Source: Adlercreutzia faecimuris (lineage in GTDB: Bacteria > Actinomycetota > Coriobacteriia > Coriobacteriales > Eggerthellaceae). Taken from it: a stretch of 64,000 nt of DNA. Below the pieces are notes generated by a model. It was given only the letters and a program-made list of their open reading frames with translations, was not told the DNA's origin and ran no database searches. Positions 1-64,000 of the stretch are shown here, in pieces (position 1 is the first letter of the stretch; each line of letters starts with the position of its first letter). Made by a program: the position numbers and the translations under genes. Where the stretch lies: positions 186,001-250,000 of the forward strand of contig NZ_JAJMLW010000002.1 in NCBI RefSeq assembly GCF_022669055.1. The letters run 5' to 3'.

Positions 1-321
1 GTCTTCCTCGGCTACGCGGGGTCGGGGCTTCTGCTGTCGCCCTCGCAGACGGCCGGGCTGCGCACCCTGCCCGACGACCAGAACCCCCACGGCGTGGCGC
101 TCATGTCCACGGCCGTGCAGCTGGCGGCCTGCATCGGGCCGGCGGCCTACATCGGCGTGATGGCGGCGGTGGAGGCTCGCGCCGCGGCCGCAGGCCCTTT
201 GGCCGGCCCCGGCGCCGAGGCGGCCGGGTTCGCCGCTGCCATGGCCGCCGCCGCGCTCGTGGCGCTCGCCGGCCTGGCCGTCGCCTGGCGCTACGCCCGC
301 CGCATGCGCCGCGCCCGCTAG
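1..321 (+). CDS. MFS transporter, C-terminal fragment (probable DHA2/EmrB-type)
   Basis: The reading frame is open from the first base and ends at TAG 319-321, so only the last 106 residues of a larger gene are present. Two hydrophobic segments are visible, joined by a loop with a pattern of the type LP..QNPHG.AL.ST..Q, followed by a short Arg-rich cytoplasmic tail. This resembles the end of 14-TM drug:proton antiporters of the major facilitator superfamily. The family is an inference from the loop motif and hydrophobicity. The substrate cannot be deduced. The gene converges on the minus-strand gene that follows, 13 bp away. Confidence 0.6.
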   Translation, partial: VFLGYAGSGLLLSPSQTAGLRTLPDDQNPHGVALMSTAVQLAACIGPAAYIGVMAAVEARAAAAGPLAGPGAEAAGFAAAMAAAALVALAGLAVAWRYARRMRRAR

Positions 322-334
322 CCCCGACTCGCGC

Positions 335-1321
335 CTACAGCTCGACCGCGTAGACCCGCCCGGCGCCGTAGAGGCGGCCGAACAGGTACTTCGCGCTCGC
401 GGACTCCTCGCTCACCATCACGCGGCCCTCGAACGACTCGATGCCCTCGGTCATGGGCGGCGCGGCCAGGTCCACGGCGAGGGAGCGGCCGTCCAGGCAG
501 TAGAGCGGCACGTCGAGCCCGCCGTCGGGGAAGGTGCCGTCGCGGGTGAGGCGCGCCCCGTCGTAGGCGTAGAGGTGCGAGGGGGCCAGCCCGAACGACT
601 GCGACAGCACGACGGCGCCGTCCGACACGCACACGCCCTGGATCATCCCGGGGATGGAGAAGGCGGCCGCCGGCTGCACCGAGAACCCGGCGGGGGAGTC
701 GGCGTCGGCGGGGAAGGCGAACATCATCGAGGGGTTCTCGGTGCCGTCGGGCGTCGTCAGGCGCCACGCCTCGGGCGTCTCGTAGTCGCCGGGGTGGTAG
801 AACACGCCCGCGAGCAGGTAGCCGTCCTCGGCGTTCATGAACGAGGGGGAGAACCCGAGGTCGACCTGGCCGAGCACGCCCACCGCCGCGCCGTCGGCCG
901 CCCCGGCGACGGCGGCCTCGTCGAGGACGAGGTAGCCGCCCTCCCGTGCGACCAGGACGCGCCCGCCGGCGCTCGTGACGGCCGAGCCGTGGTCGTCGTA
1001 GAGGCCGCCGCCCGGCAGCTCCAGGAAGACGCGGGACACCGCGCCGTCGGGCCCCACCCGGTACAGCGGCGAGGCCGACCCGTCGGCCATGTACCCGCTG
1101 AACAGCCACGACCCGCCCACGTCGAGGCGGTCGAGGTCCTGGCAGACGAACCCCTCGCCGATGCCCGGGATGGCCAGGGACGGCTCGGCATGCTCGTAGA
1201 AGGGGGCGAAGGCGACGCGGACGACGACGTTGGCGAGGGCGACGACGGCCACGGCCGCGCCGAGGAGGGCGGCCATCACGATGAGGGCGATCCGCGCGGG
1301 GCGGCGGGGCGTGGCGGCCAT
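335..1321 (-). CDS. Membrane-anchored extracytoplasmic protein of unknown function
   Basis: A 328-residue protein. The start is the ATG at 1319-1321, preceded by a strong AAGGAGG ribosome site; the frame continues upstream but that extension looks non-coding. An N-terminal Arg-rich stretch is followed by one hydrophobic segment (about residues 10-30), so it is a signal anchor or uncleaved signal with an extracytoplasmic body. The body has repeated short segments of the type 'LYRVGPDG', 'YLVLDEA' and 'LYAYDGARL', which suggests a beta-propeller-like fold. I do not recognise a family or catalytic residues. It is transcribed away from the Pip genes and towards the MFS gene. Confidence 0.7.
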   Translation of the reverse strand: MAATPRRPARIALIVMAALLGAAVAVVALANVVVRVAFAPFYEHAEPSLAIPGIGEGFVCQDLDRLDVGGSWLFSGYMADGSASPLYRVGPDGAVSRVFLELPGGGLYDDHGSAVTSAGGRVLVAREGGYLVLDEAAVAGAADGAAVGVLGQVDLGFSPSFMNAEDGYLLAGVFYHPGDYETPEAWRLTTPDGTENPSMMFAFPADADSPAGFSVQPAAAFSIPGMIQGVCVSDGAVVLSQSFGLAPSHLYAYDGARLTRDGTFPDGGLDVPLYCLDGRSLAVDLAAPPMTEGIESFEGRVMVSEESASAKYLFGRLYGAGRVYAVEL

Positions 1322-1492
1322 GGCGGCCTCCTTCCGACAGGGGCGTGACGGGGCCAGCGTAGCACCGGGCGCGCCGGCCCTGGCGGGTGCGCCCCAACGG
1401 TCAGGGAACCGTGACTTGCCTGCCCGGCGGGGCGCGTCGATAATCAGGAGGGGAGGGACGGCCGCGCACCGCCGCCCCAGCGAACTACCCGG

Positions 1493-1522
1493 TTGCGTTT
1501 TACACCCCATGTGGGGTATTAT
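1493..1522 (+). promoter_or_regulatory. Promoter with palindromic operator upstream of the Pip gene pair
   Basis: A -35-like TTGCGT (1493-1498) and -10-like TATTAT (1517-1522) are separated by 18 bp. The spacer contains the inverted repeat ACCCCATGTGGGGT (1504-1517), with 6-bp arms around TG. A palindrome lying between the two promoter boxes is a typical repressor site; the regulator is unknown and not obviously encoded here. Confidence 0.55.
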
Positions 1523-1568
1523 TCCGCACCGACAGGAAGCCGAGCGAGAGGAGAGGAGGCCGCAACCT

Positions 1569-4136
1569 ATGGGCAACGCCCTGCGCGTGCTTCGGCGCGA
1601 CGTCCTGCGCCTGCTCAAGGTGCCCCCGGCGCTCGTGGTGGTCGTGGCGCTGCTGGTGCTTCCCTCCATCTACACCTGGTACAACGTCATCGGCTTCTGG
1701 AACCCCTACGACAACACGGGCAACCTGCGCGTGTGCGTGGTGAACCAGGATGAGGGCGGCTCCTCCGAGCTCACCGGCGAGCTCCACGTGGGCGACATGA
1801 TCGTGGACAAGCTGCACGAGAACGACCAGCTCAAGTGGGAGTTCACCGACTACGACGACGCCATGGCCCAGCTGGACGCGGGCGAGGCCTACGCCGCCTT
1901 CGTCATCCCGCCCGACTTCACCGCCGACCTCCTGACGCTCACCACCGGCGACTTCACCCAGCCGGCGCTCACCTATTACGTCAACGAGAAGGCGGGCCCG
2001 GTGGCGCCGAAGATCACCGACGCGGGCGCCACCACCTTGGACGAGACGATCAACTCCACCTTCGTGTCCACCGTGAGCGACGTGGTGGCCGGCTCGGTGG
2101 ACGAGGCCTACCTCGAGTCCCAGAACGCCCTGGGCCGCACGCGGGAGGGCGCCGCGGGCAAGCTCGCCGAGGCGTCCGAGGCCGTGGCCGGCGCCCGGGA
2201 CGCGCTCGCGCAGGTGGGGGATGCCGTGGCCCAGGCGCGTGACCGCGCCGAGGCGGCCCGGGGCGACCTCGCCCGCGCCCGCGAGGGCGTCGAGGCGGCG
2301 TCCCGCTCGCTCTCGTCCACATCCGACCTGGCCGCGCGCACCCAGGAGGGCCTGGGCGCCTTCGCCCAGAGCGCCATGCCGGCCGTGGGCCAGGCCCTCA
2401 CGGCGCTGTCCCAGGGCGCGGCACGGGCCGACGCCGCCGTGTCCGGCCTCAACCAGGCCGTCGCCGGGGCCCAGGGCTCCATCGGCGAGACCATCGGCCA
2501 GGGCAGCGCCGCCGTGGGCCGCGCCGAGGCGCTCGCCTCCGAGCTCCACGCCGCCGCGGCCGCCCTGCCCGAGGGCGACCCCGAGCGCGCGGCCCTCGAG
2601 GCCGCCGCCTCCGAGCTCGACCAGCGCAACGCCGAGGCGCGCCAGGCCCTCGGGGCCCTGGCCGACCTGAACGGCCAGGCCGGCTCGGTGTCCTCGTCGG
2701 CCGCCGAGGCCTCCGCGGCCCTCTCCGCCGCCGTGAGCCAGGCCACCGACGCGGCCGGGGGCTACTCCGACGCCCTCTTCGGCACCACGCTGCCCGCCGT
2801 CGAGCAGGCCCTGGGCTCTCTCGCCCGGGCCTCCGCCTCGCTGTCGGCGGCCGTGGCGGGCCAGCGCACCCTCATCGACCAGGCCTCGGCGGCCCTGGGC
2901 CAGCTCACCGGCACCCTCGACGCTGCGGCCGACGCCGTGGGCCAGACCGACGGGCTGCTCGCCGGCCTCGAGGGCGAGCTTTCCCTCGTGCGCACCGACG
3001 TCATGGCCATCGGCCAGTCCGGCGCCCTCACGCGCCTGTTCGGCGACGAGGGGCTCGACGCCGCCAAGATCGCCGACTTCATGGGCTCGCCCACCGAGCT
3101 CGTCACCGAGCAGCTCTACCCGCTCAACGCCTACGGCTCGGCCATGGCGCCCCTGTTCATGAACCTCACCTTCTGGATCGGCGCCTTCATGCTGCTGGTC
3201 ATCATGAAGCAGGAGGTGGACGGCGAGGGCATCCCCGGGCTGACCATCGCCCAGCGCTACCTGGGCCGCTTCCTGCTGCTGGCCGCCATGGCCGTGCTCC
3301 AAGCGGTCATCTGCTGCGCGGGCGTGCTCGCCATCGGGGTGCAGGCGGCCAGCGCCCCGGCGCTGTTCTTCGCCGCGGCCGTCACGTCGCTCTCGTACCT
3401 GAGCATCATCTACGCGCTGTCGGTCACCCTCCAGCACATCGGCAAGGGCATCTGCGTCGTGCTCGTGTTCGCCCAGATCCCGGGCGCCACGGGGCTCTAC
3501 CCCATCGAGATGACCTCGGGCTTCTTCCAGGCCATCTACCCGTTCTTCCCCTTCACCTACGGCATCGGCGCCATGCGCGAGGCCATCTTCGGCTTCTACG
3601 GCACCGCCTACGCGGGCGACCTGGCCATGCTCGCGCTGTTCTTCGCCGTGTCCATGGCGCTCGGGCTCATCGTGCGCCCGCTCATGGCCAACGTGAACCT
3701 CATGGTGGCCGACCAGGTGCGCGCCGGCGGCCTGTTCAACGGCGAGCGCGTCGAGGTGCCCCGGCGCCCCTACCGCTTCTCGCAGATCGTGCGCGTGCTG
3801 TCCGACCGCGACGAGTACCGCGCCAGCCTGGAGGAGCGCTACGCGCGCTTCCGCCGCTGGTACCCGCGGCTCATCCGCGGCGCCGTGGTGGTGGGCGTGG
3901 CCGTGCCGGCGGCCCTCGCCGTCGTCTTCGCGCTCACGCCGGCCGAGAAGGTGTGGGTGCTCACCGGCTGGCTCGCCTTCATCGCCGCGCTGTTCGTGTT
4001 CCTCGTGGTGGTCGAGAGCCTGCGGTGCAGCTTCGAGCGCCAGCTGAGGCTCGGCTCGCTGCCCGACGAGCGCCTGCTCGAGCTCTACGGCGCGCGTCAG
4101 GCCGTCGAGGACGGAGGGGATGAGGGCCGTGGGTAA
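1569..4136 (+). CDS. YhgE/Pip family membrane protein (first of a tandem pair)
   Basis: An 855-residue protein starting at ATG 1569 (MGNALRVLRRD). It has the architecture of YhgE/Pip (phage-infection protein) family members. One N-terminal TM helix (about 20-40) runs into a conserved YNVIGFWNPYDNTGNL segment. A long extracytoplasmic Ala/Gln/Glu-rich coiled-coil region (about 180-500) follows, and then a C-terminal block of about six TM helices resembling ABC-2-type permeases (about 510-720). Unlike its neighbour it carries an extra ~130-residue tail with two further TM helices. Family members are linked to phage adsorption and type VII-like secretion. The function here is not known. Confidence 0.85.
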   Translation: MGNALRVLRRDVLRLLKVPPALVVVVALLVLPSIYTWYNVIGFWNPYDNTGNLRVCVVNQDEGGSSELTGELHVGDMIVDKLHENDQLKWEFTDYDDAMAQLDAGEAYAAFVIPPDFTADLLTLTTGDFTQPALTYYVNEKAGPVAPKITDAGATTLDETINSTFVSTVSDVVAGSVDEAYLESQNALGRTREGAAGKLAEASEAVAGARDALAQVGDAVAQARDRAEAARGDLARAREGVEAASRSLSSTSDLAARTQEGLGAFAQSAMPAVGQALTALSQGAARADAAVSGLNQAVAGAQGSIGETIGQGSAAVGRAEALASELHAAAAALPEGDPERAALEAAASELDQRNAEARQALGALADLNGQAGSVSSSAAEASAALSAAVSQATDAAGGYSDALFGTTLPAVEQALGSLARASASLSAAVAGQRTLIDQASAALGQLTGTLDAAADAVGQTDGLLAGLEGELSLVRTDVMAIGQSGALTRLFGDEGLDAAKIADFMGSPTELVTEQLYPLNAYGSAMAPLFMNLTFWIGAFMLLVIMKQEVDGEGIPGLTIAQRYLGRFLLLAAMAVLQAVICCAGVLAIGVQAASAPALFFAAAVTSLSYLSIIYALSVTLQHIGKGICVVLVFAQIPGATGLYPIEMTSGFFQAIYPFFPFTYGIGAMREAIFGFYGTAYAGDLAMLALFFAVSMALGLIVRPLMANVNLMVADQVRAGGLFNGERVEVPRRPYRFSQIVRVLSDRDEYRASLEERYARFRRWYPRLIRGAVVVGVAVPAALAVVFALTPAEKVWVLTGWLAFIAALFVFLVVVESLRCSFERQLRLGSLPDERLLELYGARQAVEDGGDEGRG

Positions 4137-6315
4137 CGTCTGGCACATCCTGCGCGACGACTGCCGGCGGCTGTTCGCCAACGTCGTGTCGGTCATCATC
4201 ACGGCCGGCCTCGTGGTCATGCCCTCCATCTTCGCCTGGTACAACGTCATCGCCTGCTGGAACGTCTTCGACAACACGGGCAACCTCCAGGTGGCGGTGG
4301 CCAACTCCGACGAGGGCTACAAGAGCGACCTGGTGCCCCTGCGGGTGAACGTGGGCGACCAGGTGGTGAGCGCGCTGCGGGCCAACGACCAGATCGACTG
4401 GGTCATCACCACCCCCGACGACGCCGTGGACGGCGCGCGGTCGGGGCGCTACTACGCCGCGGTGGTCATCCCCGCCGAGTTCAGCCGCGACATGATGACG
4501 TTCTACGCCGACGACTCCGACCACGCCAAGATCGTCTACTACGCCAACGAGAAGAAGAGCGCCATCGCGCCCAAGATCACCGACCGCGGCGCGGACACGG
4601 TGTCCTACCAGGTCAACGAGGTGTTCGCCGAGACGCTGTCGGAGGTGGCGCTCGGCGTGGCCGACTCGCTGTCGCGCTTCGCCGAGGAGGAGGGGCTCGA
4701 CGAGCGGGTGGCCGACCTGTCCGCCCACGTGCGCGCGCTGGCCGACGCGTCCGACCGGGCGGCCGGGGTGCTCGGGCTGTACTCCTCGCTCGCCCAGACG
4801 GCGCGCTCGCTCGTGGACGACTCGGCTGACCTGCTTGCCCAGGCCCGCTCGGAGCTGGGCGACGCGGCCGGCCCGGCCGCCGCCGGCGTGGCGGCCGTCC
4901 GCCAGGCCGCCGGCGCGCTCTCGTCGTCGGGCGACGGGCTCTCCGAGGCGCTCGCCGCTTCGTCGGCCGCCTTCGGGGCCGCCGCCGGGTCGGTCGACGG
5001 GGTGTTCGACGCGATGGCGGGCAGCACCGCGGCCACGGCCTCCCACCTGCGCGACCAGGCCGCGCTGCTCGACGGGCAGATCGCCTCCTACCGCGACCTG
5101 GCAGCTCGCCTGGGGGAGCTGGCCGCCCAGGCGCCGGACGACTACCGCGCCGCCCTCGAGCACGCCGCGGAGGGGATGGCCGCCGTGGCCGACCTCACCC
5201 AGGCCATGCAGGCCAACCTGCGCTCGGCGGCCGACAAGCTGGAGGCCGGCGACGACGCGGCCCAGGCCGACCGCGAGGCCGCCCGCCAGCGGGCCGCCGA
5301 GGCGCGCGACCGCATCGACGCGCTCAAGGCCGACTACGACGAGCACCTGGCGCCCCAGCTCGCCCAGCTGGCCGCCGACGCCTCCTCCCTCGCCGACGGG
5401 CTCGAGGGGACGCTCGGGCGCCTCGACGCGGCGGGCGAGGGGCTCACCTCGTCGGCCGGGTCGGCCTCCGGGTCCCTCGACGCGGCCTCGGGCAAGATCG
5501 ACGAGGCGGCCGCGAGCCTGCGCTCGGCCGCCTCCGAGATGCGCGCCCTGGCCGACGCCGTGGACGCCGCCCTGGCCGCGGGCGACCCCCACGCCCTGGC
5601 CGACGTGCTCTCCGCCGACGCCCAGGTGCTGTCCCAGGCGCTCGCCGCGCCGGTGGCGGTGGAGCGGGTGGCGGTGTTCCCGGCCGAGAACTTCGGCTCG
5701 GCCATGGCGCCGCTCTACACGACGCTCGCCCTGTTCATCGGCTCGCTCCTCATCCTGGTGGTGGTCAAGCCCACCGTGGGCGCCGCCGAGCGGGCGCGTC
5801 TCGACGACCCCAAGCCCCGCCAGCTCTTCCTCGGGCGCTTCGGCGTGATGGCGCTCATCTCGCTGGCGCAGACCACCCTCATGGGGCTCGGCAACCTCTT
5901 CTTCCTCCAGGTGCAGGCGGCCCACCCCTGGCTGCTGATGCTGTGCTTCTGGGTGGCGGGCCTCGTGTTCACGTTCCTCATCTACGCGCTCGTGGCCGCC
6001 TTCGCCAACCTCGGCAAGGCCGTGGCGGTGCTGCTGCTCATCGTCCAGGTGACCGGCTGCGGCGGCTCGTTCCCCCTCCAGCTCCTCCCCGGGTTCGTCC
6101 AGGCGCTGAGCCCGTGGCTGCCGGCCACCCACGTGGTGGGCGCCATGCGCGCGGCCATGATGGGCACCTACGGCGCCGACTACTGGGTGCAGATGGGCGA
6201 GCTTCTCCTCTTCGTGCTGCCGGCCGCGCTCATCGGGCTCGTGCTGCGCAAGCCGCTCTCCCGGTTCATGGCCTGGTACGTCGAGCAGGTGGAGTCCTCC
6301 AAGCTGGTGGGGTAG
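4129..6315 (+). CDS. YhgE/Pip family membrane protein (second of the tandem pair)
   Basis: A 728-residue paralogue of the preceding gene. I chose GTG 4129 rather than ATG 4120 for two reasons. GGAGGGG (4114-4120) then lies at normal spacing, and the product begins GNVWHILRDD, aligning with GNALRVLRRD of the paralogue. The start lies 8 nt inside the preceding gene, so translation is probably coupled. It has the same layout: an N-terminal TM helix, the YNVIACWNVFDNTGNL motif, a coiled-coil ectodomain (about 160-500) and a C-terminal six-helix membrane block, but no extra tail. The two proteins may form a heteromeric complex (inference). Confidence 0.85.
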   Translation: MGNVWHILRDDCRRLFANVVSVIITAGLVVMPSIFAWYNVIACWNVFDNTGNLQVAVANSDEGYKSDLVPLRVNVGDQVVSALRANDQIDWVITTPDDAVDGARSGRYYAAVVIPAEFSRDMMTFYADDSDHAKIVYYANEKKSAIAPKITDRGADTVSYQVNEVFAETLSEVALGVADSLSRFAEEEGLDERVADLSAHVRALADASDRAAGVLGLYSSLAQTARSLVDDSADLLAQARSELGDAAGPAAAGVAAVRQAAGALSSSGDGLSEALAASSAAFGAAAGSVDGVFDAMAGSTAATASHLRDQAALLDGQIASYRDLAARLGELAAQAPDDYRAALEHAAEGMAAVADLTQAMQANLRSAADKLEAGDDAAQADREAARQRAAEARDRIDALKADYDEHLAPQLAQLAADASSLADGLEGTLGRLDAAGEGLTSSAGSASGSLDAASGKIDEAAASLRSAASEMRALADAVDAALAAGDPHALADVLSADAQVLSQALAAPVAVERVAVFPAENFGSAMAPLYTTLALFIGSLLILVVVKPTVGAAERARLDDPKPRQLFLGRFGVMALISLAQTTLMGLGNLFFLQVQAAHPWLLMLCFWVAGLVFTFLIYALVAAFANLGKAVAVLLLIVQVTGCGGSFPLQLLPGFVQALSPWLPATHVVGAMRAAMMGTYGADYWVQMGELLLFVLPAALIGLVLRKPLSRFMAWYVEQVESSKLVG

Positions 6316-6632
6316 GGCCGCGCCCGCCCCCTCTCGCCGCGCCCGCCCGCCGCGCGTCGCGCCCCCGGCTCGTCGCCCGCGGCGCCCCGGCACCCGCCCG
6401 CGCCCCGCGCGGGCCCCGCGACCGCTCGCCCCGCCTGGGCTGCCGCCGGCGCGCGGCGGGCGCGGGCCCCTCGTCCCCTCACCGGCCAAAACGCCCCCGC
6501 CCCTTGGGCCGCCCCGCCCGCGCGGCGCCTTTTGGTACCCTCCTTGGCAAGGCGGGGGCTCCCGCGCCGGGCGCGGAGAGGGCCCCGGGCGCGCCGTCCC
6601 CCGTAAGGCAAACGGGTAGAAGGGGGAACTTC
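6316..6632 (+). other. Intergenic region upstream of the ech operon
   Basis: This is 317 bp of extremely GC-rich sequence with no convincing gene. It holds an imperfect inverted repeat (CCAAAACGCC at 6486-6495 against GGCGCCTTTTGG at 6524-6535, with a two-base bulge) and a short palindrome, CCTTGGCAAGG (6542-6552). Either could end the Pip transcript or act in ech control. I could not identify a clear -35/-10 pair. Confidence 0.35.
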
Positions 6633-8552
6633 GTGGCATTGCTCGGATTTCTCATCGTTTTCCCGCTCGTGGTGGCCGCGGTGCTCCTCGCCGTGCGCGG
6701 CGACGGGGCGCGAAACGTCATCGTGTGCGCCTCGGCGATCATCATCGGCGCGGCCTCGGTGGTGCTGGTCGGGTCCAACCTGGGCACCCAGGGCGTCTTC
6801 TTCGAGTTCTCCTCGCTGGCGCTCGACTTCACCTGCACCGGGGTGAGCGTCGTCATCGTGGGCATCATCCTCGCCTTCGCGGTGAAGTACAGGAATCTGT
6901 TGGCCGGGGCGCTCGCGCTCGTCCAGCTGGTGGGCGCGCTCGTGCTCGAGTTCGTCTTCGCCCATGAGATCGAGGTGCCGCTCGGGCTCTACTTCGACTC
7001 GCTGTCGCTGCTCATGACCTTCATCATCGGCGTCATCGGCAGCGGCATCTGCGTCTACGCGCTCGGCTACATGCGCGACTTCCAGGCCCACGAGCCCGAG
7101 GGCGCCAAGGACCGCCGCCCGCTGTTCTTCGCGCTCATGTTCGTGTTCCTGTCGGCCATGTTCGTCATCGTGTTCTCCAACAACATGGAGTGGATGTTCA
7201 CCGGCTGGGAGGTCACGACGGTCTGCTCGTTCCTCCTCATCGGCTACACGCGCACCGAGGAGGCCATCGCCAATGCCTTCCGCCAGATCATCATGAACCT
7301 GGCCGGCGGCATCGGCTTCTTGGTCGCGCTCTACGTGTGCGCCATCCAGCTGGGCACCTTCTCGTTCGTCGAGTTCATCATGCTCGGCGTGGCCGACCCG
7401 GCGCTCGTCGCCGTGGCCGTGGTGGCGCTCGCCTTCGCGGGCATCACCAAGGCGGCGCAGATGCCCTTCCAGACGTGGCTCCTGGGCGCCATGGTGGCCC
7501 CCACGCCCACGAGCGCGCTGCTCCACTCCTCCACCATGGTGAAGGCGGGCGTGTTTCTGCTCGTGAAGCTGGCCCCCGTCCTGCTCATGAGCCCCGTGCC
7601 CTCGATGATGGTCATGCTCGTCGGCGGCATCACGTTCCTTTTGTGCTCGTTCATGGCCATCAGCCAGTCCAACGCCAAGCGCGTGCTGGCCTACTCCACC
7701 ATCGCCAACCTCGGCCTCATCACGGCCTGCGCCGGCGTCGGCACGCCGGAGGCGGTGTGGGCGGCCGAGTTCCTCATCCTGTTCCACGCCATCGCCAAGA
7801 GCCTGCTGTTCCTGTGCGTGGGCACCGCCGAGCACCACATCGGCAGCCGCGACATCGAGTCGATGGACCTGCTCTTCGACCGCATGCCGCGCCTGGCCCG
7901 CTTCATGATGCTCGGCATCATGTGCATGTTCATCGCGCCCTTCGGCATGCTCGTGGCCAAGTGGGCCACCCTCGTGTCCTTCGTCGACATGGACCAGGTG
8001 GCGCTCGTCATCATCCTGGCCTTCGGCTCGGCCGCCACCTTCATGTTCTGGGCCAAGTGGCTCGGCAAGCTGGCGGGCATCGCCGGCTCGCCCGAGAACG
8101 TCGAGGTCACCGTCCACAAGACCGAGTGGGCCGCGCTGCTGCTCATGGCGGTGCTTCTGGTGGTGGCCTGCGTGACGCTGCCGCTCATCTCGACCTACCT
8201 GGTCGAGCCCTACGTGACGTCGATCTACGGCATCCTCGGCCAGGACATCTCCACCGACAACCTCTGGATAGCCAGCATCTGCGTGGCCATCGTGGTGGTC
8301 GTGCTGTTCGCCGGCATGGGCGGCTCGCCTAAGACGCGCAAGGTCGACGTCTACCTGGCCGGCGTCAGCCGCGGGGCCGACGAGCGCTCCTTCCAGAACG
8401 CGCTGTCGGGCACCTCGGTGGCCACGGCCCGCAACTGGTACATGGACGACGTGTTCGGCGAGAAGCGCATCGCGCCGGTGGGCGTCGTGTTCAACTCCGC
8501 CATCATGGTCGCGGCCCTCGTCATCGCCGCCGTGGCGCCGACGCTGCTCTAG
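6633..8552 (+). CDS. echA: Ech-type hydrogenase, proton-pumping membrane subunit (EchA/NuoL-like)
   Basis: A 639-residue polytopic protein of the NuoL/MrpA antiporter-like family. The start is GTG 6633, preceded by AGGGGG (6621-6626); the open frame upstream is GC-rich noise. Residues of the proton-translocation module are visible: the glutamate in WEVTTVCSFLLIG, the lysine in KAAQMPFQTWL, and HSSTMVKAGVFLL. The length fits EchA. It is the first gene of a six-gene operon in the order A-B-C-D-E-F, the same as the Methanosarcina ech operon, and should couple ferredoxin-dependent H2 turnover to ion translocation. Confidence 0.9.
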   Translation: MALLGFLIVFPLVVAAVLLAVRGDGARNVIVCASAIIIGAASVVLVGSNLGTQGVFFEFSSLALDFTCTGVSVVIVGIILAFAVKYRNLLAGALALVQLVGALVLEFVFAHEIEVPLGLYFDSLSLLMTFIIGVIGSGICVYALGYMRDFQAHEPEGAKDRRPLFFALMFVFLSAMFVIVFSNNMEWMFTGWEVTTVCSFLLIGYTRTEEAIANAFRQIIMNLAGGIGFLVALYVCAIQLGTFSFVEFIMLGVADPALVAVAVVALAFAGITKAAQMPFQTWLLGAMVAPTPTSALLHSSTMVKAGVFLLVKLAPVLLMSPVPSMMVMLVGGITFLLCSFMAISQSNAKRVLAYSTIANLGLITACAGVGTPEAVWAAEFLILFHAIAKSLLFLCVGTAEHHIGSRDIESMDLLFDRMPRLARFMMLGIMCMFIAPFGMLVAKWATLVSFVDMDQVALVIILAFGSAATFMFWAKWLGKLAGIAGSPENVEVTVHKTEWAALLLMAVLLVVACVTLPLISTYLVEPYVTSIYGILGQDISTDNLWIASICVAIVVVVLFAGMGGSPKTRKVDVYLAGVSRGADERSFQNALSGTSVATARNWYMDDVFGEKRIAPVGVVFNSAIMVAALVIAAVAPTLL

Positions 8553-8567
8553 GAAGGGGCTGAGAAG

Positions 8568-9437
8568 ATGACCATCCTAACCACCCTCATCGGCACCGTC
8601 GCCTTCGCCCTCATCGCGCCGGTCGTCGGCTGTTTGCTCGCCGGCCTCGACCGCATCATCAGCGCCCGCATGCAGGGCCGCGTCGGGCCGCCCCTGCTCC
8701 AGCCCTACTACGACGTGCGCAAGCTCTTCGAGAAGGAGAGCGTGTCGGTGAACTCCGTTGAGCGCACCTACGTGGGCTGCGCGCTCCTGTTCGCCTGGGT
8801 GGCCGGCGGCGTGTTCTTCACCGGCGGCAACCTGCTCATGTGCGTGTTCATCATCACGCTGTCGAGCCTGTTCTTCATCATGGCGGCCTACTCCACCCGC
8901 AGCCCCTACGCTGAGGTGGGCGCCGCCCGCGAGACGCTCCAGGTCATGGCCTACGAGCCCATGGTGCTGCTCCTGGCCGTGGGCTTCTACCTGGCGGCCG
9001 GCACCTTCGACGTGGGCGACGTGCTCGCGCTCGACGCGCCGGTCATCACCACCATCTGGCTGGTCTTCCTGGGCCTGCTGTTCATCCTGACCATCAAGCT
9101 GCGCAAGTCGCCCTTCGACCTGTCGATGTCGCACCACGCCCACCAGGAGATCGTGCGCGGCATGACCACCGAGATGAGCGGGCCGACGCTGGGCCTGGTG
9201 GAGATCATGCACTGGTGCGAGAACGTGCTGTTCCTCGGCTGGATCGGGATGTTCTTCGTGTGGGGCAACCCGCTGTCGATCATCCTGGCCGTGGCGGTGG
9301 TGCTGGCGGTCTACTTCCTCGAGATCTGGATCGACAACAACTTCGCGCGCGTGAAGTGGCAGCTCATGCTCAAGTCGGCCTGGGCGGTGGCGCTGGCCGC
9401 CGGCGGCGTGAACATCGCGTTCCTCGCGTTCCTGTAA
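8568..9437 (+). CDS. echB: Ech-type hydrogenase, membrane subunit (EchB/NuoH-like)
   Basis: A 289-residue membrane protein with about eight TM helices. Conserved NuoH-type features are the RMQGRVGPPLLQPYYDVRKL segment after the first helix, a GAARETLQVMAYEP loop, and the SPFDLSMSHHAHQEIVRG stretch facing the hydrophilic arm. It would anchor the electron-transfer subunits to the proton-pumping module. Spacing to echA is 15 bp, with an AGGAAGGGG ribosome site. Confidence 0.9.
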   Translation: MTILTTLIGTVAFALIAPVVGCLLAGLDRIISARMQGRVGPPLLQPYYDVRKLFEKESVSVNSVERTYVGCALLFAWVAGGVFFTGGNLLMCVFIITLSSLFFIMAAYSTRSPYAEVGAARETLQVMAYEPMVLLLAVGFYLAAGTFDVGDVLALDAPVITTIWLVFLGLLFILTIKLRKSPFDLSMSHHAHQEIVRGMTTEMSGPTLGLVEIMHWCENVLFLGWIGMFFVWGNPLSIILAVAVVLAVYFLEIWIDNNFARVKWQLMLKSAWAVALAAGGVNIAFLAFL

Positions 9438-9446
9438 GGAGGCACC

Positions 9447-9893
9447 ATGGCTTTCGCATCGAAATCCCCCTGGGTGATCCACTACGACGGCTCGAGCTGC
9501 AACGGCTGCGACATCGAGGTCTTAGCGACGCTCTGCCCCGGCTTCGACGGCGAGCGGTTCGGCGTGGTGAACACGGGCAACCCCAAGCACGCCGACATCT
9601 TCCTCGTCACCGGGTCGGTCAACGAGCAGAACATCGGCGTCGTCCGCGAGATCTACGACCAGATGGTCGAGCCGAAGGTGGTCGTCGCATGCGGCATCTG
9701 CGCCTGCTCCGGCGGCATCTTCCACGACTGCTACAACGTCATCGGCGGGGTGGACAAGGCCATCCCCGTCGACGTGTACGCCCCGGGCTGCGCCGTGCGG
9801 CCCGAGGCCCTCATCGACGCCATCGTGAAGGGCGTCGCCGTCCTGGACGAGAAGTCCAAGGCGCTCAAAGAGTCGAAGAAGAGGGGGGAGTAG
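9447..9893 (+). CDS. echC: Ech-type hydrogenase small subunit (EchC/NuoB-like)
   Basis: A 148-residue member of the NADH-quinone oxidoreductase 20-kDa / [NiFe]-hydrogenase small-subunit family. The expected ligands for the proximal [4Fe-4S] cluster are present: the CNGC motif (Cys18, Cys21), a cysteine in CGICACSGG (about 82-87) and the cysteine in YAPGC (115). The protein is short, as in group 4 enzymes, and lacks the extra clusters of uptake hydrogenases. It lies 9 bp after echB and 3 bp before echD. Confidence 0.92.
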   Translation: MAFASKSPWVIHYDGSSCNGCDIEVLATLCPGFDGERFGVVNTGNPKHADIFLVTGSVNEQNIGVVREIYDQMVEPKVVVACGICACSGGIFHDCYNVIGGVDKAIPVDVYAPGCAVRPEALIDAIVKGVAVLDEKSKALKESKKRGE

Positions 9894-9896
9894 CCC

Positions 9897-10649
9897 ATGG
9901 CCCGATTCAGCCAGGAGTTCACGCCGCTGGCCGCCGACGCCATCCACGAGGACGCGGCCGCGCGCAAGGCGGACGGCTGGCGCTACGTCCAGACCCTCGC
10001 CGTCAACACCGAAGACGGCATCGACCTCATCTACTCCTACATGAGGGACGGCCTGCTCGAGAACCGCATCGTCAAGGCGCTGCCGCCCCATGCGACGGTG
10101 CCGTCGGTGACCGATGAGTTCCTAGCCGCCTTCGTCTTCGAGAATGAGATCCACGACCTGTTCGGCATCTCGTTTGAGGGCCTGGCCATCGACTTCGGCG
10201 GCAACTTCTACCGCGTGGCCCAGCCCGAGCCCATGACCATCATCTCGCCGGAGCTCAAGGCCGCCCGCGAGAAGGCCGCCAAGCTCGCCGCCGCCAAGGC
10301 CGCCAAGGCCGAGCGCGCCGAGAAGGCGGGGGAGGCCCAAGCCGAGTTCCTGGCCGCGCACCCCGAGGCCAAGGCGGCCGGGACGGGCGCGGGCAAGGTG
10401 CTCAAGCCCTCCGACGACGAGGCCGTCGAGGCGAAGCTCGCCGGCATGGACCCCGAGAAGGTGGCCCGCGTGCGCGCCGCCATCGCCGCCAAGGCGAAGA
10501 AGGCCGCCGAGGCCGAGCAGGCCGCCAAGGACGCCGAGCTCGAGGCGAAGCTGGCGGCGATGGACCCCGAGAAGGCCGCCAAGGTGCGCGCCGCCATGGA
10601 GGCCAAGGCGGCCCGGGCGGCCGCGGCGGGCGCGAAGGAAGGTGAGTAA
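9897..10649 (+). CDS. echD: Ech-type hydrogenase subunit EchD (NuoC-like) with Ala/Lys-rich repeat tail
   Basis: A 250-residue protein. The first ~115 residues resemble the NuoC/30-kDa subunit (VFENEIHDLFGISFEGLAIDFGG). The rest is a highly charged, Ala/Lys/Glu-rich, probably helical extension not typical of EchD. It contains a duplicated unit of about 24 residues (178-201 and 216-239) centred on KLA.MDPEK.A.VRAA, 38 residues apart. The tail starts after the PEPMTIISPELK segment. Its role is unknown; it could be a coiled-coil contact or an assembly arm. Confidence 0.85.
   Translation: MARFSQEFTPLAADAIHEDAAARKADGWRYVQTLAVNTEDGIDLIYSYMRDGLLENRIVKALPPHATVPSVTDEFLAAFVFENEIHDLFGISFEGLAIDFGGNFYRVAQPEPMTIISPELKAAREKAAKLAAAKAAKAERAEKAGEAQAEFLAAHPEAKAAGTGAGKVLKPSDDEAVEAKLAGMDPEKVARVRAAIAAKAKKAAEAEQAAKDAELEAKLAAMDPEKAAKVRAAMEAKAARAAAAGAKEGE
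10428..10613 (+). repeat. Imperfect 72-bp repeat within echD
   Basis: Two 72-bp units, 10428-10499 and 10542-10613, encode near-identical 24-residue segments with the common core MDPEK. They are separated by 42 bp of Lys/Ala/Glu codons. The repeat is in frame and confined to the C-terminal extension. Confidence 0.75.
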
Positions 10650-10651
10650 GC

Positions 10652-11740
10652 ATGGGCAAGGCGACGGTCATCCCCTTCGGGCCCCAGCACCCGGTCCTCC
10701 CCGAGCCGCTCCACCTCGACCTGGTGGTCGAGGACGAGAAGGTCATCGAGGCCATCCCCCAGATCGGGTTCGTCCACCGCGGGCTGGAGAAGCTCGTCGA
10801 GACCCGCGACTACAACCAGTTCATCTACGTGGCCGAGCGCATCTGCGGCATCTGCGCCATGGGGCACTCCCTCGGCTACGCCGAGACGGTGGAGAGCCTC
10901 ATGGGCGTGGAGGTCCCCAAGCGCGCCCAGTACCTGCGCGTCATCTGGCACGAGCTGTCCCGTATCCACTCGCACCTGCTGTGGCTGGGGCTCGCCGCCG
11001 ACGCCTTCGGCTTCGAGAGCATGTTCATGCACTGCTGGCGTCTGCGCGAGCGCGTGCTCGACATCTTCGAGAAGACGACGGGCGGCCGCGTGATCCTGTC
11101 GGTCGTGAAGGTGGGCGGCGTGGTGCGCGACATCGACGACGCGCAGATGGCCGAGGTCATCGCCACCCTCGACGGCATCGTGGACGACTACACGAAGATC
11201 ATGAACACCCTGCTCACCGACGCGTCGGTCAAGAACCGCACCGTGGACGTGGGCTACATCAGCCACGACGAGGCGCTGGCCCTGTCGATGGTGGGCCCCT
11301 TCGCCCGCGCCTCGGCGGTGGGCTACGACGTGCGCTCCTTCGGCCGCGGCGCCTACGGCGACCTGTCCGACTTCCAGCCCATCACCGACGACGGCGGCGA
11401 CTGCTTCGCCCGCGTCAAGGTGCGCTGCCTCGAGGTGCTCCAGTCCATCGAGATCGTCAAGGAGCTGGCGGCGAAGATCCCCGTCGGCGACATCGAGGTG
11501 GCCGTCAAGGGCGCGCCGGCGGCGGGCGCCCAGGCGTCCAACGTGCTGGAGCAGCCCCGCGGCGAGTGCTACTACTACGCCCGCGGCAACGGCACCAAGA
11601 ACCTCGAGCGCATGCGCATGCGCACGCCCACCTCGCAGAACCTGGCGGGCATGACCAAGGCGCTGGCCGGCTGCGACCTGGCCGACGTCAACATGATCAT
11701 CCTGACCATCGACCCGTGCATCAGCTGCACAGAGAGGTAG
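10652..11740 (+). CDS. echE: Ech-type [NiFe]-hydrogenase large subunit (EchE)
   Basis: A 362-residue large subunit. Both pairs of Ni-Fe ligands are intact: RICGIC (Cys65, Cys68) near the N-terminus and DPCISC (Cys356, Cys359) at the C-terminus. It is therefore a real hydrogenase rather than a complex I NuoD-type subunit. The protein ends three residues after the last cysteine (TER then stop), so no cleavable C-terminal peptide exists. From memory, Ech and CooH large subunits share this trait and would not need a maturation protease. No hyp maturation genes are in the window. Confidence 0.93.
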   Translation: MGKATVIPFGPQHPVLPEPLHLDLVVEDEKVIEAIPQIGFVHRGLEKLVETRDYNQFIYVAERICGICAMGHSLGYAETVESLMGVEVPKRAQYLRVIWHELSRIHSHLLWLGLAADAFGFESMFMHCWRLRERVLDIFEKTTGGRVILSVVKVGGVVRDIDDAQMAEVIATLDGIVDDYTKIMNTLLTDASVKNRTVDVGYISHDEALALSMVGPFARASAVGYDVRSFGRGAYGDLSDFQPITDDGGDCFARVKVRCLEVLQSIEIVKELAAKIPVGDIEVAVKGAPAAGAQASNVLEQPRGECYYYARGNGTKNLERMRMRTPTSQNLAGMTKALAGCDLADVNMIILTIDPCISCTER

Positions 11741-11747
11741 GCGCGAC

Positions 11748-12107
11748 ATGGGTTCCTTCAAGCTCGGTGGCATGACCTTCGGGTCGCTGTTCAAGAAGCC
11801 CGAGACCGTCCTGTACCCCGTGGTGACCAAGACCGCGCCGGCGGGGCTCAAGGGGCACATCGTCAACGACGCGAGCCTGTGCATCCTGTGCGGCATCTGC
11901 CAGAAGACGTGCCCCTGCCACGCCATCGAGGTGGACAAGAAGGCCCGCACCTGGGCCATCGACCCCTTCCGCTGCGTCCAGTGCGGCTCCTGCGCCCGCG
12001 CCTGCCCCAAGGCGTGCCTGGCCATGGAGCCCACCTACACCCCCGTGGCCGCCGTGCAGGCCGTCACCGTGGTGGAGGTCCCCGACCCCAAGGCGGCGGC
12101 CGAGTAA
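11748..12107 (+). CDS. echF: Ech-type hydrogenase ferredoxin-like subunit (EchF)
   Basis: A 119-residue polyferredoxin with two classical CxxCxxCxxxCP motifs: CILCGICQKTCP at about residues 45-56 and CVQCGSCARACP at about 76-87. Each binds one [4Fe-4S] cluster. It would pass electrons from soluble ferredoxin, such as that reduced by IOR encoded downstream, to EchC/EchE. It is the last gene of the ech operon. Confidence 0.92.
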   Translation: MGSFKLGGMTFGSLFKKPETVLYPVVTKTAPAGLKGHIVNDASLCILCGICQKTCPCHAIEVDKKARTWAIDPFRCVQCGSCARACPKACLAMEPTYTPVAAVQAVTVVEVPDPKAAAE

Positions 12108-12136
12108 CGCGCCCGCCGCGCGGGCCGCGCTTCTGT

Positions 12137-12189
12137 TACAATGGCCCCCTGGCATAGTCGATGATCCGGGCTCCTCGCGGGGCCCGGAT
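12137..12189 (+). promoter_or_regulatory. -10 element and leader hairpin upstream of pgsA
   Basis: TACAAT (12137-12142) is a plausible -10. Just downstream, ATCCGGGC (12164-12171) pairs perfectly with GCCCGGAT (12182-12189) across a 10-nt loop, followed by TTCTT. The hairpin lies between the putative transcription start and the ribosome site. It could end ech transcripts or act as a leader attenuator for pgsA. Confidence 0.5.
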
Positions 12190-12207
12190 TTCTTGAGAGG
12201 CGATCAC

Positions 12208-12861
12208 ATGGGCGCAGCACGGCAGAACGGCACGGACGGGGCCGTCGAGGAGGTCACCGACCGCATCCTCACCATCCCCAACGTCATCTCCGTCATCCGC
12301 CTGTGCTTGGTGCCCCTCTACCTGTGGCTGCTGCTCTCCGGCCACGACCTGGCCGCCGCCCTCACCTTCGCCCTGGCCGCGGGAACCGACTTCCTCGACG
12401 GGCAGATCGCCCGGCGCACCCACTGCGTGTCCAAGCTCGGCCAGCTGCTTGACCCGACGGTCGACCGCGTGCTCATGGTGACGGGCGTCTTGGGCGTGTT
12501 CCTCGTGGGCCGTCTTCCCCTGTGGATCATCCTCGTCGTCATCGCCCGCGACGCCCTTCTGCTCGTGGGCGGCTCGTGGCTGCTGTTCAGGCGCGGCATC
12601 CGCGTGCCCGTCGTCTACGCCGGCAAGGTGGCCACCACGCTGCTGTTCACCGGCTTCGCCGGCCTGGTGCTCAACTGGCCGCTCGTGGGCGGCCTGGGCG
12701 TCTGCGACGCGGCGTGGCTGCCCGGCTTCACCGCCGAGCCCGTGTCCTGGGGCATCTGGCTCGTCTACGCCGGATTGGCCCTGGCCATCGGCACCACCGC
12801 CTACTACCTCTGGGCCGCTGCGCGCGCCCTGCGCGAGCAGGGCCGGGAAGGCGACCGGTAG
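12208..12861 (+). CDS. CDP-alcohol phosphatidyltransferase (PgsA-like)
   Basis: A 217-residue integral membrane enzyme. It carries the CDP-alcohol phosphotransferase signature D-x2-D-G-x2-A-R-x8-G-x3-D-x3-D, seen from TDFLDGQIARR onwards (about residues 59-82), and several TM helices. ATG 12208 follows GAGAGG. The family makes phosphatidylglycerol phosphate, cardiolipin or related lipids from CDP-diacylglycerol. A second family member is encoded at 62343, so this one may have a different acceptor. It lies 4 bp upstream of the VanW gene. Confidence 0.85.
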   Translation: MGAARQNGTDGAVEEVTDRILTIPNVISVIRLCLVPLYLWLLLSGHDLAAALTFALAAGTDFLDGQIARRTHCVSKLGQLLDPTVDRVLMVTGVLGVFLVGRLPLWIILVVIARDALLLVGGSWLLFRRGIRVPVVYAGKVATTLLFTGFAGLVLNWPLVGGLGVCDAAWLPGFTAEPVSWGIWLVYAGLALAIGTTAYYLWAAARALREQGREGDR

Positions 12862-12865
12862 GCCC

Positions 12866-15130
12866 ATGGCGCGCCGCACCGACCGCCCCGGCCGCGCGCC
12901 CGCGGGCCGCCGCTCGGCCGCGTCCGTGCGCGCCGCCCACGGGATGGCGCCCGCGTCCCGCCCCGGCCGCGCCGCCGACGATCCCGCGCCCCGATCCTCG
13001 CGTCCGTCCCGCGCCGCCGACCCGGCGCCGCGCCCCGGCCGGCCCTCCCGCGCCGACGGCCGCGCCCGCCGCACGGCGGCCGCTGGCCCGTCCCGCTCCG
13101 ATCGCGCGCCGACGGCTGCCGCCGTCGCCTCCCGCGCCGCCGAGGCGGCCCTCGCCGGGGCCGGCCTGGCCGCCCGCGGCGCCCGCCGCGCCGGGGCGGC
13201 AGCCGCCGCGCTTCTGCGGCGCTCGCGCGCGGCCCGCGTCGCGGCGGCGCTCGCCCTGGCGGCCGTCGTCGTGCTCGGCGCCGACGCGGCCCTGACCGGC
13301 GGGCGCGTCCACACCGGCGTGTCGGTGGGCTCGGTCGATCTGTCGGGCATGACCCGTGACGAGGCCGAGCGCGCCATCGAGGGCGCCTACGGCGAGCGCC
13401 TCGCCGCCACGCGCGTCGTCGTGTTCGCTGACGAGGAGGCCCGCGCCACCATCGACGTGGACATGCAGCGCCTCCAGGAGCAGGCCCTGGCCGAGCAGCT
13501 GTCGGTGGAGGAGGCCGCCCGCGCCAAGCGCCTGTGGGTGACCGACGCGGGCGAGCTGGGCGCGACCCTGCCCGCCGCCGAGCTGGCCGACGAGGCCCTG
13601 GCCGTGGGCCGGGCCGACGGCGGGCTGCCCGCGCGCCTGGGGGCCGCCGCGCTCGGGCGCGCCATCCCCGTGCGCGCGTCCTACGACGGCGACTCCCTCG
13701 AGGCCCTGGCCGCCTCCCTCGACGTCGCCCTGGGCGAGCCGCGGGCCGACTGGACGGTCGCAGTGGGCGAGGACGGCTCCGTCTCGGTCGTCGAGGGCCA
13801 CGGCGGGCGGATGGTGGACCGCGGGTGGCTCGTCGCCTCCCTCGACCGGGCGCTGCTCGAGGCCGGCCCGGACGACGCGGAGTTCACGGCCCAGGTGTCC
13901 GACGCGGCCCCGCGCACCACCGAGGCCCAGGCCCGCGGCGTGGCCGCCGCCCTCGACGCGGCGCTCGCCCGCCCCTTGAGCTTCACCTACGAGCAGCGCA
14001 CCTACGACGTGACCCGCGAGGAGGCGGCCGCCTGGCTCGACGTCGCCGTCGAGGAGGGCGAGGGGGGAGCGGCGATCACCGTGGAGGTGAGCCCGGCCCG
14101 GGCCCGGGCGACCCTCCTCAAGCGGATCCACGCCGCCGCCACGGGCGACCCGGTGCGCGTCACCCTCTCCTCCGAGGGCGGCGCCGTCACCGTCGGCACC
14201 GACGGCACGGTGGTCATCCCGCAGGTCGACGACGCGCTTGCCCTGATCGACGGCGAGCTGCTCTCCCCGGCCCGCGCGGCCGGCGCGCCCGGGGCGCAGG
14301 AGGCGCCCGCGGTGCCCGAAGGCGCGCTTGCCGTCCCCGTCGGCGCGGCGACGGCACCGGCCTCGCTCAGCCTCGACGACGCGCTCTCCTGCGGGCTCGT
14401 CGAGGAGGTGTCGAGCTACACCACGCGCTTCGCCAACACCGAGTCCACGGCCAACCGCACCCACAACATTCAGCTGATCTGCGACATCCTCGACGGCGGC
14501 ATCGTCGAGGCGGGCGGCAGCTGGTCGTTCAACGACCGGGCCGGCGAGCGCACCGCCGAGCGCGGCTTCCTCGGCGCCGGCGCCATCGTCGACAACGAGT
14601 ACGCCGACGACGTGGGCGGCGGCATCTGCCAGGTGGCCACCACCATCTTCAACGCCGTCTACGAGAGCGGGCTGCCGGTGGACCGCCGCACGAACCACTC
14701 GCTCTACATCGCCAGCTACCCGGCCGGCCGCGACGCGGCGGTGTCGTGGCCCGACCTCGACCTCGCGTGGAGAAACGACACCGCTTCCGACCTTCTGCTG
14801 CGGCTCACCTACACCGACGACAGCATAACCGCTACACTATACGGCGTTGACCCGGGCTACTCCGTATCCACCCAGGAGGGGGAGTGGACGCCGGGCAAGA
14901 AGCATTCCACGCGCACCGAGCGGGACGACAGCCTCGCCCCCGGCACCAGCTACGTCAAGACGGCCGGCGCCGACGGGCAGCGCTTCTCGGTCACCCGCAC
15001 GGTGAAGGCGCAGAATGGGGAGGTGCTCCGGGAAGACGTCTTCTCCTCCGCCTACGCCCCCATCACCGAGGTCATCGTCAAGGGCCCCGATGCTCCGGCG
15101 GCCGACGGCGCGGAGGCGCCCACGTCCTAG
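12866..15130 (+). CDS. VanW family protein with cytoplasmic Arg/Ala/Pro-rich N-terminus
   Basis: A 754-residue protein. The first ~110 residues are a disordered Arg/Ala/Pro-rich cytoplasmic segment, followed by one TM helix (about 118-142, VAAALALAAVVVLGADAAL). The extracellular part has two putative peptidoglycan-binding repeats (about 155-440) and a VanW domain (about 515-690), recognisable by GGSWSFNDRAGERT, the cysteine-containing GGGICQVATTIFNA and the NHSLYIASYP segment. VanW proteins occur in some vancomycin-resistance clusters and widely as cell-envelope proteins; their activity is unknown. No vanHAX genes are nearby, so resistance is not implied. Confidence 0.88.
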   Translation: MARRTDRPGRAPAGRRSAASVRAAHGMAPASRPGRAADDPAPRSSRPSRAADPAPRPGRPSRADGRARRTAAAGPSRSDRAPTAAAVASRAAEAALAGAGLAARGARRAGAAAAALLRRSRAARVAAALALAAVVVLGADAALTGGRVHTGVSVGSVDLSGMTRDEAERAIEGAYGERLAATRVVVFADEEARATIDVDMQRLQEQALAEQLSVEEAARAKRLWVTDAGELGATLPAAELADEALAVGRADGGLPARLGAAALGRAIPVRASYDGDSLEALAASLDVALGEPRADWTVAVGEDGSVSVVEGHGGRMVDRGWLVASLDRALLEAGPDDAEFTAQVSDAAPRTTEAQARGVAAALDAALARPLSFTYEQRTYDVTREEAAAWLDVAVEEGEGGAAITVEVSPARARATLLKRIHAAATGDPVRVTLSSEGGAVTVGTDGTVVIPQVDDALALIDGELLSPARAAGAPGAQEAPAVPEGALAVPVGAATAPASLSLDDALSCGLVEEVSSYTTRFANTESTANRTHNIQLICDILDGGIVEAGGSWSFNDRAGERTAERGFLGAGAIVDNEYADDVGGGICQVATTIFNAVYESGLPVDRRTNHSLYIASYPAGRDAAVSWPDLDLAWRNDTASDLLLRLTYTDDSITATLYGVDPGYSVSTQEGEWTPGKKHSTRTERDDSLAPGTSYVKTAGADGQRFSVTRTVKAQNGEVLREDVFSSAYAPITEVIVKGPDAPAADGAEAPTS

Positions 15131-15143
15131 CGGAGCGTCTTCT

Positions 15144-15164
15144 GGCGCGGGGGACAACCGCGCC
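15144..15164 (+). terminator. Hairpin between the VanW gene and the first ligase gene
   Basis: GGCGCGG (15144-15150) pairs with CCGCGCC (15158-15164) across a 7-nt loop in a 74-bp gap. There is no U-tract. It may be a weak terminator or a leader stem of the ligase-ACT transcript. Confidence 0.4.
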
Positions 15165-15204
15165 TGGTGAGAGAAGGCAAGCCCCCTAGGAGCAAGGAAG
15201 GTCC

Positions 15205-16512
15205 ATGTACTACCAACCCGAGATCGAGACCATGCCGGTCGAGGAGCTGCGCGCCCTGCAGCTCGAGCGCATGCGGGAGTCCATGCGCAACGCCTACGAG
15301 AACGTCGAGCTGTTCCGCGAGCGCTTCGACGAGGCCGGGGTGACCCCCGACGACCTCGCGTCGCTCGAGGACCTGGCGCGGTTCCCCTTCTGCGTCAAGC
15401 AGGACATGCGCGACGCCTACCCCTTCGGCATGTTCGCCCGCGACAACGCCGACGTGGCCCGCATCCACGCTTCGTCGGGCACCACCGGCCAGGCCACCGT
15501 CGTGGGCCACACCGCCGAGGACCTGAGGAACTGGGGCGACTGCTTCGCCCGCGGCATCGCCATGGTGGGCGGCGACGAGAACTCCACCATCCAGGTGTCC
15601 TACGGCTACGGCCTGTTCACCGGGGGCCTGGGGGCCCATGCCGGCGGCGAGGCCATGGGCTGCACCGTCATCCCCACCTCCTCGGGCAACACCAAGCGCC
15701 AGGTGCAGATGATGAAGGACTGCAAGACCGACATCCTGGCCTGCACGCCCTCCTACGCCCTGCTCATCGCCGACACGGCCATCGAGATGGGCTACGACCC
15801 GGCGACCGAGTTCCCCATATCGGCCGTCATCTGCGGCGCCGAGCCGGCGTCCCAGAACATGAAGGACGAGATAGCCGAGAAGCTCGGCATCCAGTACTGC
15901 GACGTCTACGGCCTGTCCGAGATCATGGGCCCGGGCGTGGCCATGGAGTGCGCCGAGCGCGGCGGCCTGCACGTCGCCGAGGACCAGTTCTACTGCGAGA
16001 TCATCGACCCGGAGACCCTCGAGGTGCTGCCGGACGGGGAGTGGGGCGAGCTGGTCATCACCACGCTCACCCGCGAGTGCTCGCCGCTCATCCGCTACCG
16101 CACCCGCGACGTGACGCGCATCGTGTCCGAGCCGTGCGCGTGCGGGCGCACCCACCGCAAGATCGACTATCTGCGCGGCCGCACCGACGACATGCTCATC
16201 ATCCGCGGCGTGAACGTGTTCCCGTCCCAGATCGAGCAGGTCATCACCGAGTTCCCCGAGATCGCCACGCAGTACCAGATCATCCTGACCACCAAGGGCC
16301 CGCTCGACCGCGTGGAGCTGCAGGTGGAGACGGTTCCCGAGTTCCCCATCGACGAGGTGCGCAAGATCGAGGACCTCAAGGGGCGCCTGGCCGCCGAGCT
16401 GAAGAGCAACCTGCAGGTGTCCGTCGAGATCAAGATCGTGGAACCCAAGACCATCGAGCGCTCCATGGGTAAGGCCAAGCGCGTCATCGACCTCAGGGAG
16501 GCGAAGAACTAA
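15205..16512 (+). CDS. Phenylacetate-CoA ligase-like AMP-binding enzyme (first copy)
   Basis: A 435-residue member of the PaaK branch of adenylate-forming ligases. It shows the P-loop-like HASSGTTGQATVVGH segment (about residues 88-102), the YGYGLFTGGLGAH motif, the DVYGLSEIMGPGVA adenylate-binding segment and the hinge region RGRTDDMLIIRGVNVFPSQ. The family interconverts aryl acids and aryl-CoA with ATP. In fermenters with IOR it may run towards the acid and ATP-equivalents (inference). The stop codon overlaps the next start by one base (TAATG), coupling it to an ACT-domain protein. Confidence 0.88.
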   Translation: MYYQPEIETMPVEELRALQLERMRESMRNAYENVELFRERFDEAGVTPDDLASLEDLARFPFCVKQDMRDAYPFGMFARDNADVARIHASSGTTGQATVVGHTAEDLRNWGDCFARGIAMVGGDENSTIQVSYGYGLFTGGLGAHAGGEAMGCTVIPTSSGNTKRQVQMMKDCKTDILACTPSYALLIADTAIEMGYDPATEFPISAVICGAEPASQNMKDEIAEKLGIQYCDVYGLSEIMGPGVAMECAERGGLHVAEDQFYCEIIDPETLEVLPDGEWGELVITTLTRECSPLIRYRTRDVTRIVSEPCACGRTHRKIDYLRGRTDDMLIIRGVNVFPSQIEQVITEFPEIATQYQIILTTKGPLDRVELQVETVPEFPIDEVRKIEDLKGRLAAELKSNLQVSVEIKIVEPKTIERSMGKAKRVIDLREAKN

Positions 16513-16934
16513 TGATTTCCCAGCTCACCGTCTTTCTCGCCAACGAGCGCGGCCGCCTGGCAGCCGCCTGCCGCACGCTCGCCGACGCGGGCGTGAACAT
16601 GAGCTCGCTCGTGCTGGCCGACACCGCCGACTTCGGCGTCGTGCGCATCTTCTGCGACCGCCCCGACGAGGCCGCGGCGCTTTTGGTCGACGCCGGCTAC
16701 CGCGCCGCCGTCACCCCGGTCATCGCCGTGCGCGTGCCCAACGAGCCCGGCGGCCTGGCGCGCCTGCTCGAGTTCTGCGACGAGGCCGGCATGAACGTGG
16801 AGTACGGCTACTGCTACTCGGTCGGCGACGACGCGGCCGTCGACGTGCTCAAGATCGACGGCGATGACGCCGAGGAGCGCCTGGCCGCCGCCGGGTTCGA
16901 CGTCGTGCGCGACGAGGGCGCCCATGCCGCCTAG
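16512..16934 (+). CDS. ACT-domain protein (two ACT repeats), partner of the first ligase
   Basis: A 140-residue protein made of two ACT-type modules (about 1-68 and 70-135), each starting with a beta-strand then N.RG.LA / NEPGGLARLL-type loops. No catalytic domain is attached. ACT modules usually bind amino acids and regulate linked enzymes. This gene overlaps the ligase gene by one base, and a similar stand-alone ACT gene adjoins the other ligase at 21727, so it probably senses an aromatic amino acid or product (inference). Confidence 0.82.
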   Translation: MISQLTVFLANERGRLAAACRTLADAGVNMSSLVLADTADFGVVRIFCDRPDEAAALLVDAGYRAAVTPVIAVRVPNEPGGLARLLEFCDEAGMNVEYGYCYSVGDDAAVDVLKIDGDDAEERLAAAGFDVVRDEGAHAA

Positions 16935-18330
16935 CGCCTCCCTCCGCCGCCCGGCCGGCTCGCCCGGCCGGGCGCTTCGCGCCGCGTGCGCCCTGGCGCT
17001 CGCCGTCGCGCTGGCGTGCGCGCCCCTGGCCGCGCCCGGCGTCGCCTGGGCCGACGTGCGCAAGACCGACCTGGTCATGGGCACGTCGGTCGAGCAGCGC
17101 GGCCTGCCGGCGGCGCTGTGCCCCAACGTGGCCGCCGACTACGCCGCCCTGCTGTCCTCCGACGGCACGCTCTACTTCGAGCGCGACGCCGACGCCCAGG
17201 TGCGCATCGCGTCCATCACCAAGGTGATGACCGCCATCGTGGCCCTCGACAGCGGGGCGCCGCTCGACACGCCCGTCACCGTGAGCGCCCGGGCGGCGCA
17301 GGTGGGCGAGTCGAGCGCGGGCCTGCTCGCCGGCGACACGATGACGCTCGAGTCGGCGCTCAAGGGGCTCATGATCCCCTCGGGCAACGACGCGGCCATC
17401 GCCATCGCCGAGACGCTCGGGCCGCTTCTGGGCCCAGGCGAGCCCGAGGCCGCCTTCGTGGCGGCCATGAACGCCAAGGCCGCCGAGCTGGGGATGGAAG
17501 GCGCCCTGTTCGCCAACCCCCACGGGCTCGACAACGGATCCCACGCCGCCGACATGCACTGCTCGGCTCGCGACGTGGCCACCATGTGCTCCTACGCCAT
17601 GAAAAGCGAGACCTTCCGCTCGATCGTGGCCATGGACGAGGCGACCATCCCCGTGACCCGGGCCGACGGCACGCCCGCCACGGTCACGCTCAAGTCCACC
17701 GACAAGCTCATCGGGGTCTACGAGGGGGCCTGCGGCATCAAGACCGGCTACACCGAGGCCGCCGGCCAGTCCTTCGCGGGCGCCTGCGAGCGCGGCGGCG
17801 AGTACCTCTACGCCATCGTGCTGCACTCCACGTCCGAGAACCAGCGCTTCGACGACGCCGAGGCCCTCTACAACTGGGTCTACGGCAACCGCGTGAGCTA
17901 CCCGCTCGCCCACAGCGACCGCACGGTGGCCATGGACGTCGACGGCGCCCCGGCCGAGGTGCCGGTGGTGGCCGAGGTGTCGCTGGGCGCCTGGCTCGAC
18001 AAGACGGTGCCGGCCACCTTCGCCGACCCCGACGCCGCCGTGGAGGTGTTCGCCCCCGACGGCAACGTGAGCCAGTCCTTCGAGCTCTTCGACGTGAACG
18101 GCGCCGTGAGCGCGGGGGACACCCTGGGCCGCGCGACGTTCTACCAGGCCAACGAGGTGGTGGCCGTCATCGACGTGGTGGCCGCCGCCGACGCGGCCGC
18201 CCCCGGCTTCTTCGAGGGGGTGGGCATTTGGTGGGATCGCCTCTGGCGCGGCCTGGCCGGCGAGCCCACCGCGGCCGAGTCGGTTATCATTAACGACACC
18301 CCGCTCATCTTCGACAAGACGGCGAAGTAG
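16924..18330 (+). CDS. D-alanyl-D-alanine carboxypeptidase (peptidase S11)
   Basis: A 468-residue low-molecular-mass penicillin-binding protein. ATG 16924 gives a good signal peptide (Arg-rich start, then ALALAVALACAPLAAPGVAWA, mature from about residue 40). The three active-site motifs are in place: SITK (Ser97, Lys100), SGN (153-155) and KTG (273-275). It removes the terminal D-Ala from peptidoglycan pentapeptides outside the membrane. The C-terminal part (about 330-445) is a beta-rich domain with a hydrophobic stretch and a short tail that may be membrane-associated. It overlaps the ACT gene by 11 bp. Confidence 0.9.
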   Translation: MPPSASLRRPAGSPGRALRAACALALAVALACAPLAAPGVAWADVRKTDLVMGTSVEQRGLPAALCPNVAADYAALLSSDGTLYFERDADAQVRIASITKVMTAIVALDSGAPLDTPVTVSARAAQVGESSAGLLAGDTMTLESALKGLMIPSGNDAAIAIAETLGPLLGPGEPEAAFVAAMNAKAAELGMEGALFANPHGLDNGSHAADMHCSARDVATMCSYAMKSETFRSIVAMDEATIPVTRADGTPATVTLKSTDKLIGVYEGACGIKTGYTEAAGQSFAGACERGGEYLYAIVLHSTSENQRFDDAEALYNWVYGNRVSYPLAHSDRTVAMDVDGAPAEVPVVAEVSLGAWLDKTVPATFADPDAAVEVFAPDGNVSQSFELFDVNGAVSAGDTLGRATFYQANEVVAVIDVVAAADAAAPGFFEGVGIWWDRLWRGLAGEPTAAESVIINDTPLIFDKTAK

Positions 18331-18335
18331 CGCGG

Positions 18336-18419
18336 GCGCGCCCGCGGTGGGCGCGCGGGCCCGCGGGCCCGGATGAGAGCAACCCCGGCGGGGCGGCCGC
18401 GCGTGCGTGCCGCCCCGCC
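18336..18419 (+). promoter_or_regulatory. Two strong hairpins between the carboxypeptidase and FHA genes
   Basis: The first stem is GCGCGCCC (18336-18343) with GGGCGCGC (18349-18356). The second is an 11-bp perfect stem, GGCGGGGCGGC (18387-18397) with GCCGCCCCGCC (18409-18419). The first could end the upstream transcript. The second sits about 24 nt before the FHA start codon and could be a leader structure. No U-tract follows either. Confidence 0.5.
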
Positions 18420-18443
18420 CGTCGATACGAGAAGGAGCATGCC

Positions 18444-18884
18444 ATGAGCGAGACCTGCCCCGTGTGCGGCGCCCCCGTCACCCCCGGCGCGAGCGCCTGC
18501 GAGGCCTGCGGCTTCAAGCTGCTCGGCACCACCGAGCGCTTCGAGCCCATCAACCTGGCTGACGCCGACGCCCCCGCCGCCGCCCCGGCCCCGGCCGCCG
18601 CGACGCTCACCGTGCTGCGCGGGCGCCAGGCCGGCGCCTCCTACGCGCTCGGCGACGAGCCCGTCACCATCGGGCGCAGCCCCCAGTGCACGGTGTTCCT
18701 GAACGACATGACCGTGTCGCGCAGCCACGCCGTGGTGGAGCGCGAGGGCGACGCCTACGTCATCCGCGACGAGAACTCCTTCAACGGGGTGTGGATCAAC
18801 AACGCCAACGTCGAGGCCAAGGTGCTCGCGCCGGGCGACCTCATCCAGATCGGGTCGTTCTGCCTGCGCTACGACGAGGCCTAG
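18444..18884 (+). CDS. Zinc-ribbon FHA-domain protein
   Basis: A 146-residue protein. The N-terminus is a four-cysteine zinc ribbon (CPVCG...CEACG, residues 5-25), followed by an Ala/Pro linker and an FHA domain (about 55-145). The FHA phosphothreonine-binding residues are present: GRS in TIGRSPQC, SRSH in MTVSRSHAV, and the asparagine of SFNGVWIN. FHA domains bind phosphothreonine peptides, usually products of Ser/Thr kinases; no kinase is in the window. Its position just upstream of iorA is probably not functionally linked. Confidence 0.88.
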   Translation: MSETCPVCGAPVTPGASACEACGFKLLGTTERFEPINLADADAPAAAPAPAAATLTVLRGRQAGASYALGDEPVTIGRSPQCTVFLNDMTVSRSHAVVEREGDAYVIRDENSFNGVWINNANVEAKVLAPGDLIQIGSFCLRYDEA

Positions 18885-18950
18885 GATTCGGGGCGCCCGG
18901 GCGGGCGCCATGGGGAGCGGGCGCGCCGCCCGCCGAGGAGAGGACGTGAG

Positions 18951-20678
18951 ATGAAGCTGCTGTCGGGAAACGAGGCCGTCGCCCAGGGGGCGTGGGAGGC
19001 CGGCGCCACGGTGGGCGTCGCCTACCCGGGCACCCCCTCCACCGAGACGATGGAGGCCTTCGCCCGCAAGGAGGGCGTCTACGCCGAGTGGTGCGTGAAC
19101 GAGAAGGTGACCGTCGAGGTGGGCCTGGGCGCGTCGGCCGCCGGCGCGCGGGTGCTCGCCACCATGAAGCACGTGGGCGTCAACGTGGCGGCCGACCCGC
19201 TGTTCACCGCCGCCTACACCGGCGTGGGGGGCGGCATGGTGGTGCTCGCCGCCGACGACCCGGGGATGTACTCGTCCCAGAACGAGCAGGACTCCCACTT
19301 CTACGCCGCCGCGGCGCACCTGCCCATGATGGACCCGGCCGACTCGGCCGAGGCCCTCGCCTTCGCCCGCGACGCCTTCGCGCTGTCCGAGCGCTTCGAC
19401 GTGCCCTTCATGCTGCGCTCGACGGTGCGCGTGTCCCACACCAAGACCCCGGTCGAGGAGGGCGGGCGCGCCGCCTACGAGCCGGCGCCCTACGAGAGCC
19501 GCCCGCAGAAGTGGGTGATGATGCCCGCCTTCGCCAAGCCGCGCCGCACGGTGCAGCTGGCCCGCGACGCCGAGCTGGCCGCCTGGGCGGAGGAGTGCCC
19601 CTACAACGTGGTCGAGCGCCGCGGCTCGGCCGTCGGCGTCGTGTGCGCCGGGGCCGCCTACCAGCACGTGGCCGAGGCGCTGCCCGACGCGTCCATCATG
19701 AAGCTCGGGGTCACCTGGCCGCTGCCGGCGGCCCGGCTGCGCGCCTTCGCCGACGAGGTGGACGCCCTCTACGTGGTGGAGGAAGCGTCGGACTACCTCG
19801 CCCAGGCCGTGCGCGCCTGCGGCGTGGAGGTGTCCGCCTTCCCGGCGCCCCTGCCGCGCGAGGGCGAGCTCAGCCCCGGGCTCGTGCGCGCCGCCTTCGG
19901 CCTGCCCGAGCCGCCGCACGCCGCGCCCCGCGCCGACGTGCCCGCGCGCCCGCCGGCGCTGTGCCCCGGCTGCCCCCACCGCCTGGTGTTCAAGGAGCTC
20001 ACCCGCGTGAGGGCCATCGTGACCGGTGACATCGGCTGCTACACCTTAGGCGCCCTGCCGCCGCTTGCCGCCATGGACACCTGCGTCGACATGGGCGCGT
20101 CGGTGTCGATGGCCCACGGCTTCGAGCTGGCGCTCGCGGGCGCGGAGCACCGCCCCGTGGTGGCCGTCATCGGCGACTCGACCTTCGCCCACTCGGGGCT
20201 CTCCTCGCTCATCTCCACCGTCTACAACCGCGGCGGCGGCACCGTGTGCGTGCTCGACAACCGCACCACGGCCATGACCGGCCGCCAGGGCAACCCCTTC
20301 AACGGCGTCACGCTCCAGGACCGCCCGAGCCGCGAGCTCGACCTGGAGGCCGTCGTGCGCGCCGTCGGCGTCGAGGACGTGTCGGTCGTCGACCCCTACG
20401 ACATGGGGGCTGTGCGCGCCGCGATCAAGGCGGCCGTGGCCTCGCCCGAGCTCACCGTGCTCATCTTCCGCGCGCCCTGCGTGCTGCTCGAGCGCACGCG
20501 CAAGCCCGTCTACAGCGCGGGCCCGCGCTGCACCGGCTGCGGCGTGTGCGCCACGCTTGGCTGCCCGGCCATCGCCCGCGACCCGGAGGCGGGGCTCGCC
20601 TCCATCGACCCGGCGCTGTGCATCGGCTGCGGGCAGTGCGCCCAGTACTGCCGCTTCGACGCCATCGCCCAGGACTAG
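18951..20678 (+). CDS. iorA: Indolepyruvate ferredoxin oxidoreductase, alpha subunit
   Basis: A 575-residue thiamine-diphosphate enzyme. It begins MKLLSGNEAVAQGAWEAG, typical of IorA, with a pyrimidine-binding domain (about 1-180), a TPP-binding region around GDSTFAHSG and NRTTAMTG (about 405-445), and a C-terminal ferredoxin domain with two cysteine clusters (CTGCGVCATLGC and CIGCGQCAQYC, about 525-570). With IorB it oxidatively decarboxylates aryl pyruvates (from Trp, Phe, Tyr) to aryl-acetyl-CoA and reduces ferredoxin. It is the first gene of iorA-iorB-ACT-ligase, all closely spaced. Confidence 0.95.
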   Translation: MKLLSGNEAVAQGAWEAGATVGVAYPGTPSTETMEAFARKEGVYAEWCVNEKVTVEVGLGASAAGARVLATMKHVGVNVAADPLFTAAYTGVGGGMVVLAADDPGMYSSQNEQDSHFYAAAAHLPMMDPADSAEALAFARDAFALSERFDVPFMLRSTVRVSHTKTPVEEGGRAAYEPAPYESRPQKWVMMPAFAKPRRTVQLARDAELAAWAEECPYNVVERRGSAVGVVCAGAAYQHVAEALPDASIMKLGVTWPLPAARLRAFADEVDALYVVEEASDYLAQAVRACGVEVSAFPAPLPREGELSPGLVRAAFGLPEPPHAAPRADVPARPPALCPGCPHRLVFKELTRVRAIVTGDIGCYTLGALPPLAAMDTCVDMGASVSMAHGFELALAGAEHRPVVAVIGDSTFAHSGLSSLISTVYNRGGGTVCVLDNRTTAMTGRQGNPFNGVTLQDRPSRELDLEAVVRAVGVEDVSVVDPYDMGAVRAAIKAAVASPELTVLIFRAPCVLLERTRKPVYSAGPRCTGCGVCATLGCPAIARDPEAGLASIDPALCIGCGQCAQYCRFDAIAQD

Positions 20679-20687
20679 GAGGAGACC

Positions 20688-21278
20688 ATGGCTGATACGA
20701 AGACCGTCCTTCTGTGCGGCGTGGGCGGCCAGGGGACCATCCTGGCGGCCGACCTGCTGGCCCACGCGGCCCTCGCCGCGGGGCGCGACGTGAAGGTGTC
20801 CGAGATCCACGGCATGGCCCAGCGCGGCGGCGCCGTCACCACGGTGGTGCGCGTGGGCGAGCGGGTGGGGTCCATGGTGGCCGACCTGGGATGCGCCGAC
20901 GTGATCGTCTCCTTCGAGACCACCGAGGCCCTGCGCAACCTGCCCTTCCTCGCCGAGGGGGGCGCGCTCATCGTCAACGACGAGGCCATCAAGCCGCTGC
21001 CGGTGCTCACGGGCAAGGCGGCCATGCCCGCCCGCGCCCGCGAGCAGCTCATCGACGCCGGGGCGCTGCTCGTGCCCGCCGACGCCATCGCGCGCGAGGC
21101 CGGCAACGCCAAGGCGTCCAACGTCGTCCTGCTCGGGGCGCTCTCGGCCGCCCTCGACTTCCCCGCCGAGGCGTGGGAGTCCACCGTGGCCGCCCGCGTG
21201 CCCGCCAAGACCGTCGAGGCGAACCTGGCCGCGCTCGCCGCCGGGCGCGCCTTCGTCGAGGAGAGGGAGGGGATCTAG
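20688..21278 (+). CDS. iorB: Indolepyruvate ferredoxin oxidoreductase, beta subunit
   Basis: A 196-residue gamma-type 2-oxoacid:ferredoxin oxidoreductase domain. It shows the CGVGGQGTILAADLL nucleotide/CoA-binding loop (residues about 8-24) and the HGMAQRGGAVTT motif. It pairs with IorA, 9 bp upstream, and is 3 bp from the ACT gene downstream, which supports co-translation. Confidence 0.95.
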   Translation: MADTKTVLLCGVGGQGTILAADLLAHAALAAGRDVKVSEIHGMAQRGGAVTTVVRVGERVGSMVADLGCADVIVSFETTEALRNLPFLAEGGALIVNDEAIKPLPVLTGKAAMPARAREQLIDAGALLVPADAIAREAGNAKASNVVLLGALSAALDFPAEAWESTVAARVPAKTVEANLAALAAGRAFVEEREGI

Positions 21279-21281
21279 CCC

Positions 21282-21716
21282 ATGAGCATCACCCAGATCA
21301 GCGTCTTCGTCGAGAGCCGCCCGGGGCACCTGACCCGCACGCTCGAGGCCTTCGCCGAGGCCGGCATCCAGGTGCGCGGCTTCTGCGCCGGGGACACCGG
21401 CGAGTACGGCATCGTCCGCTTCATCGTGGATCGGCCCGACGCGGCCATGGCGCTCCTCGCCGAGCGCGGCGCCGCGGCCCGCACGAGCGAGGTGCTCTGC
21501 GCCCGCCTGGACGACCGCCCCGGCGCGCTCGCCCGCGCCATGGTCGCCTGCGCCCAGGCCGGCATCAACATCGTCTACTGCTACTCGCTCGCCGCCACCT
21601 GCATCGCCCTGTCGGTCAAGGACATCGCCTCCGCCGAGGCGGCGCTGGCCGATGCCGACATCGACCTGGTGGACCAAGCCGAGCTCGCCCGCGTGCTCGC
21701 GGGCGCGACCCTCTAG
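21282..21716 (+). CDS. ACT-domain protein (two ACT repeats), partner of IOR and the second ligase
   Basis: A 144-residue tandem ACT protein (about 1-68 and 70-138), with ESRPGHLTRTLEAFAEAGI and DRPGALARAMVACAQAGI at the starts of the two modules. It resembles the ACT protein at 16512 in length and plan. It lies between iorB and the second ligase gene, 10 bp from the latter. Probable allosteric sensor of an amino acid or product of the pathway (inference). Confidence 0.85.
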   Translation: MSITQISVFVESRPGHLTRTLEAFAEAGIQVRGFCAGDTGEYGIVRFIVDRPDAAMALLAERGAAARTSEVLCARLDDRPGALARAMVACAQAGINIVYCYSLAATCIALSVKDIASAEAALADADIDLVDQAELARVLAGATL

Positions 21717-21726
21717 GAGGCGCCCC

Positions 21727-23073
21727 GTGGGAACCCCGATGCCCGCTCCCGACCAGATCGACTTCTCCGCGCTGCCCATCTACCTGCCCGAGGTGGAGTG
21801 CACCTCGCGCGAGCGCATCCGCGCCATCCAGCTGGCCAAGCTCATCGAGCAGGTCGGCTACACCTACGCCCGGGTGCCGTGGTACCGCGACCAGATGGAC
21901 GCCCTCGGCGTCACGCCTGCCGACATCCGCACCTTGGACGACGTGCGCAAGCTGCCCTTCACCGACAAGTCCGCCCTGCGCGAGACGTTCCCCTTCGGCA
22001 TGTTCGCCGTGCCCATGGACGAGATCGTCGAGATGCACGCCTCGTCGGGCACCACGGGCAAGCCCATCGTCGTGGGCTACACCGCCGCCGACATGGACGT
22101 GTGGAGCGAGTGCATCGCGCGCCTGGCCCAGATGGCCGGCGTCACGGCGGCCGACCGCGTGCAGATGGCCTTCGGCTACGGCATGTTCACCGGCGGCTTC
22201 GGCCTGCACTACGGCATCCAGCGCATCGGCGGCATGATGATCCCCGCCGGCGCCGGCAACACCGAGCGCCACATCCAGATGATCGAGGACTACGGCACCA
22301 CCACGCTCATCGCCACGCCCTCCTACGCCATGCACATCTGCGAGGTGGGGGAGAAGCTGGGCTTCGACTGGGCGTCGTCCACCCTCGAGCGGGGGCTCTT
22401 CGGCGGCGAGCCGTGCCCGCCGCGCCTCAAGGCCGAGATCGAGGCGCGCATGCACATCACCTGCACCGACAACTACGGGCTGACCGAGGTCATGGGCCCT
22501 GGCGTGTCGGGGGAGTGTTTGGCCCACCGCGACCAGCAGCACATCGCCGAGGACCACTTCCTGTGGGAGGTCGTCGACCCCGCCACCGGCGAGCCCGTGG
22601 CCGAGGGCGAGATGGGCGAGCTCGTGCTGACGCCGCTCGACAAGCGCGGCATCCCGGTGCTGCGCTACCGCACCCACGACCTCACCCGCGTCACCACCGA
22701 GCCCTGCGCCTGCGGGCGCACGCTCGCGCGCATGCAGAAGGTGCGCTCGCGCTGCGACGACATGCTCATCATCCGCGGCACCAACGTATTCCCGAGCCAG
22801 GTGGAGGACGTGATCGGCCGCATCGACGAGCTCACGCCGCACTACCGCATCGTCGTGGACAACGAGGGCGGCCTCGACCGCATGACGGTGGAGGTGGAGA
22901 TCAAGCCCGAGGCCTTCAGCGACTCCTTCGAGGAGATGAGCGCCTTTGCGCGCGAGGTGGCGGGCAAGCTGCGCAACGTGCTTTTGGTCACGCCCGTCGT
23001 GCGCCTGGTGGAGCCCGGCGGCATCGAGCGCACCCTCGGCAAGGCCAAGCACGTCGATGACCGCCGCCGGTAG
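21727..23073 (+). CDS. Phenylacetate-CoA ligase-like AMP-binding enzyme (second copy)
   Basis: A 448-residue PaaK-type ligase. I chose GTG 21727 because AGGAGG (21715-21720) is 6 bp upstream; ATG 21739 would be 18 bp away. Motifs are the same as in the copy at 15205: HASSGTTGKPIVVGY, FGYGMFTGGFGLHYG, DNYGLTEVMGPGVSG and RCDDMLIIRGTNVFPSQ. It ends the iorA-iorB-ACT-ligase unit, so its substrate is probably an aryl acetate or aryl-acetyl-CoA made by IOR. Confidence 0.9.
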   Translation: MGTPMPAPDQIDFSALPIYLPEVECTSRERIRAIQLAKLIEQVGYTYARVPWYRDQMDALGVTPADIRTLDDVRKLPFTDKSALRETFPFGMFAVPMDEIVEMHASSGTTGKPIVVGYTAADMDVWSECIARLAQMAGVTAADRVQMAFGYGMFTGGFGLHYGIQRIGGMMIPAGAGNTERHIQMIEDYGTTTLIATPSYAMHICEVGEKLGFDWASSTLERGLFGGEPCPPRLKAEIEARMHITCTDNYGLTEVMGPGVSGECLAHRDQQHIAEDHFLWEVVDPATGEPVAEGEMGELVLTPLDKRGIPVLRYRTHDLTRVTTEPCACGRTLARMQKVRSRCDDMLIIRGTNVFPSQVEDVIGRIDELTPHYRIVVDNEGGLDRMTVEVEIKPEAFSDSFEEMSAFAREVAGKLRNVLLVTPVVRLVEPGGIERTLGKAKHVDDRRR

Positions 23074-24019
23074 CAGGGAGGCCGCCCCGGCCGCGCGCCC
23101 CGTCGTCGGGCGGTTCGCGCCGTCGCCCACGGGGCGCATGCACGCGGGCAACGTGTTCGCCGCCCTGGTGGCGTGGCTGGTGGCCAAGTCCCAGGGCGGC
23201 GAGGTGGTGCTGCGCGTCGAGGACCTCGACCGCGAGCGGTCCAAGCCCGGCTTCGTCGACGCCGTGCAGCGCGACTTCGAGCGGCTCGGCCTCACGTGGG
23301 ACCGCGGGCCCTACTTCCAGCACGACCGCGACGACGCCTACGAGGCGGCCCTGGGCGCGCTGGCCGCGCGCGGGCTCACCTACCCCTGCTACTGCACGCG
23401 GGCCGACCTCCACGCGGCCTCGGCGCCGCACCGCGGCGAGAAGCCGGTCTACCCGGGCACCTGCCGCGGCCTGGGGCCACGCGAGCGCGCCGAGCGCGAG
23501 GCCGCCGGGCGCCGCGCGGCCACGCGCCTGCGCGTGCCTGCCGAGACGGTGGCCTTCCACGACCTGGTGCAGGGCGACTACGCCCAGGACCTCGCGCGCG
23601 ACTGCGGCGACTTCATCGTGCGCCGCTCCGACGGCGCCTTCGCCTACCAGCTGGCCGTCGTCGTGGACGACGCCGCCCAGGGCGTCACGAGCGTGGTGCG
23701 CGGGGTCGACCTGCTCTGCTCGACGCCGCAGCAGATCCACCTCCAGCGCCTGCTCGGGCTGCCCGAGCCTGCCTACGCGCACGTGCCCCTCGTGGTGGCC
23801 GAGGCGGATCGGCGCCTCTCCAAGCGCGACCGCGACGCGGCCCTCGACGAGCTCATCGCGCGGCTCGGCTCGCCCGAGGCCGTCATCGGGCACATCGCCG
23901 GCGTGTGCGGGCTCGCGCCCACGAGCGATCCGGCCACGCCCGAGCAGCTGCTCGCCGCCTTCGACCCCGCCCGCCTCCCCGACGCCTTCGCCGACAAGAT
24001 CCAGATCCCCTGGCGGTAG
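23057..24019 (+). CDS. gluQ: Glutamyl-Q tRNA(Asp) synthetase
   Basis: A 320-residue paralogue of the glutamyl-tRNA synthetase catalytic domain, without an anticodon-binding domain. It has GRFAPSPTGRMHAGN (HIGH-like), the zinc-site pattern CYC...YPGTC characteristic of GluQ (YadB), and RRLSKRD (KMSKS-like). It attaches glutamate to queuosine at the wobble position of tRNA-Asp. ATG 23057 lies 17 bp inside the ligase gene. A role in the aromatic pathway is not expected. Confidence 0.9.
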   Translation: MTAAGSREAAPAARPVVGRFAPSPTGRMHAGNVFAALVAWLVAKSQGGEVVLRVEDLDRERSKPGFVDAVQRDFERLGLTWDRGPYFQHDRDDAYEAALGALAARGLTYPCYCTRADLHAASAPHRGEKPVYPGTCRGLGPRERAEREAAGRRAATRLRVPAETVAFHDLVQGDYAQDLARDCGDFIVRRSDGAFAYQLAVVVDDAAQGVTSVVRGVDLLCSTPQQIHLQRLLGLPEPAYAHVPLVVAEADRRLSKRDRDAALDELIARLGSPEAVIGHIAGVCGLAPTSDPATPEQLLAAFDPARLPDAFADKIQIPWR

Positions 24020-24090
24020 GGAAGGGGCGCCGTCAGCGGCGTGTAAACGACAGCTTACAAACATTTGCCCACTTGAAGCGGGGTTCGCGG

Positions 24091-24119
24091 TTGCCGGGGC
24101 ACCGCCGTTGGTCTATTGT
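24091..24119 (+). promoter_or_regulatory. Promoter of the lipoprotein gene
   Basis: TTGCCG (24091-24096) and TATTGT (24114-24119) with a 17-bp spacer, about 60 bp before the start codon, in a locally AT-richer stretch. Confidence 0.6.
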
Positions 24120-24178
24120 GGGCTGGTCAGTTTCATGCATCCCCACGGGAGGGGAACCTACGCAGAAAGGAAGAGCCC

Positions 24179-24751
24179 ATGAGCTTCAAGAAGGTGCTCG
24201 CCGCCGTGTCCGCGTCGGCGCTTCTGGTCTTCACGCTGGGCCTCATGGCCGGCTGCAACAGCGGCCCGTCCGACGAGGAGGTCATCCGCAAGAGCCTCAC
24301 CGAGGAGCTGGACCAGATCAAGAACATGGACGATGCGTTCATGACCGAGATGGCCACCGACATGGACGTCGACGAGCTCGCCACCTACGGCATCGACGGC
24401 GTCGAGTTCATGAAGACCTACCTGGACGGCTTCGACTACAAGATCGACGACATCACCGTCGACGGCAACAAGGCCACCGCGAAGGTCACCCTGACCTGCA
24501 AGAGCTTCACCGCCTACAACCAGGCCGTGCAGGAGGCCGCCACCAACCTGGCCTCCGACCCGGCCGCCATCCAGGCCATGACCAAGGACGAGCTGAACCA
24601 GCTGCTCGGCCAGACCGTGATGGACGCCCTGGCGGGCGTGGAGGTCGCCGAGACCGACCAGATCAACATCACCTACACCAAGAACGGCAACACCTGGACG
24701 CCGGACGCCGCCTCCGAGCAGGAGATCACCACGGCGATGCTGACCAACTAG
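24179..24751 (+). CDS. Small secreted lipoprotein of unknown function
   Basis: A 190-residue protein from ATG 24179 (AGAAAGGAAG upstream). A signal peptide ends in a lipobox LMAGC (lipidated Cys about residue 25). The mature part is acidic and helical at first (DEEVIRKSLTEELDQIKNM), then has alternating strands. It looks like one of the small secreted lipoproteins common in this bacterial class. I see no catalytic motif. It is a single-gene transcript with its own promoter and a strong terminator. Confidence 0.85.
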   Translation: MSFKKVLAAVSASALLVFTLGLMAGCNSGPSDEEVIRKSLTEELDQIKNMDDAFMTEMATDMDVDELATYGIDGVEFMKTYLDGFDYKIDDITVDGNKATAKVTLTCKSFTAYNQAVQEAATNLASDPAAIQAMTKDELNQLLGQTVMDALAGVEVAETDQINITYTKNGNTWTPDAASEQEITTAMLTN

Positions 24752-24780
24752 GCCCCGCCGCTCCCCTCCGGGGAACCCAC

Positions 24781-24812
24781 GGCCGCCCCGCCTGCGCGGG
24801 GCGGCCTTTTTT
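24781..24812 (+). terminator. Rho-independent terminator after the lipoprotein gene
   Basis: A GC stem (GGCCGCCCCG 24781-24790 with CGGGGCGGCC 24797-24806) is followed directly by six T residues (24807-24812). Confidence 0.9.
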
Positions 24813-24819
24813 GCGGGCG

Positions 24820-24825
24820 TATACT
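24820..24825 (+). promoter_or_regulatory. -10 element upstream of menA
   Basis: TATACT (24820-24825) lies 8 bp after the preceding terminator and 43 bp before the menA start. The -35 region would overlap the terminator stem, and no clear -35 match is visible. Confidence 0.45.
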
Positions 24826-24868
24826 CTTGCCCGCACGACCCGCCCGCCCGACCGATCCGAGGAGCCCC

Positions 24869-25798
24869 ATGGCCGACACCCTCCCCGACGCGCCCCGCGC
24901 CCCGCGCGCCCACCTCACGCCCCGCCTGGCCCTCCAGCTGGCGGCGCCCCACACCTGGCCGGCGGCCATCATGCCGGTGATGGTGGCCGCCGGCGCCGCG
25001 CTGGCGACGACGGGGCGCCTCGACGGGCCCCTGGCGGCGCTGCTCCTGGTCATCTGCGTGCTCATGCAGGCGTCGGTGAACGCCTTCAACGACTACTTCG
25101 ACTACGTGAGGGGCGCCGACTCGGCCGAGGACAACGTGGAGGAGAGCGACGCGGTGCTCGTCTACAACGACGTGCACCCGGGCGAGGCCCTCGCGCTGGC
25201 CGTCGCCCTCCTGGCCGCCGCCTTCCTGCTCGGCGCCTACGTCGTCGCCCGCGCGGGGTGGATCCCGCTCGCCATCGCCGCCGTCGCCGCCGTCGCGGTG
25301 GTGCTCTACTCCGGCGGGCGCACGCCCATCTCGTACCTGCCCATCGGCGAGGCCGTGAGCGGCGTGGTGATGGGCGGGCTCATCCCGCTCGCGTGCTACC
25401 AGGTGCTCTCCGGCTCGTTCAGCTGGATGGCGCTTGTCTGGGCGGTGCCCACCATCATCGGCGTGGGGCTCATCATGATGACGAACAACACCTGCGACAT
25501 CGAGAAGGACGTCGCCGCCGGGCGCCGGACGCTGCCGGTGCTGCTCGGGCGCGAGCGCGCCCGCCGCGCCTACCACGGGCTCCTCTGCGCGTGGGTGGCG
25601 GCCATCGCGCTCATCGTGGCCGCGTGGTTCCCACGCGGGCTCATCGTGGTGGTGTTCATGGTGCCCGCGGCCTGGCCGCTCGTGGCCGGCATGCGCAAGA
25701 ACCCCCTGGCCCCGCCCGCCCGCGTGGCCGCCATGGGCCAGATCTGCTCCCTCAACGTGGCGCTGGGGGCCTTCTACGCCTGCGCCCTCATGCTCTAG
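24869..25798 (+). CDS. menA: UbiA-family prenyltransferase, probable 1,4-dihydroxy-2-naphthoate polyprenyltransferase
   Basis: A 309-residue polytopic membrane protein of the UbiA superfamily. Both Asp-rich motifs are present: NAFNDYFDY (about residue 72) and NNTCDIEKD (about 210), which bind the prenyl diphosphate through Mg2+. The start of the protein (AAPHTWPAAIMPVMVAAGAA) matches MenA proteins. The product would be demethylmenaquinone. No other menaquinone genes are in the window, so the exact acceptor is an inference. ATG 24869 follows GAGGAG. Confidence 0.85.
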   Translation: MADTLPDAPRAPRAHLTPRLALQLAAPHTWPAAIMPVMVAAGAALATTGRLDGPLAALLLVICVLMQASVNAFNDYFDYVRGADSAEDNVEESDAVLVYNDVHPGEALALAVALLAAAFLLGAYVVARAGWIPLAIAAVAAVAVVLYSGGRTPISYLPIGEAVSGVVMGGLIPLACYQVLSGSFSWMALVWAVPTIIGVGLIMMTNNTCDIEKDVAAGRRTLPVLLGRERARRAYHGLLCAWVAAIALIVAAWFPRGLIVVVFMVPAAWPLVAGMRKNPLAPPARVAAMGQICSLNVALGAFYACALML

Positions 25799-25847
25799 GC
25801 CCGCTCCCCGGGCGCATTGTGACGCTTCCGTCGAGAAACGGGCATCA

Positions 25848-25877
25848 TTAGCACTCGTCGGCCCTGGCTGCTAGAAT
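25848..25877 (+). promoter_or_regulatory. CIRCE-like heat-shock operator and promoter of hrcA
   Basis: TTAGCACTC (25848-25856) is an exact left half of the CIRCE consensus (TTAGCACTC-N9-GAGTGCTAA). After exactly 9 bp, GGCTGCTAG (25866-25874) matches the right half at 6 of 9 positions. TAGAAT (25872-25877) is a likely -10 overlapping the right arm. HrcA, encoded downstream, is the expected repressor, so autoregulation is likely. Confidence 0.75.
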
Positions 25878-25921
25878 ACTGCCCCGGAACGAGGATCGCC
25901 GCGGATGAGGGAGGAGGCCCC

Positions 25922-26950
25922 ATGCTGTCAGATCGCCGCCAGCGCGTGCTCTGCGCGCTGATCGAGGAGTACGTCGCCCGCGCGCTGCCCGTGGGGTCGC
26001 GCACCCTCACCGAGCGCTACGCGCTCGGCGTGAGCCCCGCCACCGTGCGCAACGACCTGTCGGCCCTCGAGGACGCGGGCTACATCACCCAGCCCCACAC
26101 CTCGGCCGGGCGCGTGCCCACCGACGCGGGCTACCGCGCCTTCGTCGACGAGCTGCTCTCGGGCGGCCTGGACTGGGAGGAGGCGCCCCGCCTGGACGTC
26201 GCCGACCAGCTGCGCGCCACGGCCAGCGAGCTCGACGCGCTCATGGAGCAGACCTCCGCGGCGCTGGCTCGCCTCACCGACTGCCTGTCGGTGGTGGTGG
26301 CCCCCTCGCTCCTGTCCGCGCACATCTGCCAGCTCTCGCTCATCTCGCTTTCCGACCATCACGCCCTCGTCGTCATCGTGGCCGAGGACGGCCAGGTGGC
26401 CAACCGCCACCTCACCTTCGCCGACCCCGTCGCGCCCGACGACCTGGCCCAGGTGGAGGCGCTGCTCAACCGCGTGCTGTCCGGCCGCTCGCTGGCCGAG
26501 GCCCGCACGGCGGCCCGCTCCCGCGACCTGGAGGCGCTCGCCGACCCGCTCGCCCGGGCGGTGCTCGAGGAGGTGGCCGCCTGCGTGCAGGAGTCGAGCC
26601 TGGGCCGGGCGCACCGCGTGGGGATGAGCTCGCTTCTGCGCAAGCCGGAGTTCGCCCAGTCCCAGGCGCTCGCGCCGGTCATGTCGATGCTCGAGGACGA
26701 CACGGTGCTGCTGCACCTGTTCGGCGACGCGCTCGCCGGCGGCGCGGCGCCGTGCGCCGTGCGCATCGGCAGCGAGAACGGGGCCGAGGAGCTCGCGGGC
26801 GTGTCGGTGGTGGCGAGCCCCTACGGCTGGGGCGACGGCGCCGGCGTGGTGGCCGTCATCGGCCCCACCCGCATGGACTACAGCAGGGTCATCCGCGCGG
26901 TTCGCGCCGCGCAGCGCGCGCTGTCCGACGACGAGCGCGCCGAGCGTTAG
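25922..26950 (+). CDS. hrcA: Heat-inducible transcription repressor HrcA
   Basis: A 342-residue repressor. It has an N-terminal winged-helix domain (about 1-75; LPVGSRTLTERYALGVSPAT and TVRNDLSALEDAGYITQPHT are typical) and a GAF-like C-terminal dimerisation and sensing domain. It binds CIRCE operators and is released on heat shock. Here it is followed by dnaJ 23 bp downstream; grpE and dnaK are not adjacent. Confidence 0.95.
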   Translation: MLSDRRQRVLCALIEEYVARALPVGSRTLTERYALGVSPATVRNDLSALEDAGYITQPHTSAGRVPTDAGYRAFVDELLSGGLDWEEAPRLDVADQLRATASELDALMEQTSAALARLTDCLSVVVAPSLLSAHICQLSLISLSDHHALVVIVAEDGQVANRHLTFADPVAPDDLAQVEALLNRVLSGRSLAEARTAARSRDLEALADPLARAVLEEVAACVQESSLGRAHRVGMSSLLRKPEFAQSQALAPVMSMLEDDTVLLHLFGDALAGGAAPCAVRIGSENGAEELAGVSVVASPYGWGDGAGVVAVIGPTRMDYSRVIRAVRAAQRALSDDERAER

Positions 26951-26973
26951 GTTAGGAAAGGAAGCACCCTCCC

Positions 26974-28113
26974 ATGGCCAAGGATCTATACGAGGTTCTC
27001 GGCGTCAGCCGCGACGCCTCCGAGAGCGACATCAAGAAGGCGTTCCGCCACCGCGCGCGCGAGCTGCACCCCGACGTGAACAAGGCGCCGGATGCCGAGG
27101 ACCAGTTCAAGGAGCTCAACGAGGCCTACGACGTGCTCTCCGACCCGCAGAAGCGCGCCCAGTACGACCGCTTCGGCACCATCCCCGGCGCCGCGTCCGG
27201 TGGGCCGGGCGGCTACGGCGGCGGCTACGTCGACCTGGAGGACCTGTTCGGCGGCGGCTTCGGCGGCATGGGCGACATCTTCTCCACCTTCTTCGGGGGC
27301 GCGGCCGGCGGCGCGCGCCAGGTGCGCAAGAACGGCCGCGACATGGGCGTGGGCCTGCGGCTGACCCTGGACGAGGTGGCGGCCGGCGTCAAGAAGGAGA
27401 TCGTCTACGACCGCCTGGCGCCCTGCCCCGACTGCGACGGCACGGGCCTGGGGGAGGACGGCGAGGAGGTCACCTGCCCCGAGTGCAACGGCCAGGGCCG
27501 CGTGGTCACCGTGCAGCGCACCTTCCTGGGCGACATGCAGTCGGCCACCACGTGCCCGAAGTGCCACGGCACGGGCACCGTCATCGAGAACCCGTGCCCG
27601 GAATGCGAGGGCCAGGGCCGCGTGCCCGACCGCCAGCGCGTCACCGTGGAGGTGCCCGCCGGCATCCGCGACGGCCAGCAGCTGCGCGTGGCCGAGTTCG
27701 GCGAGGCCGGCATGCAGGGCGCCCCGGCCGGCGACCTCATCGTCACCTGCCGCGTCCAGCCCCACGAGTTCTTCGAGCGCGACGGCGACGACCTGCACGC
27801 CCGGGTGTCGGTGCCCATGGTCCAGGCCGCGCTCGGCGCCGAGATCGAGATCGACGGCATCATGGCCGACGAGAAGGTGACCGTGCGCATCCCCGAGGGC
27901 TGCCAGGCCGGCCAGGTGGTGCGTGTGAAGGGCCACGGCATGCCGCGGCTCAGGAGCGACGCCCGCGGCGATCTGTTCGCCCACGTCGAGGTGGTCATCC
28001 CCAAGAAGCTCTCCAAGCGCGAGCGCGAGCTTCTGGAGGAGCTGGCCGCCGAGCAGGGCGAGGACGTGGCCGACAGCCGCTCGTTCCTCCAGCGCCTGCG
28101 CGACGCGATCTAG
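26974..28113 (+). CDS. dnaJ: Chaperone protein DnaJ
   Basis: A 379-residue class A J-protein. It has the J domain (residues 1-70, with the HPD motif in LHPDVN), a Gly-rich stretch with GGYGGGY and GGGFGGMGD, and a zinc-binding domain with four CxxCxGxG repeats ([32 protein letters not shown]). The C-terminal substrate-binding domains follow. It stimulates DnaK ATPase and delivers clients. The hrcA-dnaJ arrangement is typical of Gram-positives. Confidence 0.96.
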
Positions 28114-28140
28114 GCGCCGCGCCCCCATCCCACCGCCTCG

Positions 28141-28178
28141 CGCCCCGGCGCCCCGCCCCTCGCGGCGGCGCCGGGGCG
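28141..28178 (+). terminator. Hairpin after dnaJ
   Basis: A 12-bp perfect stem, CGCCCCGGCGCC (28141-28152) with GGCGCCGGGGCG (28167-28178), and a 14-nt loop, in the 109-bp gap before rsmE. There is no clear T-run (CCTTCGTCC follows), so it is terminator-like rather than canonical. Confidence 0.55.
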
Positions 28179-28222
28179 CCTTCGTCCCCGCGGCGCCGCC
28201 GCGCCCGCAGAAAGAAGGCCCC

Positions 28223-29026
28223 ATGTCCCTGCACCGGTTCTTCCTCGACGACCAGGTGATAGCCGCCGAGGCCGACGAGGTGTTCCCCCTGCGCCTGTCT
28301 GACGCCGACGCGCGCCACGCGCGCGTGCTGCGCCTGGGCGCCGGCGAGCACCTGGCCGTGGTGGACGCCGCGTCCGACTACTTCGAGTGCGAGGTGGTGC
28401 GGATGGACGGCGGGTACCCCGAGGTGCGCGTCGCGCGCCGCCTCGACGCGCCGGAGGAGGGCCCGAGCGTGCTGCTCGTCCAGGGGCTCGCGAAGGGCGA
28501 CAAGATGGACGAGGTCGTTCGCCACGCCACCGAGCTCGGCGTGGCCGGCTTCCTGCCGCTTTCCTGCGCGCGCAGCGTCGTCAAGTTGGATGAGCGGAAG
28601 GCGGCGAGCCGCGTGGAGCGCTGGCGGGCCGTCGCCCGCAGCGCCGCCATGCAGTCGGGCCAGCCGCGCGTGCCCGAGGTGTGCGCGCCGGCCACCGTGG
28701 CCGAGGCGGCCGCGGCGCTGGCGGGCGCGACGGCGGTGCTCGTGTGCTGGGAGGAGGCGCCGAGCACGGCGCGCCTGGCCGACGCGCTGCGCGGGGCGCT
28801 CGCGGATGCGCGGATGCCCGCCGCCGACGCGCGGGTGGCCGTGGTGGTGGGGCCCGAGGGCGGTCTGGCGCCGGACGAGGTGGAGGCGCTTCTGGCCTGC
28901 AACCCGCGGGCGAGCCTGGTGAGCCTGGGGCCGTCCATCCTGCGCACCGAGACGGCCGGCGTGGTGGCGCCGGCGCTCGTGCTCTACGAGCTGGGCGCTC
29001 TCGGCGGATGCGCGGAGGCCCGGTGA
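28223..29026 (+). CDS. rsmE: 16S rRNA (uracil-1498-N3)-methyltransferase
   Basis: A 267-residue SPOUT-family methyltransferase. It begins MSLHRFFLDD and has the LVQGLAKGDKMDEVVRHATELGV segment, plus the C-terminal trefoil-knot SAM-binding motifs VGPEGGLAPDEVEAL and SLGPSILRTETA. It methylates U1498 of 16S rRNA. Its TGA overlaps the proposed GTG start of mtaB (GTGA), suggesting translational coupling. Confidence 0.93.
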   Translation: MSLHRFFLDDQVIAAEADEVFPLRLSDADARHARVLRLGAGEHLAVVDAASDYFECEVVRMDGGYPEVRVARRLDAPEEGPSVLLVQGLAKGDKMDEVVRHATELGVAGFLPLSCARSVVKLDERKAASRVERWRAVARSAAMQSGQPRVPEVCAPATVAEAAAALAGATAVLVCWEEAPSTARLADALRGALADARMPAADARVAVVVGPEGGLAPDEVEALLACNPRASLVSLGPSILRTETAGVVAPALVLYELGALGGCAEAR

Positions 29027-30399
29027 CGGGCGGCGCGCCGGGCGCCGGCGCGGGGCGCTTCGCCGTCGTCAACCTGGGGTGCAAGGTGAACCGCGTGGAG
29101 TCGGACTCCTTCGAGCGCGCCCTCGCCGCCGCCGGCTGGGAGGAGGCGCCCGGGGAGGAGGCCGGCCTCATCGTCGTGAACACCTGCACCGTCACCGGCG
29201 AGGCCGAGAAGAAGACCCGCAAGGCCGTCCGCCACGCCCTGCGCGCCGCGCCCGCCGCCCGCGTCGTCGTCACCGGCTGCGCCGCCGCCATCGACCCGGC
29301 TGCCTTCGAGGCCCTCGGGGAGCGCGTCGAGGTGGTGCCCAAGGCCCAGATGGGGGAGTGGCTGGCCCGCGCCGCCCTCCGCATCGCCGAGCCCGCCCCC
29401 GCCGGCTCGGGTGTTGCCCCCGCCTCCTCCGCCGACGCGGGCTCGGGTGCCGCCCCCTTCCTCGTCAGCCGCGCGGGGGATAGGCGCGTTGGGGGAGACG
29501 TCGCGGCGTCACCGGTGGCCCCGCGGCGGGCAGGTGCCCCCACGGGCGCGGCGCCCTCGGGGAGGGTGCGCGTGGGCGTGAAGGTGCAGGACGGCTGCGA
29601 CAACGCGTGCGCCTACTGCATCGTCCACGTCGCGCGCGGGCGCGCCTGGTCACGTGCGGCCGACGCCGTCGTCGCCGAGGCGGCGGCGCTCGCGGCGGCG
29701 GGCACGCCCGAGATCATGCTGACCGGCATCAACCTGGGCTCCTACGACGACGGCGGCCTCACGCTCGCGGGCCTCTGCGAGCGCTTGCTGGCCGCCACGG
29801 CCGACGCCGGCGCGCCGGGCGCGCCGGCCTGCCGCCTGCGCATCGGGTCGATCGAGCCCCAGGACGTGGCCGATGACCTCATCGCGCTGCTCGCCCGCGC
29901 CGACGGCCGTCTCTGCCGCCACCTGCACCTGCCGCTCCAGTCGGGGAGCTCGCGCGTGCTCGCCGAGATGGCGCGCCCCTACGACGCCGACGCCTTCGCC
30001 GCGCTCGTGCGCCGCCTGCGCGCCGCCGTGCCGGGCATCGCGCTCTCCACCGACGTCATCGTGGGGTTCCCCGGCGAGACGGCCGCCGACTTCGCCGCCA
30101 CCTGCGCGCTCGTGCGCGAGGCCGGCTTCTCCAAGGTGCACGTCTTCCCCTACTCGCGCCGCGCGGGCACGCCGGCCGCCGAGCGCGCCGACCAGGTGCC
30201 CGACGCCGTGAAGGCCGCCCGCGCCGCCGAGCTGCGCGCGCTCGCCGCCGAGCTGCGCGCCGCCGACCGCGCCGCCCGCGCGGGCACGCGCGAGCTCGCC
30301 GTCGTCGAGGCCTCCGGCCGCGCCACCTCCGAGAGCTACCACGAGCTCGCCGTCGACCCCTCCCTGCCCGCCGGCGCCCTGACCGAGGTGACGCTCTAG
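29023..30399 (+). CDS. mtaB: tRNA t6A37 methylthiotransferase MtaB
   Basis: A 458-residue radical-SAM methylthiotransferase. GTG 29023 overlaps the rsmE stop; ATG 29008 is an alternative start. The three cysteines of the auxiliary cluster lie in NLGCKVN, NTCTV and TGCAA. The radical-SAM cluster motif is CDNACAYC. Between the two domains (about residues 118-176) is an unusual Ala/Gly/Pro-rich insert. The C-terminal TRAM-like part is short. It converts t6A37 to ms2t6A37 in tRNA. The last 82 bp are duplicated about 1 kb downstream beyond the fic gene. Confidence 0.9.
   Translation: MTGGAPGAGAGRFAVVNLGCKVNRVESDSFERALAAAGWEEAPGEEAGLIVVNTCTVTGEAEKKTRKAVRHALRAAPAARVVVTGCAAAIDPAAFEALGERVEVVPKAQMGEWLARAALRIAEPAPAGSGVAPASSADAGSGAAPFLVSRAGDRRVGGDVAASPVAPRRAGAPTGAAPSGRVRVGVKVQDGCDNACAYCIVHVARGRAWSRAADAVVAEAAALAAAGTPEIMLTGINLGSYDDGGLTLAGLCERLLAATADAGAPGAPACRLRIGSIEPQDVADDLIALLARADGRLCRHLHLPLQSGSSRVLAEMARPYDADAFAALVRRLRAAVPGIALSTDVIVGFPGETAADFAATCALVREAGFSKVHVFPYSRRAGTPAAERADQVPDAVKAARAAELRALAAELRAADRAARAGTRELAVVEASGRATSESYHELAVDPSLPAGALTEVTL
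30318..30399 (+). repeat. Direct repeat copy A: functional 3' end of mtaB
   Basis: 82 bp ending at the mtaB stop codon. It matches 31349-31430 without gaps, with four mismatches (offset 1031 bp). Weaker similarity continues for about 8 bp past the stop. Confidence 0.9.
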
Positions 30400-30406
30400 G
30401 GCTTCG

Positions 30407-31306
30407 CTAGCGCTCGAGCGCCTGGGAGGGGCTGACGTTGCGCAGGAGCGACGGGTCGTCGAAGAGCGCCTGGCAGCGCAGCTCCTCGCTGGAGAAGTCG
30501 GGCGCCGCGCCGTTGAGCAGGCTGTCGTAGAACGCCGTGAGCGGCGCCAGGTCCGGCAGCACGCGGGCGGCGGCGTTGCGGTAGTTGGCGCGCACGAGGG
30601 CGTCGCGGAAGAAGCGGGCATGGCGCTCGAAGGGGTCGTTCCCGACCGAGAAGCCGAGGTAGGCCAGGTAGAGCTCGGAGAACACGGCGACGGTGCGCGT
30701 GTTTCCCTCGACGAAGGGGTGAACCTGCCAGAGGCGCGCGATGAGGCGCGCGAAGGCCTCCAGGTCGCCGCCGCGCATCTCGCAGCCGTAGGAGCGGGCG
30801 GCCTCCTCCTCGAAGAGGTAGGCGAGGGAGGGCTCGACGAGCGCCGGATCGGCGTAGAGGACGCTGTCGCCGTTGAGGATGGCCTCCTGCTTCACCAGCG
30901 TCACCTTCTTGTGCTCGCCGGGATGGTAGACGTCGGCGTCGAGGTCCTGGAACAGCGCGGCGTGGATGATCGAGGGCATGGAGGGCACGAGCGCGAAGGC
31001 TCCGCGGCTCAGCAGCTCCGCGATGCGCTGGCTCACCAGGTCGGCCTCGCGGTGGGCGTCCCCGACGCCCGCGGCCTCGGCGTCTCCGCCCGGGCGGTGG
31101 TAGGAGCGGACGAGCGCGCCCGTCTCCTCCAGCGAGAGGTCCCCGGCGATGTTGCCGTCGGCGAGCCGGCGCAGGTAGGGCGAGGGCGTGAGCCCGTCCA
31201 CCGCCTGCAGCCCCATGGCCACGCGCCAGTACCGCGCCCGGCAGGCGCGGTCGTCCGGCTCCCGGGCGGGGACGTAGTCGTAGTCGCGGGGGTCGTCGGC
31301 GGTCAT
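30407..31306 (-). CDS. Fic-domain protein (probable adenylyltransferase/AMPylator)
   Basis: A 299-residue protein on the minus strand from ATG 31306 (AGAGGAG upstream); a GTG 24 bp further upstream is less likely. The Fic active-site motif is HPFVEGNTRT (catalytic His, phosphate-binding Asn and Arg), with GNTR instead of the commoner GNGR. An N-terminal helical region with ADGNIAGDLSLEETGALV precedes the core and may be inhibitory, but I do not see the canonical (S/T)xxxE(G/N) motif. Fic enzymes modify target proteins, often as toxins. It faces mtaB with 7 bp between stops and is bracketed by the mtaB end repeats. Confidence 0.85.
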   Translation of the reverse strand: MTADDPRDYDYVPAREPDDRACRARYWRVAMGLQAVDGLTPSPYLRRLADGNIAGDLSLEETGALVRSYHRPGGDAEAAGVGDAHREADLVSQRIAELLSRGAFALVPSMPSIIHAALFQDLDADVYHPGEHKKVTLVKQEAILNGDSVLYADPALVEPSLAYLFEEEAARSYGCEMRGGDLEAFARLIARLWQVHPFVEGNTRTVAVFSELYLAYLGFSVGNDPFERHARFFRDALVRANYRNAAARVLPDLAPLTAFYDSLLNGAAPDFSSEELRCQALFDDPSLLRNVSPSQALER

Positions 31307-31332
31307 GGGTCTCCTCTCTGGCTCGGGCACCC

Positions 31333-31338
31333 ATTATA
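31333..31338 (-). promoter_or_regulatory. -10 element of the fic gene
   Basis: ATTATA on the plus strand reads as a perfect TATAAT on the minus strand, about 27 bp upstream of the fic ATG. The -35 region would fall inside repeat copy B, so the promoter spans the junction of the islet. No clear -35 match is visible. Confidence 0.55.
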
Positions 31339-31348
31339 CCCCGCCGCC

Positions 31349-31430
31349 CCGCGCCGCCTCCGAGAGCTGCCACGAGCTCGCCGTCGACCCCTCCCTGCCC
31401 GTCGGCGCCCTGGCCGAGGTGACGCTCTAG
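31349..31430 (+). repeat. Direct repeat copy B: detached fragment of the mtaB 3' end
   Basis: 82 bp, 78 identical to the end of mtaB, including the stop codon. In the mtaB frame all four differences change the amino acid, and all are transitions, consistent with a decaying non-coding copy. It has no start codon or ribosome site of its own. It lies directly upstream of the toxin-antitoxin promoter. Confidence 0.9.
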
Positions 31431-31456
31431 GGGTTTCGCCTCCTCCCGTCCTCTGC

Positions 31457-31487
31457 TATTATCGTATCAGCTATACGCTATACGATA
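31457..31487 (+). promoter_or_regulatory. Promoter and inverted-repeat operator of the toxin-antitoxin pair
   Basis: TATTAT (31457-31462) is a -10 candidate. It overlaps the perfect 8-bp inverted repeat TATCGTAT (31460-31467) / ATACGATA (31480-31487). CTATACG is directly repeated between and into the right arm (31471-31484). This AT-rich palindrome just before the antitoxin start is what autoregulating antitoxins bind. Confidence 0.75.
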
Positions 31488-31496
31488 GGAGGAGCC

Positions 31497-31856
31497 ATGG
31501 TCAGCGTGCAGATGAACACGCGCATCGACGGGGCGGTGAAGGAGCGGGGGGACCGCGCGCTCGCCGCGGCGGGCCTCAACCCCTCCCAGGTGGTGCGCGC
31601 GGTGTGGGCCTTCGCCGCGCGCAACGAGGGGCGTCCCCAGGCGATGCGCGACCTCATGGGGGAGCTTGGCGAATCCCTGCCCGCGCCCGAGAAGCAGACG
31701 GTGGCGCAGGAGGGCTGGTCGATCGTGGGCGAGGGCCTCGCGCGCCTGGGGGTCCCGGCGCCGCCGCGGCCCGCCTCGGGCGACCTGGAGGCCCTCTACG
31801 ACGGGCTGCGCGCCGACGCGCTGGACGAGCGCCTCGCGAAGTGGGGGCTGCGATGA
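31497..31856 (+). CDS. Ribbon-helix-helix antitoxin (RelB/DinJ-like)
   Basis: A 119-residue protein. The N-terminus (VSVQMNTRIDGAVKERGDRA) followed by GLNPSQVVRAVWAFAAR has the ribbon-helix-helix pattern of RelB/DinJ antitoxins, which bind DNA as dimers. The rest would wrap the toxin. Its TGA overlaps the ATG of the PIN gene (ATGA), which is typical of toxin-antitoxin operons. A RelB-like antitoxin with a PIN toxin is a less usual pairing than RelB-RelE. Confidence 0.8.
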   Translation: MVSVQMNTRIDGAVKERGDRALAAAGLNPSQVVRAVWAFAARNEGRPQAMRDLMGELGESLPAPEKQTVAQEGWSIVGEGLARLGVPAPPRPASGDLEALYDGLRADALDERLAKWGLR

Positions 31857-32347
31857 CGGCGGCGCCCCGGCTCGTGCTGCTCGACACCAACGTCTGGATC
31901 AACAACTACCTAGGCGCCCAGGCGGACGCAGGGCACGCGCGCGAGCTGGTAGACCGCTGCTGCGCGCGGGGCATAGGCCTCCTCTACGCGACGCACAGCG
32001 TCCGGGACGTCTACTACGCCATCGGCCGGTTCCTCAAGCAGGCGGCCCGCGCGGAGGGCCGCGAGGTGGACGAGACGGTGGCCCACGCGGCTGAGGAGGC
32101 GGCCTGGCGCTGCGTCGCCAACATGCGCGAGCTCGCCGCGGCCGTGCCCGTCGACGAGTCCGACCTGTGGCTCGCCGAGCGGTTCCACGCCCTCCACCCC
32201 GACTTGGAGGACGACCTCGTCCTCGCGGCCGCCGAACGCTCCCGCGCCGACGTCCTCGTCACCTTCGACCGGCAGCTGCTGCGGCGCTCGCCCGTGGCGG
32301 CGCTCGCCCCGGCCGACCTGCTCGCCCTCCTCGGCGCCGACGCCTAG
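31853..32347 (+). CDS. PIN-domain toxin (probable ribonuclease)
   Basis: A 164-residue PIN-domain protein. It has the first acidic motif LLDTNVWINNYL (Asp about residue 11), the central acidic segment HPDLEDDLVLAAAE and the C-terminal VTFDRQLL motif; together these form the metal-binding site of PIN ribonucleases. It overlaps the antitoxin gene by 4 bp. The VapC-type activity is inferred from family. Confidence 0.85.
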   Translation: MTAAPRLVLLDTNVWINNYLGAQADAGHARELVDRCCARGIGLLYATHSVRDVYYAIGRFLKQAARAEGREVDETVAHAAEEAAWRCVANMRELAAAVPVDESDLWLAERFHALHPDLEDDLVLAAAERSRADVLVTFDRQLLRRSPVAALAPADLLALLGADA

Positions 32348-32465
32348 TGCACGGGCCCGCAGGCCGGACAGGGCGCGGGCGGGGGGCGCGGCCCTGCCTC
32401 GCGGGCCGGGCGCGGCCGCGGGGCCCGTAACCAAGCCGTGCCCTCGGGGGCGCGGGGGCATCTGG

Positions 32466-32471
32466 TACAAT
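32466..32471 (+). promoter_or_regulatory. -10 element of phoH, suggesting a leaderless mRNA
   Basis: TACAAT is followed by only 7 nt before the phoH ATG at 32479, so transcription would start at or next to the start codon. No ribosome-binding site precedes the ATG. The -35 region has no recognisable match. Confidence 0.5.
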
Positions 32472-32478
32472 CACGGTC

Positions 32479-33438
<960 letters not shown>

Positions 33439-33442
33439 GAAG

Positions 33443-33901
33443 ATGGACATCCTGATCAGCTACCGCTACCGCGAGGCCGACCTGGCCCCGCTGCCGCTCG
33501 AGGAGCTCACGCGCTTCGTGCTCGCCTCCGAGGGGCGCCCCGACGCCACGGAGGTCTCCATCAGCTTCGTGGACGACGAGGTCATCGCCGAGCTCAACGA
33601 GAAGTACCGCGGCAAGTCCGGCCCCACCGACGTGCTGTCCTTCGAGTGCGACGGCTGCGGCGACGAGCCGGGCGCGGCCGCCGGCGACGTCTTCGAGCTG
33701 GGCGACGTCATCATCGCCCCCGACGTGGCCGAGCGCCAGACCGCCGAGTTCGCCACCACCTTCGAGGAGGAGGTGAGCCTGCTGCTCGTCCACGGCCTTC
33801 TGCACCTGTGCGGCTACGACCACGTGGTCGACGAGGAGGCCGAGGTCATGGAGGCCCGCGAGGCGGAGCTTCTGCGCGCCTGGGCCGAGCGCGGGGCCTA
33901 G
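33443..33901 (+). CDS. ybeY: Endoribonuclease YbeY
   Basis: A 152-residue metalloprotein with the zinc-binding [11 protein letters not shown] motif (about residues 114-124) and the preceding PTDVLSF segment. It acts in 16S rRNA 3'-end maturation and ribosome quality control. The phoH-ybeY linkage is conserved in many bacteria. Confidence 0.95.
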
Positions 33902-33930
33902 CGGCGGCCGCGGGGCGCGAGGGGGCCGCC

Positions 33931-34344
33931 ATGGGGGAGCCGGGATTCGTCCGCAACAGGGGCGACAAGGAGGCGCATGCGCGCTTCCCGCTGGGGCGAG
34001 CCTTCGCCTGCGCCGGCTGCGGCATCCGCCACGCCTTCGCCACCCAGCGCAACATGCGCATCCACGCCGCGGTGGCCGTCGCCGCCGTCGTGCTCGGGGT
34101 CGTGCTGGGGATAGACGCCCCGTCCTGGGCCGCCGTGGTGCTGTGCATCGCCGGCGTCATGGCGGCGGAGTGCGCCAACACCGCCATCGAGGCCGTGGTC
34201 GACCTGGTGACCGATGACTACGCCGAGCTCGCCCGCGTGGCCAAGGACTGCGCGGCCGGGGCCGTCTACCTCATGGCCATCGGCGCCGTGGCGGTGGGCG
34301 CCATCGTCTACGGGGCCCGCGCGCTGGCCCTGCTGGGGCTCTGA
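33931..34344 (+). CDS. dgkA: Diacylglycerol kinase / undecaprenol kinase
   Basis: A 137-residue membrane protein with three TM helices and the family signature around AECANTAIEAVVDL (about residues 72-85). ATG 33931 gives a basic N-terminal stretch before the first helix. In Gram-positives this family usually phosphorylates undecaprenol for cell-wall lipid recycling. It sits between ybeY and era as usual. Confidence 0.9.
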   Translation: MGEPGFVRNRGDKEAHARFPLGRAFACAGCGIRHAFATQRNMRIHAAVAVAAVVLGVVLGIDAPSWAAVVLCIAGVMAAECANTAIEAVVDLVTDDYAELARVAKDCAAGAVYLMAIGAVAVGAIVYGARALALLGL

Positions 34345-34419
34345 GCCGCCCCGCCTGGAACGCAAGCGATGCCGGTCGGGCCGCGCGGCCGCCGGCGCCT
34401 AAGGAGGAACCGAGCCCCC

Positions 34420-44400: not shown

Positions 44401-46990
44401 CCCCGACAACCCGACGGGCAAGACCCAGGTCATTCGCAAGACGGTCACCGTCAATTACCGCGACTTCCACCAGGAGGGCGTCGCGCTCGACGACTTCTTC
44501 CCCCTGGAGCTCACGTCCACCTCGTCGGTGAAGCCGACCTACGCCGTGTCCAACGCGGCCGTGGCCACGCTCATGCCCGCTGTGGAGGGCACGCCCGCCT
44601 ACGGGCCGGGCGGCAGCCCCGCCCTGGACGACAAGGGGCGCCTGAAGGTGCAGGTGAACAGCTGCGGCACCTCGGTCATCACCGTGGAGCAGAAGCCCAA
44701 CGCGCTCTACACGGGCCTCAAGTACATCCTGACGGTCAACGTCAAGCCCGACCCCACCATCAAACCCCAGGTGCAGATCCGCATGACATGGCGCAACCTC
44801 ACGGCCATCCGCGAGGCGTCGCCCGCCCCGGCCGTGGCCACCTTCGCGCGAGTGCTCGCGGCGGCCGACGCGGCCAACGCCGGCGTGGGCATGAGCTCGC
44901 GGATGGCGCGGGCCGTGGCCGACCGCACCCACACCCCGCCGCGCCCCGGCGACGTGCTCGAGTACACGGTGACGGGCCTCAACCTCACGCCCGGGTCGGC
45001 CTGGCAGGCCGCCGAGCTCAGAGACGCCATCGACAAGAAGCTCACGTTCGACGAGGACGAGGTGGAGCTGGCTCCCAACTACGCCACCCACAGCGACCAG
45101 ACCCAGCTCGGCTCCGACGCCTTCTACGCCGGCTTCAACTGGGACGGCCTCGACTGGGCCCCGGTGAGCCGCGGCACGGGCGATGGCGACTATCAGTTCG
45201 ACGACGCGTCGGCCACGCTCTCCAAGGCCATCGGCACCGTCTACGGCGGCCAGTCGACCTCGGTGCGCTTCCAGGCCGTGGTGGGCGAGGACGAGGGGCT
45301 GGGCGACCGCCCGGCCGGTGGCAAGCTGCCCGAGATCGTCAACAAGCCCGAGGGCACGGGCGACTACGGCAAGCCCGAGGGCACGCTGAAGCCCGGCGAG
45401 CCGGTTCCCGACCCCAAGCCGCTCGACCCCGGCACCGACATCGTCTACGTCGGCGACGACGACCCCGTGCCCGGCAAGCCCGCCACGCCCGACCCCATCC
45501 CCGTGCTGCCGAAAGACCCGGCCGAGCCCGACATCGTCACCACGGTGGACGTGGCGCAGAAGGGCCACGTCGAGGAGCATGACGACGACCGCATCCTGGT
45601 GGGCGACACGCTGGGCGTCACCGTCACCTCGAAGAACCAGGGCGCCGACTCGTGCCTGACCAACGCCGTGGTGAAGGTCACGCTGCCCCAGGGCTTCGAG
45701 CCCAAGGAGGGCACGATCAAGCTCAAGGACGGCGCAGGGAATACCTACGACGTGCCGATGAGCGCCTACGACCCGAAGACCGGCATCATCGCCGTGAACG
45801 CGGGCGACCTCTACGGCGGCGAGGACGCCGTGCTCACCTTCGACGTGGAGGTGACCTCGGTCTACGACCCGGACGACCCGTCGGATCCGAATGATCCCGA
45901 CGGCCCCGGCAACCCGGGTAACCCCGGCGACCCGTCGGATCCCGGCAACCCCGGCGGCCCCGACGATCCGGACGCGCCCGGCCCCGAGCGGCCGACCTCC
46001 CCGGTCATCGAGGGCGGCACGCTCGGCGAGACGCCCACCGACGAGTGGGAGCGCGAGCACCCGACCGACCCCGACGCCGAGCCGGCCGATCCGGACGACA
46101 AGCCCAAGCCCGGCACGCCCTTCGAGCCCGGCAGGCCCTGGGAGGACCTGGAGGAGGAGTTCGTCACCCCCGACCCGGTCAAGCCCGTCATGCCGCCGGT
46201 GCTGCCGGCCAGCCCCAAGCTGGAGGACGATAAGGACGGCAAGGCCGACGTGACGGTGGCCAAGGACGCCCAGAACCTGAGCAGCGCGGACGGCACCACG
46301 CACGTGGGCGACGTCGTCCGCTACACCATCACGGTCACCAACGCGAAGGCGAACACCATCTGGTACGACGTGGTCATCCGCGACGACGTGCCCATGGGGC
46401 TGGAGCCGCTCAAGGACTCGATCAAGCTCACCAGCCGCGACGGCGCGGCGCACGACGTGCCCGACGGCGCCTACGACGTGGAGACGCGGCGCCTGGCCGT
46501 GACGGCCGGCGACCTGCGCGGCCCGGGCGCGGTCACGCTCGTGTTCGACGCGCTCGTCACCGAGGAGGCCGCCGGCGCCGACATCGGCAACGTGGCCGAG
46601 GCGTTCGGCACGCTGCCCTCCGGCGTCGACGCGGGGGCCGTGGGCGAGGGCGTGTCGCGCCCGACCGGCGGCGAGCCCTTCGAGCCCGAGGACGGCTGGA
46701 AGCAGTTCGAGCGCGACCACGCGGGCCTGGCCAACCCCGACGCGTCCTACCCCGCGGGGGTCGACGCCAAGGGCGGCGTGATCGCCGAGCCGCGGCCGGA
46801 GGACCCGGCGGGCGACGGGACGGGCACGAAGGCGCCCATCCGCCTGGCCCAGACGGGCGACGAGCTCGTGGCCCCGTCGGTGGCCCTCGTCATGGCCGCC
46901 GCGGCGGCGGGCGTCATGCTCATGGCGGCCGCGGCCCAGCACCGACGCCGGCGCGAGGCGCTGGTGAGCCGCCACCGCAGCCAGTGGTAA
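41465..46990 (+). CDS. Giant LAQTG-anchored surface protein 1, probably phase-variable
   Basis: A 1841-residue secreted protein (ATG 41465 after AGGAGA). It has a signal peptide (about 1-33, CALAVMLACGLMIP core), an N-terminal beta-helix-like region with repeated GGG.SAGIGSG / NGG..... motifs resembling carbohydrate-binding surface domains (about 50-540), and an MBG-like segment (YDGLPFDPLK, about 660). Three DUF11-like beta-sandwich modules follow (about 1150-1300, 1355-1470, 1590-1720), separated by Pro/Asp/Gly linkers. It ends in the sorting signal LAQTG (1794-1798), a TM helix and an Arg-rich tail. Nine C residues after the signal peptide make on/off switching likely. It is probably an adhesin; the ligand is unknown. 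The N-terminal third looks less GC-rich than neighbouring genes. Confidence 0.88.
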   Translation: MRKTHPVLRCALAVMLACGLMIPTVALTAFADVENSLTPPLAVTDVAAAPDDGADAAAAAAASKARAANAGGFTVEGGTQATGPTPGTGDWFFDTTKGTLLILSSTPLTVSTSGQTTNNIEVYPGVKADLTLAGVNINSPLAPINLVTNSREDKSGVKATNGDQIVNKTMLYLTIAENTTNTLVCSDAGTTGSPGIRCGWGSVLVIDDAITNVRQGGSKFNLDDIVTPENGMVPYDVTLIDGKTTLSKGDPLLGMDAEGCVLNVIGGGHSAGIGSGPNENAGTLVFNGGDITARCLPFGTNYAISNGAGIGGGSNGSGTVMIFNGGTVDAYGGSCGAGIGSGLGYHTKDHLAGVTKGDAIDIPTGAGAEARSGGYSFKAAPQDVDWFCCKTSYMTCPGRVHFLISATAENYFTVAGDITVNGGLINVTSGAHGNALGQSCAHGPSSNRNHVIRVTGGTVKTTVKGADPGGFTPGPDRPPVASLGAAFGYTIVTGGSIQLATDEGTGKPAFQGIGDTAFNTQGIATWDDVEAYKTAHDGNGLPDNDKVFMLTVNLKDSDEKLTNEKITKFDLYIGGNKQNYGAPAQFTEGKLYLWLPEWAADPKAPQEVRIEMAVLKGGVSTPIDPLFITKPDANNPDQTAKRWIEFTFPADYQKYLTKDYDGLPFDPLKVGPDNVIEVNREQGGVPIKETLKNGADVTFKYQMLKQDEEGEWVPDGLESAEGATSLPADAGRFSVTMISYEYAKLDNYKASYWGHQAKGTAVINRVPAVLEIEGVEWGHLDVDKPEGASDAWTPIVADQEAGGVAGNRLKLTFNVRSANTTALTCAAPTGEFQVRIDGVDVGDPIKLTADAVTASKHSTFEQKDIEVKSKTGGTETRHATVVTYYLDPANRDGLLELLEQAGDGGEHKVSIEYIADRNYVQGVDKNPDNASEDDAFIVPVPPKGDVGSDDPDKVQVEDTPTVPGGSDPSDPSDPDKPVDPDNPTGKTQVIRKTVTVNYRDFHQEGVALDDFFPLELTSTSSVKPTYAVSNAAVATLMPAVEGTPAYGPGGSPALDDKGRLKVQVNSCGTSVITVEQKPNALYTGLKYILTVNVKPDPTIKPQVQIRMTWRNLTAIREASPAPAVATFARVLAAADAANAGVGMSSRMARAVADRTHTPPRPGDVLEYTVTGLNLTPGSAWQAAELRDAIDKKLTFDEDEVELAPNYATHSDQTQLGSDAFYAGFNWDGLDWAPVSRGTGDGDYQFDDASATLSKAIGTVYGGQSTSVRFQAVVGEDEGLGDRPAGGKLPEIVNKPEGTGDYGKPEGTLKPGEPVPDPKPLDPGTDIVYVGDDDPVPGKPATPDPIPVLPKDPAEPDIVTTVDVAQKGHVEEHDDDRILVGDTLGVTVTSKNQGADSCLTNAVVKVTLPQGFEPKEGTIKLKDGAGNTYDVPMSAYDPKTGIIAVNAGDLYGGEDAVLTFDVEVTSVYDPDDPSDPNDPDGPGNPGNPGDPSDPGNPGGPDDPDAPGPERPTSPVIEGGTLGETPTDEWEREHPTDPDAEPADPDDKPKPGTPFEPGRPWEDLEEEFVTPDPVKPVMPPVLPASPKLEDDKDGKADVTVAKDAQNLSSADGTTHVGDVVRYTITVTNAKANTIWYDVVIRDDVPMGLEPLKDSIKLTSRDGAAHDVPDGAYDVETRRLAVTAGDLRGPGAVTLVFDALVTEEAAGADIGNVAEAFGTLPSGVDAGAVGEGVSRPTGGEPFEPEDGWKQFERDHAGLANPDASYPAGVDAKGGVIAEPRPEDPAGDGTGTKAPIRLAQTGDELVAPSVALVMAAAAAGVMLMAAAAQHRRRREALVSRHRSQW
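41577..41585 (+). repeat. C9 homopolymer in surface protein gene 1
   Basis: Nine consecutive C encode the end of Thr, two Pro and the first base of Leu (codons 38-41). Loss of one C leads to TAG at 41601-41603; gain of one C leads to TGA at 41596-41598. The tract sits in the same protein context (TPPL) in the paralogue at 48239. Confidence 0.95.
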
Positions 46991-46996
46991 CCGCCT

Positions 46997-47030
46997 AAGG
47001 GGGCCGCGCCGAGAGCGCGGCCCCCTTTCC
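46997..47030 (+). terminator. Terminator after surface protein gene 1
   Basis: AGGGGGCCGCGC (46998-47009) pairs with GCGCGGCCCCCT (47015-47026) across CGAGA, followed by TTCCTTGTCCTTT. The same stem sequence terminates the paralogue at 53419-53447. Confidence 0.85.
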
Positions 47031-47043
47031 TTGTCCTTTCGCC

Positions 47044-47049
47044 TACAAT
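47044..47049 (+). promoter_or_regulatory. -10 element of dapB
   Basis: TACAAT, 34 bp before the dapB ATG and just after the preceding terminator; AAGGAGGA provides the ribosome site. Confidence 0.5.
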
Positions 47050-47083
47050 GGGGCGATACGCTGACGATCGAAGGAGGACGCAG

Positions 47084-47851
47084 ATGATCAAGGTTGCCGT
47101 TGCCGGGTGCGCGGGGCGCATGGGGAGCGCGGTGGTGGACGCCGTCACCGCCGCCGATGACATGGAGGTGGCCTGCGGCATCGACCCGCACGGCGCCGAG
47201 GCGGGCTTCCCGGTCTACGCGAGCGTGGCCGAGGCCGTCGCGGCCGGCGGCTTCGACGTGCTGGTCGACTTCACCCAGCCCGACGTGGTGGCTGGCAACC
47301 TCGCCGCCGCGCTGCCGGCCGGCGTCGACTGCGTGGTGGGCACGACGGGGCTTGCCAACGACGTGCTCGAGGCCCTGGCCGCCCAGGCGGCGCCCGGCAC
47401 GTGCCTGTTCTACGCGCCCAACTTCACCACCGGCGCCGTGCTGATGATGGAGTTCGCCCGCGCCGCCGCGCCCTACTTCCCCGAGGCCGAGGTCATCGAG
47501 TTCCACCACTGCAACAAGAAGGACGCCCCGTCGGGCACGGCCGTGCGCACCGCCCAGATGATCGCCGAGGCCCGCGCCCCGCGCGTGAGCGCCGCCCCCG
47601 GCCGCGAGACCGAGGTGCCCGGCGCCGGGGGCGCGCGCGGCGCGCTCGTCGACGGCGTGCCGGTGCACGCGGTGCGGTCCATGGGCTACGTGGCCTCGCA
47701 GGAGGTCATCTTCGGCTCGCTCGGCCAGACGCTCACCCTGCGCCACGACTCGTGGGACCGCAGCTCCTACATGCCCGGCGTCCTGCTGGGCATCCGCAGC
47801 GTCGGCGCCCGCGAGGGCCTCATCGTGGGCCTCGAGCAGTTCATGGACTAG
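47084..47851 (+). CDS. dapB: 4-hydroxy-tetrahydrodipicolinate reductase
   Basis: A 255-residue NAD(P)H-dependent reductase of lysine/diaminopimelate synthesis. It has the dinucleotide-binding loop AVAGCAGRMGSAV (about 5-17), DFTQPD, GTTGL, and the catalytic/substrate segment EFHHCNKKDAPSGTA (about 142-156; His and Lys). It lies between the two surface protein genes, with dapA beyond the second, so the dap genes have been split by the paralogue pair. Confidence 0.95.
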   Translation: MIKVAVAGCAGRMGSAVVDAVTAADDMEVACGIDPHGAEAGFPVYASVAEAVAAGGFDVLVDFTQPDVVAGNLAAALPAGVDCVVGTTGLANDVLEALAAQAAPGTCLFYAPNFTTGAVLMMEFARAAAPYFPEAEVIEFHHCNKKDAPSGTAVRTAQMIAEARAPRVSAAPGRETEVPGAGGARGALVDGVPVHAVRSMGYVASQEVIFGSLGQTLTLRHDSWDRSSYMPGVLLGIRSVGAREGLIVGLEQFMD

Positions 47852-47883
47852 CGTCCGCGTACGTCCAAGGGCACGACGGCGCC

Positions 47884-47909
47884 GGGGCGGGGGAGGATTC
47901 TCCCGCCCC
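47884..47909 (+). terminator. Hairpin after dapB
   Basis: GGGGCGGG (47884-47891) pairs with CCCGCCCC (47902-47909). There is no strong T-run (GCTTGGGTT). Probable dapB terminator. Confidence 0.5.
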
Positions 47910-48003
47910 GCTTGGGTTCTGGGCGGCGGCGCGGTGCCTTGGGGCGGCCGCGCGGCGGCACGCGCTCGGCGGGTTCGAGGGTTCGCGGGACGCGCGGGCG
48001 GTG

Positions 48004-48045
48004 TATAATCTCATCTCATATACGTTTCGGTAACGGGAGCGTTAC
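48004..48045 (+). promoter_or_regulatory. Promoter and leader inverted repeat of surface protein gene 2
   Basis: TATAAT (48004-48009) is a perfect -10. The perfect inverted repeat GTAACG-GGAG-CGTTAC (48030-48045) follows 20 bp downstream, inside the expected 5' leader. The same element, partly degraded, is upstream of surface protein gene 1. Confidence 0.65.
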
Positions 48046-48108
48046 GGCCCGGGGCAAGCGGGCCGGACACGCACGGCATGCTGGCAGCCAGCAGAATGAG
48101 AGAGAGCC

Positions 48109-51100
48109 ATGAGGAAGACGCACCACGAGAGGCGCCCGCGCCGGGCATTCCGCTGCGCGCTAGCCGCCGTCCTCGCCTGCGGGCTGATGATCCCCGCCGC
48201 GGGGATCGCGGCCTTCGCGGACGCGGAGGAATCGCCTACCCCCCCCCTTGCTCCTAAGATAGAGCCCGCGGCCGAAGCCGCCGCGGCCCCGGCGCCGCGC
48301 GACGGCGGGTTCACGCCCATCCCGAGCAGCGACTTCGAGATCCGCGGGGGCAAGGCGGCCACGGCCGTCGACGCGAAGGACGGCGACTGGTTCTTCGACG
48401 GCACCGTCCTCCACATCCTCACCAGCACCCCGCTCGCCGTGCGCACCACACCCCAGCCGGTCGCCGGCAAGGAGGGCGAGTTCACCCCCAAGCAGACGGC
48501 CCAGAGCATCCGCATCGAACCGGGGGTCAAGGCCGACCTCACCCTGGCGGGCGTGACCATCGCCTCCACGGTGGCTCCCATAGACATCATCACCAACAAA
48601 TGGGACACGGCCGATAAGAGCGCCGCCGTCACGCCGGCGGACATCCTGCATAAGACGATGCTTCACCTCACGTTGGCCGACGGCAGCGTCAACACCCTCA
48701 CCTGCACCACCACCGGCGTCGGCTCGAAGGGCTCGCCCGCGCTGCGCTGCGGCTACGGGTCGGTGCTCGTCATCGACGATGAGGTGCGCAACCTCGATGC
48801 GTCCAACAACATCGTGACCCCCGTCAACGGCGTGGTGCCCTACGACGTGACGCTCGCGACGGGCCAGAGCCTGCAGGCGGGCGATCCGCTCTCCCGCATG
48901 GACTCCGCCAATCCCGGAACCCTCAAAGCCACGCACGGCGGTCATTCCGCCTGCATCGGCGGCGGTCCCAAGGAGGATTCCGGCACCATCATCATCAACG
49001 GCGGCATCGTCTACGCCAACGGCAACACGGGGAACTCCGATTGCAACACCGGTGCGGGCATCGGCGGCGGCGACGGCGGATCGGGCACGGTGATCACCAT
49101 CAACGGCGGCGTCATCGACGCCCAGGCGCCCTACCATGGGGCGGGCATCGGCGCCGGCTGGAGCTGGAAGAACCCGGGGAATCTGGCCCATGACGATGCG
49201 CTCACCATTCCCAACGCGCCGCAGAACAACGGGTACAACCAGTACGGCGGGGGAGATCCCTCCGACTGCTACCTCAACGTCGGCGGCGACATCACCATCA
49301 ACGGCGGCTTCGTCAAGGCCAAGGCCGGCGGCCATGGAAATGCGTTCGGCCAGGCCTGCGGCGGCACCCCCAGCTCGAACCGCAACCACATCATGCGCGT
49401 CACCGGCGGCACGCTGCTGCCCACGGGCATGGTCGACCGCTTCGACATCGGCGGCAACTACGGCTACCTCATCATCACCGGCGGCTCGGTGAACTGCAAC
49501 GTGTGGGATCAGAACCGCACGGTCAACACCTACCCGTCCACTAACGTCTACAAGGGTGACTACAAGTTTCAGGGCATCGGCGGCACGGCCTTCAACACCC
49601 CCGGCATCACCGAGTGGAGCCAGATCCAGACCCTCGAGGGCGGCGCGCTGCCCGAGAAGGACAAGGTGAAGCTCGTCACCATCGACCTGTCCCCCGATAT
49701 CGTGGGCGCCGACAAGAACTGCAAGATCGAGGACTGGGAGCTCTACGTCAACAGCGAGAAGCGCACCTACGGCGCCCCCTCCTACCTGGACAACGGCAAG
49801 CTGTACCTGTGGCTGTCCAGCGAGGACGCCGTCAAGCCCGTGGCGGTGGAGCTCAAGTACCGCGACGAGAAGGGCGAGGTGGTGGAGCTCGAGACCATCG
49901 AGACCCTCGGCGACGGCGGCTCGGCCGCCAAGCGCTGGGTGAAGTTCGACCTGGACGAGAAGAACTTCCCCGGCGGCCTGACCAAGCACTACGACGGGCT
50001 GCCCCTGGCCAAGTGGTCGGTGGAGAAGACCCCCATCGAGGTGACGAGCAAGACGGGCATCACCCGCAAGCTGGACAAGGACTTCGACGATGCGGGCAAC
50101 CCCTACGTTACCTTCGCCTACCAGCTGTACAAGGACGACGGCACGCTCGGCCCCATGTCGGAGGAGGCCACCGAGATGCCGGCCGACGCGGGCCGCATGC
50201 ACTTCACCATGCACTCGACCCAGTTCGCCAAGGACAAGGACCTCTCCGTCACCTACTGGGGACATGAGACCTCGGGCGACTGCGTCATCACCGAGGCCAA
50301 GGCCGTCGTCAACCTGTCCTCGTCGTCCTGGGTGCGGCTGAACGAGGCCGACGGGTCCCACGTCGACGTCAATGAGGGCGACGAGCTGCCCGGCACGCAC
50401 CTGCGCCTGGTCTTCGACATCCAGAGCGCCTCGTCGGAGGCGCTCACCTGCCGCCAGCCCACCGGCCACTTCCAGGTGCTGGTGGACGGCGAGCCCGTGG
50501 GCGAGCAGATCGCGCTCGACGACGAGGCGGTGAAGAAGGCCTCGGGCACGCAGCACTCCACCGTGAGCACCCTGGAGGGCCCGGTCGACGCCGACGACAA
50601 GACCAAGAAGAACCGCTGGGCCACCCAGGTGACCTACTTCCTGGATCCGACGCTGCTCGACGGCGAACTCGACGCCGCCGACGGCAAGCTCGACCACGAG
50701 GTGACCGTCCAGTACGTCCCCGACAAGAACTACGTGGAGAGCGTGGAGAACAACCCCTCCAACGCGGCCACCGCGCCCACCACCATCATTCCCGTCAAGC
50801 CCAAGGAGGAGGTCACCGCCGGCGGCACGAAGCTGGACTTCAAGGAGGACCGCGCCTCGCTCAAGCTGCCCTACAGCCAGTTCAACACCGAGGGCGGCGC
50901 GGCCAGCGACTTCTTCAACCTGAGCTTCGACTCCACCTCGGCGGCGAAGGTGAGCTATGTGAGCTCCAACCCCGCCGTGGCCGACATCGAGCGCGACGAG
51001 GACGGCAACCCGGTCTTCGACGAGGACGGCAACGTCAAGGTGCAGGTGTTCTCCTGCGGCAACGCCGTCATCACGATGACCCAGGGCGCCAACGCCTTCT

Positions 51101-53394
51101 ACAGCGGGCAGCGGCGCATCCTCGACCTCACCATCACCCCCGATCCCACCATCAGGCCCCAGGTGCAGATCCGCCTCACCCAGCGCAACCTGACCGCGCT
51201 CGCCGAGGCGCAGGGCGCGCTCCTCTCGGTGACCCCGTTCGCCCTGGCCGCCGCCGACGCGCTCGGCGTGGAGCCCTACGCCGCCCGTGCCGCGGTCGAC
51301 CGCGCCAGCATGCCGCCGCGCCCCGGCGACTTGATGGAGTACACGGTGACGGGCCTCAACCTGACCCAGGGGTCGGCCTGGCAGGCCGCCGAGCTCAGAG
51401 ACGCCATCGACCAGCGCCTCACCTTCGACGCCGAGAGCGTGGAGACGGCCGCCAACTACGAGACGCCCGACTCCGACCCGCTGCTGGGCACGCCCGCCTT
51501 CTACCAGGGCTTCGAGTGGGACAAGCTGGACTGGGCCCCGGTTGACCGCGGCACCGGCGACGACGAGTACCGGTTCGACGACGCCTCGGCCACGCTGTCC
51601 AAGCTGATCGGCACCGTCTACGGCGGGCAGTCGACCTCGGTGCGCTTCCAGGCCCGGGTGGGGGAGAACCAGGGGCTCGGCGAGCGCCCCGGCGACGACG
51701 GCAAGCTGCCCGAGCTGAAGAACGAGCCCGAGGGATCGGGCGGCTTCGGCAAGGACGAGAAGGACCTCGCGCCGGGCGAGAAGCCCGTGCCTCCCGAGAC
51801 ACTCGACCCCGACGTCGACATCGTCGTCGTGGGCGATGACGACCCCGACCCGTCCACGCCGAACGTGCCCTCCTCGCCCAAGCCCACCCCCGTGCTGCCG
51901 AAGGACCCGGCGGCGGCCGACATCGTCACCACGGTGACAGTGGAGCAGACCGGTCATCGCGAGGAGCACGACGACGACCGCATCCTGGTGGGCGACACCC
52001 TGACCGTGACGGTGACCTCCACCAACAAGGGCCCCGACTCCAAGCTCGTCGACGCCGTGGTGAGGGCCACGCTGCCGGTGGGCATGGAGCCCAAGGACGG
52101 CACGATCAGGCTCACGGCCGGCGGCAGGACCTACGACGTGCCGATGAGCGCCTACGACCCGAAGACCGGCGTCATCGCCGTGAACGCGGGCGACCTGTAC
52201 TTCGGGGAGAGCGCCGTGCTCACCTTCGACGTGGAGGTAGTGTCGACCTCCGAGACGCGCCTGCCGGAGGATCCCGACGGCCCCGGCAAGCCCGGCGATC
52301 CCGACGACCCGTCCGACCCCAGCGACCCGTCCGATCCCGGCAAGCCCGACCCGACGCGGCCGGAGGGCCCCGCCATCGAGGGCGGCGCGCTCGGCGGCAC
52401 GCCCACCGACGAGTGGGGGCGCGAGCACCCGACAGACCCCGACGCCGAGCCGGCCGACCCCGCCGACAAGCCTAAGCCGGGCACGCCCTTCGAGCCCGGC
52501 GGGCCCTGGGAGGACCTCGAGGACGACTACGTGGCGACCCTGCCGGCGACCGACCCCGGCATGCCGCCGGTGCTGCCGGCCGACCCCAAGCTGGAGGACG
52601 ACGAGGAGGGCCCGGCCGACGTCAGGCTGGCGAAGGTCGCGCGCAACCTCGACCGCGACGACGGCACGACCCGCGTCGGCGACGTGGTGCGCTACACGGT
52701 GACGCTGTCCAACGCCCGGCCCCACACCATGTGGTACGGCGCCGTCATCCGCGACGTGGTGCCCGTCGGCGTCGAGCCGCTCTCCGAGTCCATCCGCGTG
52801 ACCGGCCCCGACGGCGCGGAGCATGCGGTTTTGGACGACGCCTACGACCCGGGCACGCGCGTGCTCGCCGTCGCCGTGGGCGATCTGGTGGGCGGCCGGT
52901 CCGCCACGCTCGTGTTCGACGCGCTGGTGACCGAGGAGGCCCTCGGCGCCGACGTGGGCAACGTGGCCGCCGCCTTCGGCACGCGGCCCTCCGAGGCCGA
53001 GCCGGGCGAGGTGGCCGGCGGCGCGCCGCGGCCGGTGCCCGGCACGCCGTTCGCGCCCGAGGGCGGCTGGGACGAGTTCCTGGAGGGCCGGCCCGGCGTC
53101 GACAACGCCCAGGCGCCCGCCTACGCCCCGGGCACGGACGGCGAGGGCGGCGTGAGGCCCGCCGAGCAGCCGGGCGGCGGCGACGGCGCGGCCGGCCCCG
53201 GCGCGGGGGCCGGGGACGGCGGCAAGGGCTCGCGCACGCCCATCCGCCTGGCCCAGACCGGCGACGAGCTCGTCGCCCCGTCGGTGGCCCTCGTCCTGGC
53301 CGCCGCAGCCGCCGGCGTCATGCTCATGGCGGCCGCCGCCCAGCGCCGCAGCCGGCGCGAGGCCCTGGCCCGGCGCCACGCCGGCCGCTGGTAG
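48109..53394 (+). CDS. Giant LAQTG-anchored surface protein 2, probably phase-variable
   Basis: A 1761-residue paralogue of surface protein 1 with the same plan. It has a signal peptide (about 1-41), a repeated GGHSACIGGG / GAGIGGGDGGSGT beta-helix-like region (about 75-500), and an MBG-like segment (HYDGLPLAKW, about 625). Three DUF11-like modules follow (about 1070-1220, 1275-1385, 1500-1630) with Pro/Asp/Gly linkers, then LAQTG (1714-1718), a TM helix and an Arg-rich tail. The C-terminal half is far more similar to protein 1 than the N-terminal half, so the two may present different binding domains on the same stalk. It carries the same C9 tract. Confidence 0.88.
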   Translation: MRKTHHERRPRRAFRCALAAVLACGLMIPAAGIAAFADAEESPTPPLAPKIEPAAEAAAAPAPRDGGFTPIPSSDFEIRGGKAATAVDAKDGDWFFDGTVLHILTSTPLAVRTTPQPVAGKEGEFTPKQTAQSIRIEPGVKADLTLAGVTIASTVAPIDIITNKWDTADKSAAVTPADILHKTMLHLTLADGSVNTLTCTTTGVGSKGSPALRCGYGSVLVIDDEVRNLDASNNIVTPVNGVVPYDVTLATGQSLQAGDPLSRMDSANPGTLKATHGGHSACIGGGPKEDSGTIIINGGIVYANGNTGNSDCNTGAGIGGGDGGSGTVITINGGVIDAQAPYHGAGIGAGWSWKNPGNLAHDDALTIPNAPQNNGYNQYGGGDPSDCYLNVGGDITINGGFVKAKAGGHGNAFGQACGGTPSSNRNHIMRVTGGTLLPTGMVDRFDIGGNYGYLIITGGSVNCNVWDQNRTVNTYPSTNVYKGDYKFQGIGGTAFNTPGITEWSQIQTLEGGALPEKDKVKLVTIDLSPDIVGADKNCKIEDWELYVNSEKRTYGAPSYLDNGKLYLWLSSEDAVKPVAVELKYRDEKGEVVELETIETLGDGGSAAKRWVKFDLDEKNFPGGLTKHYDGLPLAKWSVEKTPIEVTSKTGITRKLDKDFDDAGNPYVTFAYQLYKDDGTLGPMSEEATEMPADAGRMHFTMHSTQFAKDKDLSVTYWGHETSGDCVITEAKAVVNLSSSSWVRLNEADGSHVDVNEGDELPGTHLRLVFDIQSASSEALTCRQPTGHFQVLVDGEPVGEQIALDDEAVKKASGTQHSTVSTLEGPVDADDKTKKNRWATQVTYFLDPTLLDGELDAADGKLDHEVTVQYVPDKNYVESVENNPSNAATAPTTIIPVKPKEEVTAGGTKLDFKEDRASLKLPYSQFNTEGGAASDFFNLSFDSTSAAKVSYVSSNPAVADIERDEDGNPVFDEDGNVKVQVFSCGNAVITMTQGANAFYSGQRRILDLTITPDPTIRPQVQIRLTQRNLTALAEAQGALLSVTPFALAAADALGVEPYAARAAVDRASMPPRPGDLMEYTVTGLNLTQGSAWQAAELRDAIDQRLTFDAESVETAANYETPDSDPLLGTPAFYQGFEWDKLDWAPVDRGTGDDEYRFDDASATLSKLIGTVYGGQSTSVRFQARVGENQGLGERPGDDGKLPELKNEPEGSGGFGKDEKDLAPGEKPVPPETLDPDVDIVVVGDDDPDPSTPNVPSSPKPTPVLPKDPAAADIVTTVTVEQTGHREEHDDDRILVGDTLTVTVTSTNKGPDSKLVDAVVRATLPVGMEPKDGTIRLTAGGRTYDVPMSAYDPKTGVIAVNAGDLYFGESAVLTFDVEVVSTSETRLPEDPDGPGKPGDPDDPSDPSDPSDPGKPDPTRPEGPAIEGGALGGTPTDEWGREHPTDPDAEPADPADKPKPGTPFEPGGPWEDLEDDYVATLPATDPGMPPVLPADPKLEDDEEGPADVRLAKVARNLDRDDGTTRVGDVVRYTVTLSNARPHTMWYGAVIRDVVPVGVEPLSESIRVTGPDGAEHAVLDDAYDPGTRVLAVAVGDLVGGRSATLVFDALVTEEALGADVGNVAAAFGTRPSEAEPGEVAGGAPRPVPGTPFAPEGGWDEFLEGRPGVDNAQAPAYAPGTDGEGGVRPAEQPGGGDGAAGPGAGAGDGGKGSRTPIRLAQTGDELVAPSVALVLAAAAAGVMLMAAAAQRRSRREALARRHAGRW
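48239..48247 (+). repeat. C9 homopolymer in surface protein gene 2
   Basis: Nine consecutive C in the codons for TPPL (codons 44-47). Loss of one C leads to TAG at 48260-48262; gain of one C leads to TAA at 48255-48257. Length and protein context are the same as in surface protein gene 1. Confidence 0.95.
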
Positions 53395-53418
53395 GAGCCG
53401 GGGGCCGCGCATCCGCCC

Positions 53419-53447
53419 GAGGGGGCCGCGCATCGCGCGGCCCCCTC
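53419..53447 (+). terminator. Terminator after surface protein gene 2
   Basis: A 13-bp perfect stem, GAGGGGGCCGCGC (53419-53431) with GCGCGGCCCCCTC (53435-53447) and a 3-nt loop, then TCTCATCTC. The core stem is the same as in the terminator of surface protein gene 1. Confidence 0.8.
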
Positions 53448-53569
53448 TCTCATCTCCACCCCCTCCGTCCAGCGCGCGGCGAGGGAGGGGGAGGGACGCC
53501 TTCCGCGCCGTCCGATTGGAGGTTTGGCGAACTTCCCGCGGCGGCGGGGGCGCTACCGTACATTCGTGG

Positions 53570-53575
53570 CATAAT
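53570..53575 (+). promoter_or_regulatory. Possible -10 element of dapA
   Basis: CATAAT, 64 bp upstream of the dapA start. No convincing -35 was found in the 245-bp gap after surface protein gene 2, which otherwise holds only the terminator. Confidence 0.35.
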
Positions 53576-53639
53576 GGCGCATCAGCGAGCCTCGTGCGCC
53601 GCGGCATGCGGCGCCTCACGATACCTAAGGAGATGCCCG

Positions 53640-54539
53640 ATGGCAGCTGACGCCCCCCGCTTCGGCCGGATGATCCCGGCCATGGTCACGCCCTTCGACG
53701 ACGACCGCGAGCTCGACCTCGACCGCGCCCAGGCCCTGGCCGACCGCCTGATCGAGGGAGGCAGCGACGCCATCATCGTCAACGGCACCACCGGCGAGAG
53801 CCCGACGGTGTTCTACCCGCAGAAGATGGACCTGTTCCGCGCCGTGGTGTCCGCCGTCGCCGGGCGCGTCCCCGTCATCGCCAACGTGGGCGACAACTGC
53901 ACGGCCGACACGGTGGACTTCGCCTCGAAGGTGGCCCCGCTCGGGGTCGACGGCCTCATGTGCGTCGTGCCCTACTACAACAAGCCGCCGCAGGAGGGCA
54001 TGTACCAGCACTTCCGCACCATCGCCGGCTCGGTGGACCTGCCCATCATCCTGTACAACATCCCCGGCCGCTGCGTCGTGAACATGGAGGCCGACACCAC
54101 CCTGCGCCTGGCCCGCGACTGCGACAACATCGTCGCCGTCAAGGAGGCCAGCGGCCGCATGGACCAGATCGAGCGCATCATCGCCGAGGCCCCCGCGGGC
54201 TTCGACGTGTACTCGGGCGACGACTCCGCCACCTACGACATCATGCGCGCAGGCGGCGTGGGCGTCATCTCCACCATCGGCAACGTGGCCCCGGCCCGCA
54301 TGAAGGAGATCGTGGACCTGTGCGCGGCGGGGGAGTGGGAGCGCGCCGCGGCGGCCAACGAGGCCCTGCTGCCGCTCATGGAGGGGCTCTTCACCACGGC
54401 GAACCCCATCCTCGTGAAGGAGGCGCTCAAGCTGATCGGCTTCCCGGTCGGCGGCGTGCGCCTGCCGCTCGTGGACGCCACCCCCGAGCAGTCCGCGACC
54501 CTGGCGCAGGTCATGCGTCAGACGGGCGTGCTCGCCTAG
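53640..54539 (+). CDS. dapA: 4-hydroxy-tetrahydrodipicolinate synthase
   Basis: A 299-residue TIM-barrel lyase. It has NGTTGESPTVF (about 44-54), the catalytic tyrosine in VVPYYNKPPQEGMYQHF (about 133), and the Schiff-base lysine in NIVAVKEASG (about 164). It condenses pyruvate with aspartate semialdehyde. ATG 53640 follows TAAGGAG. It is next to rnj, an order seen in other Gram-positives. Confidence 0.95.
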   Translation: MAADAPRFGRMIPAMVTPFDDDRELDLDRAQALADRLIEGGSDAIIVNGTTGESPTVFYPQKMDLFRAVVSAVAGRVPVIANVGDNCTADTVDFASKVAPLGVDGLMCVVPYYNKPPQEGMYQHFRTIAGSVDLPIILYNIPGRCVVNMEADTTLRLARDCDNIVAVKEASGRMDQIERIIAEAPAGFDVYSGDDSATYDIMRAGGVGVISTIGNVAPARMKEIVDLCAAGEWERAAAANEALLPLMEGLFTTANPILVKEALKLIGFPVGGVRLPLVDATPEQSATLAQVMRQTGVLA

Positions 54540-54623
54540 GGCGCGTCCCCGTACGTGACGTCCGCCGGCCCCGCATCCCCGCGCGGCCGGCGTTTCTTTG
54601 GAAAGAAGGAGAAACCACCCGCT

Positions 54624-56501
54624 ATGACCAACGACAACAAGGACCCCCGGGCCGCCAAGGCCCAGGGCGACGGCGGCCAGCCCGGCCGCGAGGGCGCCAA
54701 GCGCCGCACCCGCACCTTCCGCCACGAGAACCTGGAGCGCAAGCGCCCCCAGCTCTCGCGCGATGGCGCGGCCGCGCCCAAGAAGAAGCAGCCCGCCAAG
54801 GGCGCCCACGGCGCCGACCGCCGCATCTCGGCCAAGGGCAAGGATCCCAACGCCAAGCTCAAGATCATCCCGCTCGGCGGCCTGGACGCCATCGGCAAGA
54901 ACATGACCTGCCTGGAGTGCAAGGGCGACATGATCCTCGACGACGCGGGCCTCATGTTCCCCGACGACGACCACCCGGGCATCGACCTCATCCTGCCCGA
55001 CTACACCCACGTGCTGGAGAACGCCGACAAGCTGCGCGGCATCATCGTCACCCACGGCCACGAGGACCACACGGGCAGCCTGCCCTACCTGCTGAAGGAC
55101 CTCGACCGCACGGTGCCCATCTACGCCACCAAGCTGACGCTGGGGCTCATCGAGGGCAAGTTCGCCGAGCACAAGGTGAAGAACGCCAAGCTCATCGAGA
55201 TCAAGCCGGGCGACCAGATCAAGCTCGGCTGCTTCACGGTGGACTTCTTCGCCGTGAACCACTCCATCCCCGGCGCCGTGGGCGTGTTCTTCCAGAGCCC
55301 GGCCGGCAACGTCCTGCACATGGGCGACTTCAAGCTGGACCAGACCCCCATCGACGGCGTCCACACCGACTTCGGGGCGCTCGCGCGCTTCGGCGAGATG
55401 GGCGTCGACCTCATGATGAGCGACTCGACCAACGCCACCAACCCCAACTTCACGCCGTCGGAGGCCGAGGTGGGCAAGACCCTGCGCACCATCATCTCCC
55501 AGGCCAAGGGGCGCGTGATCATCGCGTCGTTCGCCAGCCACATCCACCGCATGCAGCAGATCTGCGACGCGGCCATCGCCAACGGCCGCAAGGTGGTGGT
55601 GACGGGCCGGTCCATGATCCAGAACACCGACATCGCCCGGCGCCTGGGCTACCTCAACATCGCCGACAGCGACCTCATCGACGCCTACGAGCTCAAGGGC
55701 ATCCCGCCCGAGCAGGTGGTCATCATGTGCACCGGGTCCCAGGGCGAGCCCCTGAGCGCGCTCGCGCGCATCGCCAACGGCGAGCACAAGACCATCGACC
55801 TGGAGCAGGGCGACACCGTCATCATCTCGGCCACGCCGGTCCCCGGCAACGAGAAGGCGGTCACCCGCGTCATCAACTCCCTCGCCAAGATCGGCGCGGA
55901 CGTCTACGACAAGTCGCGCGCCCGCGTGCACGTGTCGGGCCACGCCGGCGCCGAGGAGCTCAAGATCGTGCTGTCGATGGTCAAGCCCAAGGCGTTCATG
56001 CCCGTCCACGGCGAGGCCACGCACCTGCGTGCCCACGCCGAGCTGGCCGAGGCCACGGGCGTGCCGGCCGAGAACATCTTCGTCATCGAGAACGGCGACG
56101 CGCTCGAGCTGTCCGCCAAGGGCGTCGAGCGGGGCGAGGGCGTCCAGAGCGGCATCGTGTTCGTCGACGGCCTGTCGGTGGGCGACACCTCCCAGGACGT
56201 GCTCGACGAGCGCAGCGCCCTGGGCGAGCAGGGCTTCGCCTCGGTGGCCGCCGCGGTCGACCTCAAGCGCCGCGAGGTGGTCGGCGAGGTGCAGATCGTC
56301 ATGCGCGGCATCACCGGCGGCGACGACCATTACCTGGCCGAGGAGGCTCAGGGCGCCCTCAAGGGCGCGATGCGCCGGCAGCTCGGCAAGGGCGGCGGCG
56401 TGAAGGAGCTGCGCAAGGTGGCCCGCGACGCGGTGCTGTCGCTGCTGTGGGAGCGCACCAAGCAGCGCCCCATGGTGATCGTCAACATCCTGGAGGTGTA
56501 G
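54624..56501 (+). CDS. rnj: Ribonuclease J
   Basis: A 625-residue metallo-beta-lactamase/beta-CASP ribonuclease. A basic, disordered N-terminal extension of about 70 residues precedes the core. The zinc motif is THGHEDHTG (about 140). The beta-CASP residues and the RVHVSGHAGAEELK and FMPVHGEATHLRAHAELA segments are present. It has both endo- and 5'-exonuclease activity in mRNA decay and rRNA maturation. Confidence 0.95.
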   Translation: MTNDNKDPRAAKAQGDGGQPGREGAKRRTRTFRHENLERKRPQLSRDGAAAPKKKQPAKGAHGADRRISAKGKDPNAKLKIIPLGGLDAIGKNMTCLECKGDMILDDAGLMFPDDDHPGIDLILPDYTHVLENADKLRGIIVTHGHEDHTGSLPYLLKDLDRTVPIYATKLTLGLIEGKFAEHKVKNAKLIEIKPGDQIKLGCFTVDFFAVNHSIPGAVGVFFQSPAGNVLHMGDFKLDQTPIDGVHTDFGALARFGEMGVDLMMSDSTNATNPNFTPSEAEVGKTLRTIISQAKGRVIIASFASHIHRMQQICDAAIANGRKVVVTGRSMIQNTDIARRLGYLNIADSDLIDAYELKGIPPEQVVIMCTGSQGEPLSALARIANGEHKTIDLEQGDTVIISATPVPGNEKAVTRVINSLAKIGADVYDKSRARVHVSGHAGAEELKIVLSMVKPKAFMPVHGEATHLRAHAELAEATGVPAENIFVIENGDALELSAKGVERGEGVQSGIVFVDGLSVGDTSQDVLDERSALGEQGFASVAAAVDLKRREVVGEVQIVMRGITGGDDHYLAEEAQGALKGAMRRQLGKGGGVKELRKVARDAVLSLLWERTKQRPMVIVNILEV

Positions 56502-56520
56502 GACGACGGCGCCCATGCGC

Positions 56521-56526
56521 TATAAT
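56521..56526 (+). promoter_or_regulatory. -10 element upstream of ftsK
   Basis: A perfect TATAAT about 20 bp after rnj, leaving a leader of about 100 nt before the GTG start of ftsK. No -35 match is visible. Confidence 0.5.
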
Positions 56527-56633
56527 CAGCAGGTTAGCCAGCGGGCGGCGCTCCTCGGGGCGTCGCCCGTGCGCCAGGCGGGCCCGGCCCGCCCCCAAAC
56601 GCAGCACTGAAACGAGGCACGAAGGAGCAGGGC

Positions 56634-59255
56634 GTGGCCCGGAAGTCGACACCAACCCAGCAGACCCGCAAGAGCAGCCAGGGGCGCAAGGCGGCGCCCT
56701 CCAAGGGGCGCAGGCCCGCCCCCCGCGCGGCCGAGGAGGCCCGCGTCTTCGACGAGCGCACGCGCCGCGACATCGTGGGCGTGCTGTTCATCGTGGCCGC
56801 CGTGGTGCTCATGGTGGCCGCTGTCCTGCCGGCCGGCGACGCCATCGTGGCGTCGTTCCTCTCCGAGGCCCTGCGCCTCACCTTCGGCGTGGGCGCCTAC
56901 GTCATGCCGCTGTTCCTGGCGGCCATCGGCGTCACCTTTCTCGTGCGCTTCGAGCGCGAGCGCGTGCCCGTGCGCGCCGCCATCGGCCTGGCGCTCATCC
57001 TGGTGGCCCTGCTCGGGCTGATCGCGCTCGCCTCGCCCATCCAGCCGGGCGCCTACGACCAGCTGTTCCTGCGCCAGCTGCTGCTGTCCCACGGCGGCTA
57101 CATCGGCGCGGGCATCGCCTGGGCCGGCTACCTGCTGTTCGGCCCGGTCATCACCGGCGTCATCCTGGTGGGGCTCATCGTGGTGGGCGTCATCGTCATC
57201 GGGTTCTCCATATCCAAGCTCATCGAGACGGTGCGCCGCAAGCGCGCCGAGCGCGAGGCCGCCCTCGACTCCGCCGAGGCGCCCCCCTTCGCCCGCATCC
57301 GCCTGCCCCGCCGCCGCGCCAGCGCGCCGGTGGCCGGCTGGGAGGACGACGGGGACGGAACGCCGGCCGACGACGGCCTGGGATCGGCGCGCACCCGCGT
57401 GCTCGGCACGGCCGGAGGCGAGGAGGACGCGTCGGCGGCCAAGACGGTGTCGCTGCTGTCGGCTGAGCGCTCGCACCGCCGCGCCCGGCGCCGCTCCGAG
57501 GACCTCGACGGGGAGGAGGCCGCGCCCACCCAGGCGCTCACGCGCCCGCTGGCCGCGTCCGATGCCGGCGCGCTTGACGACGAGGACGACGGGGAGGCCC
57601 CCGAGCCGCCCGCGACCATCACCCGCAAGCTCGGCGCACGCCACGCCAAGGCCGCGCCCGCGCCCGATGGCGCGCCGGCCGAGGCGCCGGCGCCCAAGCC
57701 CAAGCGCGCCCCCAAGGCGAAGGCGGCCCCCGCGCCCGTCCCCGCCGAGGGCGGCTTCGCGCTGCCGCCGGTGGACCTGCTCGTCCAGGGCGACGGCAAG
57801 ACGGCCGGCGCGAGCGACGAGGAGCTGGAGGAGACGGCCGCCAACCTCCAGGAGACGCTGGAGGACTTCGGCATCATGGTCAACGTCGTGGGCTGGGTGG
57901 CCGGCCCCACGGTGACCCTGTTCAAGGTGGAGCTGCCCCCCGGCGTGCGCGTGAGCCGCATCACCGCCCTGAACGACGACATCGCGCTGGCGCTCGCGGC
58001 GCCGGGCGTGCGCATCTTCGCGCCGGTGCCCGGCACCAACTACGTCGGCATCGAGGTGCCCAACCGCGCCCGCAAGACGGTCTACCTCACCGACGTGCTC
58101 AAGGACGTGGGCGAGGGCCCCATGCAGATCTGCATCGGCAAGGACGTTGAGGGCCACTCCATCACCGGCGACCTGTCGAAGATGCCCCACCTGCTCATCG
58201 CCGGCACCACCGGCTCGGGCAAGTCGGTCGAGATCAACGCCATGATCATGACCATCCTCATGCGGGCGACCCCCGACGAGGTGCGCTTCATCATGATCGA
58301 CCCCAAGCGCGTCGAGTTCAGCGGCTACAACGGCATCCCGCACCTCTACGTGCCGGTGGTCACCGAGTGCAAGGAGGCCTCGAGCGCGCTCTCCTGGGGC
58401 GTGGCCGAGATGGAGCGGCGCCTGAAGCTGTTCAGCAAGGTGGGCGCCCGCAACATTGGCTCGTTCAACGCCAAGGCCAAGGCGGCCAAGGAGGCCGACG
58501 AGGCGGCGCGCGCGGCCGGCCGGGAGCCCGAGCCCAACGAGTTCGGCGACCCGCTGCCCTTCATCGTCATCGTCATCGACGAGCTGGCCGACCTCATGAT
58601 GAACGTCGGCAAGGAGGTCGAGTTCTCCATCAGCCGCATCGCCCAGCTTGCGCGCGCGGCCGGCATCCACCTCATCATCGCCACCCAGCGCCCCTCCACC
58701 AACGTGGTGACGGGCCTCATCAAGGCCAACATCACCTGCCGCATCGGCCTCACGGTGGCCAGCGGCATCGACTCGCGCGTCATCCTCGACTCCACTGGCG
58801 CCGAGAACCTGTGCGGCTACGGCGATCTGCTCATCGCCAAGCCCGAGTACGCCAAGCCCCTGCGCGTCCAGGGCCCCTACGTCTCGGATGACGAGATCAA
58901 CGCCGTGGTGGAGCACCTCAAGGCCCAGGGCGAGCCGGAGTACCACTCCGAGATCCTCCAGACCAACGTGGTCACCCTCGGCGCGTCGTCGCCCTCGGGC
59001 GACGGCGGCTCGGAGGCGGACGACCCGCTTCTGTGGGAGGGCGCCGAGATCGTGGTGTCGAGCGGCCTGGGCTCCACGTCCAACATTCAGCGGCGCCTGA
59101 AGGTGGGCTACGCCCGGGCAGGCCGTATAATGGATCAATTGGAGGAGAAGGGCGTCGTCGGCCCCGCCAACGGCTCGAAGCCGCGCGAGGTGCTCGTCGA
59201 CGAGATGGAGCTCGAGACGCTCAAGGCCTTCGAGGCCCAGGACGCCGCGGAGTAG
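56634..59255 (+). CDS. ftsK: DNA translocase FtsK/SpoIIIE
   Basis: An 873-residue protein. A basic N-terminus leads into four or five TM helices (about 45-205). A variable acidic/Ala-rich linker follows (about 210-385), then the RecA-like motor domain with Walker A GTTGSGKS (about residue 523) and Walker B FIVIVIDELADLMM. The C-terminal winged-helix gamma domain (about 805-870; TSNIQRRLKVGYARAGRIMD) reads chromosome polarity sequences. It pumps DNA at the division septum. The start is GTG after GAAGGAG. Confidence 0.94.
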   Translation: MARKSTPTQQTRKSSQGRKAAPSKGRRPAPRAAEEARVFDERTRRDIVGVLFIVAAVVLMVAAVLPAGDAIVASFLSEALRLTFGVGAYVMPLFLAAIGVTFLVRFERERVPVRAAIGLALILVALLGLIALASPIQPGAYDQLFLRQLLLSHGGYIGAGIAWAGYLLFGPVITGVILVGLIVVGVIVIGFSISKLIETVRRKRAEREAALDSAEAPPFARIRLPRRRASAPVAGWEDDGDGTPADDGLGSARTRVLGTAGGEEDASAAKTVSLLSAERSHRRARRRSEDLDGEEAAPTQALTRPLAASDAGALDDEDDGEAPEPPATITRKLGARHAKAAPAPDGAPAEAPAPKPKRAPKAKAAPAPVPAEGGFALPPVDLLVQGDGKTAGASDEELEETAANLQETLEDFGIMVNVVGWVAGPTVTLFKVELPPGVRVSRITALNDDIALALAAPGVRIFAPVPGTNYVGIEVPNRARKTVYLTDVLKDVGEGPMQICIGKDVEGHSITGDLSKMPHLLIAGTTGSGKSVEINAMIMTILMRATPDEVRFIMIDPKRVEFSGYNGIPHLYVPVVTECKEASSALSWGVAEMERRLKLFSKVGARNIGSFNAKAKAAKEADEAARAAGREPEPNEFGDPLPFIVIVIDELADLMMNVGKEVEFSISRIAQLARAAGIHLIIATQRPSTNVVTGLIKANITCRIGLTVASGIDSRVILDSTGAENLCGYGDLLIAKPEYAKPLRVQGPYVSDDEINAVVEHLKAQGEPEYHSEILQTNVVTLGASSPSGDGGSEADDPLLWEGAEIVVSSGLGSTSNIQRRLKVGYARAGRIMDQLEEKGVVGPANGSKPREVLVDEMELETLKAFEAQDAAE

Positions 59256-59294
59256 CCGCCCCGCGGCCGCCTTCCGGAAAGAGGAGTTGAGACT

Positions 59295-60401
59295 ATGGCG
59301 CGACAGATTGCCTTCGGCGACATCCTGCGCGACGCGCGCAAGCGCAAGGGGATGGACCTCTCCGCCGCCGCCCGGCGCCTGCGCATCCGCCCCGACATCC
59401 TGCGGGCCATCGAGGACAGCGACTTCGCCCGCATGCCCCCGCGCGGCTACACCACCAACATGGTGAACGCCTACGCGCGGCTGGTGGGGCTCAACGCCGC
59501 CGAGATCGGCCGGCTCTACAAGGACCAGGCCTACGCCTTCGAGGTGGGCCGCGTGCGCGACGACGCCCGCGTCGGCGACGGCGCCGCCCGCCCGCGCTCC
59601 GGCGCGCGCCAGGGCCGCGCCGCCCGCCCGCGCGAGGAGCAGCGGGCGGTGCGCCACAACGCCCTCGGGCGCGGTCTCTACGACGACCGCACCGACGAGC
59701 GCGGCCGCACCTACGCCACCGACCGGGTGCATCCCTCGCGCCACGGCTCGATGCCGTCTGCCCAGTACACCAACCTCTACGCGCCGCCGAAGGTGCCCAC
59801 GTCCGGCTCGCGGCTGCCCTACGTCATCGCCGGCGCCGTCATCGTCGTGCTGCTCATCGTGGTACTGTTCCTCGTCTTCGGCAACAAGGCCCCCGCGCAG
59901 CAGGACGTCCCCCAGGTGCCCATCACGGGCCTCACCGACACGTCCAACCAGGCCGCGTCGAACGGCACGGCCTCCGGCGGCGACGCCCAGGGAGGCGCCG
60001 CGACCACCCCGCCGCCGGCCGTGGCCCCCACCAGCGCCAAGTTCAGCTACGCCGTGAAGGAGGGCCAGTCGGCCTACATCGAGGTGTACCTGGACGGCTC
60101 GTCGGGCGCCGACGTGGCCCAGACGGTGGAGGGGCCCGCCACGCGGGACTACAACGTCACGGGCACGCTGCGCTTCGTGACGAGCAACCCCGACGGCGTC
60201 ACGCTCACCCTGGACGGCGAGGAGGTCAAGCCCACCGACAGCCGCGGCAACGGCGTGTACACCTACTCGGTGGACTTCCCGGCCATCCTGCGCGAGTGGC
60301 AGGAGGAGCACGGCGGCGGCTCGTCGGCCGAGGGCGGGTCGTCCGGCTCGTCCGGCTCGGGCGAGGGCGGCTCGTCGTCCGGCGGCTTGTCGGCGAGCTA
60401 G
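59295..60401 (+). CDS. RodZ-like helix-turn-helix membrane protein
   Basis: A 368-residue protein. It has an N-terminal HTH domain (about 5-75, GDILRDARKRKGMDLSAAAR), an Arg-rich cytoplasmic linker, a single TM helix (about 173-198) and an extracellular domain of the DUF4115/RodZ C-terminal type (about 245-340). The tail is Ser/Gly-rich. RodZ proteins link MreB or other division and elongation machinery to the membrane. No mreB is in the window, so the role is inferred from architecture. Confidence 0.82.
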   Translation: MARQIAFGDILRDARKRKGMDLSAAARRLRIRPDILRAIEDSDFARMPPRGYTTNMVNAYARLVGLNAAEIGRLYKDQAYAFEVGRVRDDARVGDGAARPRSGARQGRAARPREEQRAVRHNALGRGLYDDRTDERGRTYATDRVHPSRHGSMPSAQYTNLYAPPKVPTSGSRLPYVIAGAVIVVLLIVVLFLVFGNKAPAQQDVPQVPITGLTDTSNQAASNGTASGGDAQGGAATTPPPAVAPTSAKFSYAVKEGQSAYIEVYLDGSSGADVAQTVEGPATRDYNVTGTLRFVTSNPDGVTLTLDGEEVKPTDSRGNGVYTYSVDFPAILREWQEEHGGGSSAEGGSSGSSGSGEGGSSSGGLSAS

Positions 60402-60489
60402 CGGCCGCCTCCCTTCCGCATCCCTGCCATCCCAGCGGCCCGCGCGGCCGCCTTCCTCCTAGGAGAACCCTGACGAAAGGAGCCATGCC

Positions 60490-60987
60490 ATGGCCAAGGA
60501 ATCCAGCTTCGACGTGGTGTCGACCGTCGACATGCAGGAGGTGGACAACGCCTTCCAGCAGGCCAAGAAGGAGATCGCCCAGCGCTACGACCTGAAGGAC
60601 TCGGGCGCCGAGATCAGCCTCGACAAGGCCAACCAGACCATCACGGTGGCCGCGCCGTCCGACTTCGTGGCGGGTCAGGTCATCGACGTGATCGGGTCGA
60701 AGCTCGTGAAGCGCGGCATCGACTTGGCCGCCGTCAAGTGGGGCGACGCCCAGGCGGCCGCGGGCCAGTCGGTGCGCCGCGTCGCCAGCGTGGTGGACGG
60801 CATCGACAAGGACACCGCCTCCAAGATCAACAAGGACATCAAGGCCACCAAGCTCAAGGTGAAGGTGCAGATCGAGGGTGACAAGCTGCGCGTGTCGAGC
60901 GCGAGCCGCGACACGCTGCAGGAGGTCATCTCCTTCCTCAAGGGCCAGGACTACGGCCAGCCGCTGCAGTACGTCAACTACCGCTAG
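60490..60987 (+). CDS. yajQ: YajQ family nucleotide-binding protein
   Basis: A 165-residue protein with the conserved start SFDVVSTVDMQEVDNAFQQA and the RYDLKDSGAEISLD segment, ending LQYVNYR. It consists of two ferredoxin-like folds. Family members bind cyclic di-GMP or nucleotides/RNA. It is followed 10 bp later by rimO. Confidence 0.93.
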   Translation: MAKESSFDVVSTVDMQEVDNAFQQAKKEIAQRYDLKDSGAEISLDKANQTITVAAPSDFVAGQVIDVIGSKLVKRGIDLAAVKWGDAQAAAGQSVRRVASVVDGIDKDTASKINKDIKATKLKVKVQIEGDKLRVSSASRDTLQEVISFLKGQDYGQPLQYVNYR

Positions 60988-60997
60988 GGGCGCCGCC

Positions 60998-62338
60998 TTG
61001 GATACCGCTGACATCGCGCAGGCGGAGCGCGCCGGGCACCCGGCGCGCTCCGTCGCGTTCGTGACCCTCGGCTGCGCCAAGAACGAGGTCGACACCGCCG
61101 CCATGGAGCGGCGCGCGCTGGCCGCCGGCTACCGCCTGGAGGACGACCCGGCCCTCGCCGACGCCATCGTCGTGAACACCTGCTCGTTCATCCAGAGCGC
61201 CACCGAGGAGAGCATCGAGGCCGTCCTCGACGCCGCGGGGCTGCCGTCGGTGGCCGAGGGCCGCGCACGCCTGATCGTCGCCGGCTGCATGCCGGCGCGC
61301 TACGGCGACGAGCTGGCCGCCGAGCTGCCCGAGGCCGCCGCCTTCGTCCCCTGCTCGCGCGAGGACGACATCGCTGCGGTGCTCGACGGGGCGCTCGGCG
61401 TCGAGCGGGCGGGCGCCGCCCCGGAGCCCGGCGCGGGCGAGGCGCGCCCGGCGGGCGCCTTCGGGTACGTGAAGATATCCGACGGCTGCGACCGCTGGTG
61501 CTCCTACTGCGCCATCCCGCTCATCCGCGGGCGCTACCGCAGCTTCTCCTACGAGCAGGTGCGCGCCGACGTGGCGCGGCTCGTGGAGGCGGGCGCGGGC
61601 GAGGTGGACCTCATCGCCCAGGACACGGGCCGCTGGGGCGCCGACTTCGACGAGCCGCTCGACCTGGCGTGGCTTGTCGACGCGCTGGCCCGGGAGTTTC
61701 CCGACACGTGGCTGCGCGTGCTCTACCTGCAGCCCGAGGGCGTGACCGACGAGCTCCTGGCCGTGATGGCGCGCCATCCCAACGTGTGCCCCTACCTGGA
61801 CATACCCCTGCAGCACGTGAGCGAGCGGGTGCTGCGGGCCATGAACCGCCGCGGCTCGCGCGCGGCCTTCGAGGCGCTCGTCGGCCGGGTGCGCGCGGCG
61901 CTGCCCGACGTGACCCTGCGCACCACGCTCATCGCGGGCTTCCCCGGCGAGACCGACGAGGAGTTCGACGAGCTCCTCTCCTTCGTGGAGGAGGGCCTCT
62001 TCGACTACGTCGGCGTGTTCGCCTACTCCCGCGAGGAGGGCACCGCCGCCTTCGACCTGCCGGGCCAGGTCGACGACGACGAGCGGGCCGAGCGCGCCCA
62101 GCGGCTGCGCGACGCGGCCGACGCCGCCTCCTCGCCGCTCATCGCCGCGCGCGTGGGGCGCGAGGCGTTCGTGCTCGTCGAGGGCGCCGAGGAGGACGGC
62201 CAGCTCTACGGGCGGGCCCAGTGCCAGGCGCCGGAGGTCGACGGCGTGACCTACCTCGACGCCGGCGAGCCGGGCCGCATCGTGCGCGCCCGCATCACCG
62301 ACACGCTGCTCTACGAGATGGAAGGCGAGGTGCTCTAG
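60998..62338 (+). CDS. rimO: Ribosomal protein S12 methylthiotransferase RimO
   Basis: A 446-residue radical-SAM methylthiotransferase. The auxiliary-cluster cysteines lie in TLGCAKN, NTCSF and AGCMPARYG. The radical-SAM motif is CDRWCSYCAIP. The C-terminal TRAM domain covers about 380-446. The cysteine spacing and SFIQSATEES segment identify RimO rather than MiaB. The start is probably TTG 60998 (AGGGG upstream). It overlaps nothing and is 4 bp from the pgsA-cinA fusion. Confidence 0.92.
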   Translation: MDTADIAQAERAGHPARSVAFVTLGCAKNEVDTAAMERRALAAGYRLEDDPALADAIVVNTCSFIQSATEESIEAVLDAAGLPSVAEGRARLIVAGCMPARYGDELAAELPEAAAFVPCSREDDIAAVLDGALGVERAGAAPEPGAGEARPAGAFGYVKISDGCDRWCSYCAIPLIRGRYRSFSYEQVRADVARLVEAGAGEVDLIAQDTGRWGADFDEPLDLAWLVDALAREFPDTWLRVLYLQPEGVTDELLAVMARHPNVCPYLDIPLQHVSERVLRAMNRRGSRAAFEALVGRVRAALPDVTLRTTLIAGFPGETDEEFDELLSFVEEGLFDYVGVFAYSREEGTAAFDLPGQVDDDERAERAQRLRDAADAASSPLIAARVGREAFVLVEGAEEDGQLYGRAQCQAPEVDGVTYLDAGEPGRIVRARITDTLLYEMEGEVL

Positions 62339-62342
62339 GCCT

Positions 62343-63548
62343 ATGTCCGCCCCCCAGCGCGCCGAGCGTCTCTGGACGCCGGCCAACGTCGTCACCGTCG
62401 TGCGCATCTGCCTGGTGCCCGCCTTCGTGGTGGCGCTTCTGAGCCCGTGGCCCCAGTGGATGGGCCTCACCGACTTCACGGACCAGGCGAAGAGCCTGGT
62501 GGCGGCCGGCGTCTTCATCCTCATATCCTGCACCGACTGGATCGACGGGTACCTGGCCCGCAGCCGCGGCGAGGTGACCGACTTCGGCAAGTTCATGGAC
62601 CCGCTGGCCGACAAGATCCTCGTGGCGGCGGCGCTGCTCGCCCTGGTGGAGCTCGCCGCGCTGCCCTCGTGGCCCGTGCTCATCATCCTGGCGCGCGAGT
62701 TCATCGTGTCCGGCGTGCGCATGGTGGCCGCCAGCCGCGGCGAGGTGATCGCCGCCAGCTGGTACGGCAAGGCCAAGACGGTCTTCCAGATCATCGCCAT
62801 CGTGCTGTTCATCGTGAAGGACGGGCTTGAGCTGCCCGATGCCGCGGCGGCCGTGACGAGCCCCCTCTACGTCGTGTCCTGGGCGGTGATGATCGTCGCC
62901 CTCGTGCTGACCATCGTGTCGATGATGGACTACCTGGCCAAGGCGCGCCACCTGCTGGGGTTCGGGCCCCGGGCGGCCGCGGGCGCCGCCGGGGATGACG
63001 GTGCCGCCGGCTCCGCGGCCGTTGCGAGCGCCGTCGGCGGGGACGGGCTTGAGGCGTGCGTGGACACCGCGGCGCGGGAGGCGGTGGCGGCCCTCGGGGC
63101 GGCCGGGCTGACCGCGGCCACGGCCGAGAGCCTCACCGGCGGCCTCATAGCGGGCGCGCTCACCGCGGTGCCCGGGTCGTCGGCCGTCGTGCGCGGCGGC
63201 GTCGCGAGCTACGCGCCCGAGGCCAAGGAGGCCCTGCTCGGCGTGGACGGCCGCGCCATCGCGCACGCGGGCGTCGTGAGCGAGCCGGTGGCCCGGCAGA
63301 TGGCCGAGGGCGCCCGCGCGCGCCTGGCGGCCGACGTGGCCGTGGCCGTCACGGGCATCGCGGGGCCGGGCGGCGCCGAGCCGGGCAAGCCGGTGGGCAC
63401 CGTGTGGATGGCCGTGGCCACCGCCGACGGGACGGCCGCCCGCGAGCTGCGCTTCGACGGCGACCGGCGGGCGGTGCGGCTCCAGACGGTGGAGCGCGCG
63501 CTCGGGGCGCTCGCGCGCGCGGCGGCGGGGGAGGAGCCGCTGGGCTAG
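62343..63548 (+). CDS. pgsA: Fusion of CDP-diacylglycerol-glycerol-3-phosphate phosphatidyltransferase (PgsA) and CinA C-terminal amidase (PncC)
   Basis: A 401-residue single reading frame with two domains. Residues about 1-208 are a multi-TM PgsA, with the signature from CTDWIDGYLARSRGEVTDFG to MDPLADK. After a Gly/Ala linker (about 210-235), residues about 236-400 are a CinA C-terminal domain (AESLTGGLIAGALTAVPGSS, GVVSEPVARQMAEGAR, VTGIAGPGG). The latter is a nicotinamide-nucleotide amidohydrolase. In many bacteria pgsA, cinA and recA are consecutive separate genes; here the first two are joined and recA probably follows. No frameshift or internal stop is seen. Confidence 0.88.
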   Translation: MSAPQRAERLWTPANVVTVVRICLVPAFVVALLSPWPQWMGLTDFTDQAKSLVAAGVFILISCTDWIDGYLARSRGEVTDFGKFMDPLADKILVAAALLALVELAALPSWPVLIILAREFIVSGVRMVAASRGEVIAASWYGKAKTVFQIIAIVLFIVKDGLELPDAAAAVTSPLYVVSWAVMIVALVLTIVSMMDYLAKARHLLGFGPRAAAGAAGDDGAAGSAAVASAVGGDGLEACVDTAAREAVAALGAAGLTAATAESLTGGLIAGALTAVPGSSAVVRGGVASYAPEAKEALLGVDGRAIAHAGVVSEPVARQMAEGARARLAADVAVAVTGIAGPGGAEPGKPVGTVWMAVATADGTAARELRFDGDRRAVRLQTVERALGALARAAAGEEPLG

Positions 63549-63875
63549 CCCGCGGCGCCGGGGAGGCGCCCGCGCGCGGCCTGCCGTGGCGCGCGAGACG
63601 TTCGCGGAGCGCTGCGGCGCGGGCCGCGGGGCGCCCTCCTGCGGCGGGGACGCGCCTCGGCGGCGCTCCCGTGATGCCGTGGCCCCGCGGGGGCGCGTCC
63701 TGGCGGCGCCCCCGCGGGGCGGGGGAGGCGCTCCCGCGTCGTCACGGACCCCGGGGGCCGGGCGCGCGGCGTCGCGGGGCGGTCGCGCCTGCGGCGCCCC
63801 GCCATCTCCGCGCCGTCGCCGGGGGCGCCTAGGATGGCGCTCGGGGCGACTTCCATGGCTTTCCGAAGTTTTCCC
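63549..63875 (+). other. Gene-free interval between the pgsA-cinA fusion and the SOS promoter
   Basis: About 330 bp of very GC-rich sequence. Frames are open on both strands, but their translations are low-complexity Arg/Ala/Gly/Pro with no ribosome sites. I see no gene or clear terminator. Confidence 0.5.
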
Positions 63876-63903
63876 TTGACGTGCAAACAGGTGTTCGTAT
63901 AAT
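63876..63903 (+). promoter_or_regulatory. Strong promoter with a LexA (SOS) box, probably for recA
   Basis: TTGACG (63876-63881) and TATAAT (63898-63903) are 16 bp apart. The spacer holds CAAACAGGTGTTCG (63884-63897), one mismatch from the Gram-positive LexA consensus CGAAC-N4-GTTCG. LexA bound there would block the promoter. Confidence 0.8.
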
Positions 63904-63952
63904 GGACGAAGACCGAAGCCGCGCCCGCGCGGGTACCCTTGAAGGAGTGGGA

Positions 63953-64000
63953 ATGAACGAAGAAAAGTCGAAGATGCTCAAGCTGACCACGGACCAGATC
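63953..64000 (+). CDS. recA: Start of a gene, probably recA (truncated by the window end)
   Basis: Only 16 codons are present (MNEEKSKMLKLTTDQI), with GAAGGAG upstream. The residues fit the variable N-terminus of RecA just before the usual QIEK segment, but are too few to prove it. The assignment rests mainly on the SOS box and on the pgsA-cinA-recA order common in bacteria. Confidence 0.6.
   Translation, partial: MNEEKSKMLKLTTDQI

Follow-up and report, generated by a model that had tools for sequence, protein, structure and literature searches.

Two neighbouring genes for giant surface proteins in Adlercreutzia faecimuris each carry a run of nine cytosines just behind their signal-peptide codons, and the question is whether these runs stand there by chance or as switches that turn the proteins on and off by the gain or loss of a single base. 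Both genes lie in the 64-kb stretch of DNA that was analysed (hereafter the window) and their features are collected in Table 1. The two proteins share 48% identity along their length and the same architecture: a Sec-type signal peptide at the N-terminus, a conserved N-terminal domain, DUF11 repeats and, at the C-terminus, LAQTGDE followed by a hydrophobic stretch and a basic tail, which together form a sortase-type sorting signal. The start of protein 1 is likely the ATG at 41465 rather than the TTG of the mechanically called ORF. TIGR04226, the model of the fimbrial isopeptide domain, scores 53.9 in protein 1 (cut-off 30) and 28.8, slightly under the cut-off, in protein 2. Adhesin-like proteins anchored in the wall are the most likely reading of both. 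The N-terminal domain is predicted to be beta-rich, with a solenoid-like arrangement suggested (mean pLDDT 72); a Foldseek search with the predicted domain returned no PDB match at E < 0.1, and no function is therefore read from the fold. The genome holds three sortase matches, the nearest on the same contig about 190 kb from the surface genes, and none of them is a dedicated sortase adjoining the tract-bearing genes.

Table 1. Features of the two surface-protein genes and their surroundings (positions in the window).
Feature	Position	Strand	Remarks
Giant surface protein 1 (MRKTH start)	41465..46990	+	isopeptide-fimbrial-type and DUF11 domains; LAQTG motif
C9 tract of paralogue 1	41577..41585	+	same site, TPPL context; ON at C9
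dapB-like gene between the two paralogues	47048..47851	+	named from its own sequence; also precedes the corresponding G003 gene
TATAAT, candidate -10-like element 5' of gene 2	48004..48009	+	found by eye
Giant surface protein 2	48109..53394	+	1761 aa; Sec-type signal peptide, C9 linker, conserved beta-rich N-terminal domain, DUF11 domains, C-terminal LAQTG
Signal peptide coding region, gene 2 (MRKTHHERRPRRAFRCALAAVLACGLMIPAAGIAAFADA)	48109..48225	+	hydrophobic core and AFADA cleavage-like site, read directly
C9 slippage tract, gene 2	48239..48247	+	between signal peptide and mature domain; ON at C9
TAA	48255..48257	+	reached by a +1-base slip; 3 codons past the tract
TAG	48260..48262	+	reached by a -1-base slip; 5 codons past the tract

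In gene 2 the run is read as ACC CCC CCC CTT (TPPL) in the frame of the long ORF. Direct reading of the sequence agrees with the original prediction in the position and frame of this tract, in the contexts SPTPPLAP and SLTPPLAV that surround the two runs and in the stop codons, since the loss of one C in gene 2 leads to the TAG and the gain of one to the TAA of Table 1. The shifted frames of paralogue 1 end after 4 and 6 codons, those of gene 2 after 3 and 5, so that all four one-base slips terminate within about six codons, as had been foreseen. Stops in both shifted frames within 6 codons are found at 0.3% of the codon positions of 17 window genes. These two tracts are also the only C or G runs of at least 8 in the whole window, where C8 start positions number 4 against about 11 expected from dinucleotide-preserving shuffles; long C runs are thus depleted in the window and the two survivors lie at homologous places. 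Both genes are in frame (ON) in the present assembly.

Homologues were sought in a set of 138 Eggerthellaceae genomes, the present one included. The query was an alignment of the domain that follows the tract, which makes the search independent of the tract itself. It recovered 61 homologues, spread over 13 genomes and 4 genera, with up to 12 per genome. Among them is a third paralogue of the present genome (G000:C1:1155111), which has its C9 at the equivalent site and reads ON. At least 45 of the 61 have a run of 9–10 C or G upstream of the domain (44 measured and one cut by a contig end), in line with the conservation that the original prediction called for. Its expectation of frameshifted versions in other genomes is likewise borne out: the 44 measured loci comprise 16 ON, 26 OFF (out of frame) and 2 unassigned, and the OFF copies include members of same-gene pairs that differ by one tract base. 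Two kinds of observation had been named as speaking against it, and of these the tractless homologue does occur (14 of 61, including one within the genus, in G002, and six in G134); the other, shifted frames open in most orthologues, does not, both shifted frames being closed within 9 codons at 42 of the 44 tract loci, although these loci share ancestry and do not represent 42 independent events. The corresponding control values are 4.6% for the domain codons of the same genes, 7.5% for the linkers of tractless homologues and 0.7% for window-gene codons.

The same stop-flanked layout accompanies several tract types, namely C tracts after the signal peptide, G tracts further downstream and G tracts inside the signal peptide, and no C or G run of at least 8 was found in the matched domain DNA of the family (44.9 kb). 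The commonest spacing between start codon and tract onset is 112 nt, seen in 23 of the 43 runs measured. Only lengths of 9 or 10 were seen, which is less spread than at many contingency loci. The starts of three loci (G003:C14, G001:C290 and G000:C1) were set by hand, and one of the two loci left without a state, G003:C95, has its G9 inside the signal peptide and looks OFF by eye. At G003:C163 a homologue stands behind dapB, as gene 2 does, with C9 in the TPPL context, ON and with both stops kept; at G001:C134 the contig begins inside the tract, in frame. In two further loci (G004:C1:2938592 and G006:C14:6369; L136 and L130) the stretch between the signal-peptide side and the domain, where the tract would be expected, is occupied by N gaps. 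A DNA pattern combining signal peptide and C9, tried on eight genomes, gave nearly as many control matches as real ones and was not used.

The behaviour of the tract is best seen in pairs of related genomes that hold the same gene with near-identical flanks. Between G007 and G012 one such pair has G10 and is OFF in the first genome (G007:C1) and has G9 and is ON in the second (G012:C9), and two others show C10 against C9 (G007:C62/G012:C68 and G007:C8/G012:C67). A fourth pair consists of C10 OFF in G003:C14 and C9 ON in G001:C290, while C6 in G007:C7 and C9 in G012:C11, three bases apart, are both ON. The compared genomes belong mostly to different species, several are draft metagenome bins, and the pairs do not include the window gene. 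Tract length therefore differs between related genomes inside a 5' coding region, behind a signal peptide, and the change in length leads to an early stop, with ON and OFF alleles both present.

It might be argued that the OFF copies are pseudogenes in ordinary decay, or homopolymer errors of sequencing and assembly, the more so as several genomes were binned from short-read metagenomes, N gaps interrupt two loci and one contig starts within the tract. The OFF genes are, however, intact and constrained: their frames remain open for 668 to more than 1,900 codons, and dN/dS between OFF copies is 0.12, 0.35 and 0.42 in the three pairs with enough changes, a fourth pair (0.80) being near-identical, with too few changes to show constraint. 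Values for distant paralogues (0.7–1.0) were set aside as near saturation or limited by the alignment. OFF copies also occur in an isolate, Adlercreutzia mucosicola DSM 19490 (G006, 314360 bp contig), and errors would neither put stops in both frames nor preserve a tract in tens of diverged genes. Decay or error is accordingly a highly improbable account of the OFF copies; genes that are out of frame and yet under purifying selection are most simply explained as genes that would be expressed part of the time.

Selected translational phase variation by slippage is thus a strongly supported reading of the tract, and we give a probability of about 0.9 to the C9 tract being a contingency locus, that is, a slipped-strand on/off switch of the surface protein. 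Slipped-strand mispairing during replication would add or remove one C; with the tract just past the signal-peptide codons and stops in both other frames, translation would then yield a peptide of about 50 residues. A one-base change would in this way turn the 1761-aa LAQTG-anchored protein OFF, presumably with its loss from the cell, and the reverse slip within the same clone should turn it ON again. Each family copy would switch on its own, giving many combinations of surface proteins in a population. The independent switching of the two window genes assumed in the original prediction is retained here, but the four surface states that it derived from them are too few, as the genome has at least three switch copies. 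Such variation plausibly alters adhesion or evades phage or host antibody, which may be its selective advantage.

One subfamily departs from this picture of alternating states. Copies of the MREK type, with signal peptides like MREKRRGSLLRLGLAAALACGM...TETPP, are OFF in all 20 readable cases, at C9 or C10; their loci are found in G006, G007, G012, G004 and G001. Nearly all of them would need C8 or C11 to be ON, and neither allele is present among the 44 measured loci. This is more skewed than free switching would give, although kinship makes the skew less striking than 20 independent draws. The ON state of these copies may be rare or costly, the copies may serve as recombination donors, or they may be read through low-level +1 frameshifting.

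The last two possibilities can be extended to rival explanations. CCC-C is a +1-prone proline site, and the poly-C could be a site of programmed frameshifting or transcription slippage from which out-of-frame copies still make some full-length protein. The MREK-type copies fit such recoding in that all are out of frame, most at C9 and in need of a +1 shift, that their downstream frames are constrained and that tract length is usually exactly 9. On the other hand, the same tract is in frame elsewhere (12 C9 ON copies), C10 copies would have to shift the other way, G tracts play the same part (G003:C95, G012:C9/G007:C1, G079:C15 and G133:C1), both shifted frames carry stops, and same-gene pairs differ by one tract base. 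Recoding as a replacement for the DNA switch appears very unlikely, while a low level of leaky read-through may be superimposed on it. As for recombination, the MREK-type copies could be silent donors for expressed copies rather than genes switched in place, which would account for 20 of 20 being OFF; their signal peptides are 80% identical (protein) and their domains 42% on average, as expected if conversion homogenised the 5' ends. A silent donor, however, has no need of the start codon, the signal peptide and the flanking stops that these copies keep, and donors leave the ON TPPL copies of the window unexplained. The donor model appears unlikely.

The rest of the genome was listed for C or G runs of at least 9 by pattern search. 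Most of the others appear, by codon scoring, to be intergenic or outside a coding frame, and it is thus not the tract alone that is special but its place. Two genes for LoaP-like antiterminators (NCBIfam NF033641, E 2e-24 and 9e-26, below the cut-off of the model; start codons inferred) carry tracts in a common N-terminal context: G9 in frame in one (L061:3036-3044, G000:C3:517735) and G10 out of frame in the other (L062:3055-3064, G000:C4:104254), behind which lie a second NusG-like gene and an apparent sugar transferase gene. In relatives within the genus LoaP-like genes are ON at G9 and OFF at G10, for instance with nearly the same flanks in G001:C318 (G9) and G003:C20 (G10). These genes are possible phase-variable regulators of capsule or EPS. 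A molybdopterin oxidoreductase gene with a Tat signal carries an out-of-frame G9 in its signal-peptide codons (L055:3043-3051, G000:C3:189142; L185); in a relative with 94% identity the run is G11 and likewise out of frame, and tractless paralogues have ordinary Tat signals. This could possibly be a phase-variable respiratory or xenobiotic reductase. Additionally, on the minus strand there is an in-frame C9 a few codons into a large secreted protein, where it precedes the signal peptide's hydrophobic core (L051, 3008-3016, G000:C2:314385), and an in-frame G9 deep in a giant surface-type protein, with stops near in both other frames (L028, 9029-9037, G000:C1:208463). Two more tracts lie a few tens of bases 5' of a gene and are possible promoter or leader switches: G10 before a response-regulator-like gene (L031:2953-2962) and G11 before a transporter-like gene (L042:2977-2987). 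We consider it somewhat better than an even chance that Eggerthellaceae hold genome-wide G/C-tract switches acting on surface proteins, on LoaP-like antiterminators of capsule-type loci (G9 ON, G10 OFF) and on a Tat-exported molybdoenzyme (G9 and G11 OFF), by which the cells of a single clone would come to differ in their surface, in their capsule and in respiratory or xenobiotic metabolism.

Phase variation through homopolymers is old and well known and has been described in other Actinomycetota (PMC9187656; PMC11287997; PMC4746626). The closest parallel comes from the same phylum, in the pilus genes bbr_0113 and bbr_1889 of Bifidobacterium breve UCC2003, where replication slippage at a G-tract switch was shown experimentally; there too the homopolymer lies between a signal-peptide ORF and a sortase-anchored main ORF and a short product results when it is out of frame (PMC9187656). 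The B. breve tracts are poly-G and lie in the first pilin gene of each of two clusters that have dedicated sortases, whereas those of Eggerthellaceae are mostly poly-C, in stand-alone giant genes that number up to 12 in a genome, with stops in both frames; in the present genome the nearest sortase match on the same contig is about 190 kb away. As summarised in a published account, Neisseria opa genes are also a multigene surface family with a 5' coding repeat in each copy and independent ON/OFF states (PMC11287997), but the repeat is a pentamer and the proteins are unrelated, in contrast to the mononucleotide tract and the one subfamily that is OFF in all readable copies in Eggerthellaceae. 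Gardnerella and Cutibacterium acnes likewise have G/C tracts of variable length in or before surface genes, in other protein families than those of Eggerthellaceae, and the sections of the two papers available describe no conserved stop-flanked signal-peptide cassette for them (PMC11287997; PMC4746626). In the P. acnes survey, tract variation was found to follow clades, which suggests slow accumulation (PMC4746626). Within Eggerthellaceae, surface phase variation is represented by Eggerthella lenta, in which a megabase-scale inversion between 16-bp repeats shifts the position of capsule clusters with respect to loaP and to a LuxR-like regulator; that paper nowhere uses the word homopolymer (PMC13174815). 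In the literature searched, mostly outside subscription journals and hence weak evidence, this inversion-based capsule switching was the only kind found and no homopolymer switch in the family was encountered. What is new here is the large stop-flanked family with its always-OFF subfamily, together with G tracts of a similar kind in a Tat-signal molybdoenzyme and in LoaP-like antiterminators.

Drugs and dietary compounds are transformed by Eggerthellaceae, a family common in the gut, and a large set of homopolymer switches would add a second, independent source of cell-to-cell variation beside the DNA inversions reported for their surface. Such variation could be measured in culture and from metagenome reads and would have a bearing on how the cells adhere, are recognised by the immune system and are open to phage. 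Should the molybdoenzyme switch prove real, a metabolic trait of a strain could flip by one base, and an apparently broken gene in a sequenced genome may be merely switched off.
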